Assembly (NCBI RefSeq): GCF_964204865.1
Contig: NC_135252.1
Span: 24,883,383-24,947,382 of the forward strand
Origin: Styela clava
Lineage: Eukaryota > Chordata > Ascidiacea > Stolidobranchia > Styelidae
Length of the DNA: 64,000 nt
Direction of reading: 5' to 3'
The notes under the pieces: model-generated
The model's database searches: none
Seen by the model: the letters and a program-made list of their open reading frames with translations, nothing else
What the model was told of the DNA's origin: nothing
Program-made: the position numbers and the translations under genes
Part shown: positions 1 to 64,000 of the stretch, piece after piece
Layout of the letters: each line of letters begins with the position of its first letter
Position numbering within the stretch: position 1 is the first letter of the stretch

Positions 1-244
1 TGCATAGTACGTTGTATAGTTGAACCTTAAGCTTAGCATTGCGAGTGGTGAGATTTATGTCTGACAATTAGGAGCGGATTTCTATCTTTATTTTTTTGTG
101 GTTAGTTTGACTTATTGGGTAAAATTATGAAATAATGAAAGACCTTTTTTGAGTGTATATGCCAGAGGTTGGAACGAATTGAAAATATATCCATTAAAAC
201 ACAAAGGCACCCTGAAAATTTAGTATTGTTTAACAAAAGAAATC

Positions 245-266
245 TGGAGATGCCGGGCATCGATCC

Positions 267-301
<35 letters not shown>

Positions 302-317
302 TATGAGCTACATCCCC
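245..317 (-). tRNA. tRNA-Ala-TGC: tRNA-Ala (anticodon TGC)
   Basis: 73-nt class I tRNA that should decode GCA and GCG. Acceptor GGGGATG pairs with CATCTCC and includes G3:U70, the established alanyl-tRNA synthetase identity pair. The discriminator is A73 and no CCA is encoded. D stem GCTC/GAGC, anticodon stem CGCGC/GCGCG with loop TTTGCAT, T stem CCGGG/CCCGG with loop ATCGATG (A54). The A box lies in the D arm and the B box variant is GGATCGATGCC. A degenerate Leu pseudogene ends 9 nt upstream, with no T-run between them. It differs from Ala(AGC) in the wobble base. Confidence 0.96.
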
Positions 318-326
318 TATGCGACT

Positions 327-380
327 GTCGGTTTCGAACCAACGCTATCAAAATGACTGGTGCCTTAGACCAGCGCCTAA
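327..380 (-). pseudogene. tRNA-Leu(AAG)-like 3' fragment (psi-Leu)
   Basis: About 54 nt related to the 3' two thirds of tRNA-Leu: an anticodon arm reading CTGGT-CTAAGGC-ACCAG, a variable arm and a T arm with an intact B box (GGTTCGAAACC). The 5' acceptor strand and D arm (A box) are replaced by AT-rich DNA with a T5 run just before it, and the 3' acceptor strand is degenerate. It sits only in the B half, directly upstream of Ala(TGC), and accounts for the 70-bp difference between half units. It could not form a cloverleaf. Whether its B box aids Ala(TGC) is unknown. Confidence 0.85.
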
Positions 381-486
381 AAACGGAATTTGGAATTTTA
401 CATCAAACATTATTAGTTTTCGGGATTTTTCTATTTGAAATATTATATTACAAGTCTTCTCGTGGTAACAAATTTCGAACAAAAAC

Positions 487-568
487 TGGCAGCGGTGGGA
501 TTCGAACCAACGCCATTGAAATGACTGGTGCCTAAAACCAGCGCCTTAGACCGCTCGGCCACGCTACC
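487..568 (-). tRNA. tRNA-Leu-TAG: tRNA-Leu (TAG), T-stem-defective variant
   Basis: 82-nt class II tRNA like 2164, but the T-stem 5' strand reads GTTGG instead of GTGGG, giving a T-C mismatch in the middle pair. This change marks the lineage of units that carry the extra segment; here that segment follows at 949. Possibly non-functional. Confidence 0.85.
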
Positions 569-875
569 CTCCATATGTCAGCGTTAATGTATATTCTATT
601 TTCATCAACTTATGCAAATAGAATAATATATATGCATACTACGTTGTATTGATGAACCTTAAGCTTAGCAGTGCGAGTGGAGGAATTAATGTCTTACAAT
701 TAAGAGCGGATTCATATCTTTAGTTTTTATGGTTATTTTGACTTATTGGTTAAAATTATAGATCAATGAAAGACTTTTTCTTGGTGTATATGCGAGAGGT
801 TGGAACGAATTGAACATATTTTAATTCAAACACAAAAGCACCCTGGAAATTTATTATTGTTTAACAAAAGTAATC

Positions 876-897
876 TGGAGATGCCGGGCATCGATCC

Positions 898-932
<35 letters not shown>

Positions 933-948
933 TATGAGCTACATCCCA
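876..948 (-). tRNA. tRNA-Ala-AGC: tRNA-Ala (AGC), insert-adjacent
   Basis: Otherwise consensus, but the first base is T instead of G because the extra segment begins exactly at the mature 5' end. The first acceptor pair is lost (T1-C72). Confidence 0.9.
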
Positions 949-1373
949 TCGTGTAGGTAGCGTAGCCGGACGTTCTGAAACATATGAAATTTCGTTGACA
1001 TGTGCAGAGTTTGTTGATATTGTTCCCTAGACTCCACGCGTGCCGAGACTGCGCTTCCTTTTGACTGTCCGCTTCCAAGTGTCTAGTAGTTTAAAACGTG
1101 TAAAATCTTGGTTGTGTATTCTAATCTTCAGTAAACGATAACGGTAAAATCGATTCAAAGTTTCAGTGAAAGTAAGTATGACATCAAAAGACTTAACTTA
1201 TTTTGTGGAACAGGCTTATCGTTGCAGTTGAGATGCGTGTTGCGAGAGATTCTCCAGTCGAGGGGCAATCAAGTAAACGCCCCAAAAATCGAAACGCGTT
1301 ATCACCTCACTCGAACAATCAACGGTCGACTCGACCCGGACCATGATGTCGCTATAAATTAGAAGACTTATGC
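949..1373. repeat. Extra segment body (full copy 1)
   Basis: 425-bp body unlike either spacer. Its left end on the plus strand (956-981) resembles the first 26 nt of tRNA-Leu. Its right end joins a minus-strand tRNA-Ala 5' fragment (1374-1429). In between, GGGGC (1262-1266) and GCCCC (1279-1283) can form a hairpin next to an A5 run. No open frame of note. It could be a tRNA-derived SINE-like element, or unrelated DNA captured between two broken tRNAs. I see no obvious poly-A tail or target-site duplication. Confidence 0.7.
956..981 (+). pseudogene. tRNA-Leu-like 5' head in the extra segment
   Basis: GGTAGCGTAGCCGG and the bases after it match the tRNA-Leu 5' end at about 20 of 26 positions in this copy (21 in most others), including the acceptor strand GGTAGCG and most of the A box. 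It lies on the strand opposite to the array genes. The same head is at the left end of every full copy, 7 bp from its start. Confidence 0.65.
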
Positions 1374-1429
1374 AATCCAGGTACCACGCGCACGCTAATC
1401 GCGCGCTCTACCATATGAGCTACATCCCC
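1374..1429 (-). pseudogene. tRNA-Ala(AGC) 5' fragment at extra-segment edge
   Basis: First ~50-56 nt of tRNA-Ala with acceptor 5' strand, D arm and a degenerate anticodon arm (CGCGA-TTAGCGT-GCGCG, closing pair lost). T arm and 3' acceptor strand are absent, replaced by the body. A box present, B box absent. Confidence 0.85.
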
Positions 1430-1530
1430 GATGTGACTATGTTTTTCATCAAACCTTATTAGTTTTTAGGATTTCTTTATTTGAATTAATATATTACAAG
1501 TTATAGTGGTATCAAAGTTCGAGCCAAAAT

Positions 1531-1612
1531 TGGCAGCGGTGGGATTCGAACCCACGCCATCGAAATGACTGGTGCCTTAAACCAGCGCCTTAGACCGCTC
1601 GGCCACGCTACC
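1531..1612 (-). tRNA. tRNA-Leu-AAG: tRNA-Leu (AAG)
   Basis: Consensus copy; the 3' flank is GCC-type, leaving TTTT as terminator. Confidence 0.95.
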
Positions 1613-1910
1613 CTGCATATATCAGCGTTGATGTATATTCTATTTTCATCAACATATGCAAATAGAATAATATGTATGCATAGAACGTTGTATAGATGAA
1701 TCTTAAGCTTAGCATTGCGAGTGGTGAGATTTATGTCTGACAATTAGGAGTGGATTTCTATCTTTATTTTTTTGTGGTTATTTTGACTTATTGGGTAAAA
1801 TTATAAAATAATGAAAGACCTTTTTTGAGTGTATATGCCAGAGGTTGGAACGAATTGAAAATATATCCATTAAAACACAAAAGCACCCTGAAAATTTAGT
1901 ATTGTTTAAC

Positions 1911-1914
1911 AAAA
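1911..1914 (-). terminator. Pol III terminator of Ala(TGC)
   Basis: Minimal TTTT on the minus strand, six bases past the discriminator; kept in most copies. The Ala(CGC) copies have only TTT here, in the context ATTTCATTTG. Confidence 0.75.
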
Positions 1915-1920
1915 GAAGTC

Positions 1921-1993
1921 TGGAGATGCCGGGCATCGATCCCGGTACCTTGCGCATGCAAAGCGCGCGCTCCACCATATGAGCTACATCCCC
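1921..1993 (-). tRNA. tRNA-Ala-TGC: tRNA-Ala (TGC)
   Basis: Two changes: A21 to G in the D arm, and one base in the anticodon stem 3' end (TTGCGC on plus). Repeated identically at 21909. Confidence 0.9.
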
Positions 1994-2002
1994 CATGCGA
2001 CT

Positions 2003-2056
2003 GTCGGTTTCGAACCAACGCTATCGAAATGACTGGTGCCTTAGACCAGCGCCTAA
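2003..2056 (-). pseudogene. psi-Leu fragment
   Basis: Same 3' Leu fragment as 327-380, 9 nt upstream of Ala(TGC). Confidence 0.85.
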
Positions 2057-2152
2057 AAACGGAATTTGGAATTTTTCATCAAACATTATTAGTTTTCGGG
2101 ATTTTTCTATTTGAAATATTATATTACAAGTCTTCTCGTGGTAACACATTTT

Positions 2153-2162
2153 AAAAAAAAAA
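2153..2162 (-). terminator. Pol III terminator of Leu(TAG)
   Basis: Run of ten T on the minus strand, one base after the discriminator. Other copies have TTTTT (GAACAAAAACTGG form), a run of about seven to nine T, or TTTTT within the AGAAAAAGTTGG form. Confidence 0.85.
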
Positions 2163-2163
2163 C

Positions 2164-2245
2164 TGGCAGCGGTGGGATTCGAACCCACGCCATTGAAATG
2201 ACTGGTGCCTAAAACCAGCGCCTTAGACCGCTCGGCCACGCTACC
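2164..2245 (-). tRNA. tRNA-Leu-TAG: tRNA-Leu (anticodon TAG)
   Basis: 82-nt class II tRNA for CUA and CUG codons. Acceptor GGTAGCG/CGCTGCC, A box TGGCCGAGCGG, anticodon stem CTGGT/ACCAG with loop TTTAGGC, a long variable arm of about 11 nt, T stem GTGGG/CCCAC, B box GGTTCGAATCC and discriminator A. The body closely resembles animal tRNA-Leu(AAG). It differs from Leu(AAG) at the wobble base and at one variable-arm base (CAATGG versus CGATGG). The terminator follows immediately. Confidence 0.96.
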
Positions 2246-2268
2246 CTCCATATGTCAGCGTTAATGTA

Positions 2269-2302
2269 TATTCTATTTTCATCAACTTATGCAAATAGAA
2301 TA
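2269..2302 (-). promoter_or_regulatory. Inverted repeat upstream of Leu(TAG)
   Basis: B-half counterpart of the Leu upstream element: 10-bp arms at 2269-2278 and 2293-2302 around a 14-nt loop, with ATTTGCAT overlapping the right arm. Conserved in B-half copies. Confidence 0.5.
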
Positions 2303-2544
2303 ATATATATGCATACTACGTTGTATAGATGAATCTTAAGCTTAGCAGTGCGAGTGGAGGGATTATTGTCTTACAATTAAGAGCGGATTCATATCTTTAG
2401 TTTTTTTATGGTTATTTTGACTTATTGGTTAAAATTATAGATCAATGAAAGACTTTTTCTTAGTGTATATGCGAGAGGTTGGAACGAATTGAACATATTT
2501 TAATTCAAACACAAAAGCACGCTGGAAATTTATAATTGTTTAAC

Positions 2545-2548
2545 AAAA
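2545..2548 (-). terminator. Pol III terminator of Ala(AGC)
   Basis: Minimal TTTT on the minus strand, six bases past the discriminator; kept in nearly all copies. Confidence 0.75.
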
Positions 2549-2554
2549 GTAATC

Positions 2555-2576
2555 TGGAGATGCCGGGCATCGATCC

Positions 2577-2611
<35 letters not shown>

Positions 2612-2627
2612 TATGAGCTACATCCCC
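2555..2627 (-). tRNA. tRNA-Ala-AGC: tRNA-Ala (anticodon AGC)
   Basis: 73-nt tRNA with anticodon loop TTAGCAT; A34 would be edited to inosine and read GCU, GCC and GCA. It has the same body as Ala(TGC): G3:U70, discriminator A73, A54 in the T loop, intact A and B boxes and no intron. Its upstream flank has no psi-Leu; it runs AT-rich to the Leu(AAG) gene. The wobble base and the first upstream bases distinguish it from the TGC gene. Confidence 0.97.
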
Positions 2628-2722
2628 GATGCGACTATGTTTTTCATCAAACCTTATTAGTTTTTAGGATTTTTTTATTTGAATTAATATATTACAAGTT
2701 ATCGTGGTATCAAAGTTCGAGC

Positions 2723-2727
2723 AAAAA
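2723..2727 (-). terminator. Pol III terminator of Leu(AAG)
   Basis: TTTTT on the minus strand, one base after the discriminator. Copies with a GAGCC flank have TTTT. The copy at 18014 has lost it (only TTT). Confidence 0.85.
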
Positions 2728-2728
2728 T

Positions 2729-2810
2729 TGGCAGCGGTGGGATTCGAACCCACGCCATCGAAATGACTGGTGCCTTAAACCAGCGCCTTAGACCGCTCGG
2801 CCACGCTACC
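2729..2810 (-). tRNA. tRNA-Leu-AAG: tRNA-Leu (anticodon AAG)
   Basis: 82-nt class II tRNA with anticodon loop TTAAGGC; A34 (inosine after editing) reads CUU, CUC and CUA. It has an intact acceptor, D arm with A box, variable arm, T arm with canonical B box and discriminator A, with TTTTT just downstream and no intron. A34 Leu isoacceptors are a eukaryotic feature, which supports a nuclear origin. The upstream side carries the inverted repeat with TATA-like and octamer-like motifs. Confidence 0.97.
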
Positions 2811-2877
2811 CTGCATATATCAGCGTTGATGTATATTCTATTTTCATCAACATATGCAAATAGAATAATATGTATGC
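2811..2877 (-). promoter_or_regulatory. Nested inverted repeat upstream of Leu(AAG)
   Basis: Directly upstream of the Leu gene lie perfect 10-bp arms TATTCTATTT (2834-2843) and AAATAGAATA (2858-2867) around a 14-nt loop. An overlapping GTTGATG/CATCAAC pair and outer near-palindromic TGCATATAT/ATATGTATGCA sequences add to it. A TATA-like AATATAC sits at about -27 to -21 from the mature 5' end. The arrangement recurs before essentially every Leu gene. A promoter role is inference. Confidence 0.5.
2854..2861 (-). promoter_or_regulatory. Octamer-like ATTTGCAT upstream of Leu(AAG)
   Basis: ATTTGCAT on the minus strand at about -51 to -44 from the mature tRNA-Leu 5' end. The same 8-mer is the POU/Oct-1 site known from snRNA-type Pol III promoters. 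It may be chance in AT-rich DNA, but both half units keep it (B copy at 2289-2296). Confidence 0.35.
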
Positions 2878-3118
2878 ATAGTACGTTGTATAGATGAACC
2901 TTAAGCTTAGCATTGCGAGTGGTGAGATTTATGTCTGACAATTAGGAGCGGATTTCTATCTTTATTTTTTTGTGGTTAGTTTGACTTATTGGGTAAAATT
3001 ATGAAATAATGAAAGACCTTTTTTGAGTGTATATGTCAGAGGTTGGAACGAATTGAAAATATATCCATTAAAACACAAAAGCACCCTGAAAATTTAGTAT
3101 TGTTTAACAAATGAAATC

Positions 3119-3191
3119 TGGAGATGCCGGGCATCGATCCCGGTACCTCGCGCATGCGAAGTGCGCGCTCTACCATATGAGCTACATCCCC
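3119..3191 (-). tRNA. tRNA-Ala-CGC: tRNA-Ala (anticodon CGC)
   Basis: Derived from the Ala(TGC) gene by two substitutions in the anticodon arm: loop TTCGCAT gives anticodon CGC (reads GCG only), and the stem is CGCAC/GCGCG with an A30-C40 mismatch. The rest is consensus with G3:U70. The 3' flank T-run is shortened to TTT. Amplified with its block (4228, 5449). Confidence 0.88.
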
Positions 3192-3200
3192 CATGCGACT

Positions 3201-3254
3201 GTCGGTTTCGAACCAACGCTATCGAAATGACTGGTGCCTTAGACCAGCGCCTAA
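3201..3254 (-). pseudogene. psi-Leu fragment
   Basis: Standard 3' Leu fragment upstream of Ala(CGC). Confidence 0.85.
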
Positions 3255-3361
3255 AAACGGAATTTGGAATTTTTCATCAAACATTATTAGTTTTCGGGAT
3301 TTTTCTATTTGAAATATTATATTACAAGTCTTCTCGTGGTAACAAATTTTGAAAAAAAAAC

Positions 3362-3443
3362 TGGCAGCGGTGGGATTCGAACCCACGCCATTGAAATGAC
3401 TGGTGCCTAAAACCAGCGCCTTAGACCGCTCGGCCACGTTAAC
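3362..3443 (-). tRNA. tRNA-Leu-TAG: tRNA-Leu (TAG), acceptor-stem variant
   Basis: Acceptor 5' strand reads GTTAACG instead of GGTAGCG, giving mismatches at pairs 2-71 and 5-68. Probably impaired. The change is shared by all three copies of this block. Confidence 0.8.
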
Positions 3444-3690
3444 CTACATATGTCAGCATTAATGTATATTATATTTTCATCAACCTATGCAAATAGAATA
3501 TTATATATGCATACTACGTTGTATAGATGAACCTTAAGCTTAGCAGTACGAGTGGACTTATTGGTTAAAATTATATATCAATGAAAGACTTTTTCTTAGT
3601 GTATATGCAAGAGGTTGGAACGAATCGAACATTTTTTAATTCAAACACCAAAGCACGCTGGAAATTTGTTATTGTTTAACTAAAGTAATC

Positions 3691-3763
3691 TGGAGATGCC
3701 GGGCATCGATCCCGGTACCTCACGCATGCTAAGCGCGCGCTCTACCATATGAGCTACATCCCC
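3691..3763 (-). tRNA. tRNA-Ala-AGC: tRNA-Ala (AGC), downstream member of a tandem pair
   Basis: One change in the anticodon stem 3' strand (GCGTG, giving a G-U pair). Separated from the next Ala(AGC) by only 12 nt without a T-run. The B spacer to its left has lost about 60 bp. Confidence 0.92.
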
Positions 3764-3775
3764 GATGCGACTATG

Positions 3776-3797
3776 TGGAGATGCCGGGCATCGATCC

Positions 3798-3832
<35 letters not shown>

Positions 3833-3848
3833 TATGAGCTACATCCCC
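3776..3848 (-). tRNA. tRNA-Ala-AGC: tRNA-Ala (AGC), upstream member of a tandem pair
   Basis: Consensus gene. The 85-bp gene-plus-leader was duplicated, so its own terminator is missing and read-through into 3691-3763 is possible. Confidence 0.93.
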
Positions 3849-3949
3849 GATGCGACTATGTTTTTCATCAAACCTTATTAGTTTTTAGGATTTTTTTATT
3901 TGAATTAATAAATTACAAGTTATCGTGGTACCAAAGTTCGAGCAAAAAT

Positions 3950-4031
3950 TGGCAGCGGTGGGATTCGAACCCACGCCATCGAAATGACTGGTGCCTTAAA
4001 CCAGCGCCTTAGACCGCTCGGCCACGCTACC
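3950..4031 (-). tRNA. tRNA-Leu-AAG: tRNA-Leu (AAG)
   Basis: Consensus copy. Spacer A to the right is shortened by a deletion near 4187. Confidence 0.95.
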
Positions 4032-4227
4032 CTGCATATATCAGCGTTGATGTATATTCTATTTTCATCAACATATGCAAATAGAATAATATGTATGCAA
4101 AGTACGTTGTATAGATGAACCTTAAGCTTAGCATTGCGAGTGGTGAGATTTATGTCTGACAATTAGGAGCGGATTTCTATCTTTATTTCTATCTCCAGAA
4201 ATTTAGTATTGTTTAACAAATGAAATC

Positions 4228-4300
4228 TGGAGATGCCGGGCATCGATCCCGGTACCTCGCGCATGCGAAGTGCGCGCTCTACCATATGAGCTACATCCCC
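4228..4300 (-). tRNA. tRNA-Ala-CGC: tRNA-Ala (CGC)
   Basis: Second copy of the CGC variant, same stem mismatch. Confidence 0.88.
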
Positions 4301-4309
4301 CATGCGACT

Positions 4310-4363
4310 GTCGGTTTCGAACCAACGCTATCGAAATGACTGGTGCCTTAGACCAGCGCCTAA
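4310..4363 (-). pseudogene. psi-Leu fragment
   Basis: Standard 3' Leu fragment. Confidence 0.85.
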
Positions 4364-4470
4364 AAACGGAATTTGGAATTTTTCATCAAACATTATTAGT
4401 TTTCGGGATTTTTCTATTTGAAATATTATATTACAAGTCTTCTCGTGGTAACAAATTTTGAAAAAAAAAC

Positions 4471-4552
4471 TGGCAGCGGTGGGATTCGAACCCACGCCAT
4501 TGAAATGACTGGTGCCTAAAACCAGCGCCTTAGACCGCTCGGCCACGTTAAC
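4471..4552 (-). tRNA. tRNA-Leu-TAG: tRNA-Leu (TAG), acceptor-stem variant
   Basis: Same GTTAACG acceptor as 3362. Confidence 0.8.
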
Positions 4553-4799
4553 CTACATATGTCAGCATTAATGTATATTATATTTTCATCAACCTATGCA
4601 AATAGAATATTATATATGCATACTACGTTGTATAGATGAACCTTAAGCTTAGCAGTACGAGTGGACTTATTGGTTAAAATTATATATCAATGAAAGACTT
4701 TTTCTTAGTGTATATGCAAGAGGTTGGAACGAATCGAACATTTTTTAATTCAAACACCAAAGCACGCTGGAAATTTGTTATTGTTTAACTAAAGTAATC

Positions 4800-4872
4800 T
4801 GGAGATGCCGGGCATCGATCCCGGTACCTCACGCATGCTAAGCGCGCGCTCTACCATATGAGCTACATCCCC
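4800..4872 (-). tRNA. tRNA-Ala-AGC: tRNA-Ala (AGC), tandem pair
   Basis: Copy of 3691. Confidence 0.92.
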
Positions 4873-4884
4873 GATGCGACTATG

Positions 4885-4906
4885 TGGAGATGCCGGGCAT
4901 CGATCC

Positions 4907-4941
<35 letters not shown>

Positions 4942-4957
4942 TATGAGCTACATCCCC
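4885..4957 (-). tRNA. tRNA-Ala-AGC: tRNA-Ala (AGC), tandem pair
   Basis: Copy of 3776; 12 nt from its partner. Confidence 0.93.
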
Positions 4958-5058
4958 GATGCGACTATGTTTTTCATCAAACCTTATTAGTTTTTAGGAT
5001 TTTTTTATTTGAATTAATAAATTACAAGTTATCGTGGTACCAAAGTTCGAGCAAAAAT

Positions 5059-5140
5059 TGGCAGCGGTGGGATTCGAACCCACGCCATCGAAATGACTGG
5101 TGCCTTAAACCAGCGCCTTAGACCGCTCGGCCACGCTACC
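5059..5140 (-). tRNA. tRNA-Leu-AAG: tRNA-Leu (AAG)
   Basis: Consensus copy. Confidence 0.95.
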
Positions 5141-5448
5141 CTGCATATATCAGCGTTGATGTATATTCTATTTTCATCAACATATGCAAATAGAATAATA
5201 TGTATGCAAAGTACGTTGTATAGATGAACCTTAAGCTTAGCATTGCGAGTGGTGAGATTTATGTCTGACAATTAGGAGCGGATTTCTATCTTAATTTTTT
5301 TGTGGTTAGTTTGACTTATTGGGTAAAATTATGAAATAATGAAAGACCTTTTTTGAGTGTATATGTCAGAGGTTGGAACGAATTGAAAATATATCCATTA
5401 AAACACAAAAGCACCCTGAAAATTTAGTATTGTTTAACAAATGAAATC

Positions 5449-5521
5449 TGGAGATGCCGGGCATCGATCCCGGTACCTCGCGCATGCGAAGTGCGCGCTC
5501 TACCATATGAGCTACATCCCC
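5449..5521 (-). tRNA. tRNA-Ala-CGC: tRNA-Ala (CGC)
   Basis: Third copy of the CGC variant. Confidence 0.88.
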
Positions 5522-5530
5522 CATGCGACT

Positions 5531-5584
5531 GTCGGTTTCGAACCAACGCTATCGAAATGACTGGTGCCTTAGACCAGCGCCTAA
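5531..5584 (-). pseudogene. psi-Leu fragment
   Basis: Standard 3' Leu fragment. Confidence 0.85.
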
Positions 5585-5691
5585 AAACGGAATTTGGAAT
5601 TTTTCATCAAACATTATTAGTTTTCGGGATTTTTCTATTTGAAATATTATATTACAAGTCTTCTCGTGGTAACAAATTTTGAAAAAAAAAC

Positions 5692-5773
5692 TGGCAGCGG
5701 TGGGATTCGAACCCACGCCATTGAAATGACTGGTGCCTAAAACCAGCGCCTTAGACCGCTCGGCCACGTTAAC
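5692..5773 (-). tRNA. tRNA-Leu-TAG: tRNA-Leu (TAG), acceptor-stem variant
   Basis: Same GTTAACG acceptor as 3362. Confidence 0.8.
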
Positions 5774-6020
5774 CTACATATGTCAGCATTAATGTTTATT
5801 ATATTTTCATCAACCTATGCAAATAGAATATTATATATGCATACTACGTTGTATAGATGAACCTTAAGCTTAGCAGTACGAGTGGACTTATTGGTTAAAA
5901 TTATATATCAATGAAAGACTTTTTCTTAGTGTATATGCAAGAGGTTGGAACGAATCGAACATTTTTTAATTCAAACACCAAAGCACGCTGGAAATTTGTT
6001 ATTGTTTAACTAAAGTAATC

Positions 6021-6093
6021 TGGAGATGCCGGGCATCGATCCCGGTACCTCACGCATGCTAAGCGCGCGCTCTACCATATGAGCTACATCCCC
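6021..6093 (-). tRNA. tRNA-Ala-AGC: tRNA-Ala (AGC), tandem pair
   Basis: Copy of 3691. Confidence 0.92.
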
Positions 6094-6105
6094 GATGCGA
6101 CTATG

Positions 6106-6127
6106 TGGAGATGCCGGGCATCGATCC

Positions 6128-6162
<35 letters not shown>

Positions 6163-6178
6163 TATGAGCTACATCCCC
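6106..6178 (-). tRNA. tRNA-Ala-AGC: tRNA-Ala (AGC), tandem pair
   Basis: Copy of 3776. Confidence 0.93.
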
Positions 6179-6279
6179 GATGCGACTATGTTTTTCATCA
6201 AACCTTATTAGTTTTTAGGATTTTTTTATTTGAATTAATAAATTACAAGTTATCGTGGTACCAAAGTTCGAGCAAAAAT

Positions 6280-6361
6280 TGGCAGCGGTGGGATTCGAAC
6301 CCACGCCATCGAAATGACTGGTGCCTTAAACCAGCGCCTTAGACCGCTCGGCCACGCTACC
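6280..6361 (-). tRNA. tRNA-Leu-AAG: tRNA-Leu (AAG)
   Basis: Consensus copy. Confidence 0.95.
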
Positions 6362-6669
6362 CTGCATATATCAGCGTTGATGTATATTCTATTTTCATCA
6401 ACATATGCAAATAGAATAATATGTATGCAAAGTACGTTGTATAGATGAACCTTAAGCTTAGCATTGCGAGTGGTGAGATTTATGTCTGACAATTAGGAGC
6501 GGATTTCTATCTTTATTTTTTTGTGGTTAGTTTGACTTATTGGGTAAAATTATGAAATAATGAAAGACCTTTTTTGAGTGTATATGCCAGAGGTTGGAAC
6601 GAATTGAAAATATATCCATTAAAACACAAAAGCACCCTGAAAATTTAGTATTGTTTAACAAAAGAAGTC

Positions 6670-6680
6670 TGGAGATTTCC

Positions 6681-6715
<35 letters not shown>

Positions 6716-6731
6716 TATGAGCTACATCCCC
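6670..6731 (-). pseudogene. tRNA-Ala(TGC) lacking T arm
   Basis: An 11-nt deletion removes the T-loop region and B box (GGAGATTTCCCGG on plus). Acceptor ends, D arm and anticodon arm remain. Confidence 0.9.
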
Positions 6732-6740
6732 CATGCGACT

Positions 6741-6794
6741 GTCGGTTTTGAACCAACGCTATCGAAATGACTGGTGCCTTAGACCAGCGCCTAA
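6741..6794 (-). pseudogene. psi-Leu fragment
   Basis: B box mutated (TTTTGAACC on plus). Confidence 0.8.
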
Positions 6795-6882
6795 AAACGG
6801 AATTTGGAATTTTTCATCAAACATTATTAGTTTTCGGGATTTTTCTATTTGAAATATTATATTACAAGTCTTCTCGTGCAAA

Positions 6883-6978
6883 ATGCAGGGTAGCGTGGCC
6901 GAGCGGTCTAAGGCGCTGGTTTAAGGCACCAGTCATTTCGATGGCGTGGGCTCGAATCCCACCGCTGCCAATTTTTGC
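6883..6978 (+). repeat. Inverted 96-bp cassette
   Basis: ATGCAGGG to TTTTTGC on the plus strand is the exact inverse of a standard Leu(AAG) gene with a few bases of 5' flank and its T5 terminator. It sits where the B-half Leu(TAG) should be. The right side resumes in the Ala(TGC) 3' flank. Confidence 0.85.
6889..6970 (+). tRNA. tRNA-Leu-AAG: tRNA-Leu (AAG), inverted copy
   Basis: The only tRNA in the window on the plus strand. All 82 nt are present with anticodon loop TTAAGGC. T54 is C, so the B box reads GGCTCGAATCC. TTTTT follows at once. The usual upstream inverted repeat is absent, so expression would depend on the internal boxes. Confidence 0.9.
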
Positions 6979-7014
6979 ACCCTGAAAATTTAGTATTGTT
7001 TAACAAAAGAAGTC

Positions 7015-7036
7015 TGGAGATGCCGGGCATCGATCA

Positions 7037-7071
<35 letters not shown>

Positions 7072-7087
7072 TATGAGCTACATCCCC
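7015..7087 (-). tRNA. tRNA-Ala-TGC: tRNA-Ala (TGC)
   Basis: One T-stem change (CCGTG) breaks a pair. Lies just right of the inverted cassette. Confidence 0.85.
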
Positions 7088-7096
7088 CATGCGACT

Positions 7097-7150
7097 GGCG
7101 CATTCGAACCAACGCTATCGAAATGACTGGTGCATCAGACCAGCGCCTAA
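7097..7150 (-). pseudogene. psi-Leu fragment
   Basis: More diverged copy (GGCGCATTCG, TGCATCAG on plus). Confidence 0.8.
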
Positions 7151-7256
7151 AACGGAATTTGGAATTCTTCATTAAACATTATTAGTTTTCGGGATTTTTC
7201 TATTTGAAATATTATATTACAAGTCTTCTCGTGGTAACAAATTTTGAAAAAAAAAC

Positions 7257-7338
7257 TGGCAGCGGTGGGATTCGAACCCACGCCATTGAAATGACTGGTG
7301 CCTAAAACCAGCGCCTTAGACCGCTCGGCCACGTTACC
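7257..7338 (-). tRNA. tRNA-Leu-TAG: tRNA-Leu (TAG)
   Basis: Acceptor GGTAACG, a single mismatch at pair 5-68; intermediate between consensus and the 3362 variant. Confidence 0.85.
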
Positions 7339-7646
7339 CTACATATGTCAGCATTAATGTATATTATATTTTCATCAACCTATGCAAATAGAATAATATA
7401 TATGCATACTACGTTGTATAGATGAACCTTAAGCTTAGCAGTGCGAGTGGAGGGATTAATGTCTTACAATTAAGAGCGGATTCATATCTTTAGTTTTTTA
7501 TGGTTATTTTGACTTATTGGTTAAAATTATATATCAATGAAAGACTTTTTCTTAATGTATATGCGAGAGGTTGGAACGAATTGAACATTTTTTAATTCAA
7601 ACACAAAAGCACGCTGGAAATTTGTTATTGCTTAACTAAAGCAATC

Positions 7647-7668
7647 TGGAGATGCCGGGCATCGATCC

Positions 7669-7703
<35 letters not shown>

Positions 7704-7719
7704 TATGAGCTACATCCCC
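7647..7719 (-). tRNA. tRNA-Ala-AGC: tRNA-Ala (AGC), tandem pair
   Basis: Consensus; 12 nt from 7732. Confidence 0.94.
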
Positions 7720-7731
7720 GATGCGACTATG

Positions 7732-7753
7732 TGGATATGCCGGGCATCGATCC

Positions 7754-7788
<35 letters not shown>

Positions 7789-7804
7789 TATGAGCTACAT
7801 CCCC
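7732..7804 (-). tRNA. tRNA-Ala-AGC: tRNA-Ala (AGC), tandem pair
   Basis: One acceptor 3' strand change (CATATCC). Confidence 0.88.
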
Positions 7805-7905
7805 GATGCGACTATGTTTTTCTTCAAACCTTATTAGTTTTTAGGATTTTTTTATTTGAATTAATATATTACAAGTTATCGTGGTATCAAAGTTCGAGCA
7901 AAAAC

Positions 7906-7987
7906 TGGCAGCGGTGGGATTCGAACCCACGCCATCGAAATGACTGGTGCCTTAAACCAGCGCCTTAGACCGCTCGGCCACGCTACC
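7906..7987 (-). tRNA. tRNA-Leu-AAG: tRNA-Leu (AAG)
   Basis: Consensus; discriminator flank CAGTTTTTGC instead of CAATTTTTGC. Confidence 0.95.
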
Positions 7988-8295
7988 CTGCATATATCAG
8001 CGTTGATGTATATTCTATTTTCATCAACATATGCAAATAGAATAATATGTATGCAAAGTACGTTGTATAGATGAACCTTAAGCTTAGCATTGCGAGTGGT
8101 GAGATTTATGTCTGACAATTAGGAGCGGATTTCTATCTTTATTTTTTTGTGGTTAGTTTGACTTATTGGGTAAAATTATGAAATAATGAAAGACCTTTTT
8201 TGAGTGTATATGCCAGAGGTTGGAACGAATTGAAAATATATCCATTAAAACACAAAAGCACCCTGAAAATTTAGTATTGTTTAACAAAAAAAGTC

Positions 8296-8368
8296 TGGAG
8301 ATGCCGGGCATCGATCCCGGTACCTCGCGCATGCAAAGCGCGCGATCTACCATATGAGCTACATCCCC
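8296..8368 (-). tRNA. tRNA-Ala-TGC: tRNA-Ala (TGC)
   Basis: One D-stem change (GATC for GAGC). Confidence 0.87.
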
Positions 8369-8377
8369 CATGCGACT

Positions 8378-8431
8378 GTCGGTTTCGAACCAACGCTATC
8401 GAAATGACTGGTGCCTTAGACCAGCGCCTAA
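8378..8431 (-). pseudogene. psi-Leu fragment
   Basis: Standard 3' Leu fragment. Confidence 0.85.
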
Positions 8432-8537
8432 AAACGGAATTTGGAATTTTTCATCAAACATTATTAGTTTTCGGGATTTTTCTATTTGAAATATTATATT
8501 ACAAGTCTTCTCGTGGTAACAAATTTCGAACAAAAAC

Positions 8538-8619
8538 TGGCAGCGGTGGGATTCGAACCAACGCCATTGAAATGACTGGTGCCTAAAACCAGCGCCTTAG
8601 ACCGCTCGGCCACGCTACC
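8538..8619 (-). tRNA. tRNA-Leu-TAG: tRNA-Leu (TAG), T-stem-defective
   Basis: GTTGG T-stem variant; extra segment follows. Confidence 0.85.
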
Positions 8620-8927
8620 CTCCATATGTCAGCGTTAATGTATATTCTATTTTCATCAACTTATGCAAATAGAATAATATATATGCATACTACGTTGTAT
8701 AGATGAACCTTAAGCTTAGCAGTGCGAGTGGAGGAATTAATGTCTTTTAATTAAGAGCGGATTCATATCTTTAGTTTTTTATGGTTATTTTGACTTATTG
8801 GTTAATATTATAGATCAATGAAAGACTTTTTCTTAGTGTATATGCGAGAGGTTGGAACGAATTGAACATATTTTAATTCAAACACAAAAGCACCCTGGAA
8901 ATTTATTATTGTTTAACAAAAGTAATC

Positions 8928-8949
8928 TGGAGATGCCGGGCATCGATGC

Positions 8950-8984
<35 letters not shown>

Positions 8985-9000
8985 TATGAGCTACATCCCA
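8928..9000 (-). tRNA. tRNA-Ala-AGC: tRNA-Ala (AGC), insert-adjacent
   Basis: T at position 1 and a T-stem change next to the loop (CCGGC). Confidence 0.85.
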
Positions 9001-9425
9001 TCGTGTAGGTAGCGTAGCCGGGCGTTCTGAAACATCTGAAATTTCGTTGACATGTGCAGAGTTTGATGATATTGTTCCCTAGACTCCACGCGTGCCGAGA
9101 CTGCGCTTTCTTTTAACTGTCCGCTTCCAAGTGTCTAGTAGTTTAAAACGTGTGAAATCTTGGTTGTGTATTCTAATCTTCAGTAAACGATAACGGTAAA
9201 ATCGATTCAAAGTTTCAGTGAAAGTAAGTATGACATCAAAAGACTTAACTTTGTTTGTGGAACAGGCTTATCGTTGCAGTTGAGATGCGTGTTGCGATAG
9301 ATTCTCCAGTCGAGGGGCAATCAAGTAAACGCTCCAAAAATCGAAACGCGTTATCACCTCACTCGAACAATCAACGGTCGACGCGACTCGGACCATGATG
9401 TCGCTATAAATTAGAAGACTTATGC
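9001..9425. repeat. Extra segment body (full copy 2)
   Basis: Same length as copy 1. The hairpin right arm is mutated here (GCTCC). Confidence 0.75.
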
Positions 9426-9481
9426 AATCCAGGTACCTCGCGCACGCTAATCGCGCGCTCTACCATATGAGATACATCCCC
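9426..9481 (-). pseudogene. tRNA-Ala 5' fragment
   Basis: Right edge of the extra segment; one D-stem change. Confidence 0.85.
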
Positions 9482-9583
9482 GATGCGACTATGTTTTTCA
9501 TCAAACCTTATTAGTTTTTTAGGATTTTTTTATTTGAATTAATAAATTACAAGTTATCGTGGTATCAAAGTTCGAGCCAAAAT

Positions 9584-9657
9584 TGGCAGCGGTGGGATTC
9601 GAACCCACGCCATCGAAATGACTGGTGCCTTAAACCAGCGCCTTAGACCGCTCGGCC
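9584..9657 (-). pseudogene. tRNA-Leu(AAG) truncated at the 5' end
   Basis: The first ~8 nt (acceptor 5' strand) are missing. It fuses at a shared CC directly to the interior of an Ala(AGC) gene. Confidence 0.9.
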
Positions 9658-9701
9658 TCGCGCATGCTAAGCGCGCGCTCTACCATATGAGCTACATCCC
9701 C
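9656..9701 (-). pseudogene. tRNA-Ala(AGC) 5' part fused to Leu
   Basis: Keeps acceptor 5' strand, D arm and anticodon arm; T arm and 3' acceptor strand are lost. A full B half and spacer are deleted or bypassed at this junction. Confidence 0.9.
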
Positions 9702-9802
9702 GATGCGACTATGTTTTTCATCAAACCTTATTAGTTTTTAGGATTTTTTTATTTGAATTAATATATTACAAGTTATCGTGGTATCAAAGTTCGAGCAAAA
9801 AT

Positions 9803-9884
9803 TGGCAGCGGTGGGATTCGAACCCACGCCATCGAAATGACTGGTGCCTTAAACCAGCGCCTTAGACCGCTCGGCCACGCTACC
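9803..9884 (-). tRNA. tRNA-Leu-AAG: tRNA-Leu (AAG)
   Basis: Consensus copy. Confidence 0.95.
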
Positions 9885-10191
9885 CTGCATATATCAGCGT
9901 TGATGTATATTCTATTTTCATCAACATATGCAAATAGAATAATATGTATGCATAGTACGCTGTATAGATGAACCTTAAGCTTAGCATTGCGAGTGGTGAG
10001 ATTTATGTCGGACAATTAGGAGCGGATTTCTATCTTTATTTTTTGTGGATATTTTGACTTATTGGGTAAAATTATAAAATAATGAAAGACCTTTTTTGAG
10101 TGTATATGCCAGAGGTTGGAACGAATTGAAAATATATCCATTAAAACACAAAAGCACCCTGAAAATTTAGTATTGTTTAACAAAAGAAGTC

Positions 10192-10213
10192 TGGAGATGC
10201 CGGGCATCGATCC

Positions 10214-10248
<35 letters not shown>

Positions 10249-10264
10249 TATGAGCTACATCCCC
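10192..10264 (-). tRNA. tRNA-Ala-TGC: tRNA-Ala (TGC)
   Basis: Consensus copy. Confidence 0.95.
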
Positions 10265-10273
10265 CATGCGACT

Positions 10274-10327
10274 GTCGGTTTCGAACCAACGCTATCGAAA
10301 TGACTGGTGCCTTAGACCAGCGCTTAA
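10274..10327 (-). pseudogene. psi-Leu fragment
   Basis: Standard 3' Leu fragment. Confidence 0.85.
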
Positions 10328-10433
10328 AAACGGAATTTAGAATTTTTCATCAAACATTATTAGTTTTCCGGATTTTTCTATTTGAAATATTATATTACAA
10401 GTCTTCTCGTGGTAACACATTTTTAAAAAAAAC

Positions 10434-10515
10434 TGGCAGCGGTGGGATTCGAACCCACGCCATTGAAATGACTGGTGCCTAAAACCAGCGCCTTAGACCG
10501 CTCGGCCACGCTACC
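10434..10515 (-). tRNA. tRNA-Leu-TAG: tRNA-Leu (TAG)
   Basis: Consensus copy. The next gene to the right is Ala(TGC), so the B half is tandemly repeated here. Confidence 0.95.
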
Positions 10516-10824
10516 CTCCATATGTCAGCGTTAATGTATATTCTATTTTCATCAACTTATGCAAATAGAATAATATATATGCATACTACGTTGTATAGAT
10601 GAACCTTAAGCTTAGCAGTGCGAGTGGAGGGATTATTGTCTTACAATTAAGAGCGGATTCATATCTTTAGTTTTTTATTGGTTGTTTTGACTTATTGGTT
10701 AAAATTATAAAATAATGAAAGACCTTTTTTGAGTGTATATGCCAGAGGTTGGAACGAATTGAAAATATATCCATTAAAACACAAAAGCACCCTGAAAATT
10801 TAGTATTGTTTAACAAAAGAAGTC

Positions 10825-10846
10825 TGGAGATGCCGGGCATCGATCC

Positions 10847-10881
<35 letters not shown>

Positions 10882-10897
10882 TATGAGCTACATCCCC
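10825..10897 (-). tRNA. tRNA-Ala-TGC: tRNA-Ala (TGC)
   Basis: Consensus. Its 3' flank joins spacer B to the A-type flank, a recombinant spacer. Confidence 0.95.
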
Positions 10898-10906
10898 CAT
10901 GCGACT

Positions 10907-10960
10907 GTCGGTTTCGAACCAACGCTATCGAAATGACTGGTGCCTTAGACCAGCGCCTAA
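10907..10960 (-). pseudogene. psi-Leu fragment
   Basis: Standard 3' Leu fragment. Confidence 0.85.
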
Positions 10961-11066
10961 AAACGGAATTTGGAATTTTTCATCAAACATTATTAGTTTT
11001 CGGGATTTTTCTATTTGAAATATTATATTACAAGTCTTCTCGTGGTAACACATTTAAAAAAAAAAC

Positions 11067-11148
11067 TGGCAGCGGTGGGATTCGAACCCACGCCATTGAA
11101 ATGACTGGTGCCTAAAACCAGCGCCTTAGACCGCTCGGCCACGCTACC
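11067..11148 (-). tRNA. tRNA-Leu-TAG: tRNA-Leu (TAG)
   Basis: Consensus copy. Confidence 0.95.
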
Positions 11149-11457
11149 CTCCATATGTCAGCGTTAATGTATATTCTATTTTCATCATTTTATGCAAATA
11201 GAATAATATATATGCATACTACGTTGTATAGATGAACCTTAAGCTTAGCAGTGCGAGTGGAGGGATTATTGTCTTACAATTAAGAGCGGATTCATATCTT
11301 TAGTTTTTTTATGGTTATTTTGACTTATTGGTTAAAATTATAGATCAATGAAAGACTTTTTCTTAGTGTATATGCGAGAGGTTGGAACGAATTGAACATA
11401 TTTTAATTCAAACACAAAAGCACGCTGGAAATTTATAATTGTTTAACAAAAGTAATC

Positions 11458-11479
11458 TGGAGATGCCGGGCATCGATCC

Positions 11480-11514
<35 letters not shown>

Positions 11515-11530
11515 TATGAGCTACATCCCC
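11458..11530 (-). tRNA. tRNA-Ala-AGC: tRNA-Ala (AGC)
   Basis: Consensus copy. Confidence 0.95.
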
Positions 11531-11631
11531 GAAGCGACTATGTTTTTCATCAAACCTTATTAGTTTGTAGGATTTTTTTATTTGAATTAATATATTACAA
11601 GTTATCGTGGTATCAAAGTTCGAGCAAAAAT

Positions 11632-11713
11632 TGGCAGCGGTGGGATTCGAACCCACGCCATCGAAATGACTGGTGCCTTAAACCAGCGCCTTAGACCGCT
11701 CGGCCACGCTACC
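11632..11713 (-). tRNA. tRNA-Leu-AAG: tRNA-Leu (AAG)
   Basis: Consensus copy. Confidence 0.95.
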
Positions 11714-12021
11714 CTGCATATATCAGCGTTGATGTATATTCTATTTTCATCAACATATGCAAATAGAATAATATGTATGCATAGTACGTTGTATAGATGA
11801 ACCTTAAGCTTAGCATTGCGAGTGGTGAGATTTATGTCTGACAATTAGGAGCGGATTTCTATCTTTATTTTTTTGTGGTTAGTTTGACTTATTGGGTAAA
11901 ATTATGAAATAATGAAAGACCTTTTTTGAGTGTATATGCCAGAGGTTGGAACGAATTGAAAATATATCCATTAAAACACAAAAGCACCCTGAAAATTTAG
12001 TATTGTTTAACAAAAGAAGTC

Positions 12022-12030
12022 TGGAGATGC

Positions 12031-12065
<35 letters not shown>

Positions 12066-12081
12066 TATGAGCTACATCCTC
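12022..12081 (-). pseudogene. tRNA-Ala(TGC) lacking T arm
   Basis: 13-nt deletion between CCGG repeats removes the T loop and B box; acceptor also G2 to A. Independent of the similar deletion at 6670. Confidence 0.9.
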
Positions 12082-12090
12082 TACGCGACT

Positions 12091-12144
12091 GTCGGTTTCG
12101 AACCAACGCTATCGAAATGACTGGTACCTTAGACCAGCGCTTAA
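12091..12144 (-). pseudogene. psi-Leu fragment
   Basis: Standard fragment with one change. Confidence 0.85.
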
Positions 12145-12250
12145 AAACGGAATTTGGAATTTTTCATCAAACATTATTAGTTTTCGGGATTTTTCTATTT
12201 GAAATATTATATTACAAGTCTTCTCGTGGTAACACATTTTTAAAAAAAAC

Positions 12251-12332
12251 TGGCAGCGGTGGGATTCGAACCCACGCCATTGAAATGACTGGTGCCTAAA
12301 ACCAGCGCCTTAGACCGCTCGGCCACGCTATC
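12251..12332 (-). tRNA. tRNA-Leu-TAG: tRNA-Leu (TAG)
   Basis: Acceptor G2 to A (GATAGCG). Confidence 0.87.
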
Positions 12333-12640
12333 CTCCATATGTCAGCGTTAATGTATATTCTATTTTCATCAACTTATGCAAATAGAATAATATATATGCA
12401 TACTACGTTGTATAGATGAACCTTAAGCTTAGCAGTGCGAGTGGAGGGATTATTGTCTTACAATTAAGAGCGGATTCATATCTTTAGTTTTTTATGGTTA
12501 TTTTGACTTATTGGTTAAAATTATAAAATAATGAAAGACCTTTTTTGAGTGTATATGCCAGAGGTTGGAACGAATTGAAAATATATCCATTAAAACACAA
12601 AAGCACCCTGAAAATTTAGTATTGTTTAACAAAAGAAGTC

Positions 12641-12662
12641 TGGAGATGCCGGGCATCGATCC

Positions 12663-12697
<35 letters not shown>

Positions 12698-12713
12698 TAT
12701 GAGCTACATCCCC
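12641..12713 (-). tRNA. tRNA-Ala-TGC: tRNA-Ala (TGC)
   Basis: Consensus; follows a B half, as at 10825. Confidence 0.95.
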
Positions 12714-12722
12714 CACGCGACT

Positions 12723-12776
12723 GTCGGTTTCGAACCAACGCTATCGAAATGACTGGTGCCTTAGATCAGCGCCTAA
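12723..12776 (-). pseudogene. psi-Leu fragment
   Basis: Standard 3' Leu fragment. Confidence 0.85.
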
Positions 12777-12882
12777 AAACGGAATTTGGAATTTTTCATC
12801 AAACATTATTAGTTTTCGGGATTTTTCTATTTGAAATATTATATTACAAGTCTTCTCGTGGTAACACATTTTTTAAAAAAAC

Positions 12883-12964
12883 TGGCAGCGGTGGGATTCG
12901 AACCCACGCCATTGAAATGACTGGTGCCTAAAACCAGCGCCTTAGACCGCTCGGCCACGCTACC
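12883..12964 (-). tRNA. tRNA-Leu-TAG: tRNA-Leu (TAG)
   Basis: Consensus copy. Confidence 0.95.
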
Positions 12965-13273
12965 CTCCATATGTCAGCGTTAATGTATATTCTATTTTCA
13001 TCATTTTATGCAAATAGAATAATATATATGCATACTACGTTGTATAGATGAACCTTAAGCTTAGCAGTGCGAGTGGAGGGATTATTGTCTTACAATTAAG
13101 AGCGGATTCATATCTTTAGTTTTTTTATGGTTATTTTGACTTATTGGTTAAAATTATAGATCAATGAAAGACTTTTTCTTAGTGTATATGCGAGAGGTTG
13201 GAACGAATTGAACATATTTTAATTCAAACACAAAAGCACGCTGGAAATTTATAATTGTTTAACAAAAGTAATC

Positions 13274-13295
13274 TGGAGATGCCGGGCATCGATCC

Positions 13296-13328
<33 letters not shown>

Positions 13329-13346
13329 TATATGAGCTACATCCCC
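13274..13346 (-). tRNA. tRNA-Ala-AGC: tRNA-Ala (AGC)
   Basis: One D-loop change at the conserved G18-G19 pair (ATAGTAG). Confidence 0.88.
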
Positions 13347-13447
13347 GATGCGACTATGTTTTTCATCAAACCTTCTTAGTTTTTAGGATTTTTTTATTTG
13401 AATTAATATATTACAAGTTATCGTGGTATCAAAGTTCGAGCAAAAAT

Positions 13448-13529
13448 TGGCAGCGGTGGGATTCGAACCCACGCCATCGAAATGACTGGTGCCTTAAACC
13501 AGCGCCTTAGACCGCTCGGCCACGCTACC
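13448..13529 (-). tRNA. tRNA-Leu-AAG: tRNA-Leu (AAG)
   Basis: Consensus copy. Confidence 0.95.
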
Positions 13530-13837
13530 CTGCATATATCAGCGTTGATGTATATTCTATTTTCATCAACATATGCAAATAGAATAATATGTATGCATAG
13601 TACGTTGTATAGATGAACCTTAAGCTTAGCATTGCGAGTGGTGAGATTTATGTCTGACAATTAGGAGCGGATTTCTATCTTTATTTTTTTGTGGTTAGTT
13701 TGACTTATTGGGTAAAATTATGAAATAATGAAAGACCTTTTTTGAGTGTATATGCCAGAGGTTGGAACGAATTGAAAATATATCCATTAAAACACAAAAG
13801 CACCCTGAAAATTTAGTATTGTTTAACAAAAGAAGTC

Positions 13838-13859
13838 TGGAGATGCCGGGCATCGATCC

Positions 13860-13894
<35 letters not shown>

Positions 13895-13910
13895 TATGAG
13901 CTACATCCTC
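13838..13910 (-). tRNA. tRNA-Ala-TGC: tRNA-Ala (TGC)
   Basis: Acceptor G2 to A (GAGGATG). Confidence 0.87.
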
Positions 13911-13919
13911 CACGCGACT

Positions 13920-13973
13920 GTCGGTTTCGAACCAACGCTATCGAAATGACTGGTACCTTAGACCAGCGCTTAA
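13920..13973 (-). pseudogene. psi-Leu fragment
   Basis: Same change as 12091. Confidence 0.85.
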
Positions 13974-14079
13974 AAACGGAATTTGGAATTTTTCATCAAA
14001 CATTATTAGTTTTCGGGATTTTTCTATTTGAAATATTATATTACAAGTCTTCTCGTGGTAACACATTTTTAAAAAAAAC

Positions 14080-14161
14080 TGGCAGCGGTGGGATTCGAAC
14101 GCACGCCCTTGAAATGACTGGTGCCTAAAACCAGCGCCTTAGACCGCTCGGCCACGCTACC
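14080..14161 (-). tRNA. tRNA-Leu-TAG: tRNA-Leu (TAG)
   Basis: Two changes: T stem (GTGCG) and variable arm (AAGGG). Confidence 0.82.
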
Positions 14162-14469
14162 CTCCATATGTCAGCGTTAATGTATATTCTATTTTCATCA
14201 ACTTATGCAAATAGAATAATATATATGCATACTACGTTGTATAGATGAACCTTAAGCTTAGCAGTGCGAGTGGAGGGATTATTGTCTTACAATTAAGAGC
14301 GGATTCATATCTTTAGTTTTTTATGGTTATTTTGACTTATTGGTTAAAATTATAAAATAATGAAAGACCTTTTTTGAGTGTATATGCCAGAGGTTGGAAC
14401 GAATTGAAAATATATCCATTAAAACACAAAAGCACCCTGAAAATTTAGTATTGTTTAACAAAAGAAGTC

Positions 14470-14491
14470 TGGAGATGCCGGGCATCGATCC

Positions 14492-14526
<35 letters not shown>

Positions 14527-14542
14527 TATGAGCTACATCCCC
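14470..14542 (-). tRNA. tRNA-Ala-TGC: tRNA-Ala (TGC)
   Basis: Consensus copy. Confidence 0.95.
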
Positions 14543-14551
14543 CACGCGACT

Positions 14552-14605
14552 GTCGGTTTCGAACCAACGCTATCGAAATGACTGGTGCCTTAGACCAGCG
14601 CCTAA
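14552..14605 (-). pseudogene. psi-Leu fragment
   Basis: Standard 3' Leu fragment. Confidence 0.85.
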
Positions 14606-14711
14606 AAACGGAATTTGGAATTTTTCATCAAACATTATTAGTTTTCGGGATTTTTCTATTTGAAATATTATATTACAAGTCTTCTCGTGGTAACACATTT
14701 TTTAAAAGAAC

Positions 14712-14793
14712 TGGCAGCGGTGGGATTCGAACCCACGCCATTGAAATGACTGGTGCCTAAAACCAGCGCCTTAGACCGCTCGGCCACGCTACC
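14712..14793 (-). tRNA. tRNA-Leu-TAG: tRNA-Leu (TAG)
   Basis: Consensus gene, but the terminator is interrupted (TTCTTTTAAAA). Confidence 0.92.
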
Positions 14794-15102
14794 CTCCATA
14801 TGTCAGCGTTAATGTATATTCTATTTTCATCATTTTATGCAAATAGAATAATATATATGCATACTACGTTGTATAGATGAACCTTAAGCTTAGCAGTGCG
14901 AGTGGAGGGATTATTGTGTTACAATTAAGAGCGGATTCATATCTTTAGTTTTTTTATGGTTATTTTGACTTATTGGTTAAAATTATAGATCAATGAAAGA
15001 CTTTTTCTTAGTGTATATGCGAGAGGTTGGAACGAATTGAACATATTTTAATTCAAACACAAAAGCACGCTGGAAATTTATAATTGTTTAACAAAAGTAA
15101 TC

Positions 15103-15124
15103 TGGAGATGCCGGGCATCGATCC

Positions 15125-15157
<33 letters not shown>

Positions 15158-15175
15158 TATATGAGCTACATCCCC
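15103..15175 (-). tRNA. tRNA-Ala-AGC: tRNA-Ala (AGC)
   Basis: Same D-loop change as 13274, one 1829-bp block earlier. Confidence 0.88.
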
Positions 15176-15276
15176 GATGCGACTATGTTTTTCATCAAAC
15201 CTTCTTAGTTTTTAGGATTTTTTTATTTGAATTAATATATTACAAGTTATCGTGGTATCAAAGTTCGAGCAAAAAT

Positions 15277-15358
15277 TGGCAGCGGTGGGATTCGAACCCA
15301 CGCCATCGAAATGACTGGTGCCTTAAACCAGCGCCTTAGACCGCTCGGCCACGCTACC
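15277..15358 (-). tRNA. tRNA-Leu-AAG: tRNA-Leu (AAG)
   Basis: Consensus copy. Confidence 0.95.
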
Positions 15359-15666
15359 CTGCATATATCAGCGTTGATGTATATTCTATTTTCATCAACA
15401 TATGCAAATAGAATAATATGTATGCATAGTACGTTGTATAGATGAACCTTAAGCTTAGCATTGCGAGTGGTGAGATTTATGTCTGACAATTAGGAGCGGA
15501 TTTCTATCTTTATTTTTTTGTGGTTAGTTTGACTTATTGGGTAAAATTATGAAATAATGAAAGACCTTTTTTGAGTGTATATGCCAGAGGTTGGAACGAA
15601 TTGAAAATATATCCATTAAAACACAAGAGCACCCTGTAAATTTAGTATTGTTTAACAAAAGAAGTC

Positions 15667-15688
15667 TGGAGATGCCGGGCTTCGATCC

Positions 15689-15723
<35 letters not shown>

Positions 15724-15739
15724 TATGAGCTACATCCCC
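15667..15739 (-). tRNA. tRNA-Ala-TGC: tRNA-Ala (TGC)
   Basis: T-loop final base changed (ATCGAAG); shared with 16864. Confidence 0.9.
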
Positions 15740-15748
15740 CATGCGACT

Positions 15749-15802
15749 GTCGGTTTCGAACCAACGCTATCGAAATGACTGGTGCCTTAGACCAGCGCCT
15801 AA
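15749..15802 (-). pseudogene. psi-Leu fragment
   Basis: Standard 3' Leu fragment. Confidence 0.85.
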
Positions 15803-15908
15803 AAACGGAATTTGGAATTTTTCATCAAACATTATTAGTTTTCGGGATTTTTCTATTTGAAATATTATATTACAAGTCTTCTCGTGGTAACAAATTTTGA
15901 ACAAAAAC

Positions 15909-15990
15909 TGGCAGCGGTGGGATTCGAAACCACGCCATTGAAATGACTGGTGCCTAAAACCAGCGCCTTAGACCGCTCGGCCACGCTACC
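15909..15990 (-). tRNA. tRNA-Leu-TAG: tRNA-Leu (TAG)
   Basis: T-stem change one base away from the common defective type (GTGGT). Confidence 0.85.
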
Positions 15991-16299
15991 CTCCACATGT
16001 CAGCGTTAATGTATATTCTATTTTCATCAACTTATGCAAATAGAATAATATATATGCATACTACGTTGTATAGATGAACCTTAAGCTTAGCAGTGCGAGT
16101 GGAGGGATTATTGTCTTACAATTAAGAGCGGATTCATATCTTTAGTTTTTTTATGGTTATTTTGACTTATTGGTTAAAATTATAGATCAATGAAAGACTT
16201 TTTCTTAGTGTATATGCGAGAGGTTGGAACGAATTGAACATATTTTAATTCAAACACAAAAGCACGCTGGAAATTTATAATTGTTTAACAAAAGTAATC

Positions 16300-16372
16300 T
16301 GGAGATGCCGGGCATCGATCCCGGTACCTCGCGCGTGCTAAGCGCGCGCTCTACCATATGAGCTACATCCCC
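16300..16372 (-). tRNA. tRNA-Ala-AGC: tRNA-Ala (AGC)
   Basis: Anticodon loop T38 to C (TTAGCAC). Confidence 0.92.
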
Positions 16373-16473
16373 GATGCGACTATGTTTTTCATCAAACCTT
16401 ATTAGTTTTTAGGATTTTTTTATTTGAATTAATATATTACAAGTTATCGTGGTATCAAAGTTCGAGCAAAAAT

Positions 16474-16555
16474 TGGCAGCGGTGGGATTCGAACCCACGC
16501 CATCGAAATGATTGGTGCCTTAAACCAGCGCCTTAGACCGCTCGGCCACGCTACC
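16474..16555 (-). tRNA. tRNA-Leu-AAG: tRNA-Leu (AAG)
   Basis: Anticodon stem 3' end ACCAA, losing one pair. Confidence 0.88.
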
Positions 16556-16863
16556 CTGCATATATCAGCGTTGATGTATATTCTATTTTCATCAACATAT
16601 GCAAATAGAATAATATGTATGCATAGTACGTTGTATAGATGAACCTTAAGCTTAGCATTGCGAGTGGTGAGATTTATGTCTGACAATTAGGAGCGGATTT
16701 CTATCTTTATTTTTTTGTGGTTAGTTTGACTTATTGGGTAAAATTATGAAATAATGAAAGACCTTTTTTGAGTGTATATGCCAGAGGTTGGAACGAATTG
16801 AAAATATATCCATTAAAACACAAGAGCACCCTGTAAATTTAGTATTGTTTAACAAAAGAAGTC

Positions 16864-16885
16864 TGGAGATGCCGGGCTTCGATCC

Positions 16886-16920
<35 letters not shown>

Positions 16921-16936
16921 TATGAGCTACATCCCC
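16864..16936 (-). tRNA. tRNA-Ala-TGC: tRNA-Ala (TGC)
   Basis: Same T-loop change as 15667. Confidence 0.9.
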
Positions 16937-16945
16937 CATGCGACT

Positions 16946-16999
16946 GTCGGTTTCGAACCAACGCTATCGAAATGACTGGTGCCTTAGACCAGCGCCTAA
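16946..16999 (-). pseudogene. psi-Leu fragment
   Basis: Standard 3' Leu fragment. Confidence 0.85.
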
Positions 17000-17105
17000 A
17001 AACGGAATTTGGAATTTTTCATCAAACATTATTAGTTTTCGGGACTTTTCTATTTGAAGTATTATATTACAAGTCTTCTCGTGGTAACAAATTTCGAACT
17101 AAAAC

Positions 17106-17187
17106 TGGCAGCGGTGGGATTCGAACCAACGCAATTAAAATGACTGGTGCCTAAAACCAGCGCCTTAGACCGCTCGGCCACGCTACC
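17106..17187 (-). tRNA. tRNA-Leu-TAG: tRNA-Leu (TAG), T-stem-defective
   Basis: GTTGG T stem plus two variable-arm changes; probably a pseudogene. Confidence 0.78.
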
Positions 17188-17495
17188 CTCCATATGTCAG
17201 CGTTAATGTATATTCTATTTTCATCAACTTATGCAAATAGAATAATATATATGCATACTATGTTGTATTGATGAACCTTAAGCTTAGCAGTGCGAGTGGA
17301 GGAATTAATGTCTTACAATTATGAGCGGATTCATATCTTTAGTTTTTTATGGTTATTTTGACTTATTGGTTAAAATTATAGATCAATGAAAGACTTTTTT
17401 TTGGTGTATATGCGAGAGGTTGGAACGAATTGAACATATTTTAATTCAAACACAAAAGCACCCTGGAAATTTATTATTGTTTAACAAAAGTAATC

Positions 17496-17544
17496 TGGAG
17501 ATGCCGGGCATCGATCCCGGTACCTCGCGCATGCTAAGCGCGCG
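17496..17544 (-). pseudogene. tRNA-Ala(AGC) 3' portion
   Basis: 49 nt with 3' acceptor strand, T arm and anticodon arm. The gene stops before the D arm, where a truncated extra segment begins. Confidence 0.9.
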
Positions 17545-17890
17545 ACTCCACGCGTGCCGAGACTGCGCTTCCTTTTAACTGTCCGTTTCCAAGTGTCTAG
17601 TAGTTTAAAACGTGTGAAATCTTGGTTGTGTATTCTAATCTTCAGTAAACGATAACGGTAAAATCGATTCAAAGTTTCAGTGAAAGTAAGTATGACATCA
17701 AAAGACTTAACTTATTTTGTGGAACAGGCTTATCGTTGCAGTTGAGATGCGTGTTGCGATAGATTCTCCAGTCGAGGGGCAATCAAGTAAACGCCCCAAA
17801 AATCGAAACGCGTTATCACCTCACTCGAACAATCAACGGTCGACGCGACCCGGACCATGATGTCGCTATAAATTAGAAGACTTATGCAAT
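17545..17890. repeat. Extra segment body, truncated at both ends
   Basis: 346 bp of the body, lacking the Leu-like head on the left and most of the Ala fragment on the right. It is flanked by the two parts of a tRNA-Ala. Confidence 0.8.
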
Positions 17891-17912
17891 CTACCATATG
17901 AGCTACATCCCC
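17891..17912 (-). pseudogene. tRNA-Ala 5' portion (22 nt)
   Basis: Acceptor 5' strand and most of the D arm, with a normal AGC-type upstream flank. Confidence 0.85.
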
Positions 17913-18013
17913 GATGCGACTATGTTTTTCATCAAACCTTATTAGTTTTTAGGATTTTTTTATTTGAATTAATATATTACAAGTTATCGTGGTATCAAAG
18001 TTCGAGCATAAAT

Positions 18014-18095
18014 TGGCAGCGGTGGGATTCGAACCCACGCCGTAGAAATGACTGGTGCCTTAAACCAGCGCCTTAGACCGCTCGGCCACGCTACC
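18014..18095 (-). tRNA. tRNA-Leu-AAG: tRNA-Leu (AAG)
   Basis: Two variable-arm changes, and the terminator is broken to ATTTATG. Read-through is possible. Confidence 0.85.
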
Positions 18096-18403
18096 CTGCA
18101 TATATCAGCGTTGATGTATATTCTATTTTCATCAACATATGCAAATTGAATAATATGTATGCATAGTACGTTGTATAGATGAACCTTAAGCTTAGCATTG
18201 CGAGTGGTGAGATTTATGTCTGAAGATTAGGAGCGGATTTCTATCTTTATTTTTTTGTGGTTATTTTGACTTATTGGGTAAAATTATAAAATAATGAAAG
18301 ACCTTTTTTGAGTGTATATGCCAGAGGTTGGAACGAATTGAAAATATATCCATTAAAACACAAAAGCACCCTGAAAATTTAGTATTGTTTAACAAAAGAA
18401 GTC

Positions 18404-18425
18404 TGGAGATGCCGGGCATCGATCC

Positions 18426-18460
<35 letters not shown>

Positions 18461-18476
18461 TATGAGCTACATCCCC
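18404..18476 (-). tRNA. tRNA-Ala-TGC: tRNA-Ala (TGC)
   Basis: Consensus copy. Confidence 0.95.
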
Positions 18477-18485
18477 CATGCGACT

Positions 18486-18539
18486 GTCGGTTTCGAACCA
18501 ACGCTATCGAAATGACTGGTGCCTTAGACCAGCGCCTAA
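18486..18539 (-). pseudogene. psi-Leu fragment
   Basis: Standard 3' Leu fragment. Confidence 0.85.
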
Positions 18540-18645
18540 AAACGGAATTTGGAATTTTTCATCAAACATTATTAGTTTTCGGGATTTTTCTATTTGAAAT
18601 ATTATATTACAAGTCTTCTCGTGGTAACACATTTTAAAAAAATAC

Positions 18646-18727
18646 TGGCAGCGGTGGGATTCGAACCCACGCCATTGAAATGACTGGCGCCTAAAACCAG
18701 CGCCTTAGACCGCTCGGCCACGCTAGC
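18646..18727 (-). tRNA. tRNA-Leu-TAG: tRNA-Leu (TAG)
   Basis: Acceptor GCTAGCG (C2-C71 mismatch) and anticodon stem GCCAG (T-G pair). Confidence 0.83.
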
Positions 18728-19036
18728 CACCATATGTCAGCGTTAATGTATATTCTATTTTCATCAACTTATGCAAATAGAATAATATATATGCATACTA
18801 CGTTGTATAGATGAACCTTAAGCTTAGCAGTGCGAGTGGAGGGATTATTGTCTTACAATTAAGAGCGGATTCATATCTTTAGTTTTTTTATGGTTATTTT
18901 GACTTATTGGTTAAAATTATAAAATAATGAAAGACCTTTTTTGAGTGTATATGCCAGAGGTTGGAACGAATTGAAAATATATCCATTAAAACACAAAAGC
19001 ACCCTGAAAATTTAGTATTGTTTAACAAAAGAAGTC

Positions 19037-19058
19037 TGGAGATGCCGGGCATCGATCC

Positions 19059-19093
<35 letters not shown>

Positions 19094-19108
19094 TTGAGCT
19101 ACATCCCC
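19037..19108 (-). tRNA. tRNA-Ala-TGC: tRNA-Ala (TGC), D loop shortened
   Basis: One base deleted in the D loop (CAATGG); 72 nt. Otherwise consensus; the loop is still of a normal size. Confidence 0.9.
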
Positions 19109-19117
19109 CATGCGACT

Positions 19118-19171
19118 GTCGGTTTCGAACCAACGCTATCGAAATGACTGGTGCCTTAGACCAGCGCCTAA
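19118..19171 (-). pseudogene. psi-Leu fragment
   Basis: Standard 3' Leu fragment. Confidence 0.85.
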
Positions 19172-19277
19172 AAACGGAATTTGGAATTTTTCATCAAACA
19201 TTATTAGTTTTCGGGATTTTTCTATTTGAAATATTATATTACAAGTCTTCTCGTTGTAACACTTTTTTAGAAAAAGT

Positions 19278-19359
19278 TGGCAGCGGTGGGATTCGAACCC
19301 ACGCCATTGAAATGACTGGTGCCTAAAACCAGCGCCTTAGACCGCTCGGCCACGCTACC
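19278..19359 (-). tRNA. tRNA-Leu-TAG: tRNA-Leu (TAG)
   Basis: Consensus gene; alternative 3' flank AACTTTTTCTAAAAAAG. Confidence 0.95.
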
Positions 19360-19668
19360 CTCCATATGTCAGCGTTAATGTATATTCTATTTTCATCAAC
19401 TTATGCAAATAGAATAATATATATGCATACTACGTTGTATAGATGAACCTTAAGCTTAGCAGTGCGAGTGGAGGGATTATTGTCTTACAATTAAGAGTGG
19501 ATTCATATCTTTAGTTTTTTTATGGTTATTTTGACTTATTGGTTAAAATTATAGATCAATGAAAGACTTTTTCTTAGTGTATATGCGAGAGGTTGGAACG
19601 AATTGAACATATTTTAATTCAAACACAAAAGCACGCTGGAAATTTATAATTGTTTAACAAAAGTAATC

Positions 19669-19690
19669 TGGAGATGCCGGACATCGATCC

Positions 19691-19725
<35 letters not shown>

Positions 19726-19741
19726 TATGAGCTACATACCC
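19669..19741 (-). tRNA. tRNA-Ala-AGC: tRNA-Ala (AGC)
   Basis: Acceptor G4 to T (GGGTATG) and a T-arm change; likely impaired. Confidence 0.8.
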
Positions 19742-19842
19742 GATGCGACTATGTTTTTCATCAAACCTTATTAGTTTTTAGGATTTTTTTATTTGAATTA
19801 GTATATTACAAGTTATCGTGGTATCAAAGTTCGAGCAAAAAT

Positions 19843-19924
19843 TGGCAGCGGTGGGATTCGAACCCACGCCATCGAAATGACTGGTGCCTTAAACCAGCGC
19901 CTTAGACCGCGCGGCCACGCTACC
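19843..19924 (-). tRNA. tRNA-Leu-AAG: tRNA-Leu (AAG)
   Basis: A-box change (GGCCGCGCGG). Confidence 0.87.
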
Positions 19925-20232
19925 CTGCATTTATCAGCGTTGATGTATATTCTATTTTCATCAACATATGCAAATAGAATAATATGTATGCATAGTACGT
20001 TGTATAGTTGAACCTTAAGCTTAGCATTGCGAGTGGTGAGATTTATGTCTGACAATTAGGAGCGGATTTCTATCTTTATTTTTTTGTGGTTAGTTTGACT
20101 TATTGGGTAAAATTATGAAATAATGAAAGACCTTTTTTGAGTGTATATGCCAGAGGTTGGAACGAATTGAAAATATATCCATTAAAACACAAAGGCACCC
20201 TGAAAATTTAGTATTGTTTAACAAAAGAAATC

Positions 20233-20254
20233 TGGAGATGCCGGGCATCGATCC

Positions 20255-20289
<35 letters not shown>

Positions 20290-20305
20290 TATGAGCTACA
20301 TCCCC
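20233..20305 (-). tRNA. tRNA-Ala-TGC: tRNA-Ala (TGC)
   Basis: Consensus; counterpart of 245. Confidence 0.95.
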
Positions 20306-20314
20306 TATGCGACT

Positions 20315-20368
20315 GTCGGTTTCGAACCAACGCTATCAAAATGACTGGTGCCTTAGACCAGCGCCTAA
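20315..20368 (-). pseudogene. psi-Leu fragment
   Basis: Counterpart of 327. Confidence 0.85.
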
Positions 20369-20474
20369 AAACGGAATTTGGAATTTTACATCAAACATTA
20401 TTAGTTTTCGGGATTTTTCTATTTGAAATATTATATTACAAGTCTTCTCGTGGTAACAAATTTCGAACAAAAAC

Positions 20475-20556
20475 TGGCAGCGGTGGGATTCGAACCAACG
20501 CCATTGAAATGACTGGTGCCTAAAACCAGCGCCTTAGACCGCTCGGCCACGCTACC
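20475..20556 (-). tRNA. tRNA-Leu-TAG: tRNA-Leu (TAG), T-stem-defective
   Basis: Counterpart of 487. Confidence 0.85.
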
Positions 20557-20863
20557 CTCCATATGTCAGCGTTAATGTATATTCTATTTTCATCAACTTA
20601 TGCAAATAGAATAATATATATGCATACTACGTTGTATTGATGAACCTTAAGCTTAGCAGTGCGAGTGGAGGAATTAATGTCTTACAATTAAGAGCGGATT
20701 CATATCTTTAGTTTTTATGGTTATTTTGACTTATTGGTTAAAATTATAGATCAATGAAAGACTTTTTCTTGGTGTATATGCGAGAGGTTGGAACGAATTG
20801 AACATATTTTAATTCAAACACAAAAGCACCCTGGAAATTTATTATTGTTTAACAAAAGTAATC

Positions 20864-20885
20864 TGGAGATGCCGGGCATCGATCC

Positions 20886-20920
<35 letters not shown>

Positions 20921-20936
20921 TATGAGCTACATCCCA
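20864..20936 (-). tRNA. tRNA-Ala-AGC: tRNA-Ala (AGC), insert-adjacent
   Basis: T at position 1; counterpart of 876. Confidence 0.9.
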
Positions 20937-21361
20937 TCGTGTAGGTAGCGTAGCCGGGCGTTCTGAAACATATGAAATTTCGTTGACATGTGCAGAGTTT
21001 GTTGATATTGTTCCCTAGACTCCACGCGTGCCGAGACTGCGCTTCCTTTTGACTGTCCGCTTCCAAGTGTCTAGTAGTTTAAAACGTGTAAAATCTTGGT
21101 TGTGTATTCTAATCTTCAGTAAACGATAACGGTAAAATCGATTCAAAGTTTCAGTGAAAGTAAGTATGACATCAAAAGACTTAACTTATTTTGTGGAACA
21201 GGCTTATCGTTGCAGTTGAGATGCGTGTTGCGAGAGATTCTCCAGTCGAGGGGCAATCAAGTAAACGCCCCAAAAATCGAAACGCGTTATCACCTCACTC
21301 GAACAATCAACGGTCGACTCGACCCGGACCATGATGTCGCTATAAATTAGAAGACTTATGC
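20937..21361. repeat. Extra segment body (full copy 3)
   Basis: Counterpart of copy 1, one visible difference in the Leu-like head. Confidence 0.75.
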
Positions 21362-21417
21362 AATCCAGGTACCACGCGCACGCTAATCGCGCGCTCTACC
21401 ATATGAGCTACATCCCC
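21362..21417 (-). pseudogene. tRNA-Ala 5' fragment
   Basis: Counterpart of 1374. Confidence 0.85.
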
Positions 21418-21518
21418 GATGTGACTATGTTTTTCATCAAACCTTATTAGTTTTTAGGATTTCTTTATTTGAATTAATATATTACAAGTTATAGTGGTAT
21501 CAAAGTTCGAGCCAAAAT

Positions 21519-21600
21519 TGGCAGCGGTGGGATTCGAACCCACGCCATCGAAATGACTGGTGCCTTAAACCAGCGCCTTAGACCGCTCGGCCACGCTACC
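21519..21600 (-). tRNA. tRNA-Leu-AAG: tRNA-Leu (AAG)
   Basis: Consensus copy. Confidence 0.95.
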
Positions 21601-21908
21601 CTGCATATATCAGCGTTGATGTATATTCTATTTTCATCAACATATGCAAATAGAATAATATGTATGCATAGAACGTTGTATAGATGAATCTTAAGCTTAG
21701 CATTGCGAGTGGTGAGATTTATGTCTGACAATTAGGAGTGGATTTCTATCTTTATTTTTTTGTGGTTATTTTGACTTATTGGGTAAAATTATAAAATAAT
21801 GAAAGACCTTTTTTGAGTGTATATGCCAGAGGTTGGAACGAATTGAAAATATATCCATTAAAACACAAAAGCACCCTGAAAATTTAGTATTGTTTAACAA
21901 AAGAAGTC

Positions 21909-21981
21909 TGGAGATGCCGGGCATCGATCCCGGTACCTTGCGCATGCAAAGCGCGCGCTCCACCATATGAGCTACATCCCC
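21909..21981 (-). tRNA. tRNA-Ala-TGC: tRNA-Ala (TGC)
   Basis: Same two changes as 1921. Confidence 0.9.
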
Positions 21982-21990
21982 CATGCGACT

Positions 21991-22044
21991 GTCGGTTTCG
22001 AACCAACGCTATCGAAATGACTGGTGCCTTAGACCAGCGCCTAA
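21991..22044 (-). pseudogene. psi-Leu fragment
   Basis: Standard 3' Leu fragment. Confidence 0.85.
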
Positions 22045-22150
22045 AAACGGAATTTGGAATTTTTCATCAAACATTATTAGTTTTCGGGATTTTCCTATTT
22101 GAAATATTATATTACAAGTCTTCTCGTGGTAACACTTTTTTAGAAAAAGT

Positions 22151-22232
22151 TGGCAGCGGAGGGATTCGAACCCACGCCATTGAAATGACTGGTGCCTAAA
22201 ACCAGCGCCTTAGACCGCTCGGCCACGCTACC
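22151..22232 (-). tRNA. tRNA-Leu-TAG: tRNA-Leu (TAG)
   Basis: One T-stem 3' strand change (CCCTC). Confidence 0.87.
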
Positions 22233-22541
22233 CTCCATATGTCAGCGTTAATGTATATTCTATTTTCATCAACTTATGCAAATAGAATAATATATATGCA
22301 TACTACGTTGTATAGATGAATCTTAAGCTTAGCAGTGCGAGTGGAGGGATTATTGTCTTACAATTAAGAGCGGATTCATATCTTTAGTTTTTTTATGGTT
22401 ATTTTGACTTATTGGTTAAAATTATAGATCAATGAAAGACTTTTTCTTAGTGTATATGCGAGAGGTTGGAACGAATTGAACATATTTTAATTCAAACACA
22501 AAAGCACGCTGGAAATTTATAATTGTTTAACAAAAGTAATC

Positions 22542-22563
22542 TGGAGATGCCGGGCATCGATCC

Positions 22564-22598
<35 letters not shown>

Positions 22599-22614
22599 TA
22601 TGAGCTACATCCCC
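22542..22614 (-). tRNA. tRNA-Ala-AGC: tRNA-Ala (AGC)
   Basis: Consensus copy. Confidence 0.95.
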
Positions 22615-22715
22615 GATGCGACTATGTTTTTCATCAAACCTTATTAGTTTTTAGGATTTTTTTATTTGAATTAATATATTACAAGTTATCGTGGTATCAA
22701 AGTTCGAGCAAAAAT

Positions 22716-22797
22716 TGGCAGCGGTGGGATTCGAACCCACGCCATCGAAATGACTGGTGCCTTAAACCAGCGCCTTAGACCGCTCGGCCACGCTACC
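22716..22797 (-). tRNA. tRNA-Leu-AAG: tRNA-Leu (AAG)
   Basis: Consensus copy. Confidence 0.95.
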
Positions 22798-23105
22798 CTG
22801 CATATATCAGCGTTGATGTATATTCTATTTTCATCAACATATGCAAATAGAATAATATGTATGCATAGTACGTTGTATAGATGAACCTTAAGCTTAGCAT
22901 TGCGAGTGGTGAGATTTATGTCTGACAATTAGGAGCGGATTTCTATCTTTATTTTTTTGTGGTTAGTTTGACTTATTGGGTAAAATTATGAAATAATGAA
23001 AGACCTTTTTTGAGTGTATATGTCAGAGGTTGGAACGAATTGAAAATATATCCATTAAAACACAAAAGCACCCTGAAAATTTAGTATTGTTTAACAAATG
23101 AAATC

Positions 23106-23127
23106 TGGAGATGCCGGGCATCGATCC

Positions 23128-23162
<35 letters not shown>

Positions 23163-23178
23163 TATGAGCTACATCCCC
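23106..23178 (-). tRNA. tRNA-Ala-TGC: tRNA-Ala (TGC)
   Basis: Consensus gene with the 3' flank of the Ala(CGC) copies (ATTTCATTTG), so the terminator is only TTT. Confidence 0.93.
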
Positions 23179-23187
23179 CATGCGACT

Positions 23188-23241
23188 GTCGGTTTCGAAC
23201 CAACGCTATCGAAATGACTGGTGCCTTAGACCAGCGCCTAA
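23188..23241 (-). pseudogene. psi-Leu fragment
   Basis: Standard 3' Leu fragment. Confidence 0.85.
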
Positions 23242-23347
23242 AAACGGAATTTGGAATTTTTCATCAAACATTATTAGTTTTCGGGATTTTTCTATTTGAA
23301 ATATTATATTACAAGTCTTCTCGTGGTAACAAATTTCGAACAAAAAC

Positions 23348-23429
23348 TGGCAGCGGTGGGATTCGAACCAACGCCATTGAAATGACTGGTGCCTAAAACC
23401 AGCGCCTTAGACCGCTCGGCCACGATACC
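23348..23429 (-). tRNA. tRNA-Leu-TAG: tRNA-Leu (TAG), T-stem-defective
   Basis: GTTGG T stem plus acceptor GGTATCG; two broken stems. Confidence 0.78.
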
Positions 23430-23737
23430 CTCCATATGTCAGCGTTAATGTATATTCTATTTTCATCAACTTATGCAAATAGAATAATATATATGCATAC
23501 TACGTTGTATTGATGAACCTTAAGCTTAGCAGTGCGAGTGGAGGAATTAATTTCTTACAATTAAGAGCGGATTCATGTCTTTAGTTTTTTATGGTTATTT
23601 TGAATTATTGGTTAAAATTATAGATCAATGAAAGACTTTTTCTTGGTGTATATGCGAGAGGTTGGAACGAATTGAACATATTTTAATTCAAACACAAAAG
23701 CACCCTGGAAATTTATTATTGTTTAACAAAAGTAATC

Positions 23738-23759
23738 TGGAGATGCCGGGCATCGATCG

Positions 23760-23794
<35 letters not shown>

Positions 23795-23810
23795 TATGAG
23801 CTACATCCCA
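23738..23810 (-). tRNA. tRNA-Ala-AGC: tRNA-Ala (AGC), insert-adjacent
   Basis: T at position 1 and T-stem CCGCG. Confidence 0.83.
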
Positions 23811-23892
23811 TCGTGTAGGTAGCGTAGCCGGGCGTTCTGAAACATATAAAATTTCGTTGACATGTGCAGAGTTTGTTGATATTGTTCCCTAG
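23811..23892. repeat. Extra segment, truncated to its Leu-headed end
   Basis: First 82 bp only, joined at CCCTAG to the 5' part of a Leu gene. Confidence 0.85.
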
Positions 23893-23924
23893 ACCAGCGC
23901 CTTAGACCGCTCGGCCACGCTAGC
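23893..23924 (-). pseudogene. tRNA-Leu 5' fragment (32 nt)
   Basis: Acceptor (GCTAGCG), D arm and start of the anticodon stem. The upstream spacer B is intact to its right. Confidence 0.88.
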
Positions 23925-24233
23925 CACCATATGTCAGCGTTAATGTATATTCTATTTTCATCAACTTATGCAAATAGAATAATATATATGCATACTACGT
24001 TGTATAGATGAACCTTAAGCTTAGCAGTGCGAGTGGAGGGATTATTGACTTACAATTAAGAGCGGATTCATATCTTTAGTTTTTTTATGGTTATTTTGAC
24101 TTATTGGTTAAAATTATAAAATAATGAAAGACCTTTTTTGAGTGTATATGCCAGAGGTTGGAACGAATTGAAAATATATCCATTAAAACACAAAAGCACC
24201 CTGAAAATTTAGTATTGTTTAACAAAAGAAGTC

Positions 24234-24255
24234 TGGAGATGCCGGGCATCGATCC

Positions 24256-24290
<35 letters not shown>

Positions 24291-24306
24291 TATGAGCTAC
24301 ATCCCC
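24234..24306 (-). tRNA. tRNA-Ala-TGC: tRNA-Ala (TGC)
   Basis: Consensus copy. Confidence 0.95.
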
Positions 24307-24315
24307 CATGCGACT

Positions 24316-24369
24316 GTCGGTTTCGAACCAACGCTATCGAAATGACTGGTGCCTTAGACCAGCGCCTAA
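24316..24369 (-). pseudogene. psi-Leu fragment
   Basis: Standard 3' Leu fragment. Confidence 0.85.
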
Positions 24370-24475
24370 AAACGGAATTTGGAATTTTTCATCAAACATT
24401 ATTAGTTTTCGGGATTTTTCTATTTGAAATATTATATTACAAGTCTTCTCGTGGTAACACTTTTTTAGAAAAAGT

Positions 24476-24557
24476 TGGCAGCGGTGGGATTCGAACCCAC
24501 GCCATTGAAATGACTGGTGCCTAAAACCAGCGCCCTAGACCGCTCGGCCACGCTACC
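24476..24557 (-). tRNA. tRNA-Leu-TAG: tRNA-Leu (TAG)
   Basis: One D-loop change (CTAGGGC). Confidence 0.92.
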
Positions 24558-24866
24558 CTCCATATGTCAGCGTTAATGTATATTCTATTTTCTTCAACTT
24601 ATGCAAATAGAATAATATATATGCATACTACGTTGTATAGATGAACCTTAAGCTTAGCAGTGCGAGTGGAGGGATTATTGTCTTACAATTAAGAGCGGAT
24701 TCATATCTTTAGTTTTTTTATGGTTATTTTGACTTATTGGTTAAAATTATAGATCAATGAAAGACTTTTTTTTAGTGTATATGCGAGAGGTTGGAACGAA
24801 TTGAACATATTTTAATTCAAACACAAAAGCACGCTGGAAATTTATAATTGTTTAACAAAAGTAATC

Positions 24867-24888
24867 TGGAGATGCCGGGCATCGATCC

Positions 24889-24923
<35 letters not shown>

Positions 24924-24939
24924 TATGAGCTACATCCCC
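24867..24939 (-). tRNA. tRNA-Ala-AGC: tRNA-Ala (AGC) with B-half upstream flank
   Basis: Consensus AGC gene, but psi-Leu lies upstream as for TGC genes. The crossover lies inside the tRNA, between the wobble base and the 5' end. Confidence 0.94.
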
Positions 24940-24948
24940 CATGCGACT

Positions 24949-25002
24949 GTCGGTTTCGAACCAACGCTATCGAAATGACTGGTGCCTTAGACCAGCGCCT
25001 AA
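24949..25002 (-). pseudogene. psi-Leu fragment
   Basis: Upstream of an Ala(AGC) gene. Confidence 0.85.
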
Positions 25003-25108
25003 AAACGGAATTTGGAATTTTTCATCAAACATTATTAGTTTTCGAGATTTTTCTATTTGAAATATTATATTACAAGTCTTCTCGTGGTAACAAATTTCGA
25101 ACAAAAAC

Positions 25109-25190
25109 TGGCAGCGGTGGGATTCGAACCAACGCCATTGAAATGACTGGTGCCTAAAACCAGCGCCTTAGACCGCTCGGCCACGCTACC
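25109..25190 (-). tRNA. tRNA-Leu-TAG: tRNA-Leu (TAG), T-stem-defective
   Basis: GTTGG T-stem variant. Confidence 0.85.
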
Positions 25191-25498
25191 CTCCATATGT
25201 CAGCGTTAATGTATATTCTATTTTCATCAACTTATGCAAATAGAATAATATATATGCATACTACGTTGTATTGATGAACTTTAAGCTTAGCAGTGCGAGT
25301 GGAGGAATTAATGTCTTACAATTAAGAGCGGATTCATATCTTTAGTTTTTTATGGTTATTTTGACTTATTGGTTAAAATTATAGATCAATGAAAGACTTT
25401 TTCTTGGTGTATATGCGAGAGGTTGGAACGAATTGAACATATTTTAATTCAAACACAAAAGCACCCTGGAAATTTATTATTGTTTAACAAAAGTAATC

Positions 25499-25520
25499 TG
25501 GAGATGCCGGGCATCGATCC

Positions 25521-25555
<35 letters not shown>

Positions 25556-25571
25556 TATGAGCTACATCCCA
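25499..25571 (-). tRNA. tRNA-Ala-AGC: tRNA-Ala (AGC), insert-adjacent
   Basis: T at position 1. Confidence 0.9.
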
Positions 25572-25996
25572 TCGTGTAGGTAGCGTAGCCGGGCGTTCTG
25601 AAACATATGAAATTTCGTTGACATGTGCAGAGTTTGTTGATATTGTTCCCTAGACTCAACGCGTGCCGAGACTGCGCTTCCTTTTAACTGTCCGCTTCCA
25701 AGTGTCTAGTAGTTTAAAACGTGTGAAATCTTGGTTGTGTATTCTAATCTTCAGTAAACGATAACGGTAAAATCGATTCAAAGTTTCAGTGAAAGTAAGT
25801 ATGACATCAAAAGACTTAACTTATTTTGTGGAACAGGCATATCGTTGCAGTTGAGATGCGTGTTGCGATAGATTCTCCAGTCGAGGGGCAATCAAGTAAA
25901 CGCCCCAAAAATCGAAACGCGTTATCACCTCACTCGAACAATCAACGGTCGACGCGACCCGGACCATGATGTCGCTATAAATTAGAAGACTTATGC
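25572..25996. repeat. Extra segment body (full copy 4)
   Basis: Hairpin arms intact; same edges as copy 1. Confidence 0.75.
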
Positions 25997-26052
25997 AATC
26001 CAGGTACCTCGCGCACGCTAATCGCGCGCTCTACCATATGAGCTACATCCCC
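25997..26052 (-). pseudogene. tRNA-Ala 5' fragment
   Basis: Right edge of the extra segment. Confidence 0.85.
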
Positions 26053-26152
26053 GATGTGACTATGTTTTTCATCAAACCTTATTAGTTTTTAGGATTTTTT
26101 TTTTGAATTAATATATTACAAGTTATCGTGGTATTAAAGTTCGAGCAAAAAT

Positions 26153-26234
26153 TGGCAGCGGTGGGATTCGAACCCACGCCATCGAAATGACTGGTGCCTT
26201 AAACCAGCGCCTTAGACCGCTCGGCCACGCTACC
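26153..26234 (-). tRNA. tRNA-Leu-AAG: tRNA-Leu (AAG)
   Basis: Consensus copy. Confidence 0.95.
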
Positions 26235-26542
26235 CTGCATATATCAGCGTTGATGTATATTCTATTTTCATCAACATATGCAAATAGAATAATATGTATG
26301 CATAGTACGTTGTATAGATGAACCTTAAGCTTAGCATTGCGAGTGGTGAGATTTATGTCTGACAATTAGGAGCGGATTTCTATCTTTATTTTTTTGTGGT
26401 TAGTTTGACTTATTGGGTAAAATTATGAAATAATGAAAGACCTTTTTTGAGTGTATATGCCAGAGGTTGGAACGAATTGAAAATATATCCATCAAAACAC
26501 AAAAGCACCCTGAAAATTTAGTATTGTTTAACAAAAGAAGTC

Positions 26543-26564
26543 TGGAGATGCCGGGCATCGATCC

Positions 26565-26599
<35 letters not shown>

Positions 26600-26615
26600 T
26601 ATGAGCTACATCCCC
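26543..26615 (-). tRNA. tRNA-Ala-TGC: tRNA-Ala (TGC)
   Basis: Consensus copy. Confidence 0.95.
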
Positions 26616-26624
26616 CATGCGACT

Positions 26625-26653
26625 GTCGGTTTCGAACCAACGCTATCGAAATG
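26625..26653 (-). pseudogene. psi-Leu fragment, truncated
   Basis: Cut inside the variable arm; a deletion removes the following Leu(TAG) and most of spacer B. Confidence 0.85.
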
Positions 26654-26790
26654 TAGTTAATTGGTTAAAATTATAGATCAATGAAAGACTTTTTCCTGGT
26701 GTATATGCGAGAGGTTGGAACGAATTGAACATATTTTAATTCAAACACAAAAGCACCCTGGAAATTTATTATTGTTTAACAAAAGTAATC

Positions 26791-26812
26791 TGGAGATGCC
26801 GGGCATCGATCC

Positions 26813-26847
<35 letters not shown>

Positions 26848-26863
26848 TATGAGCTACATCCCA
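26791..26863 (-). tRNA. tRNA-Ala-AGC: tRNA-Ala (AGC), insert-adjacent
   Basis: T at position 1. Confidence 0.9.
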
Positions 26864-27288
26864 TCGTGTAGGTAGCGTAGCCGGGCGTTCTGAAACATCT
26901 GAAATTTTGTTGACATGTGCAGAGTTTGTTGATATTGTTCCCTAGACTCCACGCGTGCCGAGACTGCGCTTCCTTTTGACTGTCCGCTTCCAAGTGTCTA
27001 GTAGTTTAAAACGTGTAAAATCTTGGTTGTGTATTCTAATCTTCAGTAAACGATAACGGTAAAATCGATTCAAAGTTTCAGTGAAAGTAAGTATGACATC
27101 AAAAGACTTAACTTATTTTGTGGAACAGGCTTATCGTTGCAGTTGAGATGCGTGCTGCGAGAGATTCTCCAGTCGAGGGGCAATCAAGTAAACGCCCCAA
27201 AAATCGAAACGCGTTATCACCTCACTCGAACAATCAACGGTCGACGCGACCCGGACCATGATGTCGCTATAAATTAGAAGACTTATGC
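26864..27288. repeat. Extra segment body (full copy 5)
   Basis: Only about 0.8 kb separates its right edge from that of copy 4's flank because a Leu(TAG) was lost. Confidence 0.75.
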
Positions 27289-27344
27289 AATCCAGGTACC
27301 ACGCGCACGCTAATCGCGCGCTCTACCATATGAGCTACATCCCC
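27289..27344 (-). pseudogene. tRNA-Ala 5' fragment
   Basis: Right edge of the extra segment. Confidence 0.85.
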
Positions 27345-27445
27345 GATGTGACTATGTTTTTCATCAAACCTTATTAGTTTTTAGGATTTCTTTATTTGAA
27401 TTAATATATTACAAGTTATAGTGGTATCAAAGTTCGAGCCAAAAT

Positions 27446-27527
27446 TGGCAGCGGTGGGATTCGAACCCACGCCATCGAAATGACTGGTGCCTTAAACCAG
27501 CGCCTTAGACCGCTCGGCCACGCTACC
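27446..27527 (-). tRNA. tRNA-Leu-AAG: tRNA-Leu (AAG)
   Basis: Consensus copy. Confidence 0.95.
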
Positions 27528-27835
27528 CTGCATATATCAGCGTTGATGTATATTCTATTTTCATCAACATATGCAAATAGAATAATATGTATGCACAGTA
27601 CGTTGTATAGATGAACCTTAAGCTTAGCATTGCGAGTGGTGAGATTTATGTCTGACAATTAGGAGCGGATTTCTATCTTTATTTTTTTGTGGTTAGTTTG
27701 ACTTATTGGGTAAAATTATGAAATAATGAAAGACCTTTTTTGAGTGTATATGCCAGAGGTTGGAACGAATTGAAAATATATCCATTAAAACACAAAAGCA
27801 CCCTGAAAATTTAGTATTGTTTAACAAAAGAAGTC

Positions 27836-27857
27836 TGGAGATGCCGGGCGTCGATCC

Positions 27858-27892
<35 letters not shown>

Positions 27893-27908
27893 TATGAGCT
27901 ACATCCCC
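27836..27908 (-). tRNA. tRNA-Ala-TGC: tRNA-Ala (TGC)
   Basis: T-loop last base C (ATCGACG); shared with 37286 and 38087. Confidence 0.9.
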
Positions 27909-27917
27909 CATGCGACT

Positions 27918-27971
27918 GTCGGTTTCGAACCAACGCTATCGAAATGACTGGTGCCTTAGACCAGCGCCTAA
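27918..27971 (-). pseudogene. psi-Leu fragment
   Basis: Standard 3' Leu fragment. Confidence 0.85.
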
Positions 27972-28077
27972 AAACGGAATTTGGAATTTTTCATCAAACA
28001 TTATTAGTTTTCGGGATTTTTCTATTTGAAATATTATATTACAAGTCTTCTCGTGGTAACAAATTTCGAACAAAAAC

Positions 28078-28159
28078 TGGCAGCGGTGGGATTCGAACCA
28101 ACGCCATTGAAATGACTGGTGCCTAAAACCAGCGCCTTAGACCGCTCGGCCACGATACC
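28078..28159 (-). tRNA. tRNA-Leu-TAG: tRNA-Leu (TAG), T-stem-defective
   Basis: GTTGG T stem and acceptor GGTATCG. Confidence 0.78.
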
Positions 28160-28467
28160 CTCCATATGTCAGCGTTAATGTATATTCTATTTTCATCAAC
28201 TTATGCAAATAGAATAATATATATGCATACTACGTTGTATTGATGAACCTTAAGCTTAGCAGTGCAAGTGGAGGAATTAATTTCTTACAATTAAGAGCGG
28301 ATTCATATCTTTAGTTTTTTATGGTTATTTTGACTTATTGGTTAAAATTATAGATCAATGAAAGACTTTTTCTTGGTGTATATGCGAGAGGTTGGAACGA
28401 ATTGAACATATTTTAATTCAAACACAAAAGCACCCTGGAAATTTATTATTGTTTAACAAAAGTAATC

Positions 28468-28489
28468 TGGAGATGCCGGGCATCGATCG

Positions 28490-28524
<35 letters not shown>

Positions 28525-28540
28525 TATGAGCTACATCCCA
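28468..28540 (-). tRNA. tRNA-Ala-AGC: tRNA-Ala (AGC), insert-adjacent
   Basis: T at position 1 and T-stem CCGCG. Confidence 0.83.
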
Positions 28541-28622
28541 TCGTGTAGGTAGCGTAGCCGGGCGTTCTGAAACATATGAAATTTCGTTGACATGTGCAGA
28601 GTTTGTTGATATTGTTCCCTAG
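28541..28622. repeat. Extra segment, truncated (82 bp)
   Basis: Same junction as 23892. Confidence 0.85.
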
Positions 28623-28654
28623 ACCAGCGCCTTAGACCGCTCGGCCACGCTAGC
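28623..28654 (-). pseudogene. tRNA-Leu 5' fragment
   Basis: Same junction as 23893. Confidence 0.88.
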
Positions 28655-28963
28655 CACCATATGTCAGCGTTAATGTATATTCTATTTTCATCAACTTATG
28701 CAAATAGAATAATATATATGCATACTACGTTGTATAGATGAACCTTAAGCTTAGCAGTGCGAGTGGAGGGATTTTTGTCTTACAATTAAGAGCGGATTCA
28801 TATCTTTAGTTTTTTTATGGTTATTTTGACTTATTGGTTAAAATTATAAAATAATGAAAGACCTTTTTTGAGTGTATATGCCAGAGGTTGGAACGAATTG
28901 AAAATATATCCATTAAAACACAAAAGCACCCTGAAAATTTAGTATTGTTTAACAAAAGAAGTC

Positions 28964-28985
28964 TGGAGATGCCGGGCATCGATCC

Positions 28986-29020
<35 letters not shown>

Positions 29021-29036
29021 TATGAGCTACATCCCC
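28964..29036 (-). tRNA. tRNA-Ala-TGC: tRNA-Ala (TGC)
   Basis: Consensus copy. Confidence 0.95.
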
Positions 29037-29045
29037 TATGCGACT

Positions 29046-29099
29046 GTCGGTTTCGAACCAACGCTATCGAAATGACTGGTGCCTTAGACCAGCGCCTAA
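29046..29099 (-). pseudogene. psi-Leu fragment
   Basis: Standard 3' Leu fragment. Confidence 0.85.
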
Positions 29100-29205
29100 A
29101 AACGGAATTTGGAATTTTTCATCAAACATTATTAGTTTTCGGGATTTTTCTATTTGAAATGTTATATTACAAGTCTTCTCGTGGTAACACATTTTTTAAA
29201 AAAAC

Positions 29206-29287
29206 TGGCAGCGGTGGGATTCGAACCCACGCCATTGAAATGACTGGTGCCTAAAACCAGCGCCTTAGACCGCTCGGCCACGATACC
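29206..29287 (-). tRNA. tRNA-Leu-TAG: tRNA-Leu (TAG)
   Basis: Normal T stem; acceptor GGTATCG. Confidence 0.86.
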
Positions 29288-29596
29288 CTCCATATGTCAG
29301 CGTTAATGTATATTCTATTTTCATCAACTTATGCAAATAGAATAATATATATGCATACTACGTTGTATAGATGAACCTTAAGCTTAGCAGTGCGAGTGGA
29401 GGGATTATTGTCTTACAATTAAAAGCGGATTCATATCTTTAGTTTTTTTATGGTTATTTTGACTTATTGGTTAAAATTATAGATCAATGAAAGACTTTTT
29501 CTTGGTGTATATGCGAGAGGTTGGAACGAATTGAACATATTTTAATTCAAACACAAAAGCACCCTGGAAATTTATTATTGTTTAACAAAAGTAATC

Positions 29597-29618
29597 TGGA
29601 GATGCCGGGCATCGATCG

Positions 29619-29653
<35 letters not shown>

Positions 29654-29669
29654 TATGAGCTACATCCCA
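29597..29669 (-). tRNA. tRNA-Ala-AGC: tRNA-Ala (AGC), insert-adjacent
   Basis: T at position 1 and T-stem CCGCG. Confidence 0.83.
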
Positions 29670-29751
29670 TCGTGTAGGTAGCGTAGCCGGGCGTTCTGAA
29701 ACATATGAAATTTCGTTGACATGTGCAGAGTTTGTTGATATTGTTCCCTAG
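29670..29751. repeat. Extra segment, truncated (82 bp)
   Basis: Same junction as 23892. Confidence 0.85.
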
Positions 29752-29783
29752 ACCAGCGCCTTAGACCGCTCGGCCACGCTAGC
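29752..29783 (-). pseudogene. tRNA-Leu 5' fragment
   Basis: Same junction as 23893. Confidence 0.88.
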
Positions 29784-30092
29784 CACCATATGTCAGCGTT
29801 AATGTATATTCTATTTTCATCAACTTATGCAAATAGAATAATATATATGCATACTACGTTGTATAGATGAACCTTAAGCTTAGCAGTGCGAGTGGAGGGA
29901 TTTTTGTCTTACAATTAAGAGCGGATTCATATCTTTAGTTTTTTTATGGTTATTTTGACTTATTGGTTAAAATTATAAAATAATGAAAGACCTTTTTTGA
30001 GTGTATATGCCAGAGGTTGGAACGAATTGAAAATATATCCATTAAAACACAAAAGCACCCTGAAAATTTAGTATTGTTTAACAAAAGAAGTC

Positions 30093-30114
30093 TGGAGATG
30101 CCGGGCATCGATCC

Positions 30115-30149
<35 letters not shown>

Positions 30150-30165
30150 TATGAGCTACATCCCC
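30093..30165 (-). tRNA. tRNA-Ala-TGC: tRNA-Ala (TGC)
   Basis: Consensus copy. Confidence 0.95.
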
Positions 30166-30174
30166 CATGCGACT

Positions 30175-30228
30175 GTCGGTTTCGAACCAACGCTATCGAA
30201 ATGACTGGTGCCTTAGACCAGCGCCTAA
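30175..30228 (-). pseudogene. psi-Leu fragment
   Basis: Standard 3' Leu fragment. Confidence 0.85.
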
Positions 30229-30334
30229 AAACGGAATTTGGAATTTTTCATCAAACATTATTAGTTTTCGGGATTTTTCTATTTGAAATGTTATATTACA
30301 AGTCTTCTCGTGGTAACACATTTTTTAAAAAAAC

Positions 30335-30416
30335 TGGCAGCGGTGGGATTCGAACCCACGCCATTGAAATGACTGGTGCCTAAAACCAGCGCCTTAGACC
30401 GCTCGGCCACGATACC
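30335..30416 (-). tRNA. tRNA-Leu-TAG: tRNA-Leu (TAG)
   Basis: Acceptor GGTATCG, as 29206. Confidence 0.86.
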
Positions 30417-30725
30417 CTCCATATGTCAGCGTTAATGTATATTCTATTTTCATCAACTTATGCAAATAGAATAATATATATGCATACTACGTTGTATAGA
30501 TGAACCTTAAGCTTAGCAGTGCGAGTGGAGGGATTATTGTCTTACAATTAAAAGCGGATTCATATCTTTAGTTTTTTTATGGTTATTTTGACTTATTGGT
30601 TAAAATTATAGATCAATGAAAGACTTTTTCTTGGTGTATATGCGAGAGGTTGGAACGAATTGAACATATTTTAATTCAAACACAAAAGCACCCTGGAAAT
30701 TTATTATTGTTTAACAAAAGTAATC

Positions 30726-30747
30726 TGGAGATGCCGGGCATCGATCC

Positions 30748-30782
<35 letters not shown>

Positions 30783-30798
30783 TATGAGCTACATCCTC
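30726..30798 (-). tRNA. tRNA-Ala-AGC: tRNA-Ala (AGC) with B-half upstream flank
   Basis: Acceptor G2 to A; psi-Leu upstream, so recombinant. Confidence 0.86.
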
Positions 30799-30807
30799 CA
30801 TGCGACT

Positions 30808-30861
30808 GTCGGTTTCGAACCAACGCTATCGAAATGACTGGTGCCTTAGACCAGCGCCTAA
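30808..30861 (-). pseudogene. psi-Leu fragment
   Basis: Standard 3' Leu fragment. Confidence 0.85.
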
Positions 30862-30967
30862 AAACGGAATTTGGAATTTTTTATCAAACATTATTAGTTT
30901 TCGGGATTTTTCTATTTGAAATATTATATTACAAGTCTTCTCGTGGTAACAAATTTCGAACAAAAAC

Positions 30968-31049
30968 TGGCAGCGGTGGGATTCGAACCCACGCCATTGA
31001 AATGACTGGTGCCTAAAACCAGCGCCTTAGACCGCTCGGCCACGCTACC
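30968..31049 (-). tRNA. tRNA-Leu-TAG: tRNA-Leu (TAG)
   Basis: Intact T stem with the GAACAAAAACTGG flank usually seen with the defective type. Confidence 0.94.
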
Positions 31050-31358
31050 CTCCATATGTCAGCGTTAATGTATATTCTATTTTCATCAACTTATGCAAAT
31101 AGAATAATATATATGCATACTACGTTGTATAGATGAACCTTAAGCTTAGCAGTGCGAGTGGAGGGATTATTGTCTTACAATTAAGAGCGGATTCATATCT
31201 TTAGTTTTTTTATGGTTATTTTGACTTATTGGTTAAAATTATAGATCAATGAAAGACTTTTTCTTAGTGTATATGCGAGAGGTTGGAACGAATTGAACAT
31301 ATTTCAATTCAAACACAAAAGCACGCTGGAAATTTATAATTGTTTAACAAAAGTAGTC

Positions 31359-31380
31359 TGGAGATGCCGGGCATCGATCC

Positions 31381-31415
<35 letters not shown>

Positions 31416-31431
31416 TATGAGCTACATCCCC
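31359..31431 (-). tRNA. tRNA-Ala-AGC: tRNA-Ala (AGC)
   Basis: Consensus copy. Confidence 0.95.
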
Positions 31432-31532
31432 GATGCGACTATGTTTTTCATCAAACCTTATTAGTTTTTAGGATTTTTTTATTTGAATTAATATATTACA
31501 AGTTATCGTGGTATCAAAGTTCGAGAAAAAAT

Positions 31533-31614
31533 TGGCAGCGGTGGGATTCGAACCCACGCCATCGAAATGACTGGTGCCTTAAACCAGCGCCTTAGACCGC
31601 TCGGCCACGCTACC
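31533..31614 (-). tRNA. tRNA-Leu-AAG: tRNA-Leu (AAG)
   Basis: Consensus; terminator TTTTTT. Confidence 0.95.
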
Positions 31615-31922
31615 CTGCATATATCAGCGTTGATGTATATTCTATTTTCATCAACATATGCAAATAGAATAATATGTATGCATAGTACGTTGTATAGATG
31701 AACCTTAAGCTTAGCATTGCGAGTGGTGAGATTTATGTCTGACAATTAGGAGCGGATTTCTATCTTTATTTTTTTGTGGTTAGTTTGACTTATTGGGTAA
31801 AATTATGAAATAATGAAAGACCTTTTTTGAGTGTATATGCCAGAGGTTGGAACGAATTGAAAATATATCCATTAAAACACAAAAGCACCCTGAAAATTTA
31901 GTATTGTTTAACAAAAGAAGTC

Positions 31923-31944
31923 TGGAGATGCCGGGCATCGATCC

Positions 31945-31979
<35 letters not shown>

Positions 31980-31995
31980 TATGAGCTACATCCCC
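31923..31995 (-). tRNA. tRNA-Ala-TGC: tRNA-Ala (TGC)
   Basis: Consensus copy. Confidence 0.95.
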
Positions 31996-32004
31996 CATGC
32001 GACT

Positions 32005-32058
32005 GTCGGTTTCGAACCAACGCTATCGAAATGACTGGTGCCTTAGACCAGCGCCTAA
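32005..32058 (-). pseudogene. psi-Leu fragment
   Basis: Standard 3' Leu fragment. Confidence 0.85.
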
Positions 32059-32164
32059 AAACGGAATTTGGAATTTTTCATCAAACATTATTAGTTTTCG
32101 GGATTTTTCTATTTGAAATGTTATATTACAAGTCTTCTCGTGGTAACACATTTTTAAAAAAAAC

Positions 32165-32246
32165 TGGCAGCGGTGGGATTCGAACCCACGCCATTGAAAT
32201 GACTGGTGCCTAAAACCAGCGCCTTAGACCGCTCGGCCACGCTACC
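32165..32246 (-). tRNA. tRNA-Leu-TAG: tRNA-Leu (TAG)
   Basis: Consensus copy. Confidence 0.95.
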
Positions 32247-32555
32247 CTCCATATGTCAGCGTTGATGTATATTCTATTTTCATCAACTTATGCAAATAGA
32301 ATAATATATATGCATACTACGTTGTATAGATGAACCTTAAGCTTAGCAGTGCGAGTGGAGGGATTATTGTCTTACAATTAAAAGCGGATTCATATCTTTA
32401 GTTTTTTTATGGTTATTTTGACTTATTGGTTAAAATTATAGATCAATGAAAGACTTTTTCTTAGTGTATATGCGAGAGGTTGGAACGAATTGAACATATT
32501 TCAATTCAAACACAAAAGCACGCTGGAAATTTGTAATTGTTTAACAAAAGTAATC

Positions 32556-32577
32556 TGGAGATGCCGGGCATCGATCC

Positions 32578-32612
<35 letters not shown>

Positions 32613-32628
32613 TATGAGCTACATCCCC
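32556..32628 (-). tRNA. tRNA-Ala-AGC: tRNA-Ala (AGC) with B-half upstream flank
   Basis: Consensus gene; psi-Leu upstream. The 9450-offset repeat begins inside it, since its counterpart 23106 is TGC. Confidence 0.94.
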
Positions 32629-32637
32629 CATGCGACT

Positions 32638-32691
32638 GTCGGTTTCGAACCAACGCTATCGAAATGACTGGTGCCTTAGACCAGCGCCTAA
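32638..32691 (-). pseudogene. psi-Leu fragment
   Basis: Standard 3' Leu fragment. Confidence 0.85.
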
Positions 32692-32797
32692 AAACGGAAT
32701 TTGGAATTTTTCATCAAACATTATTAGTTTTCGGGATTTTTCTATTTGAAATATTATATTACAAGTCTTCTCGTGGTAACAAATTTCGAACAAAAAC

Positions 32798-32879
32798 TGG
32801 CAGCGGTGGGATTCGAACCAACGCCATTGAAATGACTGGTGCCTAAAACCAGCGCCTTAGACCGCTCGGCCACGATACC
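32798..32879 (-). tRNA. tRNA-Leu-TAG: tRNA-Leu (TAG), T-stem-defective
   Basis: GTTGG T stem and acceptor GGTATCG. Confidence 0.78.
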
Positions 32880-33187
32880 CTCCATATGTCAGCGGTAATG
32901 TATATTCTATTTTCATCAACTTATGCAAATAGAATAATATATATGCATACTACGTTGTATTGATGAACCTTAAGCTTAGCAGTGCGAGTGGAGGAATTAA
33001 TTTCTTACAATTAAGAGCGGATTCATATCTTTAGTTTTTTATGGTTATTTTGACTTATTGGTTAAAATTATAGATCAATGAAAGACTTTTTCTTGGTGTA
33101 TATGCGAGAGGTTGGAACGAATTGAACATATTTTAATTCAAACACAAAAGCACCCTGGAAATTTATTATTGTTTAAGAAAAGTAATC

Positions 33188-33209
33188 TGGAGATGCCGGG
33201 CATCGATCG

Positions 33210-33244
<35 letters not shown>

Positions 33245-33260
33245 TATGAGCTACATCCCA
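33188..33260 (-). tRNA. tRNA-Ala-AGC: tRNA-Ala (AGC), insert-adjacent
   Basis: T at position 1 and T-stem CCGCG. Confidence 0.83.
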
Positions 33261-33342
33261 TCGTGTAGGTAGCGTAGCCGGGCGTTCTGAAACATATGAA
33301 ATTTCGTTGACATGTGCAGAGTTTGTTGATATTGTTCCCTAG
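33261..33342. repeat. Extra segment, truncated (82 bp)
   Basis: Same junction as 23892. Confidence 0.85.
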
Positions 33343-33374
33343 ACCAGCGCCTTAGACCGCTCGGCCACGCTAGT
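33343..33374 (-). pseudogene. tRNA-Leu 5' fragment
   Basis: Same junction as 23893, one acceptor change. Confidence 0.88.
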
Positions 33375-33683
33375 CACCATATGTCAGCGTTAATGTATAT
33401 TCTATTTTCATCAACTTATGCAAATAGAATAATATATATGCATACTACGTTGTATAGATGAACCTTAAGCTTAGCAGTGCGAGTGGAGGGATTATTGTCT
33501 TACAATTAAGAGCGGATTCATATCTTTAGTTTTTTTATGGTTATTTTGACTTATTGGTTAAAATTATAAAATAATGAAAGACCTTTTTTGAGTGTATATG
33601 CCAGAGGTTGGAACGAATTGAAAATATATCCATTAAAACACAAAAGCACCCTGAAAATTTAGTATTGTTTAACAAAAGAAGTC

Positions 33684-33756
33684 TGGAGATGCCGGGCATC
33701 GATCCCGGTACCTCGCGCATGCAAAGCGCGCGGACTACCATATGAGCTACATCCCC
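33684..33756 (-). tRNA. tRNA-Ala-TGC: tRNA-Ala (TGC), D-stem variant
   Basis: D-stem 3' strand GTCC instead of GAGC; likely impaired. Confidence 0.8.
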
Positions 33757-33765
33757 CATGCGACT

Positions 33766-33819
33766 GTCGGTTTCGAACCAACGCTATCGAAATGACTGGT
33801 GCCTTAGACCAGCGCCTAA
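33766..33819 (-). pseudogene. psi-Leu fragment
   Basis: Standard 3' Leu fragment. Confidence 0.85.
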
Positions 33820-33925
33820 AAACGGAATTTGGAATTTTTCATCAAACATTATTAGTTTTCGGGATTTTTCTATTTGAAATATTATATTACAAGTCTTCTC
33901 GTGGTAACACTTTTTTAGAAAAAGT

Positions 33926-34007
33926 TGGCAGCGGTGGGATTCGAACCTACGCCATTGAAATGACTGGTGCCTAAAACCAGCGCCTTAGACCGCTCGGCCA
34001 CGCTACC
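33926..34007 (-). tRNA. tRNA-Leu-TAG: tRNA-Leu (TAG)
   Basis: T stem GTAGG, one broken pair. Confidence 0.86.
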
Positions 34008-34316
34008 CTCCATATGTCAGCGTTAATGTATATTCTATTTTCTTCAACTTGTGCAAATAGAATAATATATATGCATACTACGTTGTATAGATGAACCTTA
34101 AGCTTAGCAGTGCGAGTGGAGGGATTATTGTCTTACAATTAAGAGCGGATTCATATCTTTAGTTTTTTTATGGTTATTTTGACTTATTGGTTAAAATTAT
34201 AGATCAATGAAAGACTTTTTCTTAGTGTATATGCGAGAGGTTGGAACGAATTGAACATATTTTAATTCAAACACAAAAGCACGCTGGAAATTTATAATTG
34301 TTTAACAAAAGTAATC

Positions 34317-34338
34317 TGGAGATGCCGGGCATCGATCC

Positions 34339-34373
<35 letters not shown>

Positions 34374-34389
34374 TATGAGCTACATCCCC
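34317..34389 (-). tRNA. tRNA-Ala-AGC: tRNA-Ala (AGC) with B-half upstream flank
   Basis: Counterpart of 24867. Confidence 0.94.
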
Positions 34390-34398
34390 CATGCGACT

Positions 34399-34452
34399 GT
34401 CGGTTTCGAACCAACGCTATCGAAATGACTGGTGCCTTAGACCAGCGCCTAA
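34399..34452 (-). pseudogene. psi-Leu fragment
   Basis: Standard 3' Leu fragment. Confidence 0.85.
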
Positions 34453-34558
34453 AAACGGAATTTGGAATTTTTCATCAAACATTATTAGTTTTCGGGATTT
34501 TTCTATTTGAAATATTATATTACAAGTCTTCTCGTGGTAACAAATTTCGAACAAAAAC

Positions 34559-34640
34559 TGGCAGCGGTGGGATTCGAACCAACGCCATTGAAATGACTGG
34601 TGCCTAAAACCAGCGCCTTAGACCGCTCGGCCACGCTACC
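34559..34640 (-). tRNA. tRNA-Leu-TAG: tRNA-Leu (TAG), T-stem-defective
   Basis: Counterpart of 25109. Confidence 0.85.
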
Positions 34641-34948
34641 CTCCATATGTCAGCGTTAATGTATATTCTATTTTCATCAACTTATGCAAATAGAATAATA
34701 TATATGCATACTACGTTGTATTGATGAACTTTAAGCTTAGCAGTGCGAGTGGAGGAATTAATGTCTTACAATTAAGAGCGGATTCATATCTTTAGTTTTT
34801 TATGGTTATTTTGACTTATTGGTTAAAATTATAGATCAATGAAAGACTTTTTCTTGGTGTATATGCGAGAGGTTGGAACGAATTGAACATATTTTAATTC
34901 AAACACAAAAGCACCCTGGAAATTTATTATTGTTTAACAAAAGTAATC

Positions 34949-34970
34949 TGGAGATGCCGGGCATCGATCC

Positions 34971-35005
<35 letters not shown>

Positions 35006-35021
35006 TATGAGCTACATCCCA
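34949..35021 (-). tRNA. tRNA-Ala-AGC: tRNA-Ala (AGC), insert-adjacent
   Basis: T at position 1. Confidence 0.9.
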
Positions 35022-35446
35022 TCATGTAGGTAGCGTAGCCGGGCGTTCTGAAACATATGAAATTTCGTTGACATGTGCAGAGTTTGTTGATATTGTTCCC
35101 TAGACTCCACGCGTGCCGAGACTGCGCTTCCTTTTAACTGTCCGCTTCCAAGTGTCTAGTAGTTTAAAACGTGTGAAATCTTGGTTGTGTATTCTAATCT
35201 TCAGTAAACGATAACGGTAAAATCGATTCAAAGTTTCAGTGAAAGTAAGTATGACATCAAAAGACTTAACTTATTTTGTGGAACAGGCATATCGTTGCAG
35301 TTGAGATGCGTGTTGCGATAGATTCTCCAGTCGAGGGGCAATCAAGTAAACGCCCCAAAAATCGAAACGCGTTATCACCTCACTCGAACAATCAACGGTC
35401 GACGCGACCCGGACCATGATGTCGCTATAAATTAGAAGACTTATGC
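35022..35446. repeat. Extra segment body (full copy 6)
   Basis: Counterpart of copy 4. Confidence 0.75.
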
Positions 35447-35502
35447 AATCCAGGTACCTCGCGCACGCTAATCGCGCGCTCTACCATATGAGCTACATCC
35501 CC
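35447..35502 (-). pseudogene. tRNA-Ala 5' fragment
   Basis: Right edge of the extra segment. Confidence 0.85.
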
Positions 35503-35602
35503 GATGTGACTATGTTTTTCATCAAACCTTATTAGTTTTTAGGATTTTTTTTTTGAATTAATATATTACAAGTTATCGTGGTATCAAAGTTCGAGCAAAA
35601 AT

Positions 35603-35684
35603 TGGCAGCGGTGGGATTCGAACCCACGCCATCGAAATGACTGGTGCCTTAAACCAGCGCCTTAGACCGCTCGGCCACGCTACC
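35603..35684 (-). tRNA. tRNA-Leu-AAG: tRNA-Leu (AAG)
   Basis: Consensus copy. Confidence 0.95.
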
Positions 35685-35992
35685 CTGCATATATCAGCGT
35701 TGATGTATATTCTATTTTCATCAACATATGCAAATAGAATAATATGTATGCATAGTACGTTGTATAGATTAACCTTAAGCTTAGCATTGCGAGTGGTGAG
35801 ATTTATGTCTGACAATTAGGAGCGGATTTCTATCTTTATTTTTTTGTGGTTAGTTTGACTTATTGGGTAAAATTATGAAATAATGAAAGACCTTTTTTGA
35901 GTGTATATGCCAGAGGTTGGAACGAATTGAAAATATATCCATCAAAACACAAAAGCACCCTGAAAATTTAGTATTGTTTAACAAAAGAAGTC

Positions 35993-36014
35993 TGGAGATG
36001 CCGGGCATCGATCC

Positions 36015-36049
<35 letters not shown>

Positions 36050-36065
36050 TATGAGCTACATCCCC
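35993..36065 (-). tRNA. tRNA-Ala-TGC: tRNA-Ala (TGC)
   Basis: Consensus copy. Confidence 0.95.
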
Positions 36066-36074
36066 CATGCGACT

Positions 36075-36103
36075 GTCGGTTTCGAACCAACGCTATCGAA
36101 ATG
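36075..36103 (-). pseudogene. psi-Leu fragment, truncated
   Basis: Same junction as 26653. Confidence 0.85.
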
Positions 36104-36240
36104 TAGTTAATTGGTTAAAATTATAGATCAATGAAAGACTTTTTCCTGGTGTATATGCGAGAGGTTGGAACGAATTGAACATATTTTAATTCAAACACAA
36201 AAGCACCCTGGAAATTTATTATTGTTTAACAAAAGTAATC

Positions 36241-36262
36241 TGGAGATGCCGGGCATCGATCC

Positions 36263-36297
<35 letters not shown>

Positions 36298-36313
36298 TAT
36301 GAGCTACATCCCA
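36241..36313 (-). tRNA. tRNA-Ala-AGC: tRNA-Ala (AGC), insert-adjacent
   Basis: T at position 1. Confidence 0.9.
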
Positions 36314-36738
36314 TCGTGTAGGTAGCGTAGCCGGGCGTTCTGAAACATCTGAAATTTTGTTGACATGTGCAGAGTTTGTTGATATTGTTCCCTAGACTCC
36401 ACGCGTGCCGAGACTGCGCTTCCTTTTGACTGTCCGCTTCCAAGTGTCTAGTAGTTTAAAACGTGTAAAATCTTGGTTGTGTATTCTAATCTTCAGTAAA
36501 CGATAACGGTAAAATCGATTCAAAGTTTCAGTGAAAGTAAGTATGACATCAAAAGACTTAACTTATTTTGTGGAACAGGCTTATCGTTGCAGTTGAGATG
36601 CGTGTTGCGAGAGATTCTCCAGTCGAGGGGCAATCAAGTAAACGTCCCAAAAATCGAAACGCGTTATCACCTCACTCGAACAATCAACGGTCGACGCGAC
36701 CCGGACCATGATGTCGCTATAAATTAGAAGACTTATGC
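36314..36738. repeat. Extra segment body (full copy 7)
   Basis: Counterpart of copy 5; hairpin right arm mutated (GTCCC). Confidence 0.75.
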
Positions 36739-36794
36739 AATCCAGGTACCACGCGCACGCTAATCGCGCGCTCTACCATATGAGCTACATCCCC
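36739..36794 (-). pseudogene. tRNA-Ala 5' fragment
   Basis: Right edge of the extra segment. Confidence 0.85.
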
Positions 36795-36895
36795 GATGTG
36801 ACTATGTTTTTCATCAAACCTTATTAGTTTTTAGGATTTCTTTATTTGAATTAATATATTACAAGTTATAGTGGTATCAAAGTTCGAGCCAAAAT

Positions 36896-36977
36896 TGGCA
36901 GCGGTGGGATTCGAACCCACGCCATCGAAATGACTGGTGCCTTAAACCAGCGCCTTAGACCGCTCGGCCACGCTACC
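36896..36977 (-). tRNA. tRNA-Leu-AAG: tRNA-Leu (AAG)
   Basis: Consensus copy. Confidence 0.95.
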
Positions 36978-37285
36978 CTGCATATATCAGCGTTGATGTA
37001 TATTCTATTTTCATCAACATATGCAAATAGAATAATATGTATGCACAGTACGTTGTATAGATGAACCTTAAGCTTAGCATTGCGAGTGGTGAGATTTATG
37101 TCTGACAATTAGGAGCGGATTTCTATCTTTATTTTTTTGTGGTTAGTTTGACTTATTGGGTAAAATTATGAAATAATGAAAGACCTTTTTTGAGTGTATA
37201 TGCCAGAGGTTGGAACGAATTGAAAATATATCCATTAAAACACAAAAGCACCCTGAAAATTTAGTATTGTTTAACAAAAGAAGTC

Positions 37286-37307
37286 TGGAGATGCCGGGCG
37301 TCGATCC

Positions 37308-37342
<35 letters not shown>

Positions 37343-37358
37343 TATGAGCTACATCCCC
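37286..37358 (-). tRNA. tRNA-Ala-TGC: tRNA-Ala (TGC)
   Basis: T-loop ATCGACG, as 27836. Confidence 0.9.
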
Positions 37359-37367
37359 CACGCGACT

Positions 37368-37421
37368 GTCGGTTTCGAACCAACGCTATCGAAATGACTG
37401 GTGCCTTAGACCAGCGCCTAA
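37368..37421 (-). pseudogene. psi-Leu fragment
   Basis: Standard 3' Leu fragment. Confidence 0.85.
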
Positions 37422-37527
37422 AAACGGAATTTGGAATTTTTTATCAAACAATATTAGTTTTCGGGATTTTTCTATTTGAAATATTATATTACAAGTCTTC
37501 TCGTGGTAACACATTTTTAAAAAAAAC

Positions 37528-37609
37528 TGGCAGCGGTGGGATTCGAACCCACGCCATTGAAATGACTGGTGCCTAAAACAAGCGCCTTAGACCGCTCGGC
37601 CACGCTACC
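37528..37609 (-). tRNA. tRNA-Leu-TAG: tRNA-Leu (TAG)
   Basis: Anticodon stem CTTGT, losing one pair; shared with 38329. Confidence 0.86.
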
Positions 37610-37918
37610 CTCCATATGTCAGCGTTAATGTATATTCTATTTTCATCAACTTATGCAAATAGAATAATATATATGCATACTACGTTGTATAGATGAACCT
37701 TAAGCTTAGCAGTGCGAGTGGAGGGATTATTGTCTTACAATTAAGAGCGGATTCATATCTTTAGTTTTTTTATGGTTATTTTGACTTATTGGTTAAAATT
37801 ATAGATCAATGAAAGACTTTTTCTTAGTGTATATGCGAGAGGTTGGAACGAATTGAACATATTTCAATTCAAACACAAAAGCACGCTGGAAATTTATAAT
37901 TGTTTAACAAAAGTAATC

Positions 37919-37980
37919 TGGAGATGCCGGGCATCGATCCCGGTACCTTGCGCATGCTAAGCGCGCGCTCTACCATATGA
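37919..37980 (-). pseudogene. tRNA-Ala(AGC) lacking its 5' end
   Basis: 62 nt; first 11 nt (acceptor 5' strand and start of the D stem) replaced by spacer A at the duplication junction. Confidence 0.9.
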
Positions 37981-38086
37981 AAGACCTTTTTTGAGTGTAT
38001 ATGCCAGAGGTTGGAACGAATTGAAAATATATCCATTAAAACACAAAAGCACCCTGAAAATTTAGTATTGTTTAACAAAAGAAGTC

Positions 38087-38108
38087 TGGAGATGCCGGGC
38101 GTCGATCC

Positions 38109-38143
<35 letters not shown>

Positions 38144-38159
38144 TATGAGCTACATCCCC
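38087..38159 (-). tRNA. tRNA-Ala-TGC: tRNA-Ala (TGC)
   Basis: Copy of 37286. Confidence 0.9.
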
Positions 38160-38168
38160 CACGCGACT

Positions 38169-38222
38169 GTCGGTTTCGAACCAACGCTATCGAAATGACT
38201 GGTGCCTTAGACCAGCGCCTAA
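38169..38222 (-). pseudogene. psi-Leu fragment
   Basis: Standard 3' Leu fragment. Confidence 0.85.
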
Positions 38223-38328
38223 AAACGGAATTTGGAATTTTTTATCAAACAATATTAGTTTTCGGGATTTTTCTATTTGAAATATTATATTACAAGTCTT
38301 CTCGTGGTAACACATTTTTAAAAAAAAC

Positions 38329-38410
38329 TGGCAGCGGTGGGATTCGAACCCACGCCATTGAAATGACTGGTGCCTAAAACAAGCGCCTTAGACCGCTCGG
38401 CCACGCTACC
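38329..38410 (-). tRNA. tRNA-Leu-TAG: tRNA-Leu (TAG)
   Basis: Copy of 37528. Confidence 0.86.
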
Positions 38411-38719
38411 CTCCATATGTCAGCGTTAATGTATATTCTATTTTCATCAACTTATGCAAATAGAATAATATATATGCATACTACGTTGTATAGATGAACC
38501 TTAAGCTTAGCAGTGCGAGTGGAGGGATTATTGTCTTACAATTAAGAGCGGATTCATATCTTTAGTTTTTTTATGGTTATTTTGACTTATTGGTTAAAAT
38601 TATAGATCAATGAAAGACTTTTTCTTAGTGTATATGCGAGAGGTTGGAACGAATTGAACATATTTCAATTCAAACACAAAAGCACGCTGGAAATTTATAA
38701 TTGTTTAACAAAAGTAATC

Positions 38720-38741
38720 TGGAGATGCCGGGCATCGATCC

Positions 38742-38776
<35 letters not shown>

Positions 38777-38792
38777 TATGAGCTACATCCCC
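38720..38792 (-). tRNA. tRNA-Ala-AGC: tRNA-Ala (AGC)
   Basis: Consensus copy. Confidence 0.95.
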
Positions 38793-38893
38793 GATGCGAC
38801 TATGTTTTTCATCAAACCTTTTTAGTTTTTAGGATTTTTTTATTTGAATTAATATATTACAAGTTATCGTGGTATCAAAGTTCGAGAAAAAAT

Positions 38894-38975
38894 TGGCAGC
38901 GGTGGGATTCGAACCCACGCCATCGAAATGACTGGTGCCTTAAACCAGCGCCTTAGACCGCTCGGCCACGCTACC
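38894..38975 (-). tRNA. tRNA-Leu-AAG: tRNA-Leu (AAG)
   Basis: Consensus; terminator TTTTTT. Confidence 0.95.
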
Positions 38976-39283
38976 CTGCATATATCAGCGTTGATGTATA
39001 TTCTATTTTCATCAACATATGCAAATAGAATAATATGTATGCATAGTACGTTGTATAGATGAACCTTAAGCTTAGCATTGCGAGTGGTGAGATTTATGTC
39101 TGACAATTAGGAGCGGATTTCTATCTTTATTTTTTTGTGGTTAGTTTGACTTATTGGGTAAAATTATGAAATAATGAAAGACCTTTTTTGAGTGTATATG
39201 CCAGAGGTTGGAACGAATTGAAAATATATCCATTAAAACACAAAAGCACCCTGAAAATTTAGTATTGTTTAACAAAAGAAGTC

Positions 39284-39305
39284 TGGAGATGCCGGGCATC
39301 GATCC

Positions 39306-39340
<35 letters not shown>

Positions 39341-39356
39341 TATGAGCTACATCCCC
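39284..39356 (-). tRNA. tRNA-Ala-TGC: tRNA-Ala (TGC)
   Basis: Consensus copy. Confidence 0.95.
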
Positions 39357-39365
39357 CATGCGACT

Positions 39366-39419
39366 GTCGGTTTCGAACCAACGCTATCGAAATGACTGGT
39401 GCCTTAGACCAGCGCCTAA
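39366..39419 (-). pseudogene. psi-Leu fragment
   Basis: Standard 3' Leu fragment. Confidence 0.85.
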
Positions 39420-39526
39420 AAACGGAATTTGGAATTTTTCATCAAACATTATTAGTTTTCGGGATTTTTCTATTTGAAATATTATATTACAAGTCTTCTC
39501 GTGGTAACACATTTTTAAAAAAAAAC

Positions 39527-39608
39527 TGGCAGCGGTGGGATTCGAACCCACGCCATTGAAATGACTGGTGCCTAAAACCAGCGCCTTAGACCGCTCGGCC
39601 ACGCTACC
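39527..39608 (-). tRNA. tRNA-Leu-TAG: tRNA-Leu (TAG)
   Basis: Consensus copy. Confidence 0.95.
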
Positions 39609-39917
39609 CTCCATATGTCAGCGTTAATGTATATTCTATTTTCATCAACTTATGCAAATAGAATAATATATATGCATACTACGTTGTATAGATGAACCTT
39701 AAGCTTAGCAGTGCGAGTGGAGGGATTATTGTCTTACAATTAAGAGCGGATTCATATCTTTAGTTTTTTTATGGTTATTTTGACTTATTGGTTAAAATTA
39801 TAGATCAATGAAAGACTTTTTCATAGTGTATATGCGAGAGGTTGGAACGAATTGAACATATTTCAATTCAAACACAAAAGCACGCTGGAAATTTATAATT
39901 GTTTAACAAAAGTAATC

Positions 39918-39990
39918 TGGAGATGCCGGGCATCGATCCCGGTACCTCGAGCATGCTAAGCGCGCGCTCTACCATATGAGCTACATCCCC
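39918..39990 (-). tRNA. tRNA-Ala-AGC: tRNA-Ala (AGC)
   Basis: Anticodon stem 3' strand changed (GCTCG), one pair lost. Confidence 0.86.
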
Positions 39991-40091
39991 GATGCGACTA
40001 TGTTTTTCATCAAACCTTATTAGTTTTTAGGATTTTTTTATTTGAATTAATATATTACAAGTTATCGTGGTATCAAAGTTCGAGAAAAAAT

Positions 40092-40173
40092 TGGCAGCGG
40101 TGGGATTCGAACCCACGCCATCGAAATGACTGGTGCCTTAAACCAGCGCCTTAGACCGCTCGGCCACGCTACC
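40092..40173 (-). tRNA. tRNA-Leu-AAG: tRNA-Leu (AAG)
   Basis: Consensus copy. Confidence 0.95.
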
Positions 40174-40481
40174 CTGCATATATCAGCGTTGATGTATATT
40201 CTATTTTCATCAACATATGCAAATAGAATAATATGTATGCATAGTACGTTGTATAGATGAACCTTAAGCTTAGCATTGCGAGTGGTGAGATTTATGTCTG
40301 ACAATTAGGAGCGGATTTCTATCTTTATTTTTTTGTGGTTAGTTTGACTTATTGGGTAAAATTATGGAATAATGAAAGACCTTTTTTGAGTGTATATGCC
40401 AGAGGTTGGAACGAATTGAAAATATATCTATTAAAACACAAAAGCACCCTGAAAATTTAGTATTGTTTAACAAAAGAAGTC

Positions 40482-40503
40482 TGGAGATGCCGGGCATCGA
40501 TCC

Positions 40504-40538
<35 letters not shown>

Positions 40539-40554
40539 TATGAGCTACATCCCC
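40482..40554 (-). tRNA. tRNA-Ala-TGC: tRNA-Ala (TGC)
   Basis: Consensus copy. Confidence 0.95.
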
Positions 40555-40563
40555 CATGCGACT

Positions 40564-40617
40564 GTCGGTTTCGAACCAACGCTATCGAAATGACTGGTGC
40601 CTTAGACCAGCGCCTAA
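40564..40617 (-). pseudogene. psi-Leu fragment
   Basis: Standard 3' Leu fragment. Confidence 0.85.
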
Positions 40618-40723
40618 AAACGGAATTTGGAATTTTTCATCAAACATTATTAGTTTTCGGGATTTTTCTATTTGAAATATTATATTACAAGTCTTCTCGT
40701 GGTAACACATTTTTAAAAAAAAC

Positions 40724-40805
40724 TGGCAGCGGTGGGATTCGAACCCACGCCATTGAAATGACTGGTGCCTAAAACCAGCGCCTTAGACCGCTCGGCCACG
40801 CTACC
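40724..40805 (-). tRNA. tRNA-Leu-TAG: tRNA-Leu (TAG)
   Basis: Consensus copy. Confidence 0.95.
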
Positions 40806-41114
40806 CTCCACATGTCAGCGTTAATGTATATTCTATTTTCATCAACTTATGCAAATAGAATAATATATATGCATACTACGTTGTATAGATGAACCTTAAG
40901 CTTAGCAGTGCGAGTGGAGGGATTATTGTCTTACAATTAAGAGCGGATTCATATCTTTAGTTTTTTTATGGTTATTTTGATTTATTGGTTAAAATTATAG
41001 ATCAATGAAAGACTTTTTCTTAGTGTATATGCGAGAGGTTGGAACGAATTGAACATATTTCAATTCAAACACAAAAGCACGCTGGAAATTTATAATTGTT
41101 TAACAAAAGTAATC

Positions 41115-41136
41115 TGGAGATGCCGGGCATCGATCC

Positions 41137-41171
<35 letters not shown>

Positions 41172-41187
41172 TATGAGCTACATCCCC
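41115..41187 (-). tRNA. tRNA-Ala-AGC: tRNA-Ala (AGC)
   Basis: Consensus copy. Confidence 0.95.
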
Positions 41188-41288
41188 GATGCGACTATGT
41201 TTTTCATCAAACCTTATTAGTTTTTAGGATTTTTTTATTTGAATTAATATATTACAAGTTATCGTGGTATCAAAGTTCGAGCAAAAAT

Positions 41289-41370
41289 TGGCAGCGGTGG
41301 GATTCGAACCCACGCCATCAAAATGACTGGTGCCTTAAACCAGCGCCTTAGACCGCTCGGCCACGCTACC
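41289..41370 (-). tRNA. tRNA-Leu-AAG: tRNA-Leu (AAG)
   Basis: Variable arm ATTTTGATGG (one change); shared with 46403. Confidence 0.93.
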
Positions 41371-41678
41371 CTGCATACATCAGCGTTGATGTATATTCTA
41401 TTTTCATCAACATATGCAAATAGAATACCATGTATGCATAGTACGTTGTATAGATGAACCTTAAGCTTAGCATTGCGAGTGGTGAGATTTATTTCTGACA
41501 ATTAGGAGCGGATTTCTATCTTTATTTTTTTGTGGTTAGTTTGACTTATTGGGTAAAATTATGGAATAATGAAAGACCTTTTTTGAGTGTATATGCCAGA
41601 GGTTGGAACGAATTGAAAATATATCCATTAAAACACAAAAGCACCCTGAAAATTTAGTATTGTTTAACAAAAGAAGTC

Positions 41679-41700
41679 TGGAGATGCCGGGCATCGATCC

Positions 41701-41735
<35 letters not shown>

Positions 41736-41751
41736 TACGAGCTACATCCCC
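41679..41751 (-). tRNA. tRNA-Ala-TGC: tRNA-Ala (TGC)
   Basis: D-loop A14 to G (GCTCGTATGG). Confidence 0.88.
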
Positions 41752-41760
41752 CATGCGACT

Positions 41761-41814
41761 GTCGGTTTCGAACCAACGCTATCGAAATGACTGGTGCCTT
41801 AGACCAGCGCCTAA
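41761..41814 (-). pseudogene. psi-Leu fragment
   Basis: Standard 3' Leu fragment. Confidence 0.85.
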
Positions 41815-41920
41815 AAACGGAATTTGGAATTTTTCATCAAACATTATTAGTTTTCGGGATTTTTCTATTTGAAATATTATATTACAAGTCTTCTCGTGGT
41901 AACACATTTTTAAAAAAAAC

Positions 41921-42002
41921 TGGCAGCGGTGGGATTCGAACCCACGCCATTGAAATGACTGGTGCCTAAAACCAGCGCCTTAGACCGCTCGGGCACGCTA
42001 CC
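41921..42002 (-). tRNA. tRNA-Leu-TAG: tRNA-Leu (TAG)
   Basis: D-stem change in the A box (TGCCCGAGC). Confidence 0.86.
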
Positions 42003-42311
42003 CTACATATGTCAGCGTTAATGTATATTCTATTTTCATCAACTTATGCAAATAGAATAATATATATGCATACTACGTTGTATAGATGAACCTTAAGCTT
42101 AGCAGTGCGAGTGGAGGGATTATTGTCTTACAATTAAGAGCGGATTCACATCTTTAGTTTTTTTATGGTTATTTTGATTTATTGGTTAAAATTATAGATC
42201 AATGAAAGACTTTTTCTTAGTGTATATGCGAGAGGTTGGAACGAATTGAACATATTTCAATTCAAACACAAAAGCACGCTGGAAATTTATAATTGTTTAA
42301 CAAAAGTAATC

Positions 42312-42384
42312 TGGAGATGCCGGGCATCGATCCCGGTACCTCGTGCATGCTAAGCGCGCGCTCTACCATATGAGCTACATCCCC
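42312..42384 (-). tRNA. tRNA-Ala-AGC: tRNA-Ala (AGC)
   Basis: Anticodon stem 3' strand GCACG, one pair lost. Confidence 0.87.
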
Positions 42385-42485
42385 GATGCGACTATGTTTT
42401 TCATCAAACCTTATTAGTTTTTAGGATTTTTTTATTTGAATTAATATATTACAAGTTATCGTGGTATCAAAGTTCGAGCAAAAAT

Positions 42486-42567
42486 TGGCAGCGGTGGGAT
42501 TCGAACCCACGCCATCGAAATGACTGGTGCCTTAAACCAGCGCCTTAGACCGCTCGGCCACGCTACC
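42486..42567 (-). tRNA. tRNA-Leu-AAG: tRNA-Leu (AAG)
   Basis: Consensus copy. Confidence 0.95.
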
Positions 42568-42875
42568 CTGCATATATCAGCGTTGATGTATATTCTATTT
42601 TCATCAACATATGCAAATAGGATAATATGTATGCATAGTACGTTGTATAGATGAACCTTAAGCTTAGCATTGCGAGTGGTGAGATTTATGTCTGACAATT
42701 AGGAGCGGATTTCTATCTTTATTTTTTTGTGGTTAGTTTGACTTATTGGGTAAAATTATTAAATAATAAAAGACCTTTTTTGAGTGTATATGCCAGAGGT
42801 TGGAACGAATTGAAAATATATCCATTAAAACACAAAAGCACCCTGAAAATTTAGTATTGTTTAACAAAAGAAGTC

Positions 42876-42897
42876 TGGAGATGCCGGGCATCGATCC

Positions 42898-42932
<35 letters not shown>

Positions 42933-42948
42933 TATGAGCTACATCCCC
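42876..42948 (-). tRNA. tRNA-Ala-TGC: tRNA-Ala (TGC)
   Basis: Consensus copy. Confidence 0.95.
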
Positions 42949-42957
42949 CATGCGACT

Positions 42958-43011
42958 GTTGGTTTCGAACCAACGCTATCGAAATGACTAGTGCCTTAGA
43001 CCAGCGCCTAA
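42958..43011 (-). pseudogene. psi-Leu fragment
   Basis: Fragment with two changes. Confidence 0.85.
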
Positions 43012-43117
43012 AAACGGAATTTGGAATTTTTCATCAAACATTATTAGTTTTCGGGATTTTTCTATTTGAAATATTATATTACAAGTCTTCTCGTGGTAAC
43101 ACATTTTTAAAAAAAAC

Positions 43118-43199
43118 TGGCAGCGGTGAGATTCGAACCCACACCATTGAAATGACTGGTGCCTAAAACCAGCGCCTTAGACCGCTCGGCCACGCTACC
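43118..43199 (-). tRNA. tRNA-Leu-TAG: tRNA-Leu (TAG)
   Basis: T-stem 3' strand CTCAC and a variable-arm junction change; one T-stem pair lost. Confidence 0.82.
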
Positions 43200-43508
43200 C
43201 TCCATATGTCAGCGTTAATGAATATTCTATTTTCATCAACTTATGCAAATAGAATAATATATATGCATACTACGTTGTATAGATGAACCTTAAGCTTAGC
43301 AGTGCGAGTGGAGGGATTATTGTCTTACAATTAAGAGCGGATTCATATCTTTAGTTTTTTTATGGTTATTTTGACTTATTGGTTAAAATTATAGATCAAT
43401 GAAAGACTTTTTCTTGGTGTATATGCGAGAGGTTGGAACAAATTGAACATATTTTAATTCAAACACAAAAGCACCCTGGAAATTTATTATTGTTTAACAA
43501 AAGTAATC

Positions 43509-43530
43509 TGGAGATGCCGGGCATCGATCC

Positions 43531-43565
<35 letters not shown>

Positions 43566-43581
43566 TATGAGCTACATCCCA
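43509..43581 (-). tRNA. tRNA-Ala-AGC: tRNA-Ala (AGC), insert-adjacent
   Basis: T at position 1. Confidence 0.9.
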
Positions 43582-44006
43582 TCGTGCAGGTAGCGTAGCC
43601 CGGCGTTCTGAAACATCTGAAATTTCGTTGACATGTGCAGGGTTTGTTGATATTGTTCCCTAGACTCCACGCGTGCCGAGACTGCGCTTCCTTTTAACTG
43701 TCCGCTTCCAAGTGTCTAGTAGTTTAAAACGTGTGAAATCTTGGTTGTGTATTCTAATCTTCAGTAAACGATAACGGTAAAATCGATTCAAAGTTTCAGT
43801 GAAAGTAAGTATGACATCAAAAGACTTAACTTATTTTGTGGAACAGGCTTATCGTTGCAGTTGAGATGCGTGTTGCGATAGATTCTCCAGTCGAGGGGCA
43901 ATCAAGTAAACGCCCCAAAAATCGAAACGCGTTATCACCTCACTCGAACAATCAACGGTCGACGCGACCCGGACCATGATGTCGCTATAAATTAGAAGAC
44001 TTATGC
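43582..44006. repeat. Extra segment body (full copy 8)
   Basis: Same edges; Leu-like head present. Confidence 0.75.
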
Positions 44007-44060
44007 AATCCAGGTACCTCGCGCACGCTAATCGCGCTCTACCATATGAGCTACATCCCC
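44007..44060 (-). pseudogene. tRNA-Ala 5' fragment
   Basis: 2-nt deletion in the GC repeat of the anticodon stem; shared with 47923. Confidence 0.85.
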
Positions 44061-44161
44061 GATGTGACTATGTTTTTCATCAAACCTTATTAGTTTTTAG
44101 GATTTCTTTATTTGAATTAATATATTACAAGTTATAGTGGTATCAAAGTTCGAGCCAAAAT

Positions 44162-44243
44162 TGGCAGCGGTGGGATTCGAACCCACGCCATCGAAATGAC
44201 TGGTGCCTTAAACCAGCGCCTTAGACCGCTCGGCCACGCTACC
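44162..44243 (-). tRNA. tRNA-Leu-AAG: tRNA-Leu (AAG)
   Basis: Consensus copy. Confidence 0.95.
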
Positions 44244-44551
44244 CTGCATATATCAGCGTTGATGTATATTCTATTTTCATCAACATATGCAAATAGAATA
44301 ATATGTATGCATAGTACGTTGTATAGATGAATCTTAAGCTTAGCATTGCGAGTGGTGAGATTTATGTCTGACAATTAGGAGCGGATTTCTATCTTTATTT
44401 TTTTGTGGTTATTTTGACTTATTGGGTAAAATTATAAAATAATGAAAGACCTTTTTTGAGTGTATATGCCAGAGGTTGGAACGAATTGAAAATATATCCA
44501 TTAAAACACAAAAGCACCCTGAAAATATAGTATTGTTTAACAAAAGAAGTC

Positions 44552-44573
44552 TGGAGATGCCGGGCATCGATCC

Positions 44574-44608
<35 letters not shown>

Positions 44609-44624
44609 TATGAGCTACATCCCC
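44552..44624 (-). tRNA. tRNA-Ala-AGC: tRNA-Ala (AGC) with A-spacer 3' flank
   Basis: Consensus AGC gene located directly after spacer A, where a TGC gene is expected. The entire B half is missing. The crossover lies in the 3' part of the tRNA. Confidence 0.94.
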
Positions 44625-44725
44625 GATGCGACTATGTTTTTCATCAAACCTTATTAGTTTTTAGGATTTTTTTATTTGAATTAATATATTACAAGTTATC
44701 GTGGTATCAAAGTTCGAGAAAAAAT

Positions 44726-44807
44726 TGGCAGCGGTGGGATTCGAACCCACGCCATCGAAATGACTGGTGCCTTAAACCAGCGCCTTAGACCGCTCGGCCA
44801 CGCTACC
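44726..44807 (-). tRNA. tRNA-Leu-AAG: tRNA-Leu (AAG)
   Basis: Consensus; two A halves in tandem here. Confidence 0.95.
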
Positions 44808-45115
44808 CTGCATATATCAGCGTTGATGTATATTCTATTTTCATCAACATATGCAAATAGAATAATATGTATGCATAGTACGTTGTATAGATGAACCTTA
44901 AGCTTAGCATTGCGAGTGGTGAGATTTATGTCTGACAATTAGGAGCGGATTTCTATCTTTATTTTTTTGTGGTTAGTTTGACTTATTGGGTAAAATTATG
45001 GAATAATGAAAGACCTTTTTTGAGTGTATATGCCAGAGGTTGGAACGAATTGAAAATATATCCAATAAAACACAAAAGCACCCTGAAAATTTAGTATTGT
45101 TTAACAAAAGTAATC

Positions 45116-45137
45116 TGGAGATGCCGGGCATCGATCC

Positions 45138-45172
<35 letters not shown>

Positions 45173-45188
45173 TATGAGCTACATCCCC
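45116..45188 (-). tRNA. tRNA-Ala-TGC: tRNA-Ala (TGC)
   Basis: Consensus; 3' flank AATC resembles the AGC type. Confidence 0.95.
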
Positions 45189-45197
45189 CATGCGACT

Positions 45198-45251
45198 GTC
45201 GGTTTCGAACCAACGCTATCGAAATGACTGGTGCCTTAGACCAGCGCCTAA
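45198..45251 (-). pseudogene. psi-Leu fragment
   Basis: Standard 3' Leu fragment. Confidence 0.85.
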
Positions 45252-45357
45252 AAACGGAATTTGGAATTTTTCATCAAACATTATTAGTTTTCGGGATTTT
45301 TCTATTTGAAATATTATATTACAAGTCTTCTCGTGGTAACAAATTTCGAACAAAAAC

Positions 45358-45439
45358 TGGCAGCGGTGGGATTCGAACCAACGCCATTGAAATGACTGGT
45401 GCCTAAAACCAGCGCCTTAGACCGCTCGGCCACGCTACC
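45358..45439 (-). tRNA. tRNA-Leu-TAG: tRNA-Leu (TAG), T-stem-defective
   Basis: GTTGG T-stem variant. Confidence 0.85.
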
Positions 45440-45747
45440 CTCCACATGTCAGCGTTAATGTATATTCTATTTTCATCAACTTATGCAAATAGAATAATAT
45501 ATATGCATACTACGTTGTATTGATGAACCTTAAGCTTAGCAGTGCGAGTGGAGGAATTAATGTCTTACAATTAAGAGCGGATTCATATCTTTAGTTTTTT
45601 ATGGTTATTTTGACTTATTGGTTAAAATTATAGATCAATGAAAGACTTTTTCTTGGTGTATATGCGAGAGGTTGGAACGAATTGAACATATTTTAATTCA
45701 AACACAAAAGCACCCTGGAAATTTATTATTGTTTAACAAAAGTAATC

Positions 45748-45769
45748 TGGAGCTGCCGGGCATCGATCC

Positions 45770-45804
<35 letters not shown>

Positions 45805-45820
45805 TATGAGCTACATCCCA
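45748..45820 (-). tRNA. tRNA-Ala-AGC: tRNA-Ala (AGC), insert-adjacent
   Basis: T at position 1 and acceptor 3' strand CAGCTCC; impaired. Confidence 0.82.
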
Positions 45821-46245
45821 TCGTGTAGGTAGCGTAGCCCGGCGTTCTGAAACATCTGAAATTTCGTTGACATGTGCAGAGTTTGTTGATATTGTTCCCT
45901 AGACTCCACGCGTGCCGAGACTGCGCTTCCTTTTAACTGTCCGCTTCCAAGTGTCTAGTAGTTTAAAACGTGTGAAATCTGGGTTGTGTATTCTAATCTT
46001 CAGTAAACGATAACGGTAAAATCGATTCAAAGTTTCAGTGAAAGTAAGTATGACATCAAAAGACTTAACTTATTTTGTGGAACAGGCTTATCGTTGCAGT
46101 TGAGATGCGTGTTGCGATAGATTCTCCAGTCGAGGGGCAATCAAGTAAACGCCCCAAAAATCGAAACGCGTTATCACCTCACTCGAACAATCAACGGTCG
46201 ACGCGACCCGGACCATGATGTCGCTATAAATTAGAAGACTTATTC
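45821..46245. repeat. Extra segment body (full copy 9)
   Basis: Same edges as copy 1. Confidence 0.75.
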
Positions 46246-46301
46246 AATCCAGGTACCTCGCGCACGCTAATCGCGCGCTCTACCATATGAGCTACATCCC
46301 C
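46246..46301 (-). pseudogene. tRNA-Ala 5' fragment
   Basis: Right edge of the extra segment. Confidence 0.85.
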
Positions 46302-46402
46302 GATGCGACTATGTTTTTCATCAAACCTTATTAGTTTTTAGGATTTTTTTATTTGAATTAATATATTACAAGTTATCGTGGTATCAAAGTTCGAGCAAAA
46401 AT

Positions 46403-46484
46403 TGGCAGCGGTGGGATTCGAACCCACGCCATCAAAATGACTGGTGCCTTAAACCAGCGCCTTAGACCGCTCGGCCACGCTAAC
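46403..46484 (-). tRNA. tRNA-Leu-AAG: tRNA-Leu (AAG)
   Basis: Variable-arm change as 41289, plus acceptor G2 to T. Confidence 0.86.
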
Positions 46485-46792
46485 CTGCATACATCAGCGT
46501 TGATGTATATTCTATTTTCATCAACATATGCAAATAGAATACCATGTATGCATAGTACGTTGTATAGATGAACCTTAAGCTTAGCATTGCGAGTGGTGAG
46601 ATTTATGTCTGACAATTAGGAGCGGATTTCTATCTTTATTTTTTTGTGGTTAGTTTGACTTATTGGGTAAAATTATGGAATAATGAAAGACCTTTTTTGA
46701 GTGTATATGCCAGAGGTTGGAACGAATTGAAAATATATCCATTAAAACACAAAAGCACCCTGAAAATTTAGTATTGTTTAACAAAAGAAGTC

Positions 46793-46814
46793 TGGAGATG
46801 CCGGGCATCGATCC

Positions 46815-46849
<35 letters not shown>

Positions 46850-46865
46850 TATGAGCTACATCCCC
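46793..46865 (-). tRNA. tRNA-Ala-TGC: tRNA-Ala (TGC)
   Basis: Consensus copy. Confidence 0.95.
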
Positions 46866-46874
46866 CATGCGACT

Positions 46875-46928
46875 GTCGGTTTCGAACCAACGCTATCGAA
46901 ATGACTGGTGCCTTAGACCAGCGCCTAA
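46875..46928 (-). pseudogene. psi-Leu fragment
   Basis: Standard 3' Leu fragment. Confidence 0.85.
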
Positions 46929-47034
46929 AAACGGAATTTGGAATTTTTCATCAAACATTATTAGTTTTCGGGATTTTTCTATTTGAAATATTATATTACA
47001 AGTCTTCTCGTGGTAACAAATTTCGAACAAAAAC

Positions 47035-47116
47035 TGGCAGCGGTGGGATTCGAACCAACGCCATTGAAATGACTGGTGCCTAAAACCAGCGCCTTAGACC
47101 GCTCGGCCACGCTACC
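47035..47116 (-). tRNA. tRNA-Leu-TAG: tRNA-Leu (TAG), T-stem-defective
   Basis: GTTGG T-stem variant. Confidence 0.85.
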
Positions 47117-47424
47117 CTCCACATGTCAGCGTTAATGTATATTCTATTTTCATCAACTTATGCAAATAGAATAATATATATGCATACTACGTTGTATTGA
47201 TGAACCTTAAGATTAGCAGTGCGAGTGGAGGAATTAATGTCTTACAATTAAGAGCGGATTCATATCTTTAGTTTTTTATGGTTATTTTGACTTATTGGTT
47301 AAAATTATAGATCAATGAAAGACTTTTTCTTGGTGTATATGCGAGAGGTTGGAACGAATTGAACATATTTTAATTCAAACACAAAAGCACCCTGGAAATT
47401 TATTATTGTTTAACAAAAGTAATC

Positions 47425-47446
47425 TGGAGATGCCGGGCATCGATCA

Positions 47447-47481
<35 letters not shown>

Positions 47482-47497
47482 TATGAGCTACATCCCA
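47425..47497 (-). tRNA. tRNA-Ala-AGC: tRNA-Ala (AGC), insert-adjacent
   Basis: T at position 1 and T-stem CCGTG. Confidence 0.83.
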
Positions 47498-47922
47498 TCG
47501 TGTAGGTAGCGTAGCCGGGCGTTCTGAAACATCTGAAATTTCGTTGACATGTGCAGAGTTTGTTGATATTGTTCCCTAGACTCCACGCGTGCCGAGACTG
47601 CGCTTCCTTTTAACTGTCCGCTTCCAAGTGTCTAGTAGTTTAAAACGTGTGAAATCTTGGTTGTGTATTCTAATCTTCAGTAAACGATAACGGTAAAATC
47701 GATTCAAAGTTTCAGTGAAAGTAAGTATGACATCAAAAGACTTAACTTATTTTGTGGAACAGGCTTATCGTTGCAGTTGAGATGCGTGTTGCGATAGATT
47801 CTCCAGTCGAGGGGCAATCAAGTAAACGCCCCAAAAATCGAAACGCGTTATCACCTCACTCGAACAATCAACGGTCGACGCGACCCGGACCATGATGTCG
47901 CTATAAATTAGAAGACTTATGC
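47498..47922. repeat. Extra segment body (full copy 10)
   Basis: Same edges as copy 1. Confidence 0.75.
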
Positions 47923-47976
47923 AATCCAGGTACCTCGCGCACGCTAATCGCGCTCTACCATATGAGCTACATCCCC
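47923..47976 (-). pseudogene. tRNA-Ala 5' fragment
   Basis: Same 2-nt deletion as 44007. Confidence 0.85.
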
Positions 47977-48077
47977 GATGTGACTATGTTTTTCATCAAA
48001 CCTTATTAGTTTTTAGGATTTCTTTATTTGAATTAATATATTACAAGTTATAGTGGTATCAAAGTTCGAGCCAAAAT

Positions 48078-48159
48078 TGGCAGCGGTGGGATTCGAACCC
48101 ACGCCATCGAAATGACTGGTGCCTTAAACCAGCGCCTTAGACCGCTCGGCCACGCTACC
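48078..48159 (-). tRNA. tRNA-Leu-AAG: tRNA-Leu (AAG)
   Basis: Consensus copy. Confidence 0.95.
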
Positions 48160-48467
48160 CTGCATATATCAGCGTTGATGTATATTCTATTTTCATCAAC
48201 ATATGCAAATAGAATAATATGTATGCATAGTACGTTGTATAGATGAATCTTAAGCTTAGCATTGCGAGTGGTGAGATTTATGTCTGACAATTAGGAGCGG
48301 ATTTCTATCTTTATTTTTTTGTGGTTATTTTGACTTATTGGGTAAAATTATAAAATAATGAAAGACCTTTTTTGAGTGTATATGCCAGAGGTTGGAACGA
48401 ATTGAAAATATATCCATTAAAACACAAAAGCACCCTGAAAATATAGTATTGTTTAACAAAAGAAGTC

Positions 48468-48489
48468 TGGAGATGCCGGGCATCGATCC

Positions 48490-48524
<35 letters not shown>

Positions 48525-48540
48525 TATGAGCTACATCCCC
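48468..48540 (-). tRNA. tRNA-Ala-TGC: tRNA-Ala (TGC)
   Basis: Consensus copy. Confidence 0.95.
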
Positions 48541-48549
48541 CATGCGAGA

Positions 48550-48603
48550 GTCGGTTTCGAACCAACGCTATCGAAATGACTGGTGCCTTAGACCAGCGCC
48601 TAA
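48550..48603 (-). pseudogene. psi-Leu fragment
   Basis: Standard 3' Leu fragment. Confidence 0.85.
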
Positions 48604-48709
48604 AAACGGAATTTGGAATTTTTCATCAAACAATATTAGTTTTCGGGATTTTTCTATTTGAAATATTATATTACAAGTCTACTCGTGGTAACAAATTTTG
48701 AACAAAAAC

Positions 48710-48791
48710 TGGCAGCGGTGGGATTCGAACCCACGCCATTGAAATGACTGGTGCCTAAAACCAGCGCCTTAGACCGCTCGGCCACGCTACC
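48710..48791 (-). tRNA. tRNA-Leu-TAG: tRNA-Leu (TAG)
   Basis: Consensus copy. Confidence 0.95.
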
Positions 48792-49100
48792 CTCCATATG
48801 TCAGCGTTAATGTATATTCTATTTTCATCAACTTATGCAAATAGAATAATATATATGCATACTACGTTGTATAGATGAACCTTAAGCTTAGCAGTGCGAG
48901 TGGAGGGATTATTGTCTTACAATTAAGAGCGGATTCATATCTTTAGTTTTTTTATGGTTATTTTGACTTATTGGTTAAAATTATAGATCAATGAAAGACT
49001 TTTTCTTAGTGTATATGCGAGAGGTTGGAACGAATTGAACATATTTTAATTCAAACACAAAAGCACGCTGGAAATTTATAATTGTTTAACAAGAGTAATC

Positions 49101-49122
49101 TGGAGATGCCGGGCATCGATCC

Positions 49123-49157
<35 letters not shown>

Positions 49158-49173
49158 TATGAGCTACATCCCC
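49101..49173 (-). tRNA. tRNA-Ala-AGC: tRNA-Ala (AGC)
   Basis: Consensus gene; terminator interrupted (CTCTTG). Confidence 0.93.
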
Positions 49174-49274
49174 GATGCGACTATGTTTTTCATCAAACCT
49201 TATTAGTTTTTAGGATTTTTTTATTTGAATTAATATATTACAAGTTATCGTGGTATCAAAGTTCGAGCAAAAAT

Positions 49275-49356
49275 TGGCAGCGGTGGGATTCGAACCCACG
49301 CCATCGAAATGACTGGTGCCTTAAACCAGCGCCTTAGACCGCTCGGCCACGCTACC
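49275..49356 (-). tRNA. tRNA-Leu-AAG: tRNA-Leu (AAG)
   Basis: Consensus copy. Confidence 0.95.
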
Positions 49357-49664
49357 CTGCATATATCAGCGTTGATGTATATTCTATTTTCATCAACATA
49401 TGCAAATAGAATAATATGTATGCATAGTACGTTGTATAGATGAACCTTAAGCTTAGCATTGCGAGTGGTGAGATTTATGTCTGACAATTAGGAGCGGATT
49501 TCTATCTTTATTTTTTTGTGGTTAGTTTGACTTATTGGGTAAAATTATGAAATAATGAAAGACCTTTTTTGAGTGTATATGCCAGAGGTTGGAACGAATT
49601 GAAAATATATTCATTAAAACACAAAAGCACCCTGAAAATTCAGTATTGTTTAACAAAAGAAGTC

Positions 49665-49686
49665 TGGAGATGCCGGGCATCGATCC

Positions 49687-49721
<35 letters not shown>

Positions 49722-49737
49722 TATGAGCTACATCCCC
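49665..49737 (-). tRNA. tRNA-Ala-TGC: tRNA-Ala (TGC)
   Basis: Consensus copy. Confidence 0.95.
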
Positions 49738-49746
49738 CATGCGACT

Positions 49747-49800
49747 GTCGGTTTCGAACCAACGCTATCGAAATGACTGGTGCCTTAGACCAGCGCCTAA
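49747..49800 (-). pseudogene. psi-Leu fragment
   Basis: Standard 3' Leu fragment. Confidence 0.85.
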
Positions 49801-49906
49801 AAACGGAATTTGGAATTTTTCATCAAACATTATTAGTTTTCGGGATTTTTCTATTTGAAATATTATATTACAAGTCTTCTCGTGGTAACACATTTTTAAA
49901 AAAAAC

Positions 49907-49988
49907 TGGCAGCGGTGGGATTCGAACCCACGCCATTGAAATGACTGGTGCCTAAAACCAGCGCCTTAGACCGCTCGGCCACGCTACC
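49907..49988 (-). tRNA. tRNA-Leu-TAG: tRNA-Leu (TAG)
   Basis: Consensus copy. Confidence 0.95.
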
Positions 49989-50297
49989 CTCCATATGTCA
50001 GCGTTAATGTATATTCTATTTTCATCAACTTATGCAAATAGAATAATATATATGCATACTACGTTGTATAGATGAACCTTAAGCTTAGCAGTGCGAGTGG
50101 AGGGATTATTGTCTTACAATTAAGAGCGGATTCATATCTTTAGTTTTTTTATGGTTATTTTGACTTATTGGTTAAAATTATAGATCAATGAAAGACTTTT
50201 TCTTAGTGTATATGCGAGAGGTTGGAACGAATTGAACATATTTCAATTCAAACACAAAAGCACGCTGGAAATTTATAATTGTTTAACAAAAGTAATC

Positions 50298-50319
50298 TGG
50301 AGATGCCGGGCATCGATCC

Positions 50320-50354
<35 letters not shown>

Positions 50355-50370
50355 TATGAGCTACATCCCC
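50298..50370 (-). tRNA. tRNA-Ala-AGC: tRNA-Ala (AGC)
   Basis: Consensus copy. Confidence 0.95.
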
Positions 50371-50471
50371 GATGCGACTATGTTTTTCATCAAACCTTAT
50401 TAGTTTTTAGGATTTTTTTATTTGAATTAATATATTACAAGTTATCGTGGTATCAAAGTTCGAGAAAAAAT

Positions 50472-50477
50472 TGGCAG
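50472..50477 (-). pseudogene. Remnant of deleted tRNA-Leu(AAG)
   Basis: Only the last 6 nt (CTGCCA) and the terminator remain. The rest of the gene and its upstream inverted repeat are deleted, and sequence resumes in spacer A at TATAGATG. Confidence 0.85.
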
Positions 50478-50707
50478 TATAGATGAACCTTAAGCTTAGC
50501 ATTGCGAGTGGTGAGATTTATGTCTGACAATTAGGAGCGGATTTCTATCTTTATTTTTTTGTGGTTAGTTTGACTTATTGGGTAAAATTATGGAATAATG
50601 AAAGACCTTTTTTGAGTGTATATGCCAGAGGTTGGAACGAATTGAAAATATATCCATTAAAACACAAAAGCACCCTGAAAATTTAGTATTGTTTAACAAA
50701 ATAAGTC

Positions 50708-50729
50708 TGGAGATGCCGGGCATCGATCC

Positions 50730-50764
<35 letters not shown>

Positions 50765-50780
50765 TATGAGCTACATCCCC
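50708..50780 (-). tRNA. tRNA-Ala-TGC: tRNA-Ala (TGC)
   Basis: Consensus; the TTTT terminator is reduced (ATTTTG with an altered flank). Confidence 0.94.
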
Positions 50781-50789
50781 CATGCGACT

Positions 50790-50843
50790 GTCGGTTTCGA
50801 ACCAACGCTATCGAAATGACTGGTGCCTTAGACCAGCGCCTAA
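50790..50843 (-). pseudogene. psi-Leu fragment
   Basis: Standard 3' Leu fragment. Confidence 0.85.
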
Positions 50844-50953
50844 AAACGGAATTTGGAATTTTTCATCAAACATTATTTATTAGTTTTCGGGATTTTTCTA
50901 TTTGAAATATTATATTACAAGTCTTCTCGTGGTAACAAATTTCGAACAAAAAC

Positions 50954-51035
50954 TGGCAGCGGTGGGATTCGAACCAACGCCATTGAAATGACTGGTGCCT
51001 AAAACCAGCGCCTTAGACCGCTCGGCCACGCTACC
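50954..51035 (-). tRNA. tRNA-Leu-TAG: tRNA-Leu (TAG), T-stem-defective
   Basis: GTTGG T-stem variant. Confidence 0.85.
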
Positions 51036-51343
51036 CTCCACATGTCAGCGTTAATGTATATTCTATTTTCATCAACTTATGCAAATAGAATAATATATAT
51101 GCATACTACGTTGTATTGATGAACCTTAAGCTTAGCAGTGCGAGTGGAGGAATTAATGTCTTACAATTAAGAGCGGATTCATATCTTTAGTTTTTTATGG
51201 TTATTTTGACTTATTGGTTAAAATTATAGATCAATGAAAGACTTTTTCTTGGTGTATATGCGAGAGGTTGGAACGAATTGAACATATTTTAATTCAAACA
51301 CAAAAGCACCCTGGAAATTTATTATTGTTTAACAAAAGTAATC

Positions 51344-51365
51344 TGGAGATGCCGGGCATCGATCC

Positions 51366-51400
<35 letters not shown>

Positions 51401-51416
51401 TATGAGCTACATCCCA
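51344..51416 (-). tRNA. tRNA-Ala-AGC: tRNA-Ala (AGC), insert-adjacent
   Basis: T at position 1. Confidence 0.9.
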
Positions 51417-51841
51417 TCGTGTAGGTAGCGTAGCCGGGCGTTCTGAAACATCTGAAATTTCGTTGACATGTGCAGAGTTTGTTGATATTGTTCCCTAGAC
51501 TCCACGCGTGCCGAGACTGCGCTTCCTTTTAACTGTCCGCTTCCAAATGTCTAGTAGTTTAAAACGTGTGAAATCTTGGTTGTGTATTCTAATCTTCAGT
51601 AAACGATAACGGTAAAATCGATTCAAAGTTTCAGTGAAAGTAAGTATGACATCAAAAGACTTAACTTATTTTGTGGAGCAGGCTTATCGTTGCAGTTGAG
51701 ATACGTGTTGCGATAGATTCTCCAGTCGAGGGGCAATCAAGTAAACGCCCCAAAAATCGAAACGCGTTATCACCTCACTCGAACAATCAACGGTCGACGC
51801 GACCCGGACCATGATGTCGCTATAAATTAGAAGACTTATGC
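51417..51841. repeat. Extra segment body (full copy 11)
   Basis: Last copy in the window; edges unchanged. Confidence 0.75.
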
Positions 51842-51897
51842 AATCCAGGGACCTCGCGCACGCTAATCGCGCGCTCTACCATATGAGCTACATCCCC
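51842..51897 (-). pseudogene. tRNA-Ala 5' fragment
   Basis: Right edge of the extra segment. Confidence 0.85.
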
Positions 51898-51998
51898 GAT
51901 GTGACTATGTTTTTCATCAAACCTTATTAGTTTTTAGGATTTCTTTATTTGAATTAATATATTACAAGTTATAGTGGTATCAAAGTTCGAGCCAAAAT

Positions 51999-52080
51999 TG
52001 GCAGCGGTGGGATTCGAACCCACGCCATCGAAATGACTGGTGCCTTAAACCAGCGCCTTAGACCGCTCGGCCACGCTACC
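51999..52080 (-). tRNA. tRNA-Leu-AAG: tRNA-Leu (AAG)
   Basis: Consensus copy. Confidence 0.95.
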
Positions 52081-52388
52081 CTGCATATATCAGCGTTGAT
52101 GTATATTCTATTTTCATCAACATATGCAAATAGAATAATATGTATGCATAGTACGTTGTATAGATGAACCTTAAGCTAAGCATTGCGAGTGGTGAGATTT
52201 ATGTCTGACAATTAGGAGCGGATTTCTATCTTTATTTTTTTGTGGTTATTTTGACTTATTGGGTAAAATTATAAAATAATGAAAGACCTTTTTTGAGTGT
52301 ATATGCCAGAGGTTGGAACGAATTGAAAATATATCCATTAAAACACAAAAGCACCCTGAAAATTTAGTATTGTTTAACAAAAGAAGTC

Positions 52389-52410
52389 TGGAGATGCCGG
52401 GCATCGATCC

Positions 52411-52445
<35 letters not shown>

Positions 52446-52461
52446 TATGAGCTACATCCCC
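52389..52461 (-). tRNA. tRNA-Ala-TGC: tRNA-Ala (TGC)
   Basis: Consensus copy. Confidence 0.95.
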
Positions 52462-52470
52462 CATGCGACT

Positions 52471-52524
52471 GTCGGTTTCGAACCATCGCTGTCGAAATGA
52501 CTGGTGCCTTAGACCAGCGCCTAA
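52471..52524 (-). pseudogene. psi-Leu fragment
   Basis: Fragment with two changes in the variable-arm region. Confidence 0.85.
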
Positions 52525-52630
52525 AAACGGAATTTGGAATATTTCATCAAAAATTATTAGTTTTCGGTATTTTTCTATTTGAAATATTATATTACAAGTC
52601 TTCTCGTGGTAACAAATTTTGAACAAAAAC

Positions 52631-52712
52631 TGGCAGCGGTGGGATTCGAACCCACGCCATTGAAATGACTGGTGCCTAAAACCAGCGCCTTAGACCGCTC
52701 GGCCACGCTACC
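52631..52712 (-). tRNA. tRNA-Leu-TAG: tRNA-Leu (TAG)
   Basis: Consensus copy. Confidence 0.95.
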
Positions 52713-53021
52713 CTCCATATGTCAGCGTTAATGTATATTCTATTTTCATCAACTTATGCAAATAGAATAATATATATGCATACTACGTTGTATAGATGAA
52801 CCTTAAGCTTAGCAGTGCGAGTGGAGGGATTATTGTCTTACAATTAAGAGCGGATTCATATCTTTAGTTTTTTTATGGTTATTTTGACTTATTGGTTAAA
52901 ATTATAGATCAATGAAAGACTTTTTCTTAGTGTATATGCGAGAGGTTGGAACGAATTGAACATATTTTAATTCAAACACAAAAGCACGCTGGAAATTTAT
53001 AATTGTTTAACAAGAGTAATC

Positions 53022-53094
53022 TGGAGATGCCGGGCATCGATCCCGGTACCTCGCGCATGCTAAGCGCGCGCTCCACCATATGAGCTACATCCCC
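53022..53094 (-). tRNA. tRNA-Ala-AGC: tRNA-Ala (AGC)
   Basis: A21 to G; terminator interrupted as at 49101. Confidence 0.88.
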
Positions 53095-53195
53095 GATGCG
53101 ACTATGTTTTTCATCAAACCTTATTAGTTTTTAGGATTTTTTTATTTGAATTAATATATTACAAGTTATCGTGGTATCAAAGTTCGAGCAAAAAT

Positions 53196-53277
53196 TGGCA
53201 GCGGTGGGATTCGAACCCACGCCATCGAAATGACTGGTGCCTTAAACCAGCGCCTTAGACCGCTCGGCCACGCTACC
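53196..53277 (-). tRNA. tRNA-Leu-AAG: tRNA-Leu (AAG)
   Basis: Consensus copy. Confidence 0.95.
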
Positions 53278-53585
53278 CTGCATATATCAGCGTTGATGTA
53301 TATTCTATTTTCATCAACATATGCAAATAGAATAATATGTATGCATAGTACGTTGTATAGATGAACCTTAAGCTTAGCATTGCGAGTGGTGAGATTTATG
53401 TCTGACAATTAGGAGCGGATTTCTATCTTTATTTTTTTGTGGTTAGTTTGACTTATTGGGTAAAATTATGAAATAATGAGAGACCTTTTTTGAGTGTATA
53501 TGCCAGAGGTTGGAACGAATTGAAAATATATCCATTAAAACACAAGAGCACCCTGAAAATTTAGTATTGTTTAACAAAAGAAGTC

Positions 53586-53607
53586 TGGAGATGCCGGGCA
53601 TCGATCC

Positions 53608-53642
<35 letters not shown>

Positions 53643-53658
53643 TATGAGCTACATCCCC
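53586..53658 (-). tRNA. tRNA-Ala-TGC: tRNA-Ala (TGC)
   Basis: Consensus copy. Confidence 0.95.
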
Positions 53659-53667
53659 CATGCGACT

Positions 53668-53721
53668 GTCGGTTTCGAACCAACGCTATCGAAATGACTG
53701 GTGCCTTAGACCAGCGCCTAA
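53668..53721 (-). pseudogene. psi-Leu fragment
   Basis: Standard 3' Leu fragment. Confidence 0.85.
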
Positions 53722-53827
53722 AAACGGAATTTGGAATTTTTCATCAAACATTATTAGTTTTCGGGATTTTTCTATTTGAAATATTATATTACAAGTCTTC
53801 TCGTGGTAACAAATTTCGAACAAAAAC

Positions 53828-53909
53828 TGGCAGCGGTGGGATTCGAACCAACGCCATTGAAATGACTGGTGCCTAAAACCAGCGCCTTAGACCGCTCGGA
53901 CACGCTACC
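53828..53909 (-). tRNA. tRNA-Leu-TAG: tRNA-Leu (TAG), T-stem-defective
   Basis: GTTGG T stem plus an A-box change (GTCCGAGC). Here no extra segment follows, so the linkage was broken by recombination. Confidence 0.8.
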
Positions 53910-54218
53910 CTCCATATGTCAGCGTTAATGTATATTCTATTTTCATCAACTTATGCAAATAGAATAATATATATGCATACTACGTTGTATAGATGAACCT
54001 TAAGCTTAGCAGTGCGAGTGGAGGGATTATTGTCTTACAATTAAGAGCGGATTCATATCTTTAGTTATTTTATGGTTATTTTGACTTATTGGTTAAAATT
54101 ATAAAATAATGAAAGACCTTTTTTGAGTGTATATGCCAGAGGTTGGAACGAATTGAAAATATATCCATTAAAACACAAAAGCACCCTGAAAATTTAGTAT
54201 TGTTTAACAAAAGAAGTC

Positions 54219-54240
54219 TGGAGATACCGGGCATCGATCC

Positions 54241-54275
<35 letters not shown>

Positions 54276-54291
54276 TATGAGCTACATCCCC
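54219..54291 (-). tRNA. tRNA-Ala-TGC: tRNA-Ala (TGC)
   Basis: Acceptor/T junction change (GGTATCTCC), losing one acceptor pair; B half repeated here. Confidence 0.86.
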
Positions 54292-54300
54292 CATGCGACT

Positions 54301-54354
54301 GTCGGTTTCGAACCAACGCTATCAAAATGACTGGTGCCTTAGACCAGCGCCTAA
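54301..54354 (-). pseudogene. psi-Leu fragment
   Basis: Standard 3' Leu fragment. Confidence 0.85.
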
Positions 54355-54460
54355 AAACGGAATTTGGAATTTTTCATCAAACATTATTAGTTTTCGGGAT
54401 TTTTCTATTTGAAATATTATATTACAAGTCTTCTCGTGGTAACACATTTTTAAAAAAAAC

Positions 54461-54542
54461 TGGCAGCGGTGGGATTCGAACCCACGCCATTGAAATGACT
54501 GGTGCCTAAAACCAGCGCCTTAGACCGCTCGGCCACGCTACC
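54461..54542 (-). tRNA. tRNA-Leu-TAG: tRNA-Leu (TAG)
   Basis: Consensus copy. Confidence 0.95.
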
Positions 54543-54851
54543 CTCCATATGTCAGCGTTAATGTATATTCTATTTTCATCAACTTATGCAAATAGAATAA
54601 TATATATGCATACTACGTTGTATAGATGAACCTTAAGCTTAGCAGTGCGAGTGGAGGGATTATTGTCTTACAATTAAGAGCGGATTCATATCTTTAGTTT
54701 TTTTATGGTTATTTTGACTTATTGGTTAAAATTATAGATCAATGAAAGACTTTTTCTTAGTGTATATGCGAGAGGTTGGAACGAATTGAACATATTTTAA
54801 TTCAAACACAAAAGCACGCTGGAAATTTATAATTGTTTAACAAAAGTAATC

Positions 54852-54873
54852 TGGAGATGCCGGGCATCGATCC

Positions 54874-54908
<35 letters not shown>

Positions 54909-54924
54909 TATGAGCTACATCCCC
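54852..54924 (-). tRNA. tRNA-Ala-AGC: tRNA-Ala (AGC)
   Basis: Consensus copy. Confidence 0.95.
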
Positions 54925-55025
54925 GATGCGACTATGTTTTTCATCAAACCTTATTAGTTTTTAGGATTTTTTTATTTGAATTAATATATTACAAGTTATA
55001 GTGGTATCAAAGTTCGAGCCAAAAT

Positions 55026-55107
55026 TGGCGGCGGTGGGATTCGAACCCACGCCATCGAAATGACTGGTGCCTTAAACCAGCGCCTTAGACCGCTCGGCCA
55101 CGCTACC
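55026..55107 (-). tRNA. tRNA-Leu-AAG: tRNA-Leu (AAG)
   Basis: Acceptor 3' strand CGCCGCC (one changed base, still compatible with an imperfect stem). Confidence 0.87.
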
Positions 55108-55415
55108 CTGCATATATCAGCGTTGATGTATATTCTATTTTCATCAACATATGCAAATAGAATAATATATATGCATAGTACGTTGTATAGATGAACCTTA
55201 AGCTTAGCATTGCGAGTGGTGAGATTTATGTCTGACAATTAGGAGCGGATTTCTATTTTTATTTTTTTGTGGTTATTTTGACTTATTGGGTAAAATTATA
55301 AAATAATGAAAGACCTTTTTTGAGTGTATATGCGAGAGGTTGGAACGAATTGAACATATTTTAATTCAAACACAAAAGCACCCTGGAAATTTATTATTGT
55401 TTAACAAAAGTAATC

Positions 55416-55437
55416 TGGAGATGCCGGGCATCGATCC

Positions 55438-55469
<32 letters not shown>

Positions 55470-55488
55470 ACATATATGCTACATCCCC
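55416..55488 (-). tRNA. tRNA-Ala-AGC: tRNA-Ala (AGC), D-arm variant
   Basis: D-stem GCAT and D-loop changes (ATATATGTT) damage the A box; likely non-functional. It follows spacer A directly, so the B half is absent. Confidence 0.78.
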
Positions 55489-55589
55489 GATGCGACTATG
55501 TTTTTCATCAAACCTTATTAGTTTTTAGGATTTTTTTATTTGAATTAATATATTACAAGTTATCGTGGTATCAAAGTTCGAGCAAAAAT

Positions 55590-55671
55590 TGGCAGCGGTG
55601 GGATTCAAACCCACGCCATCGAAATGACTGGTGCCTTAAACCAGCGCCTTAGACCGCTCGGCCACGCTACC
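55590..55671 (-). tRNA. tRNA-Leu-AAG: tRNA-Leu (AAG), B-box mutant
   Basis: C56 to T in the B box (GGTTTGAATCC), a base essential for TFIIIC binding and the G19-C56 tertiary pair; probably a pseudogene. Confidence 0.8.
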
Positions 55672-55979
55672 CTGCATATATCAGCGTTGATGTATATTCT
55701 ATTTTCATCAACATATGCAAATAGAATAATATGTATGCATAGTACGTTGTATAGATGAACCTTAAGCTTAGCATTGCGAGTGGTGAGATTTATGTCTGAC
55801 AATTAGGAGCGGATTTCTATCTTTATTTTTTTGTGGTTAGTTTGACTTGTTGGGTAAAATTATGAAATAATAAAAGACCTTTTTTGAGTGTATATGCCAG
55901 AGGTTGGAACGAATTGAAAATATATCCATTAAAACACAAAAGCACCCTGAAAATTTAGTATTGTTTAACAAAAGAAGTC

Positions 55980-56001
55980 TGGAGATGCCGGGCATCGATC
56001 C

Positions 56002-56036
<35 letters not shown>

Positions 56037-56052
56037 TATGAGCTACATCCCC
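55980..56052 (-). tRNA. tRNA-Ala-TGC: tRNA-Ala (TGC)
   Basis: Consensus copy. Confidence 0.95.
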
Positions 56053-56061
56053 CGTGCGACT

Positions 56062-56115
56062 GTAGGTTTCGAACCAACGCTATCGAAATGACTGGTGCCT
56101 TAGACCAGCGCCCAA
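56062..56115 (-). pseudogene. psi-Leu fragment
   Basis: Fragment with one 3' change. Confidence 0.85.
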
Positions 56116-56221
56116 AAACGGAATTTGGAATATTTCATCAAACATTATTAGTTTTCGGGATTTTTCTATTTGAAATATTATACTACAAGTCTTCTCGTGG
56201 TAACAAATTTCGAACAAAAAC

Positions 56222-56303
56222 TGGCAGCGGTGGGATTCGAACCAACGCCATTTAAATGACTGGTGCCTAAAACCAGCGCCTTAGACCGCTCGGCCACGCT
56301 ACC
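56222..56303 (-). tRNA. tRNA-Leu-TAG: tRNA-Leu (TAG), T-stem-defective
   Basis: GTTGG T stem plus a variable-arm change. Confidence 0.8.
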
Positions 56304-56856
56304 CTCCATATGTCAGCGTTAATGTATATTCTATTTTCATCAATTTATGCAAATAGAATAATATATATGCATACTACGTTGTATTGATGAACCTCAAGCT
56401 TAGCAGTGCGAGTGGAGGAATTAATGTCTTACAATTAAGAGCGGATTCATATCTTTAGTTTTTTATGGTTATTTTGACTTATTGGTTAAAATTATAGATC
56501 AATGAAAGACTTTTTCTTGGTGTATATGCGAGAGGTTGGAACGAATTGAACATATGTCAGCGTTAATGTATATTCTATTTTCATCAACTTATGCAAATAG
56601 TATAATATATATGCATACTACGTTGTATAGATGAACCTTAAGCTTAGCAGTGCGAGTGGAGGGATTATTGTCTTACAATTAAGAGCGGATTCATATCTTT
56701 AGTTTTTTTATGGTTATTTTGACTTATTGGTTAAAATTATAGATCAATGAAAGACTTTTTCTTAGTGTATATGCGAGAGGTTGGAACGAATTGAACATAT
56801 TTTAATTCAAACACAAAAGCACGCTGGAAATTTATAATTGTTTAACAAAAGTAATC
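56304..56856. repeat. Two fused B spacers, no gene
   Basis: 553 bp. A spacer B of the insert-type lineage stops at GAACATATG (56556) and a second, standard spacer B starts at CATATGTCAGCG. The Ala(AGC), extra segment, Leu(AAG) and B half that should lie between are gone. CATATG is the shared junction. Confidence 0.85.
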
Positions 56857-56878
56857 TGGAGATGCCGGGCATCGATCC

Positions 56879-56913
<35 letters not shown>

Positions 56914-56929
56914 TATTAGCTACATCCCC
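56857..56929 (-). tRNA. tRNA-Ala-AGC: tRNA-Ala (AGC)
   Basis: D-stem GCTA, one pair lost. Confidence 0.86.
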
Positions 56930-57030
56930 GATGCGACTATGTTTTTCATCAAACCTTATTAGTTTTTAGGATTTTTTTATTTGAATTAATATATTACAAG
57001 TTATCGTGGTATCAAAGTTCGAGCAAAAAT

Positions 57031-57112
57031 TGGCAGCGGTGGGATTCGAACCCACGCCATCGAAATGACTGGTGCCTTAAACCAGCGCCTTAGACCGCTC
57101 GGCCACGCTACC
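57031..57112 (-). tRNA. tRNA-Leu-AAG: tRNA-Leu (AAG)
   Basis: Consensus copy. Confidence 0.95.
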
Positions 57113-57420
57113 CTGCATATATCAGCGTTGATGTATATTCTATTTTCATCAACATATGCAAATAGAATAATATGTATACATAGTACGTTGTATAGATGAA
57201 CCTTAAGCTTAGCATTGCGAGTGGTGAGATTTATGTCTGACAATTAGGAGCGGATTTCTATCTTTATTTTTTTGTGGTTATTTTGACTTATTGGGTAAAA
57301 TTATAAAATAATGAAAGACCTTTTTTGAGTGTATATGCCAGAGGTTGGAACGAATTGAAAATATATCCATTAAAACACAAAAGCACCCTGAAAATTTAGT
57401 ATTGTTTGACAAAAGAAGTC

Positions 57421-57493
57421 TGGAGATGCCGGGCATCGATCCCGGTACCTCGCGCATACAAAGCGCGCGCTCTACCATATGAGCTACATCCCC
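57421..57493 (-). tRNA. tRNA-Ala body with TGT (Thr) anticodon
   Basis: The gene is the Ala(TGC) sequence with C36 changed to T, so the loop is TTTGTAT and the anticodon TGT, which reads the Thr codon ACA. The acceptor with G3:U70, A73, D arm and T arm is otherwise consensus, so alanyl-tRNA synthetase, which does not rely on the anticodon, would be expected to charge it with Ala. Both boxes and the terminator are intact. It may be an expressed mistranslating tRNA or a silent variant. Confidence 0.85.
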
Positions 57494-57502
57494 CATGCGA
57501 CT

Positions 57503-57556
57503 GTCGGTTTCAAACCAACGCTATCGAAATGACTGGTGCCTTAGACCAGCGCCTAA
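57503..57556 (-). pseudogene. psi-Leu fragment
   Basis: B box mutated (GGTTTGAAACC). Confidence 0.82.
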
Positions 57557-57662
57557 AAACGGAATTTGGAATTTTTCATCAAACATTATTAGTTTTCGGG
57601 ATTTTTCTATTTGAAATATTATATTACAAGTCTTCTCGTGGTAACAAATTTTGAACAAAAAC

Positions 57663-57744
57663 TGGCAGCGGTGGGATTCGAACCCACGCCATTGAAATGA
57701 CTGGTGCCTAAAACCAGCGCCTTAGACCGCTCGGCCACGCTACC
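57663..57744 (-). tRNA. tRNA-Leu-TAG: tRNA-Leu (TAG)
   Basis: Consensus copy. Confidence 0.95.
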
Positions 57745-58053
57745 CTCCATATGTCAGCGTTAATGTATATTCTATTTTCATCAACTTATGCAAATAGAAT
57801 AATATATATGCATACTACGTTGTATAGATGAACCTTAAGCTTAGCAGTGCGAGGGGAGGGATTATTGTCTTACAATTAAGAGCGTATTCATATCTTTAGT
57901 TTTTTTATGGTTATTTTGACTTATTGGTTAAAATTATAGATCAATGAAAGACTTTTTCTTAGTGTATATGCGAGAGGTTGGAACGAATTGAACATATTCT
58001 AATTCAAACACAAAAGCACGCTGGAAATTTATAATTGTTTAACAAAAGTAATC

Positions 58054-58126
58054 TGGAGATGCCGGGCATCGATCCCGGTACCTCGTGCATGCTAAGCGCG
58101 CGCTCTACCATATGAGCTACATCCCC
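58054..58126 (-). tRNA. tRNA-Ala-AGC: tRNA-Ala (AGC)
   Basis: Anticodon stem 3' strand GCACG, as 42312. Confidence 0.87.
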
Positions 58127-58226
58127 GATGCGACTATGTTTTTCATCAAACCTTATTAGTTTTTAGGATTTTTTATTTGAATTAATATATCACAAGTTAT
58201 CGTGGTATCAAAGTTCGAGCAAAAAT

Positions 58227-58308
58227 TGGCAGCGGTGGGATTCGAACCCACGCCATCGAAATGACTGGTGCCTTAAACCAGCGCCTTAGACCGCTCGGCC
58301 ACGCTACC
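58227..58308 (-). tRNA. tRNA-Leu-AAG: tRNA-Leu (AAG)
   Basis: Consensus copy. Confidence 0.95.
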
Positions 58309-58616
58309 CTGCATATATCAGCGTTGATGTATATTCTATTTTCATCAACATATGCAAATAGAATAATATGTATGCATAGTACGTTGTATAGATGAACCTT
58401 AAGCTTAGCATTGCGAGTGGTGAGATTTATGTCTGACAATTAGGAGCGGATTTCTATCTTTATTTTTTTGTGGTTAGTTTGACTTATTGGGTAAAATTAT
58501 GAAATAATGAAAGACCTTTTTTGAGTGTATATGCCAGAGGTTGGAACGAATTGAAAATATATTCATTAAAACACAAAAGCACCCTGAAAATTTAGTATTG
58601 TTTAACAAAAGAAGTC

Positions 58617-58638
58617 TGGAGATGCCGGGCATCGATCC

Positions 58639-58673
<35 letters not shown>

Positions 58674-58689
58674 TATGAGCTACATCCCC
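58617..58689 (-). tRNA. tRNA-Ala-TGC: tRNA-Ala (TGC)
   Basis: Consensus copy. Confidence 0.95.
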
Positions 58690-58698
58690 CATGCGACT

Positions 58699-58752
58699 GT
58701 CGGTTTCGAACCAACGCTATCGAAATGACTGGTGCCTTAGACCAGCGCCTAA
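58699..58752 (-). pseudogene. psi-Leu fragment
   Basis: Standard 3' Leu fragment. Confidence 0.85.
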
Positions 58753-58858
58753 AAACGGAATTTGGAATTTTTCATCAAACATTATTAGTTTTCGGGATTT
58801 TTCTATTTGAAATATTATATTACAAGTCTTCTCGTGGTAACACGTTTTTAAAAAAAAC

Positions 58859-58940
58859 TGGCAGCGGTGGGATTCGAACCCACGCCATTGAAATGACTGG
58901 TGCCTAAAACCAGCGCCTTAGACCGCTCGGCCACGCTACC
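58859..58940 (-). tRNA. tRNA-Leu-TAG: tRNA-Leu (TAG)
   Basis: Consensus copy. Confidence 0.95.
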
Positions 58941-59248
58941 CTCCATATGTCAGCGTTAATGTATATTCTATTTTCATCAACTTATGCAAATAGAATAATA
59001 TATATGCATACTACGTTGTATAGATGAACCTTAAGCTGAGCAGTGCGAGTGGAGAGATTATTGTTTTACAATTAAGAGCGGATTCATATCTTTAGTTTTT
59101 TTATGGTTATTTTGACTTATTGGTTAAAATTATAGATCAATGAAAGACTTTTTCTTAGTGTATATGCGAGAGGTTGGAACTAATTGAACATATTTTAATT
59201 CAAACACAAAGCACGCTGGAAATTTATAATTGTTTAACAAAAGTAATC

Positions 59249-59270
59249 TGGAGATGCCGGGCATCGATCC

Positions 59271-59305
<35 letters not shown>

Positions 59306-59321
59306 TATGAGCTACATCCCC
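59249..59321 (-). tRNA. tRNA-Ala-AGC: tRNA-Ala (AGC)
   Basis: Consensus copy. Confidence 0.95.
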
Positions 59322-59422
59322 GATGCGACTATGTTTTTCATCAAACCTTATTAGTTTTTAGGATTTTTTTATTTGAATTAATATATTACAAGTTATCGTG
59401 GTATCAAAGTTCGAGCAAAAAT

Positions 59423-59504
59423 TGGCAGCGGTGGGATTCGAACCCACGCCATCGAAATGACTGGTGCCTTAAACCAGCGCCTTAGACCGCTCGGCCACGC
59501 TACC
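59423..59504 (-). tRNA. tRNA-Leu-AAG: tRNA-Leu (AAG)
   Basis: Consensus copy. Confidence 0.95.
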
Positions 59505-59812
59505 CTGCATATATCAGCGTTGATGTATATTCTATTTTCATCAACATATGCAAATAGAATAATATGTATACATAGTACGTTGTATAGATGAACCTTAAGC
59601 TTAGCATTGCGAGTGGTGAGATTTATGTCTGACAATTAGGAGCGGATTTCTATCTTTATTTTTTTGTGGTTATTTTGACTTATTGGGTAAAATTATAAAA
59701 TAATGAAAGACCTTTTTTGAGTGTATATGCCAGAGGTTAGAACGAATTGAAAATATATCCATTAAAACACAAAAGCACCCTGAAAATTTAGTATTGTTTA
59801 ACAAAAGAAGTC

Positions 59813-59885
59813 TGGAGATGCCGGGCATCGATCCCGGTACCTCGCGCATACAAAGCGCGCGCTCTACCATATGAGCTACATTCCC
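59813..59885 (-). tRNA. tRNA-Ala body with TGT (Thr) anticodon
   Basis: Second TGT copy, two units from the first. Here the acceptor also has G4 to A, breaking pair 4-69, so it is less likely to function. G3:U70 is kept. Confidence 0.82.
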
Positions 59886-59894
59886 CATGCGACT

Positions 59895-59948
59895 GTCGGT
59901 TTCAAACCAACGCTATCGAAATGACTGGTGCCTTAGACCAGCGCCTAA
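59895..59948 (-). pseudogene. psi-Leu fragment
   Basis: Same B-box change as 57503. Confidence 0.82.
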
Positions 59949-60054
59949 AAACGGAATTTGGAATTTTTCATCAAACATTATTAGTTTTCGGGATTTTTCT
60001 ATTTGACATATTATATTACAAGTCTTCTCGTGGTAAAAAATTTTGAACAAAAAC

Positions 60055-60136
60055 TGGCAGCGGTGGGATTCGAACCCACGCTATTGAAATGACTGGTGCC
60101 TAAAACCAGCGCCTTAGACCGCTCGGCCACGCTACC
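60055..60136 (-). tRNA. tRNA-Leu-TAG: tRNA-Leu (TAG)
   Basis: One variable-arm change (AATAGC). Confidence 0.92.
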
Positions 60137-60445
60137 CTCCATATGTCAGCGTTAATGTATATTCTATTTTCATCAACTTATGCAAATAGAATAATATATA
60201 TGCATACTACGTTGTATAGATGAACCTTAAGCTTAGCAGTGCGAGTGGAGGGATTATTGTCTTACAATTAAGAGCGGATTCATATCTTTAGTTTTTTTAT
60301 GGTTATTTTGACTTATTGGTTAAAATTATAGATCAATGAAAGACTTTTTCTTAGTGTATATGCGAGAAGTTGGAACGAATTGAACATATTTTAATTCAAA
60401 CACAAAAGCACGCTGGAAATTTATAATTGTTTAACAAAAGTAATC

Positions 60446-60518
60446 TGGAGATGCCGGGCATCGATCCCGGTACCTCGCGCATGCTAAGCGCGCGCTTTAC
60501 CATATGAGCTACATCCCC
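60446..60518 (-). tRNA. tRNA-Ala-AGC: tRNA-Ala (AGC)
   Basis: One D-stem change (AAAGC). Confidence 0.87.
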
Positions 60519-60619
60519 GATGCGACTATGTTTTTCATCAAACCTTATTAGTTTTTAGGATTTTTTTATTTGAATTAATATATTACAAGTTATCGTGGTA
60601 TCAAAGTTCGAGCAAAAAT

Positions 60620-60701
60620 TGGCAGCGGTGGGATTCGAACCCACGCCATCGAAATGACTGGTGCCTTAAACCAGCGCCTTAGACCGCTCGGCCACGCTAC
60701 C
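60620..60701 (-). tRNA. tRNA-Leu-AAG: tRNA-Leu (AAG)
   Basis: Consensus copy. Confidence 0.95.
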
Positions 60702-61009
60702 CTGCATATATCAGCGTTGATGTATATTCTATTTTCATCAACATATGCAAATAGAATAATATGTATGCATAGTACGTTGTATAGATGAACCTTAAGCTTA
60801 GCATTGCGAGTGGTGAGATTTATGTCTGACAATTAGGAGCGGATTTCTATCTTTATTTTTTTGTGGTTAGTTTGACTTATTGGGTAAAATTATGAAATAA
60901 TGAAAGATCTTTTTTGAGTGTATATGCCAGAGGTTGGAACGAATTGAAAATATATTCATTAAAACACAAAAGCACCCTGAAAATTTAGTATTGTTTAACA
61001 AAAGAAGTC

Positions 61010-61031
61010 TGGAGATGCCGGGCATCGATCC

Positions 61032-61066
<35 letters not shown>

Positions 61067-61082
61067 TATGAGCTACATCCCC
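61010..61082 (-). tRNA. tRNA-Ala-TGC: tRNA-Ala (TGC)
   Basis: Consensus copy. Confidence 0.95.
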
Positions 61083-61091
61083 CATGCGACT

Positions 61092-61145
61092 GTCGCTTTC
61101 GAACCAACGCTATAGAAATGACTGGTGCCTTAGACCAGCGCCTAA
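61092..61145 (-). pseudogene. psi-Leu fragment
   Basis: Fragment with two changes. Confidence 0.84.
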
Positions 61146-61251
61146 AAACGGAATTTGGAATTTTTCATCAAACATTATTAGTTTTCGGGATTTTTCTATT
61201 TGAAATATTATATTACAAGTCTTCTCGTGGTAACACATTTTGAACAAAAAC

Positions 61252-61333
61252 TGGCAGCGGTGGGATTCGAACCCACGCCATTGAAATGACTGGTGCCTAA
61301 AACCAGCGCCTCGGACCGCTCGGCCACGCTACC
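61252..61333 (-). tRNA. tRNA-Leu-TAG: tRNA-Leu (TAG)
   Basis: D-loop changes (GGTCCGAGGC). Confidence 0.88.
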
Positions 61334-61642
61334 CTCCATATGTCAGCGTTAATGTATATTCTATTTTCATCAACTTATGCCAATAGAATAATATATATGC
61401 ATACTACGTTGTATAGATGAACCTTAAGCTTAGCAGTGCGAGTGGAGGGATTATTGTCTTACAATTAAGAGCGGATTCATATCTTTAGTTTTTTTATGGT
61501 TATTTTGACTTATTGGTTAAAATTATAGATCAATGAAAGACTTTTTCTTAGTGTATATGCGAGAGGTTGGAACGAATTGAACATATTTTAATTCAAACAC
61601 AAAAGCACGCTGGAAATTTATAATTGTTTAACAAAAGTAATC

Positions 61643-61715
61643 TGGAGATGCCGGGCATCGATCCCGGTACCTCGCGCATGCTAAGCGCGCGCTCCACCAT
61701 ATGAGCTACATCCCC
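61643..61715 (-). tRNA. tRNA-Ala-AGC: tRNA-Ala (AGC)
   Basis: A21 to G. Confidence 0.88.
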
Positions 61716-61816
61716 GATGCGACTATGTTTTTCATCAAACCTTATTAGTTTTTAGGATTTTTTTATTTGAATTAATATATTACAAGTTATCGTGGTATCA
61801 AAGTTCGAGCAAAAAT

Positions 61817-61898
61817 TGGCAGCGGTGGGATTCGAACCCACGCCATCGAAATGACTGGTGCCTTAAACCAGCGCCTTAGACCGCTCGGCCACGCTACC
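61817..61898 (-). tRNA. tRNA-Leu-AAG: tRNA-Leu (AAG)
   Basis: Consensus copy. Confidence 0.95.
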
Positions 61899-62205
61899 CT
61901 GCATATATCAGCGTTGATGTATATTCTATTTTCATCAACATATGCAAATAGAATAATATGTATGCATAGTACGTTGTATAGATGAACCTTAAGCTTAGCA
62001 TTGCGAGTGGTGAGATTTATGTCTGACAATTAGGAGCGGATTTCTATCTTTATTTTTTGTGGTTAGTTTGACTTATTGGGTAAAATTATGAAATAATGAA
62101 AGACCTTTTTTGAGTGTATATGCCAGAGGTTGGAACGAATTGAAAATATATTCATTAAAACACAAAAGCACCCTGAAAATTTAGTATTGTTTAACAAAAG
62201 AAGTC

Positions 62206-62227
62206 TGGAGATGCCGGGCATCGATCC

Positions 62228-62262
<35 letters not shown>

Positions 62263-62278
62263 TATGAGCTACATCCCC
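62206..62278 (-). tRNA. tRNA-Ala-TGC: tRNA-Ala (TGC)
   Basis: Consensus copy. Confidence 0.95.
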
Positions 62279-62287
62279 CATGCGACT

Positions 62288-62341
62288 GTCGGTTTCGAAC
62301 CAACGCTATCGAAATGACTGGTGCCTTAGACCAGCGCCTAA
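62288..62341 (-). pseudogene. psi-Leu fragment
   Basis: Standard 3' Leu fragment. Confidence 0.85.
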
Positions 62342-62447
62342 AAACGGAATTTGGAATTTTTCATCAAACATTATTAGTTTTCGGGATTTTTCTATTTGAA
62401 ATATTATATTACAAGTCTTCTCGTGGTAACACATTTTTAAAAAAAAC

Positions 62448-62529
62448 TGGCAGCGGTGGGATTCGAACCCACGCCATTGAAATGACTGGTGCCTAAAACC
62501 AGCGCCTTAGACCGCTCGGCCACGCTACC
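62448..62529 (-). tRNA. tRNA-Leu-TAG: tRNA-Leu (TAG)
   Basis: Consensus copy. Confidence 0.95.
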
Positions 62530-62838
62530 CTCCATATGTCAGCGTTAATTTATATTCTATTTTCATCAACTTATGCAAATAGAATAATATATATGCATAC
62601 TACGTTGTATAGATGAACCTTAAGCTTAGCAGTGCGAGTGGAGGGATTATTGTTTTACAATTGAGAGCGGATTCATATCTTTAGTTTTTTTATGGTTATT
62701 TTGACTTATTGGTTAAAATTATAGGTCAATGAAAGACTTTTTCTTAGTGTATATGCGAGAGGTTGGAACGAATTGAACATATTTTAATTCAAACACAAAA
62801 GCACGCTGGAAATTTATAATTGTTTAACAAAAGTAATC

Positions 62839-62911
62839 TGGAGATGCCGGGCATCGATCCCGGTACCTTGCGCATGCTAAGCGCGTGCTCTACCATATGA
62901 GCTACATCCCC
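62839..62911 (-). tRNA. tRNA-Ala-AGC: tRNA-Ala (AGC)
   Basis: Two changes, in the anticodon stem and next to the D stem (GAGCACGCGC, GCGCAAGG). Confidence 0.85.
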
Positions 62912-63012
62912 GATGCGACTATGTTTTTCATCAAACCTTATTAGTTTTTAGGATTTTTTTATTTGAATTAATATATTACAAGTTATCGTGGTATCAAAGT
63001 TCGAGCAAAAAT

Positions 63013-63048
63013 TGGCAGCGGTGGGATTCGAACCCACGCCATCGAAAT
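63013..63048 (-). pseudogene. tRNA-Leu(AAG) 3' fragment
   Basis: 36 nt: acceptor 3' strand, T arm and part of the variable arm. The anticodon and 5' half are replaced by spacer B at the junction AAATTCATGAAAG. Confidence 0.9.
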
Positions 63049-63160
63049 TCATGAAAGACTTTTTCTTAGTGTATATGCGAGAGGTTGGAACGAATTGAAC
63101 ATATTTTAATTCAAACACAAAAGCACGCTGGAAATTTATAATTGTTTAACAAAAGTAATC

Positions 63161-63182
63161 TGGAGATGCCGGGCATCGATCC

Positions 63183-63217
<35 letters not shown>

Positions 63218-63233
63218 TATGAGCTACATCCCC
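63161..63233 (-). tRNA. tRNA-Ala-AGC: tRNA-Ala (AGC)
   Basis: Consensus copy. Confidence 0.95.
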
Positions 63234-63334
63234 GATGCGACTATGTTTTTCATCAAACCTTATTAGCTTTTAGGATTTTTTTATTTGAATTAATATATTA
63301 CAAGTTATCGTGGTATCAAAGTTCGAGCAAAAAT

Positions 63335-63416
63335 TGGCAGCGGTGGGATTCGAACCCACGCCATCGAAATGACTGGTGCCTTAAACCAGCGCCTTAGACC
63401 GCTCGGCCACGCTACC
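63335..63416 (-). tRNA. tRNA-Leu-AAG: tRNA-Leu (AAG)
   Basis: Consensus copy. Confidence 0.95.
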
Positions 63417-63723
63417 CTGCATATATCAGCGTTGATGTATATTCTATTTTCATCAACATATGCAAATAGAATAATATGTATGCATAGTACGTTGTATAGA
63501 TGAACCTTAAGCTTAGCATTGCGAGTGGTGAGATTTATGTCTGACAATTAGGAGCGGATTTCTATCTTTATTTTTTGTGGTTAGTTTGACTTATTGGGTA
63601 AAATTATGAAATAATGAAAGACCTTTTTTGAGTGTATATGCCAGAGGTTGGAACGAATTGAAAATATATCCATTAAAACACAAAAGCACCCTGAAAATTT
63701 AGTATTGTTTAACAAAAGAAGTC

Positions 63724-63796
63724 TGGAGATGCCGGGCATCGATCCCGGTACCTCGCGCATGCAAAGCGCGAGCTCTATCATATGAGCTACATCCCC
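63724..63796 (-). tRNA. tRNA-Ala-TGC: tRNA-Ala (TGC) with A-half upstream flank
   Basis: Two D-arm changes (ATGATAGAGCTCG), and no psi-Leu upstream; instead it has the AGC-type leader. A TGC gene recombined into the A half. Confidence 0.84.
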
Positions 63797-63897
63797 GATG
63801 CGACTATGTTTTTCATCAAACCTTATTAGTTTTTAGGATTTTTTTATTTGAATTAATATATTACAAGTTATCGTGGTATCAAAGTTGGAGCAAAAAT

Positions 63898-63933
63898 TGG
63901 CAGCGGTGGGATTCGAACCCACGCCATCGAAAT
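63898..63933 (-). pseudogene. tRNA-Leu(AAG) 3' fragment
   Basis: Same junction as 63048, 885 bp away. Confidence 0.9.
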
Positions 63934-64000
63934 TCATGAAAGACTTTTTCTTAGTGTATATGCGAGAGGTTGGAACGAATTGAACATATTTTAATTCAAA

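Follow-up and report, generated by a model that had tools for sequence, protein, structure and literature searches.

The window analyzed here, a stretch of 64,000 nucleotides (C3:24,883,383-24,947,382), lies in a eukaryotic tandem array of tRNA-Ala and tRNA-Leu genes whose repeat is a dimer of two homologous half-units, and both tRNAs differ between the halves at the wobble base, A34 in half A and T34 in half B. Probably, a Leu-Ala module was duplicated, both genes of copy B were re-coded from A34 to T34 in place, and the dimer was then amplified, an order of events that we infer from sequence comparisons.

In the window together with neighboring stretches (133,983 bases, ~134 kb), 317 full-length genes are found. 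With the anticodons read in register, these are 165 Ala genes (82 AGC, 78 TGC, 3 CGC, and 2 TGT) and 152 Leu genes (83 TAG and 69 AAG). Full-length array genes are all located between C3:24,855,467 and about 24,962,120, except for an Ala-AGC at C3:24,847,728 and a degenerate Ala at C3:24,973,181. The window part of the array (1-64000) received 191 tRNA calls by ARAGORN, all but one on the minus strand, and likewise 191 tRNA matches by Rfam. The bodies of these tRNAs look like those of animal tRNAs. The sole plus-strand gene of the window is a Leu-AAG at 6889-6970, and a second inverted Leu-AAG is found about 32 kb away at C3:24,858,336, within a block of 9.8 kb that is repeated at 99.5% identity with its copies about 32 kb apart. 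Such long near-identical blocks indicate that large stretches of the array were copied, too.

On the coding strand, the dimer reads Leu-AAG, A spacer (101 bases), Ala-AGC, A tail (309 bases), Leu-TAG, B spacer (169-170 bases), Ala-TGC, and B tail (308 bases), and the segment map shows this tRNA unit repeated head-to-tail with homologous spacers, as in a tandem tRNA gene array. For example, the region 1921-3118 holds four tRNA genes, all on the minus strand like their flanks. The B-half Ala, at 1921-1993, is followed downstream by a B tail (1613-1920), its 3′ flank, which runs into a Leu-AAG. The B spacer (1994-2163) separates it from the B-half Leu-TAG at 2164-2245; the A tail (2246-2554), the 3′ flank of the A-half Ala-AGC at 2555-2627, runs into this Leu-TAG, and the A spacer (2628-2728) lies between the Ala-AGC and the A-half Leu-AAG at 2729-2810. 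These flanks were delimited by the half-unit alignment and the segment map, and the Leu-TAG, Ala-AGC, and Leu-AAG genes were called by both ARAGORN and Rfam. The remaining portion, 2811-3118, is assigned in the segment map to the B tail of the next Ala gene (3119-3191). The wobble contrast that the initial annotation described in this unit is indeed present; its B-half Ala, however, is itself mutated, having TGC in register and departing from the TGC consensus at two body positions. ARAGORN labels this gene Gln-TTG, and it labels other array genes Arg-TCG; both labels were rejected, as in register with the Ala body the anticodons are TGC and CGC, respectively.

The A and B halves can be aligned end to end, as the initial annotation had stated, except that B spacers carry a truncated Leu pseudogene of AAG type, which is absent from the A-spacer consensus; in the unit above, it occupies 2003-2054 on the minus strand and covers Leu positions of about 23-74. 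Between the consensus sequences of the two halves, the Ala gene differs at 1 of 73 sites (A34/T34) and the Leu gene at 2 of 82, namely the first anticodon base (A/T, gene position 35) and a variable-arm site (G52/A52), so that the bodies are nearly identical as claimed, while 18 of 101 spacer sites and 37 of 308 tail sites differ (12-18%). Fixed A/B differences are thus 3 of 155 sites in genes and 55 of 409 in flanks (Fisher p = 9e-6), and the ratio of fixed to polymorphic sites, counted with the long A spacer left out, is 3:69 in genes and 55:193 in flanks (p = 2e-4, from copies that are not independent). The rows used for consensus and diversity were 60 of 82 for Ala-AGC, 73 of 78 for Ala-TGC, 68 of 69 for Leu-AAG, and 75 of 83 for Leu-TAG, the spacers and tails being selected for length and phase, and here, too, the copies are not independent. 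The smaller number of fixed differences in genes than in flanks indicates that gene bodies were constrained during the divergence of A and B. Within classes, diversity is 0.006-0.020 in genes and 0.015-0.035 in flanks, and because these ranges overlap, any constraint that now acts on single copies is weak.

Some A spacers are longer, about 582 bases, and contain an Ala fragment and a long insert. One of these, at 949-1530 on the minus strand, adjoins an Ala-AGC (876-948) that has T1 in place of G1; T1 is found in 21 Ala-AGC copies, and the end of the long A spacer lies upstream of 21 Ala-AGC copies. The insert also matches pieces from the array edge (L009 4492-4630 and 7236-7491), and it may derive from the original flank of the array.

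Anticodon and flank type are almost completely linked across the array. All 83 Leu-TAG genes have an A tail upstream and a B spacer downstream, and 67 of the 69 Leu-AAG genes have a B tail upstream and an A spacer downstream, the other two being the inverted copies, which are untyped. Of the 78 Ala-TGC genes, 77 lie between two flanks of B type. Ala-AGC has an A or long-A spacer upstream together with an A tail downstream in 65 of 82 cases, one B flank in 10, and untyped flanks in 7; none of the 82 in the array region was found with B type on both sides, and no such intermediate was seen there. Among the 10 with one B flank, four are weakly typed, including a relic at the array edge (see below), and six are clear hybrids, of which four combine a B spacer with an A tail (24867-24939 and likewise at 30726, 32556, and 34317, minus strand) and two an A spacer with a B tail (for example, 44552-44624, minus strand). 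Ala-TGC has one clear hybrid, with an A spacer upstream and a B tail downstream (63724-63796, minus strand). The hybrids fit exchange within the Ala gene.

The direction of the wobble change is suggested by the array edge. A diverged relic at C3:24.8475 Mb is made up of a tail and two genes, an Ala-AGC and an internally deleted Leu; the latter retains TTTAAGG and, in its variable arm, the G typical of AAG genes. At ungapped flank sites where A and B differ, the relic agrees with B in 21 cases and with A in 14, is private at 22, and all three differ at 7, so it would sit near the root of the A/B split, being a single locus somewhat nearer B whose genes could have been moved by recombination. 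Taken together, this relic and the dispersed AGC and AAG genes indicate that A34 probably came first in Ala and Leu alike, T34 being derived in B.

Genes outside the array were compared next to those inside it. With position 34 excluded, array Ala-TGC shows no difference from Ala-AGC on C2, on C18, and in the edge relic, one from AGC on C17, and two from the compared AGC copy at C3:21.30 Mb. When one representative was taken per place, the six TGC representatives differ from array Ala-TGC at 2 positions (C3:21.30), 7 (C17 and C3:22.86, each), 8 (C1 and C6, each), and 10 (C9). In an Ala tree built without column 34, array TGC is equal to the AGC rows, with most forks weak (one of eight starred); an AU test (p 0.028) was set aside because identical rows, array TGC included, had been left free. 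Hence, in the tree comparison proposed by the initial annotation, array Ala-TGC does not nest with dispersed TGC among the genes compared but groups with AGC bodies. Array Ala-TGC therefore has the body of one isoacceptor family and the anticodon of another, and its flanks are homologous to a locus with the old anticodon, both between A and B and at the edge relic, which is the pattern of remoulding.

The same comparison is silent for Leu. Leu-AAG genes at three dispersed places are equal to the array AAG gene, and at least three intact Leu-TAG genes lie outside the array, two at C3:21.30 and one on C17, in addition to at least three degenerate copies near C3:21.37-21.43 Mb. The Leu-TAG found outside the array has the AAG-type body (compared for the three intact genes), and because of this, Leu bodies do not distinguish re-coding from recruitment. 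Array Leu-TAG is nevertheless a form of its own: its core (T34 and A52) has 75 matches in the genome-wide searches, which cover a 376.6-Mb assembly of 379 contigs, and all 75 lie within C3:24,856,197-24,961,709. Leu-TAG with another body was not found by two patterns, one of which required G in the variable arm; the other barred A after TTAGGN and matched only two array copies. A looser pattern (TTAGG, gap, GGTTCRANTCC) gave 398 forward and 162 reverse matches in the genome, and it also matches a dispersed SINE-like family, with forward matches far exceeding reverse ones; the Leu genes counted outside the array are therefore a lower bound. Searches with the array patterns gave no match in viral contigs and prokaryote genomes, and one match in phages, a tRNA-Ala.

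The claim of the initial annotation that a Leu-Ala module was duplicated and its wobble base changed inside one copy agrees with the flank homology, the Ala body match, the edge relic, and the finding of the array form of Leu-TAG in the array alone. In the scheme that we favor, an ancestral module of Leu-AAG, spacer, Ala-AGC, and tail would have been duplicated in tandem. In copy B, both genes would then have changed A34 to T34, giving Leu-TAG and Ala-TGC with bodies otherwise conserved, by in-place isoacceptor re-coding, either through point mutation or through a short conversion tract whose source was another TGC or TAG gene. From then on, the A-B dimer would have been the unit that was amplified and shuffled by unequal exchange. 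The observed part of this scheme comprises the homology of the halves, the linkage, the gene and flank divergence, the recombinants, A34 in the relic, and the array-only form of Leu-TAG.

An overlapping sub-case, which we regard as possible but distinctly less probable, is that the B genes were overwritten after duplication by short tracts from isoacceptors of the type found at C3:21.30 Mb or C17:7.78 Mb. These places hold small mixed clusters (L016 3821-6623 and L019 4569-6225, respectively) with Leu-TAG, Ala-TGC, and Ala-AGC, so that TGC and TAG genes are present in both; in the C3:21.30 Mb cluster, two Leu copies with a defective anticodon loop lie beside the two intact Leu-TAG. Donor-like genes exist for both tRNAs. 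Leu-TAG on C17 is equal to the array Leu-AAG gene except for T34 and is a possible Leu donor, and Ala-TGC at C3:21.30, which shares positions 7-66 with array Ala-TGC, could have donated a tract of at most about 60 bases. Such an Ala tract, however, must exclude positions 6 and 67, and none of the three intact TAG genes found elsewhere has the A52 of array Leu-TAG, the T34 and A52 core being confined to the array. Furthermore, the flanks of the two clusters are common to each other, not clearly to the array: their Leu-TAG upstream flanks are nearly identical over 98 bases and their Ala-TGC downstream flanks can be aligned over about 105 bases (0 of 500 shuffles in each case), whereas the similarity of their Leu-TAG flanks to array tails is weak at most (21 to 203 of 1000 shuffles are as good). 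When array segments were searched by BLAST for shared flanks, L016 and L019 yielded nothing beyond gene-derived matches, and L018 a single weak match to a tail. Upstream of a degenerate Leu-AAG on C17 lies a 36-base stretch that resembles the array tails and is in register with them (none of 1000 shuffles did as well); the association of array-type flank with AAG is thus seen beyond the array as well. A match between the C17 Ala-TGC flank and the A tail was weak and out of register (8 of 500 shuffles) and was not counted.

Selection for a complementary A34/U34 pair, which the initial annotation suggested as the driver of both switches together, seems unlikely. In its favor, the two wobble sites make up two of the three fixed differences in 155 gene sites (chance 2.5e-4), and gene bodies stayed alike while flanks diverged; such a concentration is also the expectation if constrained bodies tolerate synonymous anticodon change. 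In eukaryotes, the decoding of four-codon boxes relies mainly on isoacceptors with A34 (inosine) or U34. A34 and U34 being the usual isoacceptors, the matched T34 phase of two genes that both switched is about a coin toss, a 1-in-2 chance worth approximately one bit. C34 copies arose, too: besides the AGC and TGC genes, whose alternation was correctly noted in the initial annotation, the window has three Ala-CGC copies. TGC genes are not confined to the array either, as a canonical Ala-TGC pattern has 37 matches outside it, 33 of them on C9. The latter contig harbors another tRNA array, in which Ala-TGC and Ala-CGC occur with Ser-GCT and Ser-CGA (L028 1-10000 is part of it) and whose TGC matches extend to about C9:21.195 Mb. 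Stem integrity moreover shows opposite trends in the two tRNAs. All 17 scored stem pairs are intact in 41 of 83 Leu-TAG versus 64 of 69 Leu-AAG (p = 2e-9, from copies that are not independent), about half of the Leu-TAG copies having a broken stem pair, while for Ala, stem pairs are intact in 65 of 76 scored TGC genes, two rows with indels being dropped, versus 48 of 82 AGC genes.

A related suggestion, in which we place equally little confidence, is that the dimer is a self-completing decoding cassette, selection having fixed T34 in both genes of one half and the array then having spread as a unit. If the genes work, the GCN and CUN boxes are covered jointly by the inosine-34 and U34 forms. 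If the cassette reading were true, each repeat would supply both forms for both boxes, and wobble choice would be open to study in matched gene contexts at one locus.

Independent recruitment, in which the array would have acquired its TGC and TAG by insertion of separate genes, is very improbable. These isoacceptors do occur together in the small clusters elsewhere, but homology between the halves extends to both flanks of each gene, which already contradicts recruitment; array Ala-TGC has the AGC body, and no other-body Leu-TAG was matched by the two patterns, both of them restrictive.

Several array genes have features of their own. Pol III terminators need a T-run, namely four T. Within the 15 bases that follow the gene, such a run is found for 83 of 83 Leu-TAG, 77 of 78 Ala-TGC, 65 of 69 Leu-AAG, and 66 of 82 Ala-AGC genes, for both TGT genes, and for none of the three CGC genes. 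The latter (3119-3191, 4228-4300, and 5449-5521, minus strand), B-half Ala genes with CGC in register under the ARAGORN label Arg-TCG, are identical, have a broken anticodon-stem pair, and lack the T-run; probably, they come from one amplified event. Two genes at 57421-57493 and 59813-59885 have Ala bodies with the Thr anticodon TGT and keep G3:U70, the pair that marks alanine tRNA. Their label, Thr-TGT, was rejected since they are Ala bodies with an altered third anticodon base. If expressed, they could insert alanine at ACA codons; more likely, they are decaying copies.

Single loci are the usual basis for inferring anticodon re-coding; the present case offers homologous flanks, an edge relic, and dispersed genes as pointers to its direction. 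With roughly 70-80 copies per form in matched contexts, expression, modification, and decay of A34 and U34 genes can be compared at one locus, and the array-only Leu-TAG with A52 is a ready marker for array expression. The case also warns that selection is poorly supported by matched wobble changes on their own.

Isoacceptor anticodon shift, or remoulding, is described for nuclear genomes as a change of anticodon within the same amino acid while the body is kept (PMC4981973, PMC7884595), and array Ala is alike in this respect. In the portions of those reports available here, however, remoulding is treated gene by gene at orthologous loci, whereas in this array two neighboring genes of a repeat half show the same change, and it is the dimer that was amplified. 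Plants have tandem arrays of mixed tRNA units, including one of Ala-TGC and Leu-CAG on Chr08 of a bryophyte coded Cpu (PMC12652284). That array resembles the present one in its short Ala and Leu unit in tandem. As excerpted, it has one Ala and one Leu isoacceptor, whereas the dimer here has two of each, with presumably animal-like tRNAs. Very high copy numbers of clustered or tandem tRNA genes are likewise known, from the tRNA arrays of Entamoeba histolytica and from zebrafish and Nematostella, whose tRNAs are clustered (PMC2888827); the excerpted text of that report does not describe homologous half-units in which wobble changes are paired. Two adjacent tRNAs of one repeat re-coded together were not found in the titles and abstracts of the papers that the literature searches listed, which leaves absence unproven. 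Thus anticodon re-coding and tandem tRNA arrays are each known, and what appears to be new in this array is the re-coding of both members of one repeat unit.
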